This document shows positions 1-39,515 of a stretch of 39,515 bases of DNA, piece after piece. The notes beneath the pieces are model-generated. The model saw only the letters and a list, made by a program, of their open reading frames with translations, did no database searches and was not told where the DNA came from. Source of the DNA: a virus; IMG/VR virus record IMGVR_UViG_3300027852_000093, positions 1 through 39,515 of that record. The stretch is one strand, 5' to 3'. The translations under genes were made by a program, and so were the position numbers. Numbering within the stretch: the first letter of the stretch is position 1; every line of letters begins with the position of its first letter.

Positions 1-150
1 TCACAGCAGCCAGTGTGGTTGGCCACCTCGTGATTGAGGGGAACATCGACAAGGCGAGGGAGTCAGTCAAGGCCCTTGTAGTAGGCAGGGTGATGGAAGA
101 CGAGGAGCCGGAGGGCGACTAGTGGCGCGGAATGCTAAGTACAGCTTTAA
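1..150. repeat. Direct terminal repeat, left copy
   Basis: These 150 bases match 39366-39515 in the same orientation with one difference: C at 24 and T at 39389. Overlapping ends of this kind mean the contig was assembled from a circular or circularly permuted molecule. The repeat covers the 3' end of the holin-like gene and the first codons of the next gene, so it is coding DNA rather than a visible packaging site. I take it as an assembly overlap, although a true short terminal redundancy cannot be excluded from sequence alone. Confidence 0.95.
3..122 (+). CDS. Holin-like small membrane protein, 3' part (complete copy at 39209-39487)
   Basis: This is the last 39 codons and the stop of the gene that is complete at the right end of the window. 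The reading frame is open from base 3 and ends in TAG at 120-122, which overlaps the GTG start of the next gene by one base. It carries the end of the second hydrophobic segment and the acidic tail MEDEEPEGD. The single base difference between the two copies changes one codon: His here (CAC), Tyr in the right copy (TAC). Confidence 0.8.
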   Translation, partial: TAASVVGHLVIEGNIDKARESVKALVVGRVMEDEEPEGD

Positions 151-592
151 GGATCTGACCTATCAGGATCTAACTGGTGAACCTGCGAAGGATTTCAACA
201 ACAGTGAGATCGTGGGCAGTTGCTTCCATCAACATGAGCCTGACACAAAGGTATTCCCTGCCGGCATGACAGGGGTTACCTTCCAGAAGTGCAACTTGGA
301 CAATTGCCATGTACCTGTGGGGAACACAGTGGAGGGGGGTTGCCACAGATGGGTAGCCAAGCAGAATGATGGCGAGATGTGGTTTGTGGATAATGACATG
401 AAACCCTTATCTCCTACGTCACCCAGCTACTATACGCGCCTAAAACTCAGCGTTGATCCTGCTGGTATCCCGGCGTTGCCTCTGGCTGAATCGGTGCTGG
501 AAACCAAACAGAAAGAGTTGGACGAGAGTAAGGAACTGGCATTGAAAGCAGCTGAAGATATTTGGATTGCGGCTAACCTGGGGGGCAAGTAG
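122..592 (+). CDS. Hypothetical phage protein, 156 aa
   Basis: I do not recognise a named family. The protein is soluble, with no signal peptide or membrane segment. Residues 45-75 contain a run resembling one or two pentapeptide-repeat or beta-helix turns (VTFQKCNLDNCHVP), with several Cys residues. The C-terminal 35 residues are Glu/Lys-rich and likely helical. The GTG start overlaps the TAG stop of the holin-like gene by one base, and the following beta-helix gene starts directly after its stop, so the three are probably translated together. Its place among virion genes suggests a structural or accessory virion role, which is inference only. Confidence 0.7.
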   Translation: MARNAKYSFKDLTYQDLTGEPAKDFNNSEIVGSCFHQHEPDTKVFPAGMTGVTFQKCNLDNCHVPVGNTVEGGCHRWVAKQNDGEMWFVDNDMKPLSPTSPSYYTRLKLSVDPAGIPALPLAESVLETKQKELDESKELALKAAEDIWIAANLGGK

Positions 593-1603
593 TTGGCAAC
601 AAAGTATGTTGACGCTGCGTCAGCTGGTGGGGGCGATGGTACTACCTGGGACCTATCGGGAGCTAACGCGGCCTATACCGAGGCTGAGTGCGAGACCTTC
701 TTGGAGGGTGCCGTAGCTGCGGGAGATGATATATGGGTAATGGATGGCACATATACCCTGGATAGTGCTATCGATTGGAACCTAAGAGATGGGACGGCAA
801 TAGCACCCATCTATATTATCGGGGTAAAATCGGGCACCACAGCTACCCCGCCAACATATGCTGACTGGGCGGTGGCGGATGCTGATAGGCCAGTGTTTGC
901 CTGTGGGGTGAATGATTTTCGCACTAGTGATTTTGTGCATATTCTCAATTGCCAATTCACCACGAGTGATACCTATGGGATCTACCTGGGCACGAGCTGC
1001 TTGCTCCAGAACTGCAAAATCACGCAGGGTTCAGGCAGCGCATATGAAGCTATCAGGGCTGGTATTGGCAGTCGTATCGTGAACTGTGAAATTACCAGCA
1101 ATGCAGGGGAAGGGATATATGGCGCATTCGACACTCGCGTGCTGTTTTGTTATATCCATGATTGCAGCACTTATGGATATAATACGGTCTACGATAGTTC
1201 CGTGCTCCTATTCAATGTCTTCGATACTTGCACGACAGCAGGCATCAACATAGGAGCGAAGCAGTACAGCACCTACGTGAACAACACGATATACAACTGC
1301 GGCAGCGGGATCTTAGGGTCAACAGGATACAGTGCCTTGGGGATAAACAATATCATCAACGATAACACAACGGGGCTGAACTGGACTACTGAGACGGATG
1401 ATAATGTCTGGATGTACAACAATCTTGAGGGGAATGGGACGGCTCGGACAAACGTGGATCATACAAATGTGTACATCAAAGACAATTGGGCGACTGCGGT
1501 GGATCCCGAGTTTGACAATGCTGCTGGTGGGGATTTCTCCTTGGAAGACAACCAGGGATCTTGTATAGACGCGGGGATGAGCATAACGGTAGGGGTGGGA
1601 TAA
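593..1603 (+). CDS. Right-handed parallel beta-helix virion protein
   Basis: This 336-residue protein starts with TTG directly after the previous TAG. The N-terminal 60 residues (KYVDAASAGGGDGTTWD and an AAGDDIWVMDGTYTL strand) match the opening pattern of phage and bacterial pectate-lyase-like proteins. Residues 110-290 are a series of short turns rich in Asn, Cys and Ile (for example LLQNCKIT, RIVNCEIT, STYVNNTIYNC), the hallmark of parallel beta-helix repeats. Such proteins are usually tail spikes, head fibres or surface-sugar-binding or cleaving proteins. I see no obvious catalytic motif, so binding rather than cleavage is possible. It is one of three beta-helix proteins in the genome. 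Confidence 0.75.
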   Translation: MATKYVDAASAGGGDGTTWDLSGANAAYTEAECETFLEGAVAAGDDIWVMDGTYTLDSAIDWNLRDGTAIAPIYIIGVKSGTTATPPTYADWAVADADRPVFACGVNDFRTSDFVHILNCQFTTSDTYGIYLGTSCLLQNCKITQGSGSAYEAIRAGIGSRIVNCEITSNAGEGIYGAFDTRVLFCYIHDCSTYGYNTVYDSSVLLFNVFDTCTTAGINIGAKQYSTYVNNTIYNCGSGILGSTGYSALGINNIINDNTTGLNWTTETDDNVWMYNNLEGNGTARTNVDHTNVYIKDNWATAVDPEFDNAAGGDFSLEDNQGSCIDAGMSITVGVG

Positions 1604-1723
1604 GTGGCTTCTACCAACAACCAGGGGGCCTGGGGGGCGCTGGATCAGGGGGCTTGGCAGAATACGTCTGCGTCGGGGGCCCCAGCAGGGGGGAACCCTT
1701 GGTATGCTTATGCACAACAGTAA
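1604..1723 (+). CDS. Small Gly/Ala/Gln/Trp-rich protein, 39 aa
   Basis: This short frame starts with GTG immediately after the TAA of the beta-helix gene and ends 14 bases before the next ATG. The product contains two near-repeats, NNQGAWGAL and DQGAWQNT, followed by a flexible Ala/Gly/Pro stretch and the end NPWYAYAQQ. The exact junctions with both neighbours and the internal repeat argue that it is translated. I believe similar QGAWQ-type linkers occur in phage structural gene clusters, possibly as virion decoration or fibre-tip peptides, but I cannot name a family. Confidence 0.55.
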   Translation: MASTNNQGAWGALDQGAWQNTSASGAPAGGNPWYAYAQQ

Positions 1724-1737
1724 TGAGGAGTAGGTGA

Positions 1738-3159
1738 ATGCCTGATATGTGGATGGACGTTGATGCGGCCTTGGCAGAAGTGCCTGTCAATATTTTGCCG
1801 TTGATTGATGATACTGATTTCAAGACCAGGGAGACGGGCGTCACATATGATCAAGCGGGGATGGATTTGGTGTGGAACTTCTGCACCACGGCGGGAGCCA
1901 TGACGCAGACAGCGGTAACGCCGACCACTGGGGGAGACTATGATTGGGCGCATCAAGGGGACGCCATGTTTTCAATTGAAATACCAGCCAGCGGTGGTGC
2001 CAGTATCAACAATGATACAGAGGGCTTTGGTTGGTTCACAGGGTTTGCCACAGGTGTTTTGCCATGGCGAGGGCCAACTATTGGCTTCAGGGCGGCAGGG
2101 CTCAACAACTTGCTTATCGACTCTGCCTACAGTGCAACACGAGGCTTGACGGGTACATCTGTTCCCGATGCGGCAGCTGATGCAGCTGGAGGATTGCCTG
2201 TTTCCGATGCTGGTGGGTTAGACCTAGATACACAGATAGGGACAGACATTGACGCAATCCTGGTAGATACGAATGAAATGCAAGGAAAACTGCCTACAAA
2301 TAAGTTTATGGGTAGTTCTGATGGGGCAGATGACGATGGAACGCTGAATAGTATCCTGACGGATACAGGAACCACATTGCCAGCAACATTATCCACAATA
2401 GCAGGATATATTGACGCTGAGGTAGCCGCCATCTTAGCAGATACTGAAGATTTACAAACTCAGATAGGCACTGCCGGCGCTGGGCTGACTGATCTCGGCG
2501 GGATGAGTACGGGGATGAAAGCCGAGGTGAACGCGGAATGCGATACAGCGTTAACTGATTATGACGCTGTTGTTCCTGCGGATCTCCCGGCGAATTTCGC
2601 TGATTTGAGTATTACGGTGACCACTGGAAGAGTGGATCTCAATGCAATAGAAGGATCAGACGCAACTACGCAGATAGAGAATTCTAGCTATGCGGGCGCT
2701 CAAAGTGCTTTAGAGAATAACAATCTCGATCACCTCTGTAAAACCTCGACGATATCAGCAGATATGACCTCGGAGGTTGCGGATAACACCATCATTTCGC
2801 GGATAATATCTAACGGTGATACCTCAGTATTTGTGCCTAGCACAGACGGGTTGCAGCCTCATAGGGATGAAGTAGTGGCGGGACATGCGTTGTTAGCTAC
2901 GCCTGCCCAGGTGAATACTGAGGTGTCAGACGTGCTGAAGACAGATACGATATCAGAGATGGCTCAGGGAGCGCCACCAGTAGACCCCACTTTTGAGGAG
3001 GCTGTCAATTATATCTATCGTAAGTTGAGGAACAAGACAGAGACAACAGCTACTGAGGATGCCATGTATGACGACGCGGGGACGGCCAAGTTGATGAAGG
3101 CAACGATTAGTGATGACGGCACGACATTCACGAAGGGCGAATATGGGACAGGAGCTTAA
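1738..3159 (+). CDS. Tail fibre / neck appendage-like protein
   Basis: This is a 473-residue protein with a GAGGAG site 10 bases upstream of ATG. Its middle contains a motif often seen in phage fibres: a TRGLTGTSVPDAAADAAGG stretch followed by SDAGGLDLDTQIG and repeated 'ILADTxDLQTQIG' heptad-like segments, which suggest a trimeric coiled fibre. The C-terminus (YIYRKLRNKTETTATED and then a small beta domain ending GTTFTKGEYGTGA) resembles a conserved tip module. The N-terminal 130 residues look like a beta-sandwich that would attach the fibre to the virion. Its position next to connector genes suggests a fibre or neck appendage. The family assignment is from recall of similar phage proteins. 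Confidence 0.65.
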   Translation: MPDMWMDVDAALAEVPVNILPLIDDTDFKTRETGVTYDQAGMDLVWNFCTTAGAMTQTAVTPTTGGDYDWAHQGDAMFSIEIPASGGASINNDTEGFGWFTGFATGVLPWRGPTIGFRAAGLNNLLIDSAYSATRGLTGTSVPDAAADAAGGLPVSDAGGLDLDTQIGTDIDAILVDTNEMQGKLPTNKFMGSSDGADDDGTLNSILTDTGTTLPATLSTIAGYIDAEVAAILADTEDLQTQIGTAGAGLTDLGGMSTGMKAEVNAECDTALTDYDAVVPADLPANFADLSITVTTGRVDLNAIEGSDATTQIENSSYAGAQSALENNNLDHLCKTSTISADMTSEVADNTIISRIISNGDTSVFVPSTDGLQPHRDEVVAGHALLATPAQVNTEVSDVLKTDTISEMAQGAPPVDPTFEEAVNYIYRKLRNKTETTATEDAMYDDAGTAKLMKATISDDGTTFTKGEYGTGA

Positions 3160-3161
3160 GG

Positions 3162-3437
3162 GTGGCAGTCGATACAGAGAGCAAGCGTCGTTCGGTAACG
3201 GACCTGTTCCTCTACGTACTGCCCCCGGTGCCAGATGGCACGATAGGGGCCACGGATCGGCAGCAGGCAGCGGGGATCTATTCGGGAATCGCGGCATCGG
3301 CTCCAGCGGGGTTACTGTCAACGGCGACGATCACAGTAGCGACGCAAGATCGCAGTGTGACAGCGGCGTTACAAAGCCGAAGCGGTACAGTAGCGACTCA
3401 GGGGCGTAGCGTAACAGTGACGGCGAGGACATCATAA
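3162..3437 (+). CDS. Small virion-associated protein with degenerate repeats, 91 aa
   Basis: The GTG start lies two bases after the previous stop, with GGAG upstream. The N-terminal half (MAVDTESKRRSVTDL, then LPPVPDGTIGATDRQQAAGIY) is a pattern I associate with small phage structural proteins placed just before the connector. The C-terminal 35 residues are a degenerate repeat built on VATQ-DRSVT / SRSGTVATQ / GRSVTV, which would form short beta strands. No catalytic motif is visible. It may be a fibre or neck accessory protein. It is followed without a gap by the connector gene. Confidence 0.65.
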   Translation: MAVDTESKRRSVTDLFLYVLPPVPDGTIGATDRQQAAGIYSGIAASAPAGLLSTATITVATQDRSVTAALQSRSGTVATQGRSVTVTARTS

Positions 3438-4349
3438 ATGGAAAAACTGACAGTGATGAAGAACGAGGAAGGCGTCAATGTCGACCTCCAAGTGAATGAT
3501 AGTGCCGGTAGTGGTAAGGACTGCTCCAGCTTCACAACCTATAAGCTCCAAGTGTGGGAGCCTGGGCTCGATCCGGATACCTCCGCAAACCTCACTGTCG
3601 ATTCCACTATGGCATGGACAACTGACACCACAGGGGATGGATACTACACAATAGCCAATGGCGATTTTGACACTGGGCGCGTGTATATGGGGCGAGTGTA
3701 TCTGGCAAAGTCAGGCACCGTAGAGATACCCAAGGTGTTTATGTTGGCAATTGGCTGGGGGACATGGTATTGCACGGTTCCGGAACTGAAGAGCGAACTG
3801 GATATCACTGGCGACGAGGAAGACGATATCCTAGAAGCGGTTTGCGAGGAAGTGCGCTACTATATCGACAACTACTGCGATCGAACTTTCGTAGCGACGA
3901 CTGCTACACGATATTTCGACGGCAGCAGCAGCCCGCTGTTTCTGAATGACGACCTCGTATCAGTGACAAGCCTCAGTTTAGATGAGGATTCCGACGCAAC
4001 CTATGAGGCATCATTGACGGAGGATACGGATTACCGCCTGTACCCGTTGAATACAACACCAAAGACTTACATCAGGACCATGTCGTCGGGTTCTTATTCT
4101 GGGTTTGCCGCTGGGGTAGATGCCGGGGTGAAGATAGTAGGGTCGTGGGGGTATGCCTCGGCGGCGCCCAAGCCTGTCCGGAGGGCAGCCAAGATCATGG
4201 CTGCGCGGATGTACAAACGGAAGGATACGGCCTTCGCTACCATTAAAGGGGGGGCTGAGATGGGCGCGGTAGAGGTGCATCATGGGCTGGATCCTGACGC
4301 GAAACTGCTACTGTCTCATTATCGCAAAATGCCATCGAGGGTAACGTAA
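3438..4349 (+). CDS. Head-tail connector protein with N-terminal fibre-like domain
   Basis: The 303-residue product has two parts. Residues 1-110 form a beta-rich domain (DLQVNDSAGSGKDCSSF, YYTIANGDFDTGRVY) like the BppU-type N-terminal domain found on phage fibres. Residues 111-303 start with WYCTVPELKSEL and continue with EAVCEEVRYYIDNYCDRTF, which is the pattern of HK97 gp6 / phage_connect_1 head-tail connectors (helical bundle ring under the portal). In many phages the two parts are separate genes. A Met at residue 102 (base 3741), preceded by AAGG, could give a separate connector by internal initiation. The stop overlaps the next ATG by one base. Confidence 0.7.
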   Translation: MEKLTVMKNEEGVNVDLQVNDSAGSGKDCSSFTTYKLQVWEPGLDPDTSANLTVDSTMAWTTDTTGDGYYTIANGDFDTGRVYMGRVYLAKSGTVEIPKVFMLAIGWGTWYCTVPELKSELDITGDEEDDILEAVCEEVRYYIDNYCDRTFVATTATRYFDGSSSPLFLNDDLVSVTSLSLDEDSDATYEASLTEDTDYRLYPLNTTPKTYIRTMSSGSYSGFAAGVDAGVKIVGSWGYASAAPKPVRRAAKIMAARMYKRKDTAFATIKGGAEMGAVEVHHGLDPDAKLLLSHYRKMPSRVT

Positions 4350-4756
4350 TGGCAAGTGGATCATCTGTAAATATAATGCTACTGGGCGGCGAACAGTTGG
4401 AGAAGAAGCTGAACCCCAAGGATACGCTGCGCCCCGGGGTCAAGCATCTGTTTGACAAATCTACGATGTTGATCAAGCGGCAGGTGATGACTTACTCGCC
4501 TGTCCAATACGGCGTATTGAGAGCAAGCTGGCAAGCAAGCGTAGATGCTGCAATGATTCCTCTATGGGGCAAGGTGGGCACCAACGTACTCTATGCCTTG
4601 CCGTTGGAGGAGCGGGGCAAGCAGGGCAAGGCACACCCGCGAGGAGTGGGGCGGATACCCTTCTTGGAGCCTGCGGCAGCCGACACCAAGGACAAATGGA
4701 TGGGATGGATAGGCGAGGCAGCGGTCAGTATCGAGAAGGAGTTTGATAGTCGATGA
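4349..4756 (+). CDS. HK97 gp10-like head closure / tail component
   Basis: The 135-residue product has the usual size and layout of the HK97_gp10_tail-like family: an N-terminal segment naming a single self-assembling domain, the helix around residues 35-50 (STMLIKRQVMTY), the motif SPVQYGVLRASWQ and the 'YALPLEERGK...PFLEPA' segment near the C-terminus. Proteins of this type join the connector to the tail tube. Start and stop overlap both neighbours (1 and 4 bases), as expected for a translationally coupled head-tail joining cassette. Confidence 0.75.
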   Translation: MASGSSVNIMLLGGEQLEKKLNPKDTLRPGVKHLFDKSTMLIKRQVMTYSPVQYGVLRASWQASVDAAMIPLWGKVGTNVLYALPLEERGKQGKAHPRGVGRIPFLEPAAADTKDKWMGWIGEAAVSIEKEFDSR

Positions 4757-5172
4757 GTATGGCATCACAGACAGTCAAGGCCGGTATCAAGACGCGGCTG
4801 GAGACTATATCCGGCTTGCGGGTATATGCGGATGCTCCGGACAGCATCAACGAACTGCCGGCGGCTTATATCGTGCAGAAGGCTCCTGCAATCCCCTTGA
4901 CTATGGGGGAGTCTACAGTGGCTGTAGATTACGACGTGATTGTGCTGGTATCGAGGGCTGGTGACGTAGATATGGGGCAGCAATCCTTAGACCCCTACAC
5001 AGATGCAACAGGAACCTACTCGATACGGGCAGCGATCAATGGAGATAGGACGCTGAACAGTAGCTGCGCCTGCGCGTGGCTGCTCCCTCCATATGATTAC
5101 GGAGGGTTGGAATATAACGGGGCAACGTTCATGGGGTGTAAATTCCCTATTCACGTAGTGGGAGATGGATAA
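4753..5172 (+). CDS. Tail completion / tail terminator protein
   Basis: The 139-residue protein begins in an ATGA overlap with the gp10-like gene. The N-terminus (TVKAGIKTRLETISGLRVYADAP) and the following ELPAAYIV strand are typical of small phage tail completion proteins that cap the tail tube where it meets the head. Position between gp10-like and tail tube genes supports this. Four Cys residues occur near the C-terminus (SSCACAW, GCKF), which is unusual for the family but not in a clear zinc arrangement. The next gene starts directly after its TAA. Confidence 0.7.
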   Translation: MSMASQTVKAGIKTRLETISGLRVYADAPDSINELPAAYIVQKAPAIPLTMGESTVAVDYDVIVLVSRAGDVDMGQQSLDPYTDATGTYSIRAAINGDRTLNSSCACAWLLPPYDYGGLEYNGATFMGCKFPIHVVGDG

Positions 5173-6129
5173 ATGGCGATTAAGGCAGCGGTAAACGCGG
5201 AGGTATTCCAAGATGGGTATGACATTACGGGGTATTCAAACAAGGTATCCTATAGCGGGAAGCGCGATCTTGTAGATGTCACCACATTTGGGTCGGCAGG
5301 CCACGAGTATTACCCAATCATCTTTGCCGATGAAGCTACGATAGACTCCTTATTCGATGACTCGGCTACAGGGCCGCATACGGCAGCTACCGCAGCTCGG
5401 ACGCGCACAACGGCAGGGGTACTGACGATTCTTCCGGAGGGTGACGCTTATGGGAATACCGCATTATTCGGCCAGTATTGGCAGGAGGATTATCCGATAA
5501 CCTCCGATATAGGCGACGTTGTGAAGATGACACAGAGCTTCAAATTCCACGACAAGCCCTCGGTGGGCCAGTACAGTATACAGGAAGGTATCGTACTCTA
5601 TCCCAAGACAGCGGTTACGGGTGATGGCAACGGCACAACCCAGACGGATACGGATCTGTATGGTACGCATACGGGATCTAACAATGCAGGGGTGTTGGCT
5701 GATTCGGCGTCGGCCTGGCGGGTGAATCAGCTGGTAGGTGGCACTGTATACAACAGCACTGACGGCAGTTCGGGCACGATTACAGCCAACACAGACACTA
5801 CCGTAACAGCAACGCTCTCCGGAGGGACGGATGACGATTGGGATACCAGTGATGTGTATTACATATCAACTGAGGGATACACGGCAGCGTTACACGCCTT
5901 CAGTGTATCCGCGAGCGATACGATAGACGTATCGATCAGGCATAGCAATGACAACTTCGTTGGAGATGATACAGAGCTGGTGGCCTTCACTCAGATAGCG
6001 GCGTTGGGTCATGAATTCAAGTCGAATTCATCGACATTGGTGAAGCCTTATGTACGAGCAGTGCTGGACGTCACAGGAACCAGTGTATCAATTGAGGTTG
6101 CGGTAGAATTCAACAGACTAGGAGGATAA
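5173..6129 (+). CDS. Tail tube (major tail) protein, long form with inserted domain
   Basis: Residues 1-135 form a tail tube-like domain, with LVDVTTFGSAGHEYYP and later SDIGDVVKMTQSFKF. Both segments recur in the next gene (LVDVTAMGDAGHTYAS, STVGDIVKISASFKV), so the two proteins are homologous. Residues about 170-240 form an added module, VGGTVYNSTDGSSGTITA and then GGTDDDWDTSDVYYI, a small beta domain seen in many phage structural proteins. The C-terminal 80 residues are another beta-rich region. At 318 residues it is about twice the size of its neighbour. The protein would polymerise into the non-contractile tail tube. Confidence 0.75.
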   Translation: MAIKAAVNAEVFQDGYDITGYSNKVSYSGKRDLVDVTTFGSAGHEYYPIIFADEATIDSLFDDSATGPHTAATAARTRTTAGVLTILPEGDAYGNTALFGQYWQEDYPITSDIGDVVKMTQSFKFHDKPSVGQYSIQEGIVLYPKTAVTGDGNGTTQTDTDLYGTHTGSNNAGVLADSASAWRVNQLVGGTVYNSTDGSSGTITANTDTTVTATLSGGTDDDWDTSDVYYISTEGYTAALHAFSVSASDTIDVSIRHSNDNFVGDDTELVAFTQIAALGHEFKSNSSTLVKPYVRAVLDVTGTSVSIEVAVEFNRLGG

Positions 6130-6133
6130 CGAA

Positions 6134-6580
6134 ATGGCAGTGAAGGGCACAGTAGGGGCTGGCGTTGATACCAGTATATCGCTTGATGACGCTGGCGGCG
6201 GGACGCTCAGGATACTACAAGCGGACGCCACCAAGGTGAGCGTAGAGACCAAGGGCCACGGACTTGTGGACGTGACGGCAATGGGTGATGCAGGGCACAC
6301 CTATGCTTCCGACGAGCTGGAGGATTGCAGTTTCACCGTAGACCTGTGGCTCAACGATGTGGCGAATATCGGGTCGTGGACGGTGCTGGATGGGTTGAGG
6401 ACGGCCACAAGCACGGCGAGTTTTGAGATTCACCCCTTTGGAGATACCACTGACTATCCCGAATTCACCGGCGAGTGTTGGATGGAGGATTGCAGTATAG
6501 AGTCGACGGTAGGTGATATCGTGAAAATCTCAGCGTCCTTCAAAGTTAACGGGTCCATGACCGTAGGCACAGCGGCATAA
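6134..6580 (+). CDS. Tail tube protein paralogue, short form
   Basis: This is a 148-residue protein homologous to the first half of the preceding gene product: the same LVDVT-G-AGH motif near residue 45 and the same closing pattern of a Trp-Glu-Asp segment then VGDIVKISASF. The length is that of a minimal tail tube protomer. ATG is preceded by GGAGGATAACGAA. Having two different tube proteins in tandem may mean a mixed tube, or one tube protein plus a tail-end ring. Which one is the main tube cannot be told from sequence. Confidence 0.7.
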   Translation: MAVKGTVGAGVDTSISLDDAGGGTLRILQADATKVSVETKGHGLVDVTAMGDAGHTYASDELEDCSFTVDLWLNDVANIGSWTVLDGLRTATSTASFEIHPFGDTTDYPEFTGECWMEDCSIESTVGDIVKISASFKVNGSMTVGTAA

Positions 6581-6588
6581 GGAGGGAT

Positions 6589-6960
6589 ATGGCGAAACTA
6601 CCGAACAGGGCAGAAACCATCAAGGCGAGCAGGGACTTTGGGGCCCCTATGGGCTTGCTGGAGGTGGAGTTGCGGCGGTGGTGGAGTGCGGCAGATCAGG
6701 AGTATCTGACCAATCGGCAACTGACGTGCCAGATGAACACGGAGGCGGGGATGGACAAAGCCAAGCCTGATATCTCGGTTACAGTGGCACGGATAGACAT
6801 GGCCGAGCGGGTATTGGCCGGATGGAATGTCGAGGGCGAGAAGGGGGAAGCTCTGCCCGTAGAGCGGCAATATATTGAGCAGCTGCCCTCGGATTGCCTG
6901 GAGTGGATACTTGAGGAATGGGAGGCGGAGCAGGATCGCCAAAAAAAAGCTTCGGGCTAG
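6589..6960 (+). CDS. Tail assembly chaperone, short form (gpG-like)
   Basis: The 123-residue product lies exactly between the tail tube and the tape measure genes, where lambda gpG and its analogues sit. It is rich in Glu, Trp and charged helices (LEVELRRWWSAADQEYL; DCLEWILEEWEAEQD). It would coat the tape measure during tail assembly and is not expected in the virion. A GGAGG site is six bases before the ATG. The frame ends at 6958-6960, but a run of eight A just before the stop lets a fraction of ribosomes move into the -1 frame (see 6942 and 6948). Confidence 0.75.
   Translation: MAKLPNRAETIKASRDFGAPMGLLEVELRRWWSAADQEYLTNRQLTCQMNTEAGMDKAKPDISVTVARIDMAERVLAGWNVEGEKGEALPVERQYIEQLPSDCLEWILEEWEAEQDRQKKASG
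6942..6948 (+). promoter_or_regulatory. Programmed -1 ribosomal frameshift site (A AAA AAA)
   Basis: In the frame of the chaperone gene the codons read CGC CAA AAA AAA GCT, so the heptamer A AAA AAA fits the X XXY YYZ slippery rule exactly. A slip of one base leads to AGC TTC GGG, the start of the downstream -1 frame, which stays open to the tape measure start. Tail chaperone genes of most siphophages use such a -1 slip (established for lambda G-GT). The zero-frame stop comes four codons after the slip. Confidence 0.8.
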
Positions 6961-7217
6961 ATGACCCTGATTTTGACAATCGGATACTTTATCGTTTGGA
7001 GGATATACCGGCAGGACGAAACCCTGTGTGGGATAAGATATTAGACAAGGGCATCCCCGATCTATGGGGCTATCATCGAGTGATGAAGGAGTATGGATGG
7101 ATAGCATGGGAGGATTGGCAATGGATGCCCTTACTGGTGAAAGAGGGCCTGATGCGCTGCATCAATCTGGACAACGAATGGCAGAACAAGAAGCAGGAAG
7201 AGCAACGAGGTAGATAG
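6948..7217 (+). CDS. Tail assembly chaperone, -1 frameshift extension (gpGT-like)
   Basis: This is the -1 frame segment expressed by fusion to the short form. The product would be 120 residues from the first frame plus 89 from here, 209 in all. The segment (SFGLDDPDFDNRILYRLED, then WIAWEDWQWMPLLVKEG) is acidic and aromatic, as in other T domains that touch the tape measure. Its own possible ATG at 6918 lacks a ribosome binding site, which favours frameshift over separate start. The TAG stop overlaps the GTG of the tape measure gene by one base. Confidence 0.75.
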   Translation, partial: SFGLDDPDFDNRILYRLEDIPAGRNPVWDKILDKGIPDLWGYHRVMKEYGWIAWEDWQWMPLLVKEGLMRCINLDNEWQNKKQEEQRGR

Positions 7218-8902
7218 TGTCGGCGACATTAGAAGTGCTGATTACAGCTCAAGACCAGGCATCAAAGGTTATGAGCAGTGTGCAAGCCAATGCGAAGAAA
7301 ATGGGCGTTGGTATGGTGGCCGCTGGGGCAGCTATTACGGGCACTATGGCACTGTCAGTAAAATCATATGCTGCGGCAGGGGATGAAGTGGCCAAGATGG
7401 CCAAACGCACCGGATTCAGCACAGAGGCGCTATCAGAATTGAAATACGCGGCTGAGTTGAGCGGTGGCAGTTTGCAAGGAATAGAGAAGGGCTCGCGGCG
7501 TTTAGCATCGGCTATTCAGGACTCCAAGGATGGGCTAACGGAGAGCATAAGAGCCTTTGATACCTTGGGTTTAAGTTGGGAGGATTTGGCAACACAATCG
7601 CCCGAGGATCAAATGCTGGCTGTTCTCACTGCATTATCAGATATGGATGACGCTTCGACTCAAGCTGCCTTGGCCCAAGACCTACTAGGCAGGGCGGGAA
7701 CGTCAATGCTACCGATGCTATGGGATGGCGCTGAAGGGCTTGAGGAGATGCGCAAAGAAGCGCATGAGATGGGCGTCGTATTTGATAAAGAGGCTGCGGA
7801 GAAGGCCGAACTGATGACCGATGAGATGCTAAGGGTAAAGGAAAGCATCAGAGGCGTAACAAATGCTATAGCAGAAAATCTCATACCAGCTATAACGCCT
7901 ATGACGGACAAGATATCGGGAGCTGTTACCAAAGTATCACGATGGATGAATGAGAACAAGTCATTATCACGAGCTCTTGTGACAGTGACGGCGGCTGTAG
8001 GCGCGATATTGATCCCCTTGGGGACGATGTTGATATTATTGCCCAAGCTTGTAGCAGGCATTATGGCCTTCAAAACAGCAATAGCGGTAATCAAAAGCTT
8101 GACTGCTGCACAATGGCTATGGAATATCGCCTTGAATGCGAACCCTATTGGCCTGGTGGTGATAGCCGTCGCTGGGCTTGTGGCGTGGTTGGCGCTGTTG
8201 TGGAAGGCCTGGGACGATAACAGGGCAATAGCATTGGTATTGACCTATGTACTGAGTATGATGTTTGGCCCTATAGGGCCTGCGGTGATCCTGGTCATCA
8301 AAAACTGGGACAAGGTCAAGGCGGCGCTCAATACGTTAAAGGAAGGCTTTATGAGTTTTGTCGGTAAACTCAAAGAGATTTTTACGCCTATAGCAACCGT
8401 TGTGACTGCACCCTTCAGGGTGGCCGTTGCTGCTATCAAGTTGATAGTCGATAAATTAAAAGACCCCTTTGTGAGCTTCGTCAGTAAAATCAAGGATATC
8501 ATGTCACCCATAGCGGATTTCGTGACAGCACCCTTTAGGCTGTCGTTCAATGCAGTACGGGCAATGTATAACGCTATGATCGGACATATCAGCGGGAAGA
8601 CGCTATTCAATCTCCCTAAAAAGGAAGTTATGGGGCAAACCGTCTTCCCCGGATGGAAACTGGTATTGCCTAAGCTGCCTACCATTCCTGCGTTAGCCGA
8701 AGGAGGGATTGTGCGGAAGCCTACACTGGCAATGATAGGCGAAGGCGGGCCGGAGGCGGTAGTGCCTCTAGGCAAGAATAACATGGGGATGCAGGTTCAT
8801 TTTCACGTAGGGGCCATGATGGGCACGGAACACGAGGCTAGAGAGTTCGCACGGATGATAAACACGTATGTCTTTGAAGAAGCACGGCTGGGGGGCTACT
8901 AG
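7217..8902 (+). CDS. Tail tape measure protein
   Basis: This is the longest gene of the tail block after the spike: 561 residues, helical, with Ala/Lys-rich N-terminus (LITAQDQASKVMSSVQANAK) like many TMPs that act on phage tails. Hydrophobic stretches lie around 255-290 and 305-340, and again near 350, as expected for a protein that may pass into the host membrane. Two similar units, SFVGKLKEIFTPIATVVTAP and FVSKIKDIMSPIADFVTAP, are 42 residues apart and look like tape repeats. The C-terminus (EGGIVRKPTLAMIGEGGPEA) is the conserved end motif of this family. The length suggests a tail of very roughly 80-90 nm by the usual rule. Confidence 0.9.
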   Translation: MSATLEVLITAQDQASKVMSSVQANAKKMGVGMVAAGAAITGTMALSVKSYAAAGDEVAKMAKRTGFSTEALSELKYAAELSGGSLQGIEKGSRRLASAIQDSKDGLTESIRAFDTLGLSWEDLATQSPEDQMLAVLTALSDMDDASTQAALAQDLLGRAGTSMLPMLWDGAEGLEEMRKEAHEMGVVFDKEAAEKAELMTDEMLRVKESIRGVTNAIAENLIPAITPMTDKISGAVTKVSRWMNENKSLSRALVTVTAAVGAILIPLGTMLILLPKLVAGIMAFKTAIAVIKSLTAAQWLWNIALNANPIGLVVIAVAGLVAWLALLWKAWDDNRAIALVLTYVLSMMFGPIGPAVILVIKNWDKVKAALNTLKEGFMSFVGKLKEIFTPIATVVTAPFRVAVAAIKLIVDKLKDPFVSFVSKIKDIMSPIADFVTAPFRLSFNAVRAMYNAMIGHISGKTLFNLPKKEVMGQTVFPGWKLVLPKLPTIPALAEGGIVRKPTLAMIGEGGPEAVVPLGKNNMGMQVHFHVGAMMGTEHEAREFARMINTYVFEEARLGGY

Positions 8903-10438
8903 ATGCCTGTAAATCAATTCCCGTACACCTTCCCGATATCGTGGGCAGGGCCTTGGCATATGGTCGAGGTGGATTGGGATAATGACGGTACGTTTGTTGG
9001 TGCCTATGATGATATCTCCACCGACGTGATGTATGTTGAGGTATCGAGGGGGAAGGACGAACGTCTGCCCTATGACCGCATCAAAGCCAATACTGGACGA
9101 ATGGCGTTGACTGTCAAAAACACTGGCGGGAAGTACAACCCCGAGAATTCCGGTGGCGTGTTATACGGGAATCTATTGCCAAGGCGACCGGCGAGATTCC
9201 GTATCGAGTATGATGGTGTGGTGTATGAGCAATTCTATGGGTATATTGAGAATATCATCCCTCACCCTCACAAATCCGAGCAGACGGCGCGGATACTGTG
9301 CGTAGACGGCATGGATTATCTGAGCAGGGCCGACGTGCATGTAGTGTTACAGGAGGACCAATACTCAGGCACACTGGTAGGGCTGCTATTGGATTCTGCC
9401 GGTTGGTCCGCAACGAAGCGGAGCATTGATACAGGGATCAGCCTATTCTCTATCTGGTATGGCTATGGCAAAGGGCTGGACGAAATCCGCAAGCTGGAAG
9501 ACTCGGACTTGGGATTCTTCTACATCGATGAATCCGGCAATGCGGTATGGGAAGACCGGCATTATCGGTTGGTAACAACGCGATGCAATACAAGTCAGGC
9601 GACTTTTACTGATTCAATGGTGGATATCACATATATGGAAGGAGCACGGTCGATATTCAACGAAGTGCGTTGCCCTGTGACGCCGCATACGCTCGAAAGC
9701 GCGGCTGAGATATGGGAGATGGTAGACGTTGCGGGAAGCAATGAACTGGTGGGTGTACCCTTTCTGGAAATAGGGCAGAGCAAGACCTTCTGGGCAGAGT
9801 TCACGAACTTTGCTAAGAACATCGTCGATCCGATGGTTGCTTATAACGGCGCGAATTTCAACTACAGGGCGAATGCCGCCGCTGATAATTCAGGGGCGGA
9901 TGCGACCGGCGATGTAACGTGTACTATCACGCCCTTTGCGAAGTCGGCCAAGGTTGTGGTAACAAACAATGGCGCTATCTCCTGCTATATCACTTCGCTG
10001 AATATACGCGGCCAGGTGTACACGGATGGGCGTACAGTCAGTGCGAAGGCAGAGGACAGCACGAGCCAGTCTATATACCAGCAGCGCACTATGGTATTAG
10101 AGGGTGAGTATTTCGATGATATGGAGACTGCGGAGTCTATGTGTGAATACACCCTGTCACTGCGGAAGGATCCCCAACCGGAGATGACTCTCACAATGAT
10201 GAATAGCGACGCAACGCTAGAAGAAGAGATGCTGAAGCGTAAGATATCAGACAGAATTACAGTAGTGCATACGGATTTGGGGGTGAATGACGATTTTTAC
10301 ATCAACAAGACTCATTCCCGCTGGAACGCCAATGCTACTCGCATGACTACGACATGGACGGTAGCCAGGGCTGACGATGAGCAATATTGGACACTAGGGA
10401 CGTCGGCGCTGGGAAGTACAACGAGGCTGGCCTTCTGA
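8903..10438 (+). CDS. Baseplate / distal tail protein (minor tail protein)
   Basis: The 511-residue protein starts directly after the tape measure stop, where distal tail or tail-hub proteins are encoded. The N-terminal region contains VEVSRGKDERLPYDRIKANT, then ALTVKNTGGKYNPENSGG and LLPRRPARFRI, a pattern I recognise from siphophage minor tail proteins that build the baseplate ring. The middle and C-terminal parts are beta-rich and would face the fibres. No peptidase or glycosidase motif is visible. The TGA stop overlaps the next ATG by one base. Confidence 0.7.
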   Translation: MPVNQFPYTFPISWAGPWHMVEVDWDNDGTFVGAYDDISTDVMYVEVSRGKDERLPYDRIKANTGRMALTVKNTGGKYNPENSGGVLYGNLLPRRPARFRIEYDGVVYEQFYGYIENIIPHPHKSEQTARILCVDGMDYLSRADVHVVLQEDQYSGTLVGLLLDSAGWSATKRSIDTGISLFSIWYGYGKGLDEIRKLEDSDLGFFYIDESGNAVWEDRHYRLVTTRCNTSQATFTDSMVDITYMEGARSIFNEVRCPVTPHTLESAAEIWEMVDVAGSNELVGVPFLEIGQSKTFWAEFTNFAKNIVDPMVAYNGANFNYRANAAADNSGADATGDVTCTITPFAKSAKVVVTNNGAISCYITSLNIRGQVYTDGRTVSAKAEDSTSQSIYQQRTMVLEGEYFDDMETAESMCEYTLSLRKDPQPEMTLTMMNSDATLEEEMLKRKISDRITVVHTDLGVNDDFYINKTHSRWNANATRMTTTWTVARADDEQYWTLGTSALGSTTRLAF

Positions 10439-10845
10439 TGGCTGAATATATTGTAACGTGGGACACCTACTTCAAGGATCGGCCCGAGGTGAGGGCCAAG
10501 AGAATGCGGGTAGAAGCGCAAAAGCGAGGGGTCGATTTATGGGCAGAGCCTGAGATCGACAAGGAAATAACGACAACTCCTATTGTAGTGCAGGGCGTTT
10601 GGCAAGTGCTTTGCCCCTTCTGTTCAGGCGCGGAGCTGGCGCGAGAGGACGAGCTGTTTATGTGTCAGAGCTGCTATAACGCTGATATAGGGCGAAAACT
10701 GATCAGGGCACCCTTCCCAGAGAAACGCAGGGGCATTGAGAGAGAACTGGCGAAGCGTCGAAACCCACAGACGAGGAACTGGGTACACGGCGAGACGATA
10801 ACGGCATTAACCAGGGAAAATAAAGAACATGGGGTAGTGAAATAA
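10438..10845 (+). CDS. Small tail-associated protein with zinc ribbon
   Basis: The 135-residue product has a four-Cys zinc ribbon at residues 59-80: CPFC, then about 15 residues, then CQSC. I chose the ATG at 10438, which overlaps the stop of the baseplate gene in a TGATG junction, over an upstream in-frame ATG at 10387 that lies inside that gene. The rest is charged and helical (PFPEKRRGIERELAKRRN). Similar zinc-ribbon proteins occur between tail genes in other phages. Its job is unknown. Confidence 0.7.
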   Translation: MAEYIVTWDTYFKDRPEVRAKRMRVEAQKRGVDLWAEPEIDKEITTTPIVVQGVWQVLCPFCSGAELAREDELFMCQSCYNADIGRKLIRAPFPEKRRGIERELAKRRNPQTRNWVHGETITALTRENKEHGVVK

Positions 10846-11543
10846 TGGCATGGGTAGCACCAGTATCTAGGGCAACAGGCTACGTGATTACCGCATCGAA
10901 TTGGAACGATGTGGGCTATTCCAACATGCGGTACCTGAAGGGCCTTGACGGGACGATAACGCTCGAAGATGGGCTTGACCTTGGGACGAATGAGCTGACG
11001 GTCAATTCGATTGAGGTAATCACGGCTGCGGGCGCTTTGGTGGCACATGGCGCAAGCGTCCATACAAATATCACGCGAAAATTATTTATCCCCGCAGTAT
11101 CCATGCATCTGGGAACTAATGCCACCGGGACAAGCAGAGGAGATGGAGGAGTAGTCCAATTTCCTGATGCAGTAATAGCAACTGTTTTTGGTTACTTCTA
11201 TGTTCCTGATGATTTTGTCAGTTACACGTCCCTCTCGTTAGTGTGGGAGTGTGCATCAGGCGCTCCGCCTCTGTATATGTACTGGGATATTGACGTGCAG
11301 TGGGCAGCCAGCGGAGATGTATACGGCATAGGGAGCGAGGCGGGAGCTAAGGGGCAGACGGTGACTGGTGGAGCTAACGTTATCAATGTACAAGAGCCTA
11401 ACGATGCTGTTGCATTCGCAGGTTTGGGAGCATCAGATTATGTAGGATACGAAATACAACGCGATGCAACACATGTGGATGATACTCTCGGTGGAACTGT
11501 TTATGTGTTTGGACTGTTATTCGAGTATGTGGCTAATCAATAA
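10845..11543 (+). CDS. Minor tail / fibre-like structural protein
   Basis: The 232-residue product overlaps the preceding stop by one base. The N-terminus, MAWVAPVSRATGYVITASNW followed by MRYLKGLDGTITLEDGLDLG, fits a common phage fibre start (a short attachment segment and then beta turns). The rest is beta-rich, with no membrane segment. Its position between baseplate and lysis-like genes suggests a receptor-binding or fibre protein. I cannot assign a ligand. Confidence 0.6.
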   Translation: MAWVAPVSRATGYVITASNWNDVGYSNMRYLKGLDGTITLEDGLDLGTNELTVNSIEVITAAGALVAHGASVHTNITRKLFIPAVSMHLGTNATGTSRGDGGVVQFPDAVIATVFGYFYVPDDFVSYTSLSLVWECASGAPPLYMYWDIDVQWAASGDVYGIGSEAGAKGQTVTGGANVINVQEPNDAVAFAGLGASDYVGYEIQRDATHVDDTLGGTVYVFGLLFEYVANQ

Positions 11544-11566
11544 GTGGGGCTAGGAGGAGCCAGCAA

Positions 11567-11977
11567 TTGAGATATTTCGCATTGGGATTTGGGGTAACTG
11601 CGATAATCGCATTAGCGATTGTAGGCATCTTGTTTCTGACTGGCACTATCCCCTTGAATGCCACGCATTGCTCTTGGGGCGTTATGGCAATAGATGACAA
11701 TGCCGCACTGCGAGAATACCCGAATCTGACAACATTACAGCAATGGCTAGAGCAGGATGATACTGACAGTCATCAATACGATTCAGGGATTTGGGATTGT
11801 GATGATTTTGCGCTGGAGTTGCAAGCGCGGGCGCTGGCCTCCGGATGGGTGGTATCGATCCAATACGACAGGGCCGAAACCTCAGCTCATATGTACAATA
11901 CGGCAAAGATTGGAAACAATTACTATCGGATCAATCCACAGACGGACAAGGTGAGATTGTTATGCTTGTTAGACTAG
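11567..11977 (+). CDS. Membrane-anchored transglutaminase-like cysteine peptidase; candidate cell-wall lysin
   Basis: TTG start with TAGGAGG upstream. Residues 5-25 are a single hydrophobic segment (signal anchor or export signal). The remainder carries WDCDDFALELQARA with Cys78, then SAHMYN with His108, then NYYRINPQTD near 119-126: Cys, His and a polar third residue in the order and spacing of the small transglutaminase-like/NlpC-type fold. No other endolysin is recognisable in the genome, and the next gene looks like an XhlA-type lysis protein, so a role in cell-wall cleavage is a reasonable inference. It could instead be a virion or regulatory protease. Confidence 0.6.
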   Translation: MRYFALGFGVTAIIALAIVGILFLTGTIPLNATHCSWGVMAIDDNAALREYPNLTTLQQWLEQDDTDSHQYDSGIWDCDDFALELQARALASGWVVSIQYDRAETSAHMYNTAKIGNNYYRINPQTDKVRLLCLLD

Positions 11978-11990
11978 GGGGACAAACACG

Positions 11991-12260
11991 ATGCCAGATC
12001 AACCAACGCCCTGGTGTGAGTGCAAAGCTGTAGGGAGTGAGACGTGCGTTATGAATCAGAACTATAAGCATGTCAAAGAGTACGTTGAAGGCATTGACGA
12101 GACACTCAATGGCGAAGGCGGCTTGATGACAAACCACATCCCCCACCTGCAAGGCGATGTACGCGACATCAAAGGCGACATGCGTTGGCTGAAGTGGTTG
12201 ATCGGCGGCGTGTTGTTATCAATAGTCGGCGCAGCAATAGGAATAATTGTGAGTGGTTAG
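11991..12260 (+). CDS. XhlA/holin-like protein, 89 aa
   Basis: The protein has a soluble N-terminal part with Cys residues (WCECKAVGSETC), a helical middle (IPHLQGDVRDIKGDMRWLKW) and one C-terminal membrane segment at about residues 68-88 (WLIGGVLLSIVGAAIGIIVS). This order, coiled helix followed by one tail-anchor helix, is that of haemolysin XhlA-like phage lysis proteins. It follows the peptidase-like gene by 13 bases. The assignment as a holin or lysis accessory is from layout, not from a diagnostic motif. Confidence 0.6.
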   Translation: MPDQPTPWCECKAVGSETCVMNQNYKHVKEYVEGIDETLNGEGGLMTNHIPHLQGDVRDIKGDMRWLKWLIGGVLLSIVGAAIGIIVSG

Positions 12261-12280
12261 AATGGAGTTACCCCGTAAGG

Positions 12281-12439
12281 CTGATTAAAACAAAGAGGCT
12301 GCGAGAGCTTGAGTCACGACGGGACGCAGAGCTGGAGAAGTGCGCCCTGGACTTGGCGATCTACTATGAGGAGAACCAGGACCTGAAGTGCCAGCTCAAC
12401 CGGTGCAGGCTTTTCGTGGAGCGGGTGGAGTGGCCGTGA
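12281..12439 (+). CDS. Possible small charged helical protein, start uncertain
   Basis: An open frame ending in TGA at 12437-12439 encodes a coding-like segment: KTKRLRELESRRDAELEKC, then EENQDLKCQLNRCRLFVERV, a heptad-like helix with three Cys. There is no ATG, GTG or TTG after the end of the preceding gene; the coordinates use a CTG. A TTG at 12185 inside the preceding gene would also open the frame, but has no visible ribosome site. It might be a lysis accessory (spanin-like) or a decayed gene. Confidence 0.3.
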   Translation: MIKTKRLRELESRRDAELEKCALDLAIYYEENQDLKCQLNRCRLFVERVEWP

Positions 12440-12489
12440 AGCCGAGGGGCCTCTCTCGATGCGCTGAGGGGCATTGAAAGGGTGAAGTA

Positions 12490-14352
12490 ATGGGTAAGAT
12501 ACTAAGCGGCACGCTAGGCGTAGGGATGACGCAGACTGAGGGCGAGGAAATAGCCTACAGCGCCCAGCGGACGGCGACATTCGCTATTGCGGCGTCTACC
12601 AGCTCTCAAGCAGATATAGATGCAGCTGATTATTACGTGAGTGATTATAGTGGTGATCTTGGCGCAACGATGAACGCGGCGATAGATGCTTTGCCGACGA
12701 TTACGGGAGGGAATAACCGGCCTGGGGGCAAAATAGGACTCTGCGCGGGGGATTATACCTCCGCCACAGCGGCGAATTTCTCTAACAGCACCTCGATCAA
12801 GGATATATTACTTGCAGGCGCTGGCATTGATAACACATTTATCAAGCTGGGATATAACGGCACTATCTTCACCTCTTCCCGCACAGACCTAGAGATAGGC
12901 AGTGGCGGCATTCGTGACATGACGATTGATGGGCAATGGCATGTTTACAAGGGGATAGGCTTCAAGGGATGCCCCTACCATTTCACCTTCGAGAAAGTGG
13001 AGATGCAGGGATTCCGGGGGGATGGATCATCAGACGGTATATGTATCTGGTTAGGGCCCGGAACTGGGTCGCCAGGGGGTGACAGGGTAACTAAGATCCT
13101 AGAGTGTTTACTCCAAGAGAGTGTCAAGTGCATCCATCTGGATGGTACGGTGGCAGGGTTCAATGGCACCTTGATACAGAATACAGGGATCAATGGCAGG
13201 GTAGGGGTATATAACCACGGATGTTTGCTGACAAGCATTGTCGGGTGTGGGATAGGAACTCCCGCGACGAATCTTGGGGTAAATATGATCGGCATAGAAG
13301 TGAATGGTAATTCTGAGGGGCTAAAGATTGATGGGAACCACATTGACGTCTACGCTGCAACTCGTACAGGTACAGTGGCAGCAGGGACAGCCTGTGATAC
13401 CCAGGACGCTACGGGCGTAGTGCTAGAGTGGGCCTGTGGTGTCACTGGATTTGCGGTTAATTGCCTGACAGGCTTAACACTAACCAACACTACACAGAGC
13501 GAAACTGGGACGATTACCAGCAACACTTGGGATACGATCACCTGCTCAGGCGGGTTGAGTGGCGCGGGGACTTGGGAGGTTGATGATGAGTGGTCCGTGA
13601 CAGGCTCGATCTACAACCACATAGGTATAACGCCCGCCGGTGGTGAAACCTGCAAGAACACTCTCATACACAATAACCACTTCTGGGGGAATACCTCCTA
13701 TGTTTGTGGGTTGGCCATACGAGTAGATGGTTCTAGTGGAACTGCTGAGCTTACAACCATCACCAATAACCATATTCAGACTGACACAGCTATGTCAGTC
13801 TTCCTCCACTACAACACTGCAAATGGGCTGGTGTATAGAGATAACGACATGGGAGACACCCCACCAACGGATTTCTGGACCGCCGCGGGGACAAACACTG
13901 ACCTACATCTAGGCCGCTCGGACCCATTCCCCTTCGTTACAGGGACATCGGGGACTACTACAGGGTGGGATGTAGACGCAGCGGGGGAAACTGCAACGGC
14001 TTTCTGCGCCGTCCCGACTGAGGCCCAGAGGGTACACGCGATCATCCTCAGAGGCAGGGGAATCACCACAGATGGCACGAATGAGATGCTAGTAGATATC
14101 GATATCGAGGGTGGCGCGGAGGATGAAGCCTATAATGCCGAGTCATATTCGGCAGACGATATTGCCAGCGATACGGTGCCAAGCGCCAATGATGATATCG
14201 TGCAATGGACTGTGACTGACAGTGGGGTGTGTGGGGCAGGGGGGCTGAAACCAGGAGACACATTCAGGGTAACAGCGACAGGGGCACCGACAGACGGAAC
14301 AGACCTAGCAACCGATTGTCATTTCCAATCCGTCGAGGTGCAATATTCTTAA
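12490..14352 (+). CDS. Tail spike with parallel beta-helix
   Basis: This is the largest protein of the tail end, 620 residues. The N-terminus has the pattern of pectate-lyase-like spikes (DLGATMNAAIDALPTITGG, then PGGKIGLCAGDYTS). Residues 120-290 and 385-450 are beta-helix turns (for example NTLIHNNHFWG, LTTITNNHIQTD). Between them, at about 305-380, lies a small inserted beta module (TGLTLTNTTQSETGTITS, then GTWEVDDEWSV) that resembles the insert of the long tail tube protein. The C-terminal 130 residues are a separate beta domain, probably for trimerisation or receptor binding. It probably binds or cuts a host surface polymer. Confidence 0.75.
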   Translation: MGKILSGTLGVGMTQTEGEEIAYSAQRTATFAIAASTSSQADIDAADYYVSDYSGDLGATMNAAIDALPTITGGNNRPGGKIGLCAGDYTSATAANFSNSTSIKDILLAGAGIDNTFIKLGYNGTIFTSSRTDLEIGSGGIRDMTIDGQWHVYKGIGFKGCPYHFTFEKVEMQGFRGDGSSDGICIWLGPGTGSPGGDRVTKILECLLQESVKCIHLDGTVAGFNGTLIQNTGINGRVGVYNHGCLLTSIVGCGIGTPATNLGVNMIGIEVNGNSEGLKIDGNHIDVYAATRTGTVAAGTACDTQDATGVVLEWACGVTGFAVNCLTGLTLTNTTQSETGTITSNTWDTITCSGGLSGAGTWEVDDEWSVTGSIYNHIGITPAGGETCKNTLIHNNHFWGNTSYVCGLAIRVDGSSGTAELTTITNNHIQTDTAMSVFLHYNTANGLVYRDNDMGDTPPTDFWTAAGTNTDLHLGRSDPFPFVTGTSGTTTGWDVDAAGETATAFCAVPTEAQRVHAIILRGRGITTDGTNEMLVDIDIEGGAEDEAYNAESYSADDIASDTVPSANDDIVQWTVTDSGVCGAGGLKPGDTFRVTATGAPTDGTDLATDCHFQSVEVQYS

Positions 14353-14384
14353 TACCCCTTAACACCCGATAACTCCCGATATCA

Positions 14385-14612
14385 CTAGCTATGACGCCCT
14401 CCGGAGGGCTTGCGGCAGTGAGGCTTGCGGTTTTGTGCATTCAGTTCGCTAGTGCTGGGCCTTTCCCGGCCATCCTCTGGTATCACGATTTGCCCAACTT
14501 CCCCGAAGTTACATGCTGTACATACACAGCAGCCCTGCCTATTCCTATGCAGATCCCATGCGTCAATATCTGTGTAGTATGTTCCGCAGCCCTGACATCT
14601 ATACCCCATCAT
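14385..14612 (-). CDS. Small zinc-finger protein, 75 aa
   Basis: It has a ribosome site AAGGAG seven bases before the ATG. The first 35 residues hold CQGCGTYY, DLHRNRQGC and CVCTACNF: a C2 pair, a His and further Cys pairs fitting a zinc finger. The C-terminal half is basic and without clear structure. It is the last gene of the leftward block and its start overlaps the stop of the upstream gene by 14 bases. Function unknown. Confidence 0.6.
   Translation of the reverse strand: MMGYRCQGCGTYYTDIDAWDLHRNRQGCCVCTACNFGEVGQIVIPEDGRERPSTSELNAQNRKPHCRKPSGGRHS
14395..14408. other. Perfect 14-bp palindrome at the convergent gene junction
   Basis: GCCCTCCGGAGGGC lies 43 bases after the spike stop and inside the last codons of the converging leftward gene. 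It could form a seven-base-pair hairpin or bind a dimeric protein. No T-run follows on either strand, so it is not a classical intrinsic terminator. Just before it, at 14365-14381, CCCGATA occurs twice with a 10-base period. Confidence 0.45.
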
Positions 14613-14976
14613 TGCGTATCTCCTTAGACGCTTGATGCGGTGTCAGTTTTTCCAATACAGCAGACCTGGCATCGTCATAACCTTGGCAATATAGCTCTTT
14701 GTGGCAGGTTTTGCATGGTGCTTCATTGAATGGCGCTTCCCTTTCTGAACAATGCAAAACAGGCATGGCTAACTCGCCACGAATAGTTTCAAGAACGTGC
14801 TTTGTTACACTGGTTACTGCTATATTAAACGACGCACTGTTATGGTATTTGTGGATAATATCATCCCTTGTAGAGGGGGTAAATGTATCATCTGCTGCCG
14901 TATTTTTACACTTCTCATAATCAAGTATTCCATGTCCAACTGCAATGGCTACCTTGTCTCGTACTTTAATATCCAT
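14599..14976 (-). CDS. Hypothetical early protein, 125 aa
   Basis: I chose the ATG at 14976, which has TAAGGAGG eight bases upstream, over a longer frame start at 15033. The protein begins MDIKVRDKVAIAVGHGIL, has a mid-part rich in Thr, Asp and His, and a Cys cluster near the C-terminus (PCKTCHKELYCQGYDDA) that could bind a metal. It resembles no family I can name. It lies in a run of small leftward genes with tight spacing, probably one early operon. Confidence 0.6.
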   Translation of the reverse strand: MDIKVRDKVAIAVGHGILDYEKCKNTAADDTFTPSTRDDIIHKYHNSASFNIAVTSVTKHVLETIRGELAMPVLHCSEREAPFNEAPCKTCHKELYCQGYDDARSAVLEKLTPHQASKEIRNDGV

Positions 14977-14989
14977 CAGATACACCTCC

Positions 14990-15202
14990 TTACTGCCTAG
15001 TATTGAACGCCAGTTGCGCCAAATGAGCGGCAAGCTCCGTCGTCAGACAATACGTCTGGTGCATTGGGCAGGGCTCGGGGGGCACCCTGCCGCAATCGTT
15101 ACACCGTTGCAGCATCGCACGGCCTATGGCTGCGCATTGCCGGATCCACTCCTCCACGCAGCTTTGCATCAGGTAGTGATCAACAGCAGGGTCTATACGC
15201 AT
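14990..15202 (-). CDS. Small Cys-containing early protein, 70 aa
   Basis: The frame is open to a TTG at 15250, but that codon lacks a ribosome site; the ATG at 15202 has TGAGG eight bases upstream and is preferred. The N-terminal half is helical (MQSCVEEWIRQCAAIG); the second half has CNDCGRVPPEPCPMHQTYC, a likely zinc site. The TAA stop overlaps the ribosome site of the next leftward gene. Function unknown. Confidence 0.5.
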   Translation of the reverse strand: MRIDPAVDHYLMQSCVEEWIRQCAAIGRAMLQRCNDCGRVPPEPCPMHQTYCLTTELAAHLAQLAFNTRQ

Positions 15203-15268
15203 GTCATACCTCACTTTCTGCCTAATAATGTTAGACTTCAGGCGATTCAAAAGGGTGCGGGGTCATAA

Positions 15269-15622
15269 CTACTTCCTGCCTGCAAACTCATCACTTGATG
15301 TATCAACGTGTTTATACTTACCACGGACATCAACCGGGGTGGCTTTTGAATTCGCTTGGAACGTCTGATTATGAAGAACCTCCAGTGACGCTTGATATGT
15401 TTTCTCCTGCTCAATAAAACGTAGTGCTTCTTGATATGCTAATATTCTGCCCCTTCTAAATTCCCACTGAAGGAGATTGACGACAGTATGCGAATCTATA
15501 ATTGCGGGAAGGCGCATACTACCATCATTTCCTATAAATGCGTTCTCCCCACCATTTTTACGATTTACCCACCATCTTAGGGTACTCTTAATATGCCTTT
15601 CAGCAGTCCATTTTTTTCTCAT
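15269..15622 (-). CDS. Hypothetical early protein, 117 aa
   Basis: Start ATG with GGAAGGAGG about nine bases upstream. The protein is basic at the N-terminus (MRKKWTAERHIKSTLRWW) and has a helical middle (LLQWEFRRGRILAYQEALRF). No metal site, membrane segment or named domain is visible. Basic start and helices could fit nucleic-acid binding, which is only a guess. It is transcribed leftward with its neighbours. Confidence 0.6.
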   Translation of the reverse strand: MRKKWTAERHIKSTLRWWVNRKNGGENAFIGNDGSMRLPAIIDSHTVVNLLQWEFRRGRILAYQEALRFIEQEKTYQASLEVLHNQTFQANSKATPVDVRGKYKHVDTSSDEFAGRK

Positions 15623-15660
15623 CAGATAATCCTCCTTCCGTTTGGTTCTTCATAATGTCT

Positions 15661-15691
15661 GCGTCAGCCGCCTATCAGGTCGGCTGAACGC
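15661..15691. other. Hairpin with an extrahelical base beside the zinc-ribbon cassette
   Basis: GCGTCAGCCG (15661-15670) pairs with CGGCTGAACGC (15681-15691), leaving one unpaired base, around a 10-base loop. It overlaps the last codons of the 15675-16004 gene and is not followed by a T-run, so it is not a standard terminator. Strong stems with a single extruded base recall integron attC sites, but the conserved R boxes are not clearly present. It could be a recombination or RNA-processing structure. Confidence 0.5.
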
Positions 15692-16004
15692 AGTTATTAG
15701 CGGTACTCTTCGCAACAATTGATGCGACATCTTTGATATGCTTTATCCGCTGTTCATTCTGTTTCCCGATAGCTTTGTCAACGCCACTTGGCAGAAAAAA
15801 CTCGCTCCCACATTCGATACAAATAAACTGCTCTCCAACATAGTAATCACCACCGGAGGATTCATGCCAAACATAACCGCTTTTACCACAGCCGGGGCAA
15901 AACAGGTCAGTGTCTAATTCCCATGTTTCATCATATGAATGTGACCACTCCTCCCCTTCTCCTTTGGGATTCTTAAAATAATCAACTGTGAACCCTGTTT
16001 TCAT
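15675..16004 (-). CDS. Zinc-ribbon protein, 109 aa, in a repeat-bounded cassette
   Basis: ATG has GGAGG about eight bases upstream. Residues 36-66 contain CPGCGKSGYVWHES and CIECGSEFFL, a four-Cys zinc ribbon. The C-terminal end (TANNCVQPT) is encoded by the inner part of the adjoining hairpin and inverted repeat, which suggests that the reading frame runs into a mobile or recombination site. The gene is bracketed by 14-bp inverted repeats at 15694-15707 and 16028-16041. It may be a cargo gene captured by the phage. Function unknown. Confidence 0.65.
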   Translation of the reverse strand: MKTGFTVDYFKNPKGEGEEWSHSYDETWELDTDLFCPGCGKSGYVWHESSGGDYYVGEQFICIECGSEFFLPSGVDKAIGKQNEQRIKHIKDVASIVAKSTANNCVQPT

Positions 16005-16041
16005 CGGATGACCTCCATTCCTTTCGTAGTACCGCTAATAA
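15694..16041. repeat. 14-bp inverted repeats bracketing a small gene
   Basis: TTATTAGCGGTACT at 15694-15707 and its exact reverse complement AGTACCGCTAATAA at 16028-16041 enclose almost the whole zinc-ribbon gene and its ribosome site. A perfect 14-base match this close to both gene ends is unlikely by chance. It could mark a small insertion (terminal inverted repeats), an invertible segment or a pairing that folds the transcript. No transposase is present. Confidence 0.6.
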
Positions 16042-16105
16042 GAATTAGGCCGACATAATTCCGTAATTTCCAAGCCCTCAACTTTAATCCCTAGATAATT
16101 GCGGA

Positions 16106-16543
16106 TTACCGTGCCATCTCCTGTATAATCCACTCACTCCTCGGGTTTCGCTTGTCCACCCGGATCGGGTGCAACGTAAACAAGCCCGTGAAATACTCCT
16201 CACTATCGCCAGCGATAATGCCGGCTCCGGGCTCCGTCCTCAGGGGCAAGCCGCTCTTGTCTTTGACCGTGCGCTCCGGCTGGAGCCCGTCCATCATCGC
16301 CTTGGCTGCAGCTGCGAGATTCAGGCGGTCGCGGCCTCTGCGGTCGGGCGCATAGAATGTGAGCTCGACGCCGTATGACTCCAGGGGCGTCCACCCCTTG
16401 GGCTTCTGGGCCAGAGCAGTCAGAGCCGTTGCAAGGCGTAGCTCTGCGGTTTGCTTGAAGTGGCTGCGCCAATTGCCGCGCAGGGTCTTGTTGGGCAGAA
16501 GGTCCTTACAGGGGAAGGGAAGTACCAACTTCAGTGATGTCAT
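16106..16543 (-). CDS. rusA: RusA-type Holliday junction resolvase
   Basis: The 145-residue protein has the RusA layout: N-terminal PCKDLLPNKTLRGNW (the PxxxxPN-type strand), then ELTFYAPDRRGRDRLNLAAA with acidic residues Asp67 and Asp72 and the following Asn75-Leu, the helix AAKAMMDGL, and GIIAGDSEEYF with Asp113. In RusA the acidic residues bind the metal and the dimer cuts four-way junctions by paired nicks. In phages it resolves branches formed in replication and recombination before packaging. The start overlaps the upstream stop in a TAATG junction. Confidence 0.8.
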   Translation of the reverse strand: MTSLKLVLPFPCKDLLPNKTLRGNWRSHFKQTAELRLATALTALAQKPKGWTPLESYGVELTFYAPDRRGRDRLNLAAAAKAMMDGLQPERTVKDKSGLPLRTEPGAGIIAGDSEEYFTGLFTLHPIRVDKRNPRSEWIIQEMAR

Positions 16544-16722
16544 TACTCGACCTCTCTCAGTGGCGGCAACGCATCAGGATTGAACCTCCAATGGGGCAGC
16601 ACGAGTCGGCATCCGTCACACCACCATAGAGTCTCCGGGTGCAAGCATGTATCGCAATCCGGCCTCATGTTTGTTATCCACAGCCTGAGTTCGTGGTAGG
16701 ACTTATCGTAATCTATCGGCAT
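16543..16722 (-). CDS. Small zinc-finger protein, 59 aa
   Basis: The frame starts with ATG after GGAGGAGG and ends in TAA overlapping the ATG of rusA by one base. The product has CDTCLHPETLWWCDGC, a compact Cys-x2-Cys plus Cys-x2-Cys zinc motif, followed by LPHWRFNPDALPPL. Ribosome site and stop-start overlap make it a confident gene despite its size. It is probably co-translated with rusA; a DNA-binding or regulatory role is possible but not shown. Confidence 0.7.
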   Translation of the reverse strand: MPIDYDKSYHELRLWITNMRPDCDTCLHPETLWWCDGCRLVLPHWRFNPDALPPLREVE

Positions 16723-16737
16723 TGTTGCCCTCCTCCG

Positions 16738-16965
16738 TTACTGGTTTTGTCGATCCGCCCGATAACACCCGTCTACCTCATCACGATATCCGCAGTCTTC
16801 CCGTTGGCAATCTTTGCAGTGCCATTTGTACGCAGCAACACAGCCGGTACAATAGTCGCCGCACGGCGCAAGGTCATCAATCCCGCAACCGCATTCCTCA
16901 CTACAAAGCCCATGATACCCATTATCCTTTAGCCACTTACCAACGATCTCCAGTACAGTCATCAT
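16738..16965 (-). CDS. Cys-rich small protein, 75 aa
   Basis: The product starts with a helix (MMTVLEIVGKWLKDNGYHGL) and then has about eleven Cys: CSEECGCGIDDLAPCGDYC, followed by HCKDCQREDCGYR. I recall similar proteins with a CGC-DDL-PC pattern encoded in early regions of many phages. It would bind two zinc ions or a similar metal. GAGGAGG precedes the ATG pair, and the start overlaps the stop of the upstream gene. Function unknown. Confidence 0.7.
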   Translation of the reverse strand: MMTVLEIVGKWLKDNGYHGLCSEECGCGIDDLAPCGDYCTGCVAAYKWHCKDCQREDCGYRDEVDGCYRADRQNQ

Positions 16966-17294
16966 TACCCCTCCTCTTTGGGCGTTGTTCCATCATCGTT
17001 TTCCCAAACAATCCCTTGACGATACGTGTGGCTTCTTGGGGCAACTGTAAAGCCGTACTCTTCCCCTATCTCGTCCCATAAGTCTATGAGTTGTCGGTTG
17101 ATAGGCACAAGCATTTCCTGGCAATGGTTCGTTACCGATTCCATCAACCCTTCGATGCTGCGCCTCCTAGCCATCAAGGCATCCATCCTGTCTCTCAGGT
17201 AAGGAGCAATCTTGATACTGCCATCCTCGTACTCGCGATACCCGCAGGTCTTCCCCATCTTGTGAATTGGGTACACCACTTTCTTCTTAGTCAT
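16965..17294 (-). CDS. Hypothetical early protein, 109 aa
   Basis: TAGGAGG lies four to seven bases before a GTG-ATG pair. I use the ATG at 17294; the GTG at 17297 is also possible. The protein has an N-terminal basic stretch (MTKKKVVYPIHKMGK), then a beta region (YREYEDGSIKIAPYL) and a long helix (DRMDALMARRRSIEGLMES). No named domain is visible. The TAA stop overlaps the start of the next leftward gene. Confidence 0.65.
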   Translation of the reverse strand: MTKKKVVYPIHKMGKTCGYREYEDGSIKIAPYLRDRMDALMARRRSIEGLMESVTNHCQEMLVPINRQLIDLWDEIGEEYGFTVAPRSHTYRQGIVWENDDGTTPKEEG

Positions 17295-17302
17295 CACTCC
17301 TC

Positions 17303-17458
17303 CTATTTACTAGCGGGTTTCATGTTCAAACATACTACGCACCGCCACCCAGGATTGCCGCCATACCCCTTTGGGGCATAGTTGTGGACTCGCATTTGCT
17401 TTCCGTAACGGCCATCTTGCCATTCGTGCCCACACGTACACTGAATTACTTTTGTCAT
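17303..17458 (-). CDS. Small zinc-ribbon protein, 51 aa
   Basis: AAGGAGGC precedes the ATG by a few bases and the frame ends just before the ribosome site of the next gene. The product carries CTCGHEWQDGRYG and, 25 residues later, RCVVCLNMKPASK, a split zinc ribbon. It is the first gene of this leftward stretch after the 341-bp non-coding region. Ribosome site, spacing and zinc motif make it likely real. Function unknown. Confidence 0.65.
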   Translation of the reverse strand: MTKVIQCTCGHEWQDGRYGKQMRVHNYAPKGYGGNPGWRCVVCLNMKPASK

Positions 17459-17799
17459 GCTGCCTCCTTATTATTTGATTGCGCTTCTACTGGGTAGCTG
17501 ACTAGCCAGGTCGCTCACTCCAAGGCTCGCCCGTCGGCGGTTACCACGGTCAACTACTACACCTTGCGGTTACCACAGTCAATTACTGTACCTTGTAGAG
17601 TGCCCTCGCTGTAGCCAGCCTACCCAGGCCCAGACGCGAGGCGTTCCCTCGGCATGAGCCTTGATGGGGCTACCTCATCTCATATCATTACCACCTTCGT
17701 TCTCTCCGTGCCGTACCGCTGTTCAAAATTATAGCTGTGCCATATTGCCCTCCATATACGTGCGTCATCGGCGCTCAGGCGTCTGGGCGGACGCGGTGA
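17459..17799. other. Non-coding region with repeats
   Basis: I find no convincing gene in these 341 bases on either strand. Besides the ribosome site of the 17303 gene it holds a 29-bp tandem repeat (17538-17595) and a 10-bp inverted repeat with arms GCCCAGACGC at 17628-17637 and GCGTCTGGGC at 17779-17788. A TATAAT occurs on the minus strand near 17730, but without a good -35 box. It could be an origin of replication, an operator region for the lower part of the leftward block, or a structured RNA. Confidence 0.55.
17538..17595. repeat. Two tandem 29-bp repeats (iteron-like)
   Basis: Unit 1 is 17538-17566 and unit 2 is 17567-17595, joined without spacer. They agree at 25 of 29 positions, and all four differences are transitions. 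Each unit begins CGGTTACCAC and ends ACCTTG. On the minus strand each holds a TTGACT/TTGACC-like box. Tandem units of this size are typical of iterons or of repeated operator sites. There are no spacers, so this is not a CRISPR array. Confidence 0.7.
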
Positions 17800-18027
17800 T
17801 TATAGGTTCGATACATTCACCATGTCTGGCTGTATCACTAATTGAGTTTTGATCGTTTGGATTGCCCTTCTCTTGGCGTCTGCTCCATCCTTCCCAAGTA
17901 TATTTACCTTATTGTACCCTGACCACTTGGGGTTATAGTCTCTCAGGTATGCCGTAACCTCATAAGGCAGCTTCTGGTTTGAATTTTCACACCTATGGAC
18001 AAAAACCGCCACGATGAATGTTTTCAT
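17800..18027 (-). CDS. Hypothetical early protein, 75 aa
   Basis: ATG has GGAGG nine bases upstream. The protein begins MKTFIVAVFVHRCENSNQKL and reads as a small alpha/beta fold (VTAYLRDYNPKWSGYNKV, then ADAKRRAIQTIK). No metal site or membrane helix is evident; the hydrophobic start is too short for a signal peptide. It lies upstream of the non-coding region in the leftward block. Function unknown. Confidence 0.6.
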   Translation of the reverse strand: MKTFIVAVFVHRCENSNQKLPYEVTAYLRDYNPKWSGYNKVNILGKDGADAKRRAIQTIKTQLVIQPDMVNVSNL

Positions 18028-18098
18028 ATTTATACCTCCAGCCCGATAATAGGGTAATATCCTCGTCGCATAACTGCACTTCTGCGATGCAGCCGCTA

Positions 18099-18527
18099 TT
18101 AAGCCCCGCTTGCATATTTCCGCTCATCTCCTGTATCTTCCCCTATTTGATTTTCAAACCCGTGCTTAATAGCAACCGCTTTGAATAGTGGCAACCCATA
18201 CTGGGCGTAGCGATTGAATGACTCAAGGTCATCATCTAAAACCCACATCCACATCTTCACAACTTCATACATAAATGAAGCAGATATACTTCGTTGATTT
18301 AAGGCTTTCTCGAACCCGAATTCTACATCACGCTTTAATTGCTCCAACACATTCTCTTTAGTCAAATCTATAGCTTTGTGTTCCCCCCCGTCTTTCAACG
18401 AAAAGCCAAACGTCTGCCAATCCTCGACCGGGAAAAATTCAATGATCCTACTAAAATCACGGCCATCCAAACATTGAGACTCCTTTCCGTTCTTTACCGC
18501 TTCCAAGATTCGCTCTCTAGTTTTCAC
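18099..18527 (-). CDS. Hypothetical early protein, 142 aa
   Basis: The start is GTG with AAGGAGG four bases upstream. The protein is mainly helical and acidic (RERILEAVKNGKES, KENVLEQLKRDVEFGFEKAL, MYEVVKMWMWVLDDDLESF). It has no Cys cluster and no membrane segment. I do not recognise a family. It is separated from the next leftward gene by about 70 bases that include a weak five-base-pair stem. Confidence 0.6.
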   Translation of the reverse strand: MKTRERILEAVKNGKESQCLDGRDFSRIIEFFPVEDWQTFGFSLKDGGEHKAIDLTKENVLEQLKRDVEFGFEKALNQRSISASFMYEVVKMWMWVLDDDLESFNRYAQYGLPLFKAVAIKHGFENQIGEDTGDERKYASGA

Positions 18528-18608
18528 GATTCCTCCTTCTGTTTTTATTTGTATAATCCGCAGCCATCACACCTGTTGCGGTGGTCCAATAAGGCAATAC
18601 CCAGCCCC

Positions 18609-18968
18609 TCAGTCAGCTTTAGGGGGATTGGGTAATGGCATCCAGTGGGTGACGCCCCAATCTGCCCACCTATGGCCGTGATCGTTAATCAGTTGGCCTG
18701 CCATCATTGTTGATTCTCCTAACCCACGATATTTATCGACAACACTTTCACCCCATTGCAGCACATATTGGCCTGGTTCTGGCAACCGATATTCAACGCT
18801 TATCCACCGACTTCCCTCGGCCATCTTTATTGCCACAAGCTCGATGTTGCAAATTGCGTCTATGGCATCATCGCAGCACAGGCATGTACCAAAAGGGCAA
18901 TTCATGCACTCTAGAATAAGGTCGCACAGTATGGTTTGTATTTCCTGCCTCAAATTACAGTCTGCCAC
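18609..18968 (-). CDS. DUF551-like protein with N-terminal Cys-rich part
   Basis: The GTG start has TAGGAGG eight bases upstream. The C-terminal half (SRWISVEYRLPEPGQYVLQW, ending VTHWMPLPNPP) fits DUF551, a small family common in phage early regions whose function is unknown. The N-terminal 50 residues contain CMNCPFGTCLCCDDAIDAIC, a Cys-rich stretch that could bind metal. The frame is continuous, so this is either a fusion or an extended form. Confidence 0.7.
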   Translation of the reverse strand: MADCNLRQEIQTILCDLILECMNCPFGTCLCCDDAIDAICNIELVAIKMAEGSRWISVEYRLPEPGQYVLQWGESVVDKYRGLGESTMMAGQLINDHGHRWADWGVTHWMPLPNPPKAD

Positions 18969-19030
18969 CAGATAACCCTCCTATCTAGCTGATACCCAAC
19001 CCCTACCTCACCACCACCGACTTCCGCACC

Positions 19031-19735
19031 TTACGCAACACGCACCACCTTCCCGCTGATCTCTTGCACCCGCCTCTTGAATCCCTCTGCATCTGAATTC
19101 CCGTCCGATAGATGCAGCAGGTATATCTCCTCCACTTTTGATAGGTCGTTCGCCTTTAGGAAGCCGCACAGCGTCTCCAGCGACATATGGCTCCGCATCA
19201 CCCTGTTCTTGTGTGCCAGGGGTACGTCACCGCCGGCCACATTCTCGCGCAGGATATCGAGGGCGTAGTTGCATTCGATCATCAGGTGTGTCAGCCCTGC
19301 GAACTTGTATTTGAGATAAGCTGTATCGGTAGCGTACAGCAGCTTCCCCCCTGCCTTGCTCGCTAGCAGGAACCCTAGCGGTTCAGCCCCGTCGTGCTCG
19401 ATCTCGAAGGGAAGGATGTTCCATGTATCGAGAAAGAACACCTCTCGGGCCTTCACTGGGATAACCCTATGACATGTGCCGTGTATCCCGATGGCTGCCG
19501 CTGTTCCCTCGCTCATGTAGCAATCGACTCCCCGCTTTATCAATTCGGGAACTGCGCGACTGTGGTCTCCGTGCTCATGTGACACCAGGCACCCGGCCAC
19601 CCCAGATGCCCCGAACCCCAGGCCCCGCTGGATCGCCTGAAATGGGATCCCGGCGTCCAGCAATAACGGCGCGCCGTCACCGCTGACATAATAAGCACTC
19701 CCCGAACTGCCGGACGCCAGTACCTTGATTTCCAT
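19031..19735 (-). CDS. Metallo-beta-lactamase-fold hydrolase of the recombination module
   Basis: I chose the ATG at 19735, one base after the recT stop, because the longer frame runs inside recT. The 234-residue product has the MBL metal motif SHEHGDHS (His53, His55, Asp57, His58), His114 and Asp137 in ATDTAYLKY. The start MEIKVLASGSSGSAYYV is that of the YycJ/WalJ-like branch, which includes predicted nucleases. Phages often place an MBL gene next to recT. A nuclease that supplies single strands for RecT is the likely role, by inference. Confidence 0.8.
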   Translation of the reverse strand: MEIKVLASGSSGSAYYVSGDGAPLLLDAGIPFQAIQRGLGFGASGVAGCLVSHEHGDHSRAVPELIKRGVDCYMSEGTAAAIGIHGTCHRVIPVKAREVFFLDTWNILPFEIEHDGAEPLGFLLASKAGGKLLYATDTAYLKYKFAGLTHLMIECNYALDILRENVAGGDVPLAHKNRVMRSHMSLETLCGFLKANDLSKVEEIYLLHLSDGNSDAEGFKRRVQEISGKVVRVA

Positions 19736-19736
19736 G

Positions 19737-20519
19737 TTAGAACCCTGGATCCGGCGCAGGTGCAATCCCCCCAGGGGCCACGTCGATGACCTCGCTATTG
19801 GCGTATTCGGTGATTGCGGCAGCAACCTCCTCCTCCGCGTCATACTCAGAAGTGATTGCTCTCTCCATCTCAGTTGTCATGAGCCCATACTTCGAGAGCA
19901 GCAGGCGTAGCGGGGTCTTGATCGCCATGGCGTCAAAGTCCGTAGCCCAGGCACTGTTGGCAGCCCCATAGCTCTTGCTGTACTTCTTGGCGTGGGATTC
20001 AATTTCTTTCCGTGTCATATAGTGGGTTTTCCTGAAGCCATTGAGCGTTTCGAAGTGCGCGAAATAGCCCTGGGGTTTATCGCTTGTCGGATCCCCGGAG
20101 AAGGTCACCTCTCCGGAAAGAAGATCCTTGTGTACCTTGATCCCCTCCAGTACAACGTCAGCATTGATATGTCGGTATTGCCCGGTCCGCATCGCAAGCT
20201 GGATGTATCCCTTGTAGCCCATCTGGAACTGGGGGACTCTCTTGTAGGCGATGATGTAAGCGAACCCGAGCTGTTTGTTGATGGGGAGATTCAGGGTTGC
20301 CGCCTTTAGGCATTCCATGATGACGGCCTTCGGTTCACACTCCTGAAGATATTTGTCGGAGCTATAGATATCGAGAATGCTAGCGACGAAGACGCCTGTG
20401 TTTTCCTTGAGAACATTCCTGAATTGCTCCTGGACACTCTCGTCAGCTAGGACGAGCTTCATCTTGGTGATCGGTCTCTCAGCTACCGCCGTAGTCTGTT
20501 TTTCCGGGGTTGTTGTCAT
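19737..20519 (-). CDS. recT: RecT-family single-strand annealing protein
   Basis: The 260-residue length and sequence fit RecT: FVASILDIYSSDKYLQECEP, MECLKAATLNLPINKQLGFA, YIIAYKRVPQFQMGYKGYIQ and LAMRTGQYRHINADVV are its conserved blocks in order. The central part (ETLNGFRKTHYMTRKEIESH) and the 'SAWATDFDAMAIKTPLRLLL' segment complete the domain. RecT coats single-stranded DNA and anneals complementary strands. The start overlaps the stop of the SbcC-like gene by four bases, and the MBL gene follows after one base, so the three form one expression unit. Confidence 0.9.
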   Translation of the reverse strand: MTTTPEKQTTAVAERPITKMKLVLADESVQEQFRNVLKENTGVFVASILDIYSSDKYLQECEPKAVIMECLKAATLNLPINKQLGFAYIIAYKRVPQFQMGYKGYIQLAMRTGQYRHINADVVLEGIKVHKDLLSGEVTFSGDPTSDKPQGYFAHFETLNGFRKTHYMTRKEIESHAKKYSKSYGAANSAWATDFDAMAIKTPLRLLLSKYGLMTTEMERAITSEYDAEEEVAAAITEYANSEVIDVAPGGIAPAPDPGF

Positions 20520-22498
20520 GCTGCCACCTCCTGTTTTGCTAGTTCTACTCTCAGCATCTTATCGGGCTCGCTGACATGCAGCCTGATCTGTTGGCCCCTA
20601 CTCTCGATGATTTGCGACACCGCCTCGGCGTTATCCAGCCAGATCGGGACCGTGGAGTCATAGTGCTCTGAGAGCGTATTGATTATATCGATGCCCACAT
20701 TCAGGCGAGCCCCGTTGTTGAGCGCCGAATTGTAGGGTACTCCCTGGTATAGAGTCTCGCAACATTCCTCGATCCCGCCGTTGATCAATTCGTTGAACAT
20801 TTTGAAATGGGCAAACTGGAAACAGCTGTTGATCTGGCGTTCCAAGAATTGCACCTTCGAGCGCACGAATTGGTCTGTGAGATAAAGCTCTCGCTCCAAC
20901 CTCTCGTACGCAGCGGCCAGTGTTTTCTCCTGGGCCTTCAGCTCCTCGATGCGCTGGAGGCCTGCTCCCCTCTGATCCAGCTGCGCCAGAATCGTCACCT
21001 TCTCTGAAATAAGGGAGTTGTATCTGGCGATCTCCTCACTGAGCGCGTCGAGGGCGTCAGCGCATCCCAGTCTGAGTTCAGCGATGGCTTGCTCAAGCGT
21101 GGCCTTCTCCTTAGTCATGGTGATATGCTCAGGCAGCTTGGTGTAGTCCGTCTCAAGTTGCTTGGCTGCTTCCAGCTTCCCGTGTAGGTCCGAGGCTCGT
21201 GCTTCAAGGGTATTCTGTTCGGATGCGGCACTCTCGATTCCTTGAGAAATGTGCGCATTCTCCGCAACAAGGGACTCGCATTTAGCATGAGCCTCTTTGC
21301 CCCTCTGCTGGATGGCTTCCAGCCTCTCTGCTTTTTGGCGGTTGAAATTGGCTAAAGCCTTCTCCCGGGCAGTCTCAACCTGCTCCGTTGGCAGCGACTG
21401 CCCGCATGTTGGGCAGGTGTCACTCTCGGCATAGACAAACCCCTCGGCGTTGACTACGTGCCACTCTTCGCGCCAGGTTGCCATCTGCTTTTCGAGTTCG
21501 GCTATCTCCGCGTCATTCGCGTCTATATGCCCTTGCTTTTTGGTAGCCAGGGACTTGTGTTGCTCGATCTCTTCCCTGACCTTATTCATCTCAACTACGG
21601 TTGCCTGCTTTGCGTCGGCTTGTACCAACCAGTGGGCTCGCTCTAATTCTATCAGCTTCGACTCGATCCCCTGCAATGTCTTGGTTTTTTCAGCTATACT
21701 GCCACCCTCTTTCAGTGTGATGAACTCCCGCTGCTTTGCTTGTTGCGCGGACTTAAACCCATCGAGGGCAGCAGTAACTATCGCGCAGCTTTCTTCGGAT
21801 TTCGGCAAGCCACGGTTTGCCTCATCGATTCTGAGGGGGATCTCTTGGAGTTCCTTGTTGATCTTCGTCCGATGTGCAAGTACCATCGCTCGGTGGTCGT
21901 CGAACGGGCGCCCATCAAGTATTCCCGGTAGATCGGCAAGGTCGCTGTTCTTGGCGATGACCTCCTCATCTGAGATATCCCCACATACCTCAAGGAGTAT
22001 CTTTCGCCTATCCTGCCAGTGCAGAACCTCATTGAAATGTCTCACGTTGCTCAAGAGTTTCAACAGCTTCTCATCAACAATGCTAGTTCGGGCGTCATAT
22101 TCCTTCTTCTGCATTGGGACGCCATCGATGTAGTAGTCCGTCGTATGCCCAGTGAATTCTTTATTGGCGGCTCCGCGTCGCTTGGTCCACTTTTCCGCAT
22201 AGACCTTCCGCAATACAGTCAATTTGCCGTCAATCTCCAGCACCCCTTCGACCTCATGCTCCAGACCATGGATCGGCTGGCCGTGTTCATCCAAGGTTTT
22301 GATCTCGAAATCCACCTGATCTTGGCTGTTCTTCCCATAGAGTAGCCAGAACCAGGCGTCTGCGAGGGTTGTCTTGCCAGTAGCGTTATCCCCGTAGATA
22401 CTGGCATCGTTGAAAGGCTTGGTGGGAAGCTCTAGTGTGAATTCTCGAAGGCCTTTGAAGTTCCGAAGTGATAGTTTCCTCAATCCGATTTCAGCCAT
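20516..22498 (-). CDS. SbcC/Rad50-like ATPase with zinc hook
   Basis: This 660-residue protein has an N-terminal ATPase lobe with Walker A GDNATGKTT at 36-44, two long coiled-coil arms (about 240-350 and 370-550) joined by a zinc hook CPTCGQ (Cys362, Cys365), and a C-terminal lobe. There NNGARLNVGIDIINTL (594-609) stands where the ABC signature is expected and VPIWLDNAEAV (617-627) is the Walker B region, with Asn where Rad50 has Glu. This layout is shared by phage SMC-like proteins. It may act on DNA ends with the MBL protein in place of SbcD. Confidence 0.8.
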   Translation of the reverse strand: MAEIGLRKLSLRNFKGLREFTLELPTKPFNDASIYGDNATGKTTLADAWFWLLYGKNSQDQVDFEIKTLDEHGQPIHGLEHEVEGVLEIDGKLTVLRKVYAEKWTKRRGAANKEFTGHTTDYYIDGVPMQKKEYDARTSIVDEKLLKLLSNVRHFNEVLHWQDRRKILLEVCGDISDEEVIAKNSDLADLPGILDGRPFDDHRAMVLAHRTKINKELQEIPLRIDEANRGLPKSEESCAIVTAALDGFKSAQQAKQREFITLKEGGSIAEKTKTLQGIESKLIELERAHWLVQADAKQATVVEMNKVREEIEQHKSLATKKQGHIDANDAEIAELEKQMATWREEWHVVNAEGFVYAESDTCPTCGQSLPTEQVETAREKALANFNRQKAERLEAIQQRGKEAHAKCESLVAENAHISQGIESAASEQNTLEARASDLHGKLEAAKQLETDYTKLPEHITMTKEKATLEQAIAELRLGCADALDALSEEIARYNSLISEKVTILAQLDQRGAGLQRIEELKAQEKTLAAAYERLERELYLTDQFVRSKVQFLERQINSCFQFAHFKMFNELINGGIEECCETLYQGVPYNSALNNGARLNVGIDIINTLSEHYDSTVPIWLDNAEAVSQIIESRGQQIRLHVSEPDKMLRVELAKQEVAA

Positions 22499-22502
22499 TC
22501 CT

Positions 22503-22799
22503 CTATTTCTCCTTTCTCACATTGTTATTCTGGGGCTCACCGATGAGCCTTCGCGCCTTGTCCAACATACGGGTTTGGTCATGGGGCGTCAGAGCCCAGA
22601 GGGGTGCGTAGAATTTATCCATGGCCAATTTCTCTGCCAACTCCGCGACCTCAATCTCTTTAGTCATCATGCTTCCTCCTTTACTCCGGATCTTCCTTCG
22701 CTTATTCCTCGGCCTCGCCAGCCACGCCGCGAGCCGGTTCGCCCTGACTGCATCCCGGGGCCCGATGCCCAGCTGGGCCAGCGTTATATCCGTTGCCAT
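22503..22799 (-). CDS. Hypothetical early protein, 98 aa, possibly two products
   Basis: Two good starts lie in the same frame. The ATG at 22799 has AAAGGAGG four bases upstream and overlaps the next gene's stop region. An internal ATG pair at residues 44-45 also has GGAGG upstream (MMTKEIEVAELAEKLAMDKF). The N-terminal part is basic (RKIRSKGG) and looks DNA-binding or disordered; the C-terminal part is helical. Either one long protein or a long and a short form may be made. It sits just upstream of the SbcC-like gene. Confidence 0.5.
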   Translation of the reverse strand: MATDITLAQLGIGPRDAVRANRLAAWLARPRNKRRKIRSKGGSMMTKEIEVAELAEKLAMDKFYAPLWALTPHDQTRMLDKARRLIGEPQNNNVRKEK

Positions 22800-23269
22800 C
22801 AGCCCTCCTTTGCCTCGCCATCAACCGTCATCATGGCTGGGGTAAGTCGCTCTAAGAAAGCTGTTATGGTTTTCTGTTCTTCTGTGAGGTCTGCGATTCT
22901 ATCAGCGAGGGCTTTGAGCCTAGCAATCAAGGCATCATTCTCATTGCTCTTTATTACAACATTGCCAAGGCGCTCTTTGCTCCTATTCCCAGTTCTCTTG
23001 CTGATAACCCAAACATCAGTGTCATCAACTATGCTAGTGGCCTCGCCGTCTACCCATCCCTCTGTGCGATTGGCCCATGGCTGATAAAGAACCTTCACCC
23101 TTTTGTATTTGACTTTCAACTGTTTGTCTATCCACTTTTCGCAGTCCTCAACAGATTCCAATTTCGCTGTGGTGGCAGGCATATCATCGAGGAGCACAGC
23201 GAATACTCTCTGGTAGTCTTCCCACCTTATCGTGTACCCCTTGTACTCTGCTTCTAATCTGCTAGGCAT
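22799..23269 (-). CDS. First gene of the leftward early operon, hypothetical, 156 aa
   Basis: ATG with GAAGGAGGG upstream. The protein starts MPSRLEAEYKGYTIRWEDYQ, a small beta-rich pattern, and ends in a long helix (ALIARLKALADRIADLTEEQ). No named domain is visible. It is the gene closest to the leftward promoter at 23306-23334 and would be the first expressed. Early genes at this position often modify host functions, which is only a guess here. Confidence 0.6.
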   Translation of the reverse strand: MPSRLEAEYKGYTIRWEDYQRVFAVLLDDMPATTAKLESVEDCEKWIDKQLKVKYKRVKVLYQPWANRTEGWVDGEATSIVDDTDVWVISKRTGNRSKERLGNVVIKSNENDALIARLKALADRIADLTEEQKTITAFLERLTPAMMTVDGEAKEG

Positions 23270-23305
23270 TTGTTACCCTCCTTCTGTTTTCCTTTGACCT
23301 ATCAG

Positions 23306-23334
23306 ATATTAACACATCCAATAACTCATGTCAA
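23306..23334 (-). promoter_or_regulatory. Leftward early promoter
   Basis: On the minus strand TTGACA (23334-23329) is followed after 17 bases by TAATAT (23311-23306). This is a near-consensus sigma-70 promoter with optimal spacing. Transcription would begin near 23300 and run into the 156-residue gene at 23269 and on to recT. Its -35 box is the mirror image of the rightward one, four bases away. Confidence 0.75.
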
Positions 23335-23338
23335 CCCC

Positions 23339-23368
23339 TTGACAATAATATATAGTATGTGCTATAGT
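23339..23368 (+). promoter_or_regulatory. Rightward early promoter
   Basis: TTGACA at 23339-23344 is followed after 18 bases by TATAGT (23363-23368). The predicted start of the transcript is near 23375, only about 15 bases before the ATG at 23390. With the leftward promoter it forms a divergent pair: the sequence TGTCAACCCCTTGACA contains both -35 boxes as a palindrome, so one dimeric regulator, or polymerase itself, could not easily use both at once. Confidence 0.7.
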
Positions 23369-23389
23369 CTGCAATAGATGGAGGACAGC

Positions 23390-23557
23390 ATGGATAAGTT
23401 GTTGACAGTAGAAGAGGCTGCGGCGATACTGCGGGTATCCAAGGCAACCCTGCGGTTCAGCCTGCCGATCCCGTGCATCCGCATTGGTGGGGCGAAGCAT
23501 CGGAGGTATCGAGAGGAAGACATCCAAAAGTACATGGATGAAAACAGGGAGGAGTGA
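23390..23557 (+). CDS. Excisionase/MerR-type HTH protein, 55 aa
   Basis: First gene of the rightward early block; GGAGGACAGC precedes the ATG. The sequence TVEEAAAILRVSKATLRFSL is an HTH_17-type winged helix-turn-helix, followed by CIRIGGAKHRRYREEDI, the usual wing. Such proteins are excisionases or small repressors. No integrase is present, so a regulatory role at the adjacent divergent promoters is more likely than excision. The next gene starts one base after its TGA. Confidence 0.75.
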   Translation: MDKLLTVEEAAAILRVSKATLRFSLPIPCIRIGGAKHRRYREEDIQKYMDENREE

Positions 23558-23558
23558 T

Positions 23559-23966
23559 ATGGACGACATAGAGACCATCATGGAGTACATCAACGCCAAG
23601 GTGGAATATGAGGTAGCCAGTGCCCTTAGCTCTCATGAGGCGGGTTATCATGATGACGACGAGGACTCATGCAGAGTAGAGAGGAAAGCTATGGAGTTGG
23701 CAGAGGCTAAAATGAAGGGGCTGAAGAACGACAAGGGATGCGAGCCGGCAGAGAAATTCATCGGGTGGAGTTACACGAAAGCTAATGGCGATGAGATCAC
23801 TATAGGCAAGTTGGAAGACGGCACGAAAAAGTGCATGTACACTACAACAGAGGGCGCAATCAAAATCCTCGCGACCTTCGAGACTGATGAACAAGCCCAG
23901 ATTGCAATTGACTGGCTAGTTTATCTGGTAAACAGCATTGTTACTTCGTGGGGATCTGAATGCTAA
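23559..23966 (+). CDS. Hypothetical early protein, 135 aa
   Basis: The ATG at 23559 has GGAGG six to seven bases upstream, inside the end of the HTH gene. The product is acidic at the N-terminus (DDIETIMEYINAKVEYEVAS; HDDDEDSC) and has a C-terminal alpha/beta segment (GDEITIGKLEDGTKKCMYTT, then TDEQAQIAIDWLVYLV). I do not recognise it. Its position right after the regulator suggests an immediate early function. Confidence 0.6.
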   Translation: MDDIETIMEYINAKVEYEVASALSSHEAGYHDDDEDSCRVERKAMELAEAKMKGLKNDKGCEPAEKFIGWSYTKANGDEITIGKLEDGTKKCMYTTTEGAIKILATFETDEQAQIAIDWLVYLVNSIVTSWGSEC

Positions 23967-23980
23967 TAGGAGGTAGCCAT

Positions 23981-24136
23981 ATGTTTAGATTGAGTCGGTA
24001 TTGGAATCGAGTTGCATACTTTGTGATGAAGCTCGGGCGGCGTATGATTTGGGATCAGACAGGAAAGAATAGAGAGTTATTGGCGGTGGATAGGGTGTTA
24101 TCCAAATACACAGAGACAATCATGTGCGATAAGTGA
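23981..24136 (+). CDS. Small basic early protein, 51 aa
   Basis: TAGGAGG precedes the ATG and the TGA overlaps the start of the methyltransferase gene. The product begins MFRLSRYWNRVAYFVMKLGR, an amphipathic basic segment, and ends with the helix KNRELLAVDRVLSKYTETI, which loosely recalls Spo0E-like helices, but too weakly for assignment. Ribosome site and stop-start coupling support translation. Confidence 0.55.
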   Translation: MFRLSRYWNRVAYFVMKLGRRMIWDQTGKNRELLAVDRVLSKYTETIMCDK

Positions 24137-25080
24137 TGATGCGGTACGGGAGCTTGTTCGCAGGTATTGGAGGTATTGATCTTGGATTAGAGAGGGCTGG
24201 GATGAAGTGTCTGTGGCAGGTGGAAAACGACCCCTATTGCCTGAAGGTACTTGCTAAACATTGGCCTGATGTTAGGAGATATAGTGATGTCAAAGACATT
24301 ACAGAACTCGAATACGTTGATCTCATCGCAGGGGGATTCCCTTGTCAGCCCGTCTCAGTCGCAGGAGCAAGGAAAGGGACAGAAGATGAGCGGTGGCTCT
24401 GGCCGGAATTCCTCCGGATCCTTCGCATGGTACGACCAAGGTTCGTGCTCGTGGAGAACGTACCAGGCTTGCTTTCTATCAATCGAGGGACCGTCTTTGG
24501 CGGAATACTCGGAGACCTGGCCGAGAGCGGGTATGATGCGGAATGGGGTTGTTTATCAGCAGCCTCCGTGGGCGCGCCCCACAGGAGAGATCGAGTCTTC
24601 ATTGTGGCGCACACCAGGAGCGAACGAAACAACAGGAGGGCCGGCCAATGCGGAAACCCGCAAGCGGCAAGGACATGCTATCAGTCTATCGGATCAAGTG
24701 AACACACCAAATATGTGGCCGACTCCTCGTTGCGGAGACGGTATGCTATATCAACTCCGGAACCCCAGAAACATCAAGGACGGGAATCACGGGGCCAGAC
24801 TGGAAGATGCTGTAGCACTATATCCGTCTCCCCAGAGCAGGGATTGGAAGGGAGTAAGTCAGCGGTACAGCCACGGGAATACAAACGACTGCCTCCCGAA
24901 TGCGATTGGTGGGCACCTGAACCCGACGTGGGTCGAGTGGCTTATGGGATTCCCGATCGGGTGGACCGACTTAGAGGTTTAGGCAATGCAGTAGTCCCTC
25001 AAGTAGCGGAGTACATTGGTAGGCAGATAATGCGAGATGGCAGCGCAGAGATTGCAGCAGGAAGTTATGGATTTGGATAA
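24136..25080 (+). CDS. dcm: DNA cytosine C5 methyltransferase
   Basis: This is a 314-residue protein. It holds the ordered C5-MTase motifs: I, YGSLFAGIGGIDLGLERAG near the start; IV, AGGFPCQPVSVAG with catalytic Cys70; VI, FVLVENVPG (Glu107); VIII, PHRRDRVFIVAH; X, RLRGLGNAVVPQVAEYIG. The region 165-260, where target recognition is expected, is irregular in sequence. The enzyme methylates C in an unknown DNA site. With no matching endonuclease nearby it probably protects phage DNA or alters expression. Residues 51-282 are also encoded in a second frame (see 24287). Confidence 0.9.
   Translation: MMRYGSLFAGIGGIDLGLERAGMKCLWQVENDPYCLKVLAKHWPDVRRYSDVKDITELEYVDLIAGGFPCQPVSVAGARKGTEDERWLWPEFLRILRMVRPRFVLVENVPGLLSINRGTVFGGILGDLAESGYDAEWGCLSAASVGAPHRRDRVFIVAHTRSERNNRRAGQCGNPQAARTCYQSIGSSEHTKYVADSSLRRRYAISTPEPQKHQGRESRGQTGRCCSTISVSPEQGLEGSKSAVQPREYKRLPPECDWWAPEPDVGRVAYGIPDRVDRLRGLGNAVVPQVAEYIGRQIMRDGSAEIAAGSYGFG
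24287..24982 (+). CDS. Overlapping +1 frame gene inside dcm, 231 aa
   Basis: This frame lies wholly inside the methyltransferase gene, shifted by one base. Its ATG is eight bases after TTAGGAG. The product has two stretches that I recognise from phage proteins encoded near cytosine methyltransferases: CSWRTYQACFLSIEG then SETWPRAGMMRNGVVYQ, and a C-terminus GGHLNPTWVEWLMGFPIGWT. An open frame of 232 codons in a second frame, with a good start and conserved-looking ends, argues for real dual coding. Function unknown; it may work with the methyltransferase. It could also be an effect of constraint from dcm, so a search is needed to settle it. Confidence 0.65.
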   Translation: MSKTLQNSNTLISSQGDSLVSPSQSQEQGKGQKMSGGSGRNSSGSFAWYDQGSCSWRTYQACFLSIEGPSLAEYSETWPRAGMMRNGVVYQQPPWARPTGEIESSLWRTPGANETTGGPANAETRKRQGHAISLSDQVNTPNMWPTPRCGDGMLYQLRNPRNIKDGNHGARLEDAVALYPSPQSRDWKGVSQRYSHGNTNDCLPNAIGGHLNPTWVEWLMGFPIGWTDLEV

Positions 25081-25092
25081 CTAGCGCCGCCA

Positions 25093-25123
25093 TTGACTCT
25101 TGGGCCATTAACTATGGTATAAT
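25093..25123 (+). promoter_or_regulatory. Candidate promoter for the XRE-regulator/replication genes
   Basis: TATAAT at 25118-25123 is preceded by TGG, an extended -10 pattern. TTGACT lies at 25093-25098 with a 19-base spacer, longer than ideal. It stands in the 81-base gap between dcm and the XRE-type regulator. It would give the regulator and the replication initiator their own transcript. Confidence 0.5.
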
Positions 25124-25161
25124 GCACAGTGATGAGAGAAAGCAAATAATAAGGAGGTTTA

Positions 25162-25380
25162 ATGATGGCACAGTCAGCAAATTGTCTGCGGAGTATGCGG
25201 AAGCAGAAAGGGTTTAGCCAGCAGGGACTGGCAGTTGCAGCAAATGCAGCCCCCAGTTTACTAGTAATGGTGGAGCGATACGACTATCTCCCTGGCCCGG
25301 ACGTTCGTCAGAGATTGGTAAAGGTGTTGAATTGCGCAGAGAGCGAAATATGGAGTGAGCTGGATCAGGTGACAGTCTGA
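25162..25380 (+). CDS. XRE-family HTH regulator, 72 aa
   Basis: AAGGAGG precedes an ATGATG start pair. The fold is that of a Cro/CI-type DNA-binding domain: LRSMRKQKGFSQQGLAVAAN (first two helices), then APSLLVMVERYDYLPGPDVR and a closing helix RQRLVKVLNCAESEIWSEL. It has no C-terminal dimer or cleavage domain, so it is nearer to Cro than to a LexA-like repressor. A likely target is its own promoter or the divergent early promoters. Confidence 0.8.
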   Translation: MMAQSANCLRSMRKQKGFSQQGLAVAANAAPSLLVMVERYDYLPGPDVRQRLVKVLNCAESEIWSELDQVTV

Positions 25381-25395
25381 ATAAGGAGCAAGGTG

Positions 25396-26196
25396 ATGAA
25401 AACAATTGAGGAGTTCTACCGATGGGAGCTTGACTCGCGGGACACAATAGATGTGAAGCGCAGCTACATTGATATGGCTGGGGATTTGGTAGCAGGGGTA
25501 TTGCTGAGTCAGATAGTATTCTGGCATCTCCCCTCGAAGGATGGGGGATCAAAGTTGAAAGTTGAACTTAACGGCTACCTGTGGCTAGTCAAGGCAAAGC
25601 ATGAATGGTGGGATGAGTGTAGGATCAGCCCTAAGCAGTTCGACAGGGCTATAAAGGTGCTGAAAGAGAGAGGTCTAGTGCAAACATCGGTGCATAAATT
25701 TGGGGGGAATCCCACAACCCACATACGAATTGACCCGACTGGATTCCTCCAGGGGGTAGAAAGGAACATTACCAAAGGTACTTTTCCAAACATACCAAAA
25801 GTAATTATCCAACATGACCAAAGGGATGTTTCCTCTTACATAGATTACTCTTCAGAGATTACTGCAGAGAGAGAAGAGGGAGACACAGCACCAGCAAAAA
25901 AAATCAAGCGAACAGTACACATGGACTCAGAGGCATTGGCTAAGTTCAAGGTGGACTACCCTGGAAGCAATGTAGATTTAGAGTGGGCGAAGTGCCAAGA
26001 CAATTGGCTCGCCCGGGGCCTGACAATGAAGGATGAGCTCGCAGCGTTTCGGAACTGGATGCGGAATGCAAAGGAGTTTAACCGTGCGCCAAGTAAACGA
26101 GGCAGTACACGGCAACCTCAAAGGTATACCACGGTCGAAGAGTTTCGCGAACAGCGCAGAACAGGAGGAGGGCTAAGGACCGGGCGCGGATGGTGA
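25396..26196 (+). CDS. Phage replication initiator / replisome organiser-like protein
   Basis: The 266-residue protein starts at the ATG with AAGGAGCAAGG upstream. Residues 25-120 form a winged-helix pattern seen in phage replication proteins: DLVAGVLLSQIVFWHLPSKD, then LVKAKHEWWDECRISPKQFD, then RAIKVLKERGLVQTSVHKF, and THIRID. The middle is hydrophilic (likely linker) and the C-terminal part (FKVDYPGSNVDLEWAKCQDN, then AAFRNWMRNAKEF) resembles helicase-loader tails. It would bind the phage origin and recruit the host replisome. Confidence 0.7.
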   Translation: MKTIEEFYRWELDSRDTIDVKRSYIDMAGDLVAGVLLSQIVFWHLPSKDGGSKLKVELNGYLWLVKAKHEWWDECRISPKQFDRAIKVLKERGLVQTSVHKFGGNPTTHIRIDPTGFLQGVERNITKGTFPNIPKVIIQHDQRDVSSYIDYSSEITAEREEGDTAPAKKIKRTVHMDSEALAKFKVDYPGSNVDLEWAKCQDNWLARGLTMKDELAAFRNWMRNAKEFNRAPSKRGSTRQPQRYTTVEEFREQRRTGGGLRTGRGW

Positions 26197-26280
26197 TGAT
26201 GGAAGGGGTGCCTGACCACAGGCCGTAGGGTAGTGTTGGATATTAGCTTATTAGTCATAGCGCGAAGCGTGGAGGTAATA

Positions 26281-26466
26281 ATGAGCGAACAGATGATTTG
26301 CCTTCCGTGTGCAAGGGATCTACGGATACCCAAGACACAGTGGCTTAGGGCTCGCAAGGGTGGATTCTTCTGTGGGTGGTGCCATCAGTATGTGCAATGC
26401 TCATCCATCGACCCTTCGCGCCTGTCTAACCAAAGGGAGGTGAAGCATGGCAATGAATCCAGATGA
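26281..26466 (+). CDS. Small zinc-finger protein, 61 aa
   Basis: I chose the ATG at 26281, which has GGAGG five bases upstream, over an upstream in-frame start at 26233. The product has MICLPCARDL and GGFFCGWCHQYVQC, a Cys-x2-Cys pair repeated 26 residues apart: a zinc ribbon. Its end overlaps the next gene by 20 bases. Function unknown. Confidence 0.6.
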   Translation: MSEQMICLPCARDLRIPKTQWLRARKGGFFCGWCHQYVQCSSIDPSRLSNQREVKHGNESR

Positions 26467-26674
26467 CGTAGCAAGATTGTTAATAGGCAAAACAATAAAA
26501 GAAGTTACGCACTTCTCGTATTTGGGTTGGGCAATGTGCATTGAGGAAATTATATTCACAGATGGAACGATCATAGAGGTGGGGGGCGATGCAGATTATG
26601 GACGCTTTGATGACATAACATTGCCAGATGGTACCCAATATAGTATTGATTTTGACGACGAGTCATGTAAGTGA
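26447..26674 (+). CDS. Hypothetical early protein, 75 aa
   Basis: ATG with GGGAGG six bases upstream. The protein is a small acidic alpha/beta domain (DDVARLLIGKTIKEVTHFSY, then IEEIIFTDGTIIEVGGDADY). I recall the strand-turn pattern TDGT-IEVGGD from small phage proteins of unknown role, but cannot name the family. The TAA-free end runs close to the next ribosome site. Function unknown. Confidence 0.6.
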   Translation: MAMNPDDVARLLIGKTIKEVTHFSYLGWAMCIEEIIFTDGTIIEVGGDADYGRFDDITLPDGTQYSIDFDDESCK

Positions 26675-26685
26675 AAGGAGGGGCT

Positions 26686-26958
26686 ATGTGCCAGAAAGAC
26701 ACGGAGTATATCGCAGAGCTGGAGGCGGCGTTGACATGGGCGCTGAACGAGGGTGGTTGGAGGATTATACACAATCCATGGAATCCGGTGCCAGCGTGTA
26801 TTGAGTATGATGGTATGTACAGTGTCAGGATAGTGCGGCGCGATACCGTTGAGGAGGCGTCAGAACCACCAGCTCCAGTCAGACCAACAGACGAGTTGCG
26901 CTGCGACTGCGGACGGAAGTTGTACTGTCGGTGTTCAGTGTGCGACAACGATGAGTGA
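26686..26958 (+). CDS. Small early protein with C-terminal zinc ribbon, 90 aa
   Basis: The ATG at 26686 has AAGGAGG five bases upstream. The N-terminal part (YIAELEAALTWALNEGGWRI) is a helix; the C-terminus, CDCGRKLYCRCSVCDNDE, has five Cys in 14 residues and would bind zinc. The stop is followed by the next ribosome site within a few bases. Function unknown. Confidence 0.6.
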   Translation: MCQKDTEYIAELEAALTWALNEGGWRIIHNPWNPVPACIEYDGMYSVRIVRRDTVEEASEPPAPVRPTDELRCDCGRKLYCRCSVCDNDE

Positions 26959-26969
26959 GGAGGCGAATC

Positions 26970-27284
26970 ATGGCAGATGAGTTGACTTTGGAGGCGATAG
27001 ACAAACTAATCAAGGCCATGAAGCCATACGTGAAGCCTAAGTGTGAGATCTGCGGCGAGCCAGCCGACTACCTGTTCACATATTTCATGGTTTGCGAGGG
27101 CTGTATTAGGACTGGTGTTGCAGAGTCGAAGTTCAAGGGTTATGCGGATAAGTTCAAGAAAGACATGGCTGCTCTTATGGAAGCTTCCAAGGGCGATTCA
27201 ATCGCACCGTGGTATGGGATACCGGTGATTGTTCCTGAAGACGGTGAAGGCACACAGGCAAGCGAGAGCGAGGAGGCGATATGA
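26970..27284 (+). CDS. Zinc-ribbon early protein, 104 aa
   Basis: ATG at 26970 follows GAGGAGG. Residues 25-45 hold CEICGEPADYLFTYFMVCEG C, a four-Cys ribbon with 15 residues between pairs. A helix (KGYADKFKKDMAALMEASK) and a Glu/Ser-rich tail (GTQASESEEAI) follow. The last bases overlap the next ATG by four. The DNA coding the tail, GCAAGCGAGAG-GAGG, recurs at the end of the next gene, a sign of local duplication. Confidence 0.6.
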   Translation: MADELTLEAIDKLIKAMKPYVKPKCEICGEPADYLFTYFMVCEGCIRTGVAESKFKGYADKFKKDMAALMEASKGDSIAPWYGIPVIVPEDGEGTQASESEEAI

Positions 27285-27535
27285 GGATAGGTATTGACCC
27301 TAGAGATGGCGGGACGCTAGAGTTAAGAGATGTGTTTAACTCTGTAGTATTCAAGACGGACGAGGGGGAGGAGTTGGTGGTGTGTATGCGGGATGGTGCC
27401 TTTGAGATTGCCGTGCTGGACACCACTATAAAACCCAGAGTGAAGGGGGAGAGATACTATCGGTGGTTCGCAGCAAGTGGATCTGGGATAAGCGAACAAC
27501 TCAATACAGGGGCAAGCGAGAGTGAGGGGAGATGA
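27281..27535 (+). CDS. Hypothetical early protein, 84 aa
   Basis: It begins in an ATGA overlap with the zinc-ribbon gene, with GAGGAGG upstream. The protein is a small beta-rich domain (GTLELRDVFNSVVFKTDEGE, then VVCMRDGAFEIAVLDTTI). Its C-terminal tail (NTGASESEGR) resembles that of the preceding gene product. The stop overlaps the next start. Function unknown. Confidence 0.6.
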   Translation: MRIGIDPRDGGTLELRDVFNSVVFKTDEGEELVVCMRDGAFEIAVLDTTIKPRVKGERYYRWFAASGSGISEQLNTGASESEGR

Positions 27536-27858
27536 TGTTAGCGATACAGATATTGATCGGGGTACTCGTAGTGTTGGAGTTGATACGACTACGGGAGACT
27601 GTCAAGGCCAATGCAAAGATTATTGCCACCTACCGGGAAACGGAGAACCTCAAGGGGCGATGGAATGAGATGTGTCAAGGGGTTGAGGGACTGGCAGAGC
27701 AGGGGGAATGGCTGAATGAGTTAAGGGTTATCCTGGTTGATAAGTATGGGTGGCCTGCTTCCAGTGCTAGCGAGTTGAATGTGGATGCGTGGCTGGAATA
27801 TTACAAGGACGGGATGACTCCCGGAGGGGCATGTCGGGAGGGATTAGGCCGCGACTGA
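27532..27858 (+). CDS. Single-pass membrane protein, 108 aa
   Basis: An ATGATG start overlaps the previous TGA, with GGGGAG upstream. Residues 3-20 are a hydrophobic segment (LAIQILIGVLVVLELIRL), followed by a soluble helical part (RETVKANAKIIATYRETENL). It would sit in the inner membrane with its C-terminal domain in the cytoplasm or outside. A superinfection-exclusion role is possible but unproven. Confidence 0.6.
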   Translation: MMLAIQILIGVLVVLELIRLRETVKANAKIIATYRETENLKGRWNEMCQGVEGLAEQGEWLNELRVILVDKYGWPASSASELNVDAWLEYYKDGMTPGGACREGLGRD

Positions 27859-27869
27859 GGAGGTGATCT

Positions 27870-28019
27870 ATGGATGACAAGTTGGCTTCGCAAATGATAT
27901 ACGCAGCGATCAAGAAGATAAAGTTAGAGAAGGAGGTGTTAGTTGCAATACCGAAAGAAGCCAGTAGTGATCGAGGCGGTTCAATGGAATGGATTTGGGA
28001 GATTCCCGAAAGTATCTGA
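27870..28019 (+). CDS. Small protein, 49 aa, overlapping the next gene
   Basis: ATG has GAGGAGG six bases upstream, a strong ribosome site. The product starts MDDKLASQMIYAAIKKIKLE, a helix, and runs 77 bases into the following gene in another frame. The part before the overlap looks like a real short helix. It may be a small gene or a leader for translational coupling. Confidence 0.4.
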   Translation: MDDKLASQMIYAAIKKIKLEKEVLVAIPKEASSDRGGSMEWIWEIPESI

Positions 28020-28269
28020 TGTATTTGAAACGTATCCAGATGACGGGGTGGTTTGTGATGTTTGTGGGGCCGACCTTCATATTCATGGTTGGATAGGCAC
28101 GCTTGAAGGTGGTCATCGCGTTTGCCCTGGGGATTGGATCATTACAGGGGTTCAAGGTGAACGCTACCCATGCAAGCCTGATATATTCGAGCAGACATAC
28201 GAGGCTGTTGAGGAGGTGTCAGAATGTGGCAAGGACCACGGCGGCGAGGATTCGAGCAAGACTTACTAG
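27943..28269 (+). CDS. Conserved phage protein of unknown function, 108 aa
   Basis: The TTG start has GGAGG six bases upstream. The sequence MQYRKKPVVIEAVQWNG at the N-terminus and GDWIITGVQGERYPCKPDIF near the C-terminus match a widespread small phage protein that I recognise by these two blocks; its role is not known. A CDVCGADLHIHG segment adds a possible zinc site. The end overlaps the next gene by 46 bases. Confidence 0.75.
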   Translation: MQYRKKPVVIEAVQWNGFGRFPKVSDVFETYPDDGVVCDVCGADLHIHGWIGTLEGGHRVCPGDWIITGVQGERYPCKPDIFEQTYEAVEEVSECGKDHGGEDSSKTY

Positions 28270-28436
28270 CCTATGATGGGGCGATCGAAGATGTGGTCGC
28301 ATACCTTGAGGAGATGCTGCAGAAGCCGGACATCAAGCCGGACACGAGGGTAGGGCTAAGGTTTGTAGTATCGATACTCAAGGCAAGGCCCGGCGACTTG
28401 ACATCAAGCCCAGAGTGTGATACAGATAAACTTTAG
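28224..28436 (+). CDS. Hypothetical early protein, 70 aa
   Basis: ATG with GAGGAGG upstream, within the end of the previous gene. The product has a helical middle (YDGAIEDVVAYLEEMLQKPD, then TRVGLRFVVSILKARPG). No metal site or membrane segment. The stop lies at the base of a strong hairpin (28436-28480). Confidence 0.55.
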   Translation: MWQGPRRRGFEQDLLAYDGAIEDVVAYLEEMLQKPDIKPDTRVGLRFVVSILKARPGDLTSSPECDTDKL

Positions 28437-28480
28437 GCGCAATGGCCCAGGGGTCCCCTCCTTTCCCCCTGGGTCGCGCC
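28436..28480 (+). other. Strong hairpin after the early gene string
   Basis: GGCGC (28436-28440) and GCGCC (28476-28480) enclose CCCAGGGG and CCCCTGGG, giving about 13 base pairs around a pyrimidine-rich loop. No T-run follows, so it is not a simple intrinsic terminator. It may stabilise the 3' end of the early transcript, act as a factor-dependent terminator, or shield the RNA after ribozyme cleavage downstream. Confidence 0.5.
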
Positions 28481-28496
28481 GACATACGAAGGCGCT

Positions 28497-28727
28497 ATGT
28501 GGTATAGAACTTTTCAGGAAAGGGAGCGCTTCGAGTGGGGTTGGGATAGGCCTATCACTGGAGTAGTAAAGGGCCACCCCATTGGGGTATCTGCTGAATA
28601 TCCATGGCATCGGCAGATGGAGGATATACGCACAGGCAATACCCCTAGTGAGGTAGCGCAACGTCAAGGATTAAAGGCGTACAAGGTGAAGGTGGGCGCA
28701 GGTAGTGTTAAGCAGCAGGCTCCTTAG
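28497..28727 (+). CDS. Hypothetical protein, 76 aa
   Basis: The ATG has a weak site (GAAGG, four bases upstream). The product is rich in aromatic and charged residues (MWYRTFQERERFEWGWDRPI) and ends with a basic segment (GLKAYKVKVGAGSVKQQAP). It lies alone between the hairpin and the hammerhead ribozyme. Coding is plausible but less certain than for its neighbours. Confidence 0.4.
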   Translation: MWYRTFQERERFEWGWDRPITGVVKGHPIGVSAEYPWHRQMEDIRTGNTPSEVAQRQGLKAYKVKVGAGSVKQQAP

Positions 28728-28760
28728 GCCTGCCAGGACGGTGTGGTAGCAGGTGCATGC

Positions 28761-28825
28761 CCAGCATTAAGGCTGATGAGCCGAAAGGCGAAACGCGAGA
28801 GCGTCCCTTAGCGCCCCCTAGCTGG
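28761..28825 (+). ncRNA. Hammerhead ribozyme (type I)
   Basis: All core positions are present. CTGATGA (28773-28779) is followed by stem II GCC/GGC with a GAAA loop (28780-28789), GAA (28790-28792), stem III ACGC/GCGT with a GAGA loop (28793-28804) and C28805, the cleavage nucleotide. Stem I is TAAGG (28768-28772) with CCTTA (28806-28810), extended across an internal loop by CCAGC (28761-28765) with GCTGG (28821-28825). Self-cleavage is expected between 28805 and 28806 in rightward transcripts. Hammerheads are known in some phage genomes. The internal loop of stem I could dock on the stem II loop. Confidence 0.92.
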
Positions 28826-28897
28826 GTGAGTTGGGGCCAAGGCCGTCCGTTTAAGAATCTTGCTGCTTAACACGAGAAAGGATGTGGCGATAGCAAT

Positions 28898-29140
28898 ATG
28901 AGAGCAGAGGATTGCAAGAACTTCCATCCTGGGCCAGAGGTGACCACTGGTCATGATTGGCAACCGAGAATATGGTGTAGCCATGAATATTACTGCGCTG
29001 ATGCCAAAAGTTGCACCAAACAGATACGAATGGAATGCCATTTCGAGCCCAAGCCAAAAGACGATCCCCTAAGTAGTCGGCCAACGATAACACTTGAGGA
29101 GTGCCCAGAATTCGATTTCGTAGGTGAGGGGTTTGGATAA
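28898..29140 (+). CDS. Cys-containing hypothetical protein, 80 aa
   Basis: The ATG has only a distant AAAGGA upstream. The product contains six Cys (EDCKNFHPG, WCSHEYYCADAKSC, MECHF, EECPEF), which suggests a small metal-bound fold. It is the first gene after the ribozyme, so its message would carry the 5'-hydroxyl end left by cleavage. Function unknown. Confidence 0.5.
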   Translation: MRAEDCKNFHPGPEVTTGHDWQPRIWCSHEYYCADAKSCTKQIRMECHFEPKPKDDPLSSRPTITLEECPEFDFVGEGFG

Positions 29141-29262
29141 TCCATATTGAATCGTTATGCCCTTGATGCCTCGTGTGCCGGGTTAAAGACCAAACAGTGA
29201 GAGTTTGCGCTACTCATTGGGGCACGGGGGACATGAGGGGCATAAATAGGGAAGGAGGCAAT

Positions 29263-29469
29263 ATGGTAGCAATAGGGATGAAGAGGACGTGGTGTAAGGT
29301 GGAGGATGGGTGGGTGTACGAGCCGTGGGCAACCCGGAGGGTGTCAACGACTACTTCTGGCCCTGTGACACTGGAGCCTACGCATTCCGTCTCCAACTGG
29401 TATGCGGATATGAATGGGTATGTAGATAGGGGTCGCTGGTATACTGGCGGCGTCACTAGCGTCGGCTAA
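29263..29469 (+). CDS. Hypothetical protein, 68 aa
   Basis: I chose the ATG at 29263, with AAGGAGG five bases upstream. The sequence (MVAIGMKRTWCKVEDGWVYE, then VSNWYADMNGYVDRGRWYTG) is beta-rich and aromatic. No named domain is visible. Its stop is at the foot of the structured region before the ParB-methyltransferase gene. Confidence 0.5.
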   Translation: MVAIGMKRTWCKVEDGWVYEPWATRRVSTTTSGPVTLEPTHSVSNWYADMNGYVDRGRWYTGGVTSVG

Positions 29470-29537
29470 GCCGCCTTCCACAGCTCATCTGCCATGTGTA
29501 GAAGGAGTAACGAGGCCGTTCTCTATGAGGGCGGCTT
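29468..29537 (+). other. Two competing RNA stems upstream of the ParB-methyltransferase gene
   Basis: An outer stem AAGCCGCC (29468-29475) with GGCGGCTT (29530-29537) shares two bases with an inner stem CCTTCCACA (29474-29482) pairing TGTG-TA-GAAGG (29495-29505). A sequence GAAGGAG, which looks like a ribosome site, is inside the inner stem. The region could be a switch, a terminator or a packaging-related structure. A TTGACA at 29552-29557 follows with a poor -10 box. Confidence 0.4.
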
Positions 29538-29589
29538 CTGCCGTTTCGCCCTTGACAACCGCCGCATAATGTGATAAGGATATTTGCAT

Positions 29590-30717
29590 ATGAATATAAC
29601 CTGGAGCACTTCGACTCGCACAATTGACGAGCTTGTGCCGTATGAACATAATCCACGCCGGCTCACGGAGAAACAGTATGAAGACCTGAAACGCTCGCTG
29701 GAGAAGTTCGACCTCGCTGAGATACCAGCGATCAACACCGATAATACGATCATCGCAGGGCATCAACGCCTCAAAATACTCCAGACGCTCGGCAGGGGCG
29801 CAGAGACTATTGATGTGCGTATCCCCAGCCGGAAACTCACCAAGAAGGAACTACAGGAATACAACATTCGCAGTAACAAGAATATGGGGGAATGGGACTT
29901 CGAGATGCTAGCGAATGCGTTTGATCAGGATGACCTCGTTGACTGGGGATTCGATGTGGGGGAGTTCGGGATAGAGGAGGAGCCAGACCGTGAGGGCCTT
30001 ACGGATGACGATGAAGTTCCTGAGGTTCAGGAGGAGCCGATTTGCAAGACCGGCGATCTATGGCAGTTAGGAGAACACCGGCTGCTGTGCGGCGATGCTA
30101 CGGTGGTGACGGATGTAGATAGGCTGATGGGGTGCGAGAAGGCTGAGTTATGTTTGGCTGATCCACCTTATGGCGTGGGGTATAAGTACAATGACTACGT
30201 GGACACAAAAGAAAACTTAGATAACATCATCAATGATGCGCTCCCACTCATTAAAGAATATGCGAAACGCGCTCTAATTACGTGCGGGAACAGTAATCAA
30301 AGGAAGTATCCGTCCCCAGATTGGACGTTGTGCTGGTTTGTCCCTGCTGGTGTAGGGCGTGGCCCATGGGGGTTTACGTGTTGGCAACCTGTACTAGCAT
30401 ACGGTGCTGATCCTTATTTAGAGAAAGGGATGGGGTCAAGGCCAGACGGATTTTCAATCACGGAAGGCGCAAGCTCGAAGGAGCATCCTGTAGCAAAACC
30501 AATGTCTGTTTGGCAATGGCTCATGGAGCGGGGGTCAATAACGGAAGGCGATGTTATCTTTGACCCATTCGGCGGCTCTGGCACCACACTGATTGCCTGC
30601 GAAAAGACGGGCCGGAAGTGCCGAATGATGGAGATCGACCCTCACTACTGCGATGTCATTGTGAAGCGGTGGGAAGACTATACAGGTAATAAGGCGGAGT
30701 TGGTGGAGAATGTCTGA
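29590..30717 (+). CDS. ParB-like domain fused to DNA adenine/cytosine-N4 methyltransferase
   Basis: The 375-residue protein starts at the ATG at 29590 with AAGGA upstream. Residues 10-100 are a ParB/sulfiredoxin-type domain (IDELVPYEHNPRRLTEKQ and IIAGHQRLKIL at 55-65). Residues 145-375 are a beta-class amino-methyltransferase: catalytic motif DPPYGVGY at 191-198 comes first, then SAM-binding FDPFGGSGTT at 324-333. The ParB part may bind DNA or nucleotide and guide the enzyme. Such fusions are common just before phage terminase genes. The gene overlaps the small terminase start by eight bases. Confidence 0.85.
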   Translation: MNITWSTSTRTIDELVPYEHNPRRLTEKQYEDLKRSLEKFDLAEIPAINTDNTIIAGHQRLKILQTLGRGAETIDVRIPSRKLTKKELQEYNIRSNKNMGEWDFEMLANAFDQDDLVDWGFDVGEFGIEEEPDREGLTDDDEVPEVQEEPICKTGDLWQLGEHRLLCGDATVVTDVDRLMGCEKAELCLADPPYGVGYKYNDYVDTKENLDNIINDALPLIKEYAKRALITCGNSNQRKYPSPDWTLCWFVPAGVGRGPWGFTCWQPVLAYGADPYLEKGMGSRPDGFSITEGASSKEHPVAKPMSVWQWLMERGSITEGDVIFDPFGGSGTTLIACEKTGRKCRMMEIDPHYCDVIVKRWEDYTGNKAELVENV

Positions 30718-31081
30718 AGACGCTGTAAAACAGCCTAGGAGACTGATAGGGACTCCCTTTCCTCCTGGGGTGTCCGGCAATCCTAATGGAAGGCCCAAGA
30801 GGCTTAATTCAATAACTACATGCGTTCAGGAGCTTCTCAATGGAGATGCGGAGAAGATCAAGGATCAATGGAATAAGTCTGGTAAGAAAACCGGCGCTCA
30901 AATAGCTGCGATAGGTATTGTGAGTAAGCTCTCAAAGGGCGACCCAGCGGTACTGAAGGAAGTTTGGCAGCGGACGGAGGGCCGTGTGCCGCAACGCCTG
31001 GAGCATACGGGGGCAGAGGGCGCGGCGATAATCACAACCCGGACAATTGTAAAGGATTATGAAGCCATTTCGGGAGATTAG
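30710..31081 (+). CDS. terS: Small terminase-like protein (DUF5681)
   Basis: The 123-residue product has the motif PPGVSGNPNGRPK near the N-terminus, typical of DUF5681 proteins, many of which are found directly before the large terminase gene. The following helices (SITTCVQELLNGDAEKIKDQ, QIAAIGIVSKLSKGDPAVLK) would form the DNA-recognition and ring part. The gene overlaps both neighbours. A role as small terminase is inferred from position and motif. Confidence 0.7.
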   Translation: MSEDAVKQPRRLIGTPFPPGVSGNPNGRPKRLNSITTCVQELLNGDAEKIKDQWNKSGKKTGAQIAAIGIVSKLSKGDPAVLKEVWQRTEGRVPQRLEHTGAEGAAIITTRTIVKDYEAISGD

Positions 31082-32327
31082 GAACGGCGAAGTAAAAATA
31101 AACCTCCACCCGGGCCAGACGAGGGCTGCGGATAGCGATGCGCGGTTCCCTTGTGTGCTGGCCGGTACGCAGTCAGGCAAGACATGCTGGGGCCCCGAAT
31201 GGGTATACGACGAGATCCAGCGAATAAATCTCCGATCTGGCCCACCCCCTCCAGGGCAGACGCATGACTTCCTCATCGTGACTGCGTCCTTTCCGCTGCT
31301 CAACCTCAAATTGCTACCCGAATTCCTCTACACATTCAAGACGCTATACAACCTTGGCGAATACGCCAAGAACGACAAGGCCTTTAATTTCCACGATGGT
31401 TCATGGCGAATAATCTTCGGCTCTGCGGATAACGCTGACTCGCTGGAATCAGCTACAGCTAAAGGCGCATGGCTGGACGAGGCAGGGCAGAAGCGATTCG
31501 GGCGGGATTCCTGGGATGCCGTGTTGCGGCGGCTATCGATCAACCGGGGTAGGGCCCTGATCACCACGACGGTGTATCTCTTCGACTGGCTCAAGTATGA
31601 GGTGCATGACAAGGCGCTCAAGGGCGACCCTGATTACGAGCTGATACAGTTCGAGAGTATCATGAACCCTGCGTTCCCGAGAGAGGAATTCGAGGATGCT
31701 AGGGCGCGACTGCCGAAGTGGAAATTCGATATGTTCTATCGCGGCGTGTATTCCAAGCCTGCGGGGATGATCTATGATGCCTTCGATGAAGACGTATGCA
31801 AGATCAAACGCTTCCCCATACCGCAGGAATGGCCTCGATATGTGGGCTGTGACTTCGGGGGCGTGAATACGGCAGCAATGTGGTATGCTAAGAATCCGGA
31901 GACTCAGAGACTGGTTGCTTATCGTGAATATCACAAGGGTGGACTGACGGCCAAGGGACACGCCATGGAATGGCTCAAGCTCTCAGAGGGCGAGGATGTG
32001 GTGTTATGGTGTGGTGGGTCCAAGTCGGAGGATCAGTGGCGTAGGGAATTCCGTAATGCAGGGATAGTCATCAAGACGCCATCAGTCAGTGATGTAGAGG
32101 TGGGCATCAACCGAGTCTATGGCTATCATGCCAAGGATGAGATCGATGTGTTTGACGATCTCCTGGGATACCTCGACGAGAAGGGCAGTTACAGCCGACA
32201 ACTGGACGACAATAACGAGCCTACAGAGAAGATCGACGACAAAGAGAAATACCACAGGATGGATGCAGAGAGGTATGTATTGAGCCAATTGTCCCAGGGC
32301 GCGAGGGTAGCATTCGGGGAGGTGTGA
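31059..32327 (+). CDS. terL: Terminase large subunit
   Basis: The 422-residue protein has Walker A AGTQSGKT at 35-42 and Walker B AWLDEA with Asp140-Glu141, the ATPase motor for packaging. The nuclease domain starts near 260 with YVGCDFGG (Asp265) and contains later acidic residues for the RNase H-like fold that cuts the concatemer. The order and size are normal for a phage large terminase. It follows the small terminase-like gene with a 23-base overlap and is followed by the portal gene. Confidence 0.9.
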   Translation: MKPFREIRNGEVKINLHPGQTRAADSDARFPCVLAGTQSGKTCWGPEWVYDEIQRINLRSGPPPPGQTHDFLIVTASFPLLNLKLLPEFLYTFKTLYNLGEYAKNDKAFNFHDGSWRIIFGSADNADSLESATAKGAWLDEAGQKRFGRDSWDAVLRRLSINRGRALITTTVYLFDWLKYEVHDKALKGDPDYELIQFESIMNPAFPREEFEDARARLPKWKFDMFYRGVYSKPAGMIYDAFDEDVCKIKRFPIPQEWPRYVGCDFGGVNTAAMWYAKNPETQRLVAYREYHKGGLTAKGHAMEWLKLSEGEDVVLWCGGSKSEDQWRREFRNAGIVIKTPSVSDVEVGINRVYGYHAKDEIDVFDDLLGYLDEKGSYSRQLDDNNEPTEKIDDKEKYHRMDAERYVLSQLSQGARVAFGEV

Positions 32328-32335
32328 GGTAGGCA

Positions 32336-34378
32336 ATGAGTGTAATAACGAGAGCTAAGGATACAATGACACGAATGAACCCCTTTGCCGCGAAGTATCG
32401 CTTCGGCGGTGTGCAGATACAGGACATGGCCTTGCCGCCTACGTGGGGTATAGACGCTTATCTACACGCCTATGGCGAGCTGGGGTGGCTGTTCCGTGGC
32501 ACATCTGTAATCGCTGATGCCGTGGCGCGGAACAAGTGGAGTTTGTACAAGGTCACAGATGGTGATCTGGATAATCGTGAGGAGGTCTCTAAGCACGTCC
32601 TCCTTGATACTATGAAGCACGTAAACCCCTTCATGACGTGGTATGAGCTGATGTATCTCCAGACCTGCTACATGGTGCTGGTAGGCGAGCAATTCCTTGT
32701 CTTCGATATGAACAACCTCGAGGTGCCAGAGCAGGTATGGCCGATTATACCAAGCCGGATGATGGTAGTCCGCGAGAATCCAGTAGATTACATCTCGTAT
32801 TATCAATACGTTTACGGCGGCACACAGATGAGGCTGGAGATCCCCGAGGTAATCCACATCAAGAATCCGAATCCTGCCAATCCCATGAGGGGCATTGGCG
32901 CAGCGCAGGCCTTGGGTACTGACCTGAGCATAGAGAAATTCGCGGGGCGGTACCAAGAGAAGGTCTATCACAATGACGCTATGCCTGGGGTAGTATACGA
33001 GGTGCAGGGCGAGATTCCTCCGAAGGAAGAGCGCGAGCAGATCATGGAGGAGTTCAAACGGGATCATGCTGGCTGGCGCAATGCGCGGAAAACGGCCTTT
33101 GCCTGGGGCGGCGCGAAGGTCCATACCTTGGCCATGACGAACAAGGAACTCGATGGCTGGAAGGAGGCGCAGAGCCGGGGGGCTAAGATCCTCAATGTCT
33201 TGGGTGTTCCGGATGTCATCGCAGGTAAGGAAGGCAGCTATAACAGGGCCACGGCAGAGATAGCGCGAGAAGAATTTGGCAGGGGCACGGTATTGCCGTA
33301 CCTGACGAAATACCGAGAGGCCTTTAATGAGCAGTGGCTTCCGCTGTACAAGCAGAATACCGGCGTGGAGCTGATGTTAGACTTCGCTGACCCAGTTCCG
33401 GAGAATGTCGAAGCCAAGACAGAGGCGGCAAACAAGGGCCTGATTGCGGGGCGCATATCCCGCAATGAGGCACGGGTAATGGCTGGTGAAGATATCATCC
33501 CCGATTACGACGTGTTCTATGTGCCCAATGCCATCACCGTGATTGAGGTGGACGATGAGCTGAAGCCCATTGAGCCAGAGGAACCAGAGGAGCCCCCGTT
33601 GATTCCCCAAGAGGAACCAGAGGAGGACGAGGAAGACGAGGAGGAAGCCTCCTTCCCCAAGGGTCGCAAATTCTTCACCTCGGAACGGCAGAAAGACGAC
33701 CATTGGAAGCAGTGGGTAGCCAAGACCGAGGAGAAGGAAAAGCCCCTTACAGAAGCATTGCAGTCTATGTTTAAGGCGCAGGAAACCGCTGCTATACGCT
33801 CTTTCCACCCTGGGGTGGCAGTTGAGGACATCTTTAACCGAAAGGATGCCGTCAACGCAGCGAAGGGCGTTCTGGGCGAATTCCTACCCACGATATTGGG
33901 TGAGGCGATAGCGGATGGCGAGAATCTAGTGAAGCCTGAGCCAGCGAAGCAGACGGAGCCGCCTATATGGGGGCCAAATGAGGATACGACGAAATGGCTC
34001 GAAAAGCGTATTGTGTGGGCGGCGATAGAGATAGGCGACGAGACGGAGTTGTTGTTGAGATCGGCGTTGAGCGCAGGGGTAGAAGCTGGCGAGGGTGCAG
34101 AAGAAATAGCCAAGCGAGTCAAGGGCGTCTTCGAGCATTGCGACAAAACCAGGGCGCTACGAATAGCCAGAACCGAGGTGATCACAGCTAGCAATATCGG
34201 CAACGAGGAAGGCTACAAACGAGCCGGCGTAGAGAAGCAGGAATGGTATGCGGCACTGGATGAGCGTATCTGTGAGATATGCGAGGGTTTGCACGGGAAT
34301 GTATACAAGATAGGTAGCGGCGACAGGGCTCCTGCTCATCCGAGTTGCCGTTGCGTGATGCTACCCGTAGTTGAATAA
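32336..34378 (+). CDS. Portal protein fused to MuF-type head morphogenesis protein
   Basis: Residues 1-400 are an HK97-type portal (TSVIADAVARNKWSLYKV, EVIHIKNPNPANPMRGIGAA, GVPDVIAGKEGSYNRATAE). An acidic linker follows at about 415-440 (EEPEEDEEDEEEASF). The C-terminal 150 residues are a MuF/SPP1 gp7-like domain, ending in RTEVITASNIGNEEGYKRAG, EICEGLHGNVYKIG and AHPSCRCVMLP. The portal forms the ring through which DNA passes; the MuF part may enter the head with DNA. The acidic stretch may mark the joint. A single 680-residue frame has no break. Confidence 0.88.
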   Translation: MSVITRAKDTMTRMNPFAAKYRFGGVQIQDMALPPTWGIDAYLHAYGELGWLFRGTSVIADAVARNKWSLYKVTDGDLDNREEVSKHVLLDTMKHVNPFMTWYELMYLQTCYMVLVGEQFLVFDMNNLEVPEQVWPIIPSRMMVVRENPVDYISYYQYVYGGTQMRLEIPEVIHIKNPNPANPMRGIGAAQALGTDLSIEKFAGRYQEKVYHNDAMPGVVYEVQGEIPPKEEREQIMEEFKRDHAGWRNARKTAFAWGGAKVHTLAMTNKELDGWKEAQSRGAKILNVLGVPDVIAGKEGSYNRATAEIAREEFGRGTVLPYLTKYREAFNEQWLPLYKQNTGVELMLDFADPVPENVEAKTEAANKGLIAGRISRNEARVMAGEDIIPDYDVFYVPNAITVIEVDDELKPIEPEEPEEPPLIPQEEPEEDEEDEEEASFPKGRKFFTSERQKDDHWKQWVAKTEEKEKPLTEALQSMFKAQETAAIRSFHPGVAVEDIFNRKDAVNAAKGVLGEFLPTILGEAIADGENLVKPEPAKQTEPPIWGPNEDTTKWLEKRIVWAAIEIGDETELLLRSALSAGVEAGEGAEEIAKRVKGVFEHCDKTRALRIARTEVITASNIGNEEGYKRAGVEKQEWYAALDERICEICEGLHGNVYKIGSGDRAPAHPSCRCVMLPVVE

Positions 34379-34386
34379 GGAGGGAT

Positions 34387-34668
34387 ATGAGCGTTTGTAA
34401 CGGATGCCAGCATGATACAGTTTGCAGGTACAAGGACCAGGTGCAGAAGTACGAGGAGCGCGCAGAGCGGATGGATTTGTGCGTACCTGAACCATTAAGC
34501 CCAGAGGTAGTGTGTAGGTATAAGCTACTGCCCTCCTACTCTATACCGTGGACGTATCCCATTCCAATATATCCAACAGAGCCGACTTGGCCTCAGATAA
34601 CATGGACCACAGGAAGCAGCGTCACAGGATATCCTTTGCCGGATGGAGTCATAAAGTGTACCGCGTAA
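34387..34668 (+). CDS. Hypothetical protein, 93 aa
   Basis: AAGGAGG lies three to five bases before the ATG. The N-terminus has CNGCQHDTVCRYKDQ and the middle has DLCVPEP and VVCRYKLL, so Cys pairs may bind metal. The C-terminal 45 residues are rich in Pro, Trp and Tyr (PWTYPIPIYPTEPTWP), a non-globular or extended segment. Position between portal and protease genes suggests a virion-related role, unproven. Confidence 0.6.
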   Translation: MSVCNGCQHDTVCRYKDQVQKYEERAERMDLCVPEPLSPEVVCRYKLLPSYSIPWTYPIPIYPTEPTWPQITWTTGSSVTGYPLPDGVIKCTA

Positions 34669-34683
34669 CACAGATAGCATAAC

Positions 34684-34712
34684 TTGACAAACCATGTAGG
34701 TTATGGTATGAA
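34684..34712 (+). promoter_or_regulatory. Candidate promoter before the DUF2292-like gene
   Basis: TTGACA (34684-34689) is followed after 17 bases by TATGAA (34707-34712). This -10 box overlaps the first possible ATG (34708). If the promoter is active, the transcript would start near 34719 and the gene would start at 34732, where GGAG lies six bases upstream. Confidence 0.45.
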
Positions 34713-34866
34713 ACAAGAGATGGAGTACGATATGTTGTGTTCCTCGAAGGAGAAGGCGCTAATAGAGCGATTGCGAGAAATAGAATCTGGTGATGCTCTC
34801 GTTATAGTGAGGAACCGCGAGCCCGTAAGGATCAAGGAGAAGACAGAGAATATCGAGTTGAGCTAA
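34708..34866 (+). CDS. DUF2292-like small protein
   Basis: The product (52 residues from 34708, or 44 from the ATG at 34732) has LIERLREIESGDALVIVRNR followed by PVRIKEKTENIEL. This is the pattern of the small DUF2292/YezD-like proteins: a helix and a beta hairpin ending in a Glu-Lys-Thr-Glu segment. Function unknown. The gene lies between a candidate promoter and an intrinsic terminator, so it may be an independent unit inside the late region, even a captured one. Confidence 0.6.
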   Translation: MKQEMEYDMLCSSKEKALIERLREIESGDALVIVRNREPVRIKEKTENIELS

Positions 34867-34894
34867 CCGAATAACGCCTGAAGAGTAGGACTCA

Positions 34895-34935
34895 GGGCAG
34901 TTTAGACGATATGTCTAGGCTGCCCTTTTTTATTT
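34895..34935 (+). terminator. Intrinsic terminator inside the head gene cluster
   Basis: GGGCAG (34895-34900) pairs with CTGCCC (34920-34925), with an inner stem AGAC/GTCT, and is followed directly by TTTTTTATTT (34926-34935). It is the clearest rho-independent terminator in the window. An upstream small stem (CCTG 34877-34880 with CAGG 34893-34896) overlaps its first bases, so two structures could compete. Confidence 0.85.
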
Positions 34936-34957
34936 GGGGATATGGAGGCGAGGCAGA

Positions 34958-35905
34958 ATGGCAGAGATGATGAGGAAGGTGCTGTACCCAGAGATTAAGG
35001 ATCTGGGTGATCGCGTTCTTGAGTTTGTAGGGTCCACGGAAGCGCAGGACAGGGACGGGGATATAATCCGAGCTTCTGGGTGGAATCTAAAGGACTTCAA
35101 GAACAACCCTGTCATTATGTGGGCTCATGACTATAGCCAGCCCCCGATTGGGCGGGCCAAGAAGGTATGGGTAGACAACAAACAACTGCGGTTCGAGGTT
35201 GAATTTGCCTCAAAGGAGACCTACGAGTTTGCCGATGTCATCTACAGGCTGGTTAAAGACGGCTATATCAAGGCCACGTCTGTAGGATTCATCCCGCGAC
35301 AGTGGGACGAGCTGACCAGTAAGGAGGGCGACCCCGATTTCGGGTGGAATCCGCTGGTCTACAAACGGCAGGATTTACTAGAGCTGTCAATTGTCCCAGT
35401 CCCCAGCAATCCGGAGGCGCTGAGAAACGCTTGGAGCAGCGGCGTTATCACTGCCAAGGAATTCAAGGCTATTACCAAGTCTGAGGGGGCAGAGGATATT
35501 ATCCAACCAACTGTACCAGACAAGTGTACGTCACAAGCAGAGATCCGAGACGAACTAGACTATGTGAAGTCCTTGATCATTGAGGGCAACCTAAACGAAG
35601 AGAACGGGGATATCACGTGGGACATAGTACGAGAGCGCATAACGGGGGGCGACATCCCCGAGGATATATTACTGAAGGTCGGAGCGGTGCTTTCGAGCAA
35701 GAACAAATCTGATCTCGGGAAGGCGCGAGAGTTGATCCAGAATGTACTGGATAGCTCCGAGCCACAGCAACCAACGCAGGAGCCGGAGAAAGAAGCGGAA
35801 GAGGTCGAGACTAAAGCTCCGGTTGTGTTGGGTGCGACTGAGCTAGCGGGGATGGTGCGTCAGGCATATCAGGGGGCGCGGGACTATCAGCTAGGCAAAG
35901 TGTAA
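34958..35905 (+). CDS. HK97-family prohead protease, with C-terminal extension
   Basis: I chose the ATG at 34958, behind GGAGGCGAGG, over an upstream in-frame start at 34934 that lies in the terminator region. Residues 1-165 hold the protease: MWAHDYSQPPIGRA (His57), IKATSVGF (Ser108) and LLELSIVPVPSNPEA (Glu132), the His-Ser and acidic pattern of this family. It cuts the capsid N-terminal domain during maturation. Residues 200-315 are helical and acidic (EPEKEAEEVETKAP) and may serve as scaffold. Confidence 0.85.
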   Translation: MAEMMRKVLYPEIKDLGDRVLEFVGSTEAQDRDGDIIRASGWNLKDFKNNPVIMWAHDYSQPPIGRAKKVWVDNKQLRFEVEFASKETYEFADVIYRLVKDGYIKATSVGFIPRQWDELTSKEGDPDFGWNPLVYKRQDLLELSIVPVPSNPEALRNAWSSGVITAKEFKAITKSEGAEDIIQPTVPDKCTSQAEIRDELDYVKSLIIEGNLNEENGDITWDIVRERITGGDIPEDILLKVGAVLSSKNKSDLGKARELIQNVLDSSEPQQPTQEPEKEAEEVETKAPVVLGATELAGMVRQAYQGARDYQLGKV

Positions 35906-35922
35906 ATAGGAGGATAAACGAA

Positions 35923-37149
35923 GTGGGTGAAACAGTAATGATTGACAGAGACGAGCTTAAGGCGATGCTCGCTGAGCACGCCGAGGCACAAATAGCCAAG
36001 GATGTGAAGTCGGAGCCAGTATTGCCGCATGGCGACCCAGGGGAGCTTGGCGTCAAGATGGGCGATAGCCCCGAGGACAAGCTCATAAAGAGCGGCAACG
36101 GCGGGTTTGAGGATATGGCGCACTTCACAAAGGAGGTTTTCCGCTCCGACACTAACAGGGGATCTGAGCGTATGCGTGACTGGGATTCAGCGGTACGGAA
36201 GACCGCAGGGTATATGCACGAAGACGGCGAGGACGGTGAGGGGCATTTGATCCCTGTTGAGTTCAAAGCAGAGATTGATAAGGTTGCCTTGGAGGAATCG
36301 ATAGCTAGGCCTCGTGTACGTGAGCTTCCGATGGCCACAGGGATACTGACGATTCCGGTGGTAAATGAGACCAGCAGGGCGTCGACCTTCTACGGCGGCG
36401 TGAATATGACCTGGGAGAATGAGGGGGCAACGGGCACTGAAACCAAGCCGACCTTTGGGAAGATCAAGCTGATAGCCAGCAAACTCAGCGGCAAGGTGTA
36501 CATCTCGGACGAGATGATGTCGGACAGCCCCATCTCTGTAGGCCCGTTGGTTAGCGGCATGTTCGGAGAGGCTCAGGCATTCATTATAGACGAGGCCATC
36601 TTGACGGGGTCAGGCGTGGGCAAACCTCTGGGAGCCTTCAGCGCAAGTAATCCGTGCTTGGTGAGCCAGGCTATAGAGTCTGGACAGTTAGCGGATACCA
36701 TCGTAACCGAGAACATCCTGAAAATGTGGATGAGGTTGCCTGCGGCCAGCAAGGGCAAGGCCATCTGGGTTGCAAACAATGATACCTTCTTGGAGTTGTC
36801 CACGCTGACTATTGCCGTGGGAACGGGGGGCGCAACCGTGGGGCTGGTGAAGGACGCTACAGAGGGAGCTTCTGCGACACTCTTGGGGAGGCCATTGTTC
36901 CTGAGCGAGAAGATGGAAACCCTGGGGGATGCCAATGACATCGGGCTCTGTGATTTGAGCAAATACTATTTCGGCACAAAGGGTAGTGCAAAGACGGCAT
37001 CGAGTACCCATGTGAGATTCATCTACGACGAGACGTGTTTCAAGTTCTCGATTCGCGTAGATGGGCAGCCGTCGCTACTGAGCGCGGTGACGCCTCGCAA
37101 GGGTGCAAATACGCTGAGTCCCTTTGTTGGACTGGCCGAGAGAGCATAA
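35923..37149 (+). CDS. HK97-fold major capsid protein
   Basis: The GTG start has AGGAGG about nine bases upstream; an in-frame ATG follows five codons later. The first 100 residues are charged and would be the delta domain removed by the protease. From about 115 the mature protein shows the family pattern: HLIPVEFKAEID, ARVRELPMATGILTIPVV-type strands, then WENEGATGTETKPTFGKIKL, SGKVYISDEMMSDSP and the spine-helix region FGEAQAFIIDEAILTGSGVG with KPLGAF. At 408 residues it has normal length. About 415 copies would form the head shell in a T=7 capsid, if the size is lambda-like. Confidence 0.9.
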   Translation: MGETVMIDRDELKAMLAEHAEAQIAKDVKSEPVLPHGDPGELGVKMGDSPEDKLIKSGNGGFEDMAHFTKEVFRSDTNRGSERMRDWDSAVRKTAGYMHEDGEDGEGHLIPVEFKAEIDKVALEESIARPRVRELPMATGILTIPVVNETSRASTFYGGVNMTWENEGATGTETKPTFGKIKLIASKLSGKVYISDEMMSDSPISVGPLVSGMFGEAQAFIIDEAILTGSGVGKPLGAFSASNPCLVSQAIESGQLADTIVTENILKMWMRLPAASKGKAIWVANNDTFLELSTLTIAVGTGGATVGLVKDATEGASATLLGRPLFLSEKMETLGDANDIGLCDLSKYYFGTKGSAKTASSTHVRFIYDETCFKFSIRVDGQPSLLSAVTPRKGANTLSPFVGLAERA

Positions 37150-37163
37150 GGAGGATATAGGAA

Positions 37164-37640
37164 ATGCCAGGACTTTTGATGGATGAACTGAATTTCTACA
37201 ACGGCAATAACCTGACGGCGCACGAGGATATATTCAACGGCGATCCGGCATCCGATGTGGTCAATATGGCCAACTACGGATCGTGCATGTTTATTATCGT
37301 GAAGAGCGCAGGGGCGGCGGGCACAGCGACAATCACCTGCGAGGCTTGTGATGACGTAACCCCCACCAACTCAGAGGCCGTAGCCTTCACGTACAAGGTC
37401 TGCACGAGCGGCAACACGTGGGGAGCTACTACGGAGGTGGCGTCAACAGGCTTCACGACTACGGCAGGCGCTAACCAGTGCTACGTGTGCGAGGTGCAAG
37501 CGGACGGGCTGTACGGCACATATGGTTTTGTACGCTGGGTTTGCACAGAGGTAGCGGATGGCGGATGTGATGGTGCGATGGTCATAGCCATGGGCAATCC
37601 ACGCTACGCCCAGGACGTACAGGTGGACGTAACGAGCTAA
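37164..37640 (+). CDS. Capsid decoration-like protein
   Basis: The 158-residue product directly follows the major capsid gene. It starts MPGLLMDELNFYNGNNLTAH and has a beta domain (TATITCEACDDVTPTNSEAV, then VASTGFTTTAGANQCYVCEV) that I recognise from proteins after capsid genes in many environmental phages. Six Cys residues are present. A role on the head surface is inferred from position and fold pattern. Confidence 0.6.
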   Translation: MPGLLMDELNFYNGNNLTAHEDIFNGDPASDVVNMANYGSCMFIIVKSAGAAGTATITCEACDDVTPTNSEAVAFTYKVCTSGNTWGATTEVASTGFTTTAGANQCYVCEVQADGLYGTYGFVRWVCTEVADGGCDGAMVIAMGNPRYAQDVQVDVTS

Positions 37641-37645
37641 AGTGG

Positions 37646-37759
37646 ATGCAACTAGCTAAGGATAAACTCAAGAGGATTGGGCAGAGGGCTAAGGCTCCTG
37701 CCCAACCTCGCAAACATAAGATGGTGACAGAACCAAAAGGGAGGAAGTCGAATGAGTGA
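37646..37759 (+). CDS. Possible small basic protein, 37 aa
   Basis: This frame fills the gap between two structural genes and its TGA overlaps the next start by eight bases. The product is very basic (MQLAKDKLKRIGQRAKAPAQ, ending KGRKSNE). There is no clear ribosome site, but the stop of the upstream gene is only five bases away, so reinitiation is possible. It may bind nucleic acid or only couple translation. Confidence 0.4.
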   Translation: MQLAKDKLKRIGQRAKAPAQPRKHKMVTEPKGRKSNE

Positions 37760-38672
37760 AGTACCGCGAGGACGTATGTTCTCGAAGTGGAACTCCGGCA
37801 ACCTGGTCATGTATCCAGGTGATTGCCCGGGAGATGTTTACTTCGTGGATGGGACCAATGGCGCGAGCACGAATTCCGGCGAGAGCTGGGAGCAAGCGTT
37901 AGATACTATAGATGGCGCTGTGAATAAATGCACAGCCAACAATGGGGATGTGATTGCAGTCGCGCCGTACCACACCGAGAACCTGGCAGCGGACAGTGCC
38001 ATAGATGTGGATTTGGCGGGCGTGGCTATTGTTGGCATCAGGCGGGGCCGATTAATGCCAACACTGACCGCCACGGCAGCGGCGGGTGATCTGAAGCTAG
38101 CAGCAGCCAATACTAGCATCAGCAATATCCGGTTCCTTGGTGGCATTGATGCGGTGAGCGGATGTGTAGAGGTGAGTGGAGCTGACTGCGCGATCTTGAA
38201 CTGTGAATATCGGGATGTCACAGGACAGGCTACCGACGCAATCATCACTACAAATGCAGCGGAAAGGCTCTTGATAGATGGGTATAAGCACATCGGTGCA
38301 GCGGCTGCTGGCGCGAATAGCGCCATTGCGATAGTGGGCGCGGTGGATTCAGTAGAGGTCAGGAACTTCTGGATATACGGCAACTTTGCCGTGGGCGCTA
38401 TAGATTTCCGCACGACAGCATCAACATGCGCCTGGATTCACTCAGGTACTATATGGACCGAGAACGCTGCTGATGTCGCAATCGTAGACACTGTAACTGC
38501 CTCTACGGGGATCATAGGGCCTGACATCAATATCATGGTGAAGGACAACGCGGCCAACATTACGGAAGCTGTCACTGGAGCAACCTTCGTGGTGATGGAC
38601 CCCGTGTATGTCTGCAATCTGGTGAACGAGAAAGCGCTGCTGATTAACTGGACGGCCAGCGTGGACGAATAG
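37752..38672 (+). CDS. Beta-helix-like head-associated structural protein
   Basis: The 306-residue protein has the start FVDGTNGASTNSGESWEQAL, then CTANNGDVIAVAPYHTENLA, which are the first turns of a pectate-lyase-like beta-helix. Later turns read LAAANTSISNIRFLGGIDAV and CAILNCEYRDVTGQATDAII. The C-terminal 60 residues look like a cap (NLVNEKALLINWTASVDE). I recall similar proteins beside capsid genes in lake and marine phages; head fibre or spike roles are likely. No catalytic residues can be named. Confidence 0.7.
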   Translation: MSEVPRGRMFSKWNSGNLVMYPGDCPGDVYFVDGTNGASTNSGESWEQALDTIDGAVNKCTANNGDVIAVAPYHTENLAADSAIDVDLAGVAIVGIRRGRLMPTLTATAAAGDLKLAAANTSISNIRFLGGIDAVSGCVEVSGADCAILNCEYRDVTGQATDAIITTNAAERLLIDGYKHIGAAAAGANSAIAIVGAVDSVEVRNFWIYGNFAVGAIDFRTTASTCAWIHSGTIWTENAADVAIVDTVTASTGIIGPDINIMVKDNAANITEAVTGATFVVMDPVYVCNLVNEKALLINWTASVDE

Positions 38673-38679
38673 CCTAACA

Positions 38680-38847
38680 ATGAGCTTTGACAAGGTAATT
38701 CTGGAGGCTCACAAAGCCAACAGAGCCCGCAAGGAATATGAAGATAACTTGCCCGGGGATCAGGGTGACTGCCCTGTATGCCAGGAGCGGCTGGAGCAAC
38801 ATCCCAGCGGCCTCTGGTATTGCCCCTTGGGGCATTGGAGAGGGTAG
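38680..38847 (+). CDS. Small zinc-ribbon protein, 55 aa
   Basis: The protein has DCPVCQERLEQHPSGLWYCP and then LGHWRG: two Cys, a Cys and a His in ribbon order, after a charged helix (HKANRARKEYEDNLPG). This resembles a small protein found in the head-tail region of other phages. The ATG has no strong ribosome site, but the gene fits exactly between its neighbours. Function unknown. Confidence 0.6.
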   Translation: MSFDKVILEAHKANRARKEYEDNLPGDQGDCPVCQERLEQHPSGLWYCPLGHWRG

Positions 38848-38856
38848 GGCAAAACA

Positions 38857-39195
38857 ATGGGGATATATGAAAACAAAGGCTGGGTAACTACAACCACAAC
38901 AGGGACGCTATCGGCGGAGGTAGACCTGGGGTCTGAATTCCCCAAAGTGGCGGTAAACCTGCCTGCCGCGATCACCAGCGGTACTGTTTCTTTGCACATC
39001 TCGCCAACCTCGGGGGGAACCTTTGTGCCCCTCTATGCGCTGGATGCAGATGCTACGGGAGACTTTGCGTCGGCTACTACGGCAGCGGTCACGGCGAAGC
39101 ATGTGGTATTCGAGGTGGGGGCAGCACGGTATGTAAAAGTCGCCTATGGCGCTTCGCAGACGGCAGAAGTGGCGTATGTGAAGGGTGCCTACTAA
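38857..39195 (+). CDS. Small structural protein, 112 aa
   Basis: The product is beta-rich and low in charge (WVTTTTTGTLSAEVDLG, then SGTVSLHISPTSGGTFVPLY, and VVFEVGAARYVKVAYGASQT), like a small virion shell or head-tail joining protein. No Cys, no membrane segment. AGGGTAGGG upstream is a weak ribosome site. The TAA is followed by the ribosome site of the holin-like gene. Confidence 0.6.
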   Translation: MGIYENKGWVTTTTTGTLSAEVDLGSEFPKVAVNLPAAITSGTVSLHISPTSGGTFVPLYALDADATGDFASATTAAVTAKHVVFEVGAARYVKVAYGASQTAEVAYVKGAY

Positions 39196-39208
39196 TGAAG
39201 GAGGATTT

Positions 39209-39487
39209 ATGACACGGGAAGATCTGATACGCAAAGCAACACGTACCAAACTCTGGGCGGCGGTGGGCGGCGGCGGATCGGGGCTCGCGGTAATCAATGA
39301 GGGTGTCGATCTTGTGGCAACCAGCGAGGCAGCGGGGATACTAACGATCCTTGGCGGCGTGATACTCACAGCAGCCAGTGTGGTTGGCTACCTCGTGATT
39401 GAGGGGAACATCGACAAGGCGAGGGAGTCAGTCAAGGCCCTTGTAGTAGGCAGGGTGATGGAAGACGAGGAGCCGGAGGGCGACTAG
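39209..39487 (+). CDS. Holin-like small membrane protein, 92 aa
   Basis: The ATG at 39209 has AAGGAGG four to five bases upstream. Two hydrophobic segments lie at about 16-32 (LWAAVGGGGSGLAVINEG) and 40-61 (AAGILTILGGVILTAASVVG), followed by a helix and an acidic end. Size and layout fit a class of small holin-like phage proteins, although it lies in the head-to-tail junction and not beside the lysin candidate. Its 3' part is repeated at the left end of the window. Confidence 0.6.
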   Translation: MTREDLIRKATRTKLWAAVGGGGSGLAVINEGVDLVATSEAAGILTILGGVILTAASVVGYLVIEGNIDKARESVKALVVGRVMEDEEPEGD

Positions 39488-39515
39488 TGGCGCGGAATGC
39501 TAAGTACAGCTTTAA
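39366..39515. repeat. Direct terminal repeat, right copy
   Basis: Same sequence as 1-150 except for one base (T at 39389, C at 24). The base change turns a Tyr codon of the holin-like protein into His in the left copy. The overlap allows the contig to be closed into a circle of about 39,365 bp. Confidence 0.95.

Follow-up and report, generated by a model that had tools for sequence, protein, structure and literature searches.

A repeat-bearing non-coding spacer in the leftward gene block of a metagenomic phage: a candidate structured leader or small RNA

Phage operons have structured 5' leaders and small intergenic RNAs, which make up a general class rather than one family. GOLLD and ROOL are large, ornate structured RNAs of bacteria, some of which are phage-borne. 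The lambdoid origin of replication has its iterons within the O gene. Type III antitoxins are recognized by a Rho-independent terminator after the repeats and by a pseudoknot in each repeat unit that binds the toxin; an adjacent ToxN-like endoribonuclease is a further type III trait, dispensable for a mimic. Part of the account in PMC5086642 gives ToxI-type repeat units a length of about 34-36 nt, a section of PMC3475682 describes the pseudo-ToxI of phage PhiTE as short tandem repeats between genes, and a portion of PMC12373285 concerns an AbiF non-coding RNA.

The window, i.e. the whole stretch of DNA that was analysed, is a virus record of 39,515 bases, the first and last 150 of which (1-150 and 39366-39515) align without gaps and with one mismatch; therefore, the genome may be complete. 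The ORF map places a spacer of 341 nt (17459-17799, minus strand) between the minus-strand ORFs 17800-18027 and 17303-17458, the latter a cysteine-containing ORF of 51 aa, without a family match, that lies directly downstream. Both flanking ORFs share their leftward direction with the block running from RecT to RusA; in the leftward block lie genes for an SbcC-like ATPase, a RecT-like annealing protein, a metallo-hydrolase and a RusA-like resolvase, along with small ORFs, several of which have no family. For SbcC, a scan of genome contigs yielded one relative at 35% identity, which leaves the host unsettled. An earlier note on this DNA had described the 341 bases as free of genes, and both the ORF map and the codon scores agree that they look non-coding: the six whole frames of the spacer score from -0.134 to -0.352, all of them lower than ten small ORFs of the phage scored in frame (-0.029 to 0.107). 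A few 90-nt sub-windows score -0.02 to 0.03, near the range of the small ORFs. A hidden or decayed gene was rejected on the basis of the whole-frame scores and of the stops that break the frames. In a coarse ORF tiling of the window, the longest uncovered stretch has the spacer as its core and measures 418 nt rather than 341 because the tiling dropped the 51-aa ORF; the next-longest uncovered stretches are 230, 229 and 214 nt. The same tiling leaves 17 uncovered stretches of at least 80 nt, some of them tiling artefacts, and the earlier description of a genome with almost no gaps is too strong. The G+C content of the spacer is 0.563, versus 0.521 for the window.

Within the spacer are two 29-bp tandem repeats (17537-17565 and 17566-17594, strand not assigned), established by a repeat search, TRF and shuffles. 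The copies adjoin each other and are identical at 25 of 29 positions; all four differences are transitions, as had been remarked before, which would be unremarkable given an old duplication. With a TRF score of 90, the array stands at the top of the 20 rows for the window and far beyond chance, the arrays of 100 dinucleotide-shuffled windows scoring 63 at most. The window holds no further copy of the 29-bp unit at three mismatches or fewer, and the folds of the two units are neither alike nor unusually good. Each copy carries GCGGTTACCAC, for which matches at up to two mismatches number 15 in the window against 7.8 expected, 13 of the 15 having two mismatches and being scattered.

Read leftward, the spacer can form a long helix, P2, with its 5' arm at 17591-17627 and its 3' arm at 17490-17525 (minus strand), which encloses nearly all of both 29-nt repeats. 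P2 was defined by folding with programs that do not predict pseudoknots and by scoring of helices against shuffles. When G-U pairs are allowed, the best helix on the leftward strand scores 64, a value attained in 5 of 500 shuffles of that strand, whereas the best helix on the opposite strand scores 46, attained in 353 of 500; restricting the pairs to Watson-Crick gives a best score of 42, which 7 of 500 shuffles attain on either strand. The domain 17485-17632 (148 nt), picked, like the helix scoring, after the fold had been seen, folds leftward at -65.2 kcal/mol (z -3.45) and as its complement at -52.5 kcal/mol (z -2.58); genome-wide, z is -3.4 or lower in 14 of 1314 windows of 148 nt. The bases of P2 are mostly paired (mean 0.77-0.80) across three assumed transcripts. 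The pairing potential of P2 and its asymmetry between the strands are present in the sequence, as are the spacer and the repeats. Over the full length of the spacer, shuffle-corrected folding does not separate the strands, with z of -2.41 leftward and -2.50 on the opposite strand, about equal, and of -2.69 and -1.88, respectively, in a second run; the lower leftward energy is partly a matter of composition. The full-length spacer ranks 10th of 230 window-strands, nine of which fold at lower z; by the standard of this genome, its folding signal is no more than moderate. Three windows near the capsid genes (34850-35190, 35532-35872 and 37578-37918) fold more strongly than their shuffles on both strands; no inverted repeats of at least 10 nt within 120 nt were listed in any of the three.

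The widely spaced 10-bp inverted repeat singled out in the earlier note is real, yet weak. Its arms, GCCCAGACGC at 17628-17637 and GCGTCTGGGC at 17779-17788, match exactly with 141 nt between them, and an exact 10-bp inverted repeat is present in 78 of 2000 shuffles of the 341 bases; a repeat search with a 12-nt minimum did not list it. On the minus strand, 17779-17788 would be the 5' arm of a second helix, P1, and 17628-17637 its 3' arm, directly adjoining P2. The pairing of P1 varies with the assumed ends of the transcript, its probability being 0.97 for a transcript of 17799-17430, 0.09 for 17793-17430 and 0.18 for 17828-17400, and the part at 17626-17793 folded alone is ordinary (z -1.07).

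Putative signals of expression lie at both ends of the spacer. On the minus strand at 17799-17828 is a promoter-like site, CAGACA-18-TATAAT (10 of 12 positions, by consensus match only), the second hexamer of which ends at 17799, the upstream edge of the spacer. The 901 bases of 17200-18100 contain five promoter-like sites, versus 1.1 expected, lying on both strands around the repeats, and no terminator-like sites. At the other end, a Shine-Dalgarno-like AGGAGGC (17462-17468, minus strand) precedes ORF 17303-17458 and falls outside P2. The full-length fold has it paired with the 5' edge of the spacer; whether this pairing is strong or partial varies with the assumed transcript, so that the Shine-Dalgarno sequence may be masked. 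A four-codon mini-ORF after GGAGGG (17729-17743), spotted by eye, may be due to chance.

One interpretation of the spacer, as a leader or small RNA, takes in gene direction, the promoter-like site and the strand asymmetry of P2 at once, and is the most economical for that reason. Hence we favour, tentatively and with somewhat less than even confidence, a role for the spacer as a structured 5' leader, or alternatively a small RNA, belonging to the small genes clustered downstream. Among the functions offered in the earlier note, non-coding RNA is the best supported, by a strand-asymmetric helix and a promoter-like site at the edge; an operator, also offered there, is less probable but a real alternative. 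In the proposed mechanism, the spacer would be transcribed leftward, either by read-through from a promoter-like site near 23.3 kb or from 17828-17799, and the transcript would serve the cluster of small genes that begins at 17458, as a structured 5' leader or as a small RNA. P2, enclosing nearly all of the two 29-nt repeats, would be the core of this RNA; in some predicted forms the 10-bp inverted repeat would add P1 beside P2, and in some the Shine-Dalgarno sequence of the next gene would pair with the 5' edge of the spacer, so that a switch between forms could mask or free the Shine-Dalgarno sequence. Such an RNA would most likely modulate or protect the expression of downstream genes, and the 29-nt repeats would be modules recognized by a partner, either protein or RNA. 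Transcription of the spacer, folding of its RNA in the cell and any regulatory role are what we infer. Two real rivals of the leader interpretation are a DNA operator and a neutral spacer; an origin or partition site and a decoy RNA are unlikely.

As a DNA operator, the 29-bp repeats with GCGGTTACCAC would be bound by a regulator of the phage, for instance the HTH protein encoded at 25162-25380, and so control an internal promoter. The strength of the direct repeats, the promoter-like sites on both strands near them and the HTH-type ORF itself, which has weak matches far under curated cut-offs, are all compatible with this explanation, but GCGGTTACCAC has no exact third occurrence in the window and its near-matches are mostly two mismatches away and scattered, the promoter-like site at the edge is some 205 bp upstream of the repeats, and P2 is left unexplained. 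We consider an operator rather unlikely, though a real rival.

Comparison with related phages, which the earlier note had proposed as a check, yielded no relative of the spacer in phages, plasmids or viral contigs and one near-identical record without the spacer. The collections searched comprised 50,697 phage records and 72,556 plasmid records. A pattern scan of viral contigs returned 10 contigs, about the chance level by judgement; among the 39 loci compared, alignments to the spacer extended over only 19-20 nt and involved three of these 10 contigs. Pairs of GTGGTAACC occur in 35 viral contigs, without clear similarity past the pattern. Most of these 35 contigs with GTGGTAACC-N20-GTGGTAACC (L047-L078 and L081) have a common GGTAACC array, and in six of the ten such loci read, a nearby ORF is ParB-like by eye or small and HTH-like; the array is possibly a terminase or ParB-like binding site. 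A single-sequence covariance model, which reaches close relatives only, recovered from 35 loci the window itself and one chance-level match (E 8.4), and from 18 records nothing; very near records may be absent from the searches, so that these negatives do not demonstrate that the spacer lacks conservation. With Rfam release 15, the window has no match at gathering score; when E up to 10 is allowed, 17200-18100 gives a lone sub-threshold match, on the opposite strand and with 16.1 bits versus a cut-off of 50. Candidate assignments to a known RNA family or tRNA were discarded, none having been found in the searches of the spacer.

No viral-contig relatives were found for the proteins of 18099-18527, 16965-17297, 17303-17458 and 17800-18027; among phage records, 18099-18527 has relatives in 69, mostly enterobacterial phages, and a weak match to the 51-aa ORF (44%, E 2e-3) turns up in 11 records of Pseudomonas phages. 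RecT was located at 29 viral loci. In a coarse ORF tiling of 12 loci, nine have gaps of more than 150 nt behind RecT (or the hydrolase); no clear positional equivalent of the spacer was seen among them, and the single-sequence model gave nothing credible there. The near-identical record (L012/L041) has the RecT and terminase genes in common with the window and lacks the spacer. At its position 7030 (about 19490 of the window), L012 departs from the window within the hydrolase gene and then runs into another SbcC-like stretch, with 66.7% identity to residues 211-273; this departure is either an assembly chimera or a strain variant.

The failure to find relatives in the phage and plasmid collections or with the covariance model is what would be expected of a neutral spacer, a gene remnant or loose module junction with an old 29-bp duplication, some chance pairing and no function. 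Folding that is only in the top few per cent genome-wide and adjacent small ORFs that are mostly orphans point the same way, whereas a P2 that, with G-U pairs, is matched by so few shuffles, and on the strand of the genes, argues against neutrality, as do the promoter-like site at the edge of the spacer and whole-frame codon scores that bear no trace of a gene. Our assessment is that neutrality is rather doubtful, although more probable than an operator.

The remaining DNA-level functions suggested in the earlier note, a replication origin or a partition site, are very improbable. The tandem repeats within the longest gap, in a genome encoding proteins with initiator-like and ParB-like matches, would suit either function, but three tandem 23-bp iteron-like repeats (84% mean column identity; TRF score 72 over 25765-25824) are located elsewhere, at 25766-25834, inside an initiator-like gene. 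The putative initiator ORF, 25393-26196, matches DnaD-like and O-like families, and the DNA at 25760-25860 is A+T-rich (GC 0.337), whereas the G+C content of the spacer is above that of the window. The GC-skew check that had been recommended shows no change at 17.5 kb; the sign flips only near 14 kb and 23 kb, the same places at which gene direction changes. Since the iteron-like repeats sit in the initiator-like gene and the skew is constant at the spacer, an origin within the spacer is unlikely. The iteron-origin pattern, with tandem iterons carried by the initiator gene next to A+T-rich DNA, is found at 25766-25834 and not in the spacer, and the repeats at 25766-25834 are likely the real origin. 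As for partition, the ParB-like matches come from a single ORF, 29584-30717, just upstream of the terminase and 12 kb away, that matches ParB-like and DNA methyltransferase families alike, and no ParA-like match was obtained among the ORFs scanned, a subset of the genes. With the origin better placed in the initiator-like gene, the spacer is left as a candidate leader or small RNA: an orphan non-coding stretch of a metagenomic phage, and a modest finding.

Least probable is a new structured phage RNA that acts in trans as a decoy, in which repeated units in the head of a long helix would titrate a host RNA-binding toxin or defence protein in the manner of the pseudo-ToxI of PhiTE, while being unrelated to it in sequence. 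Intergenic, phage-borne tandem repeats as described for PhiTE in part of PMC3475682 are the precedent for such a decoy. Against it, the spacer has two units of 29 nt in place of an array of units of 34-36 nt, the length given in part of PMC5086642, and has neither an Rfam match at gathering score nor a terminator in 17200-18100. No ToxN-like endoribonuclease was detected among ten nearby ORFs with PADLOC-DB, or among ten ORFs, eight of them nearby, with NCBIfam.

In comparison with known systems, the spacer differs from GOLLD and ROOL in its length of 341 nt and in belonging to no Rfam family at gathering score. It resembles the lambdoid origin in that a phage genome bears tandem direct repeats, but here the iteron-like repeats are in the initiator-like gene at 25766-25834 rather than in the spacer. 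It resembles the pseudo-ToxI of PhiTE, as part of PMC3475682 presents it, in having short tandem repeats between phage genes, but its units are 29 nt rather than the 36 nt of ToxI-like units, its leftward strand matches no Rfam model, and its repeats sit inside a larger helix. Compared with phage leaders and small RNAs, the spacer is set apart by having no Rfam match at gathering score and no relative in the collections searched; like them, it occupies a gap in a block of genes running in one direction, has pairing potential on the coding strand and carries a Shine-Dalgarno sequence at its end.
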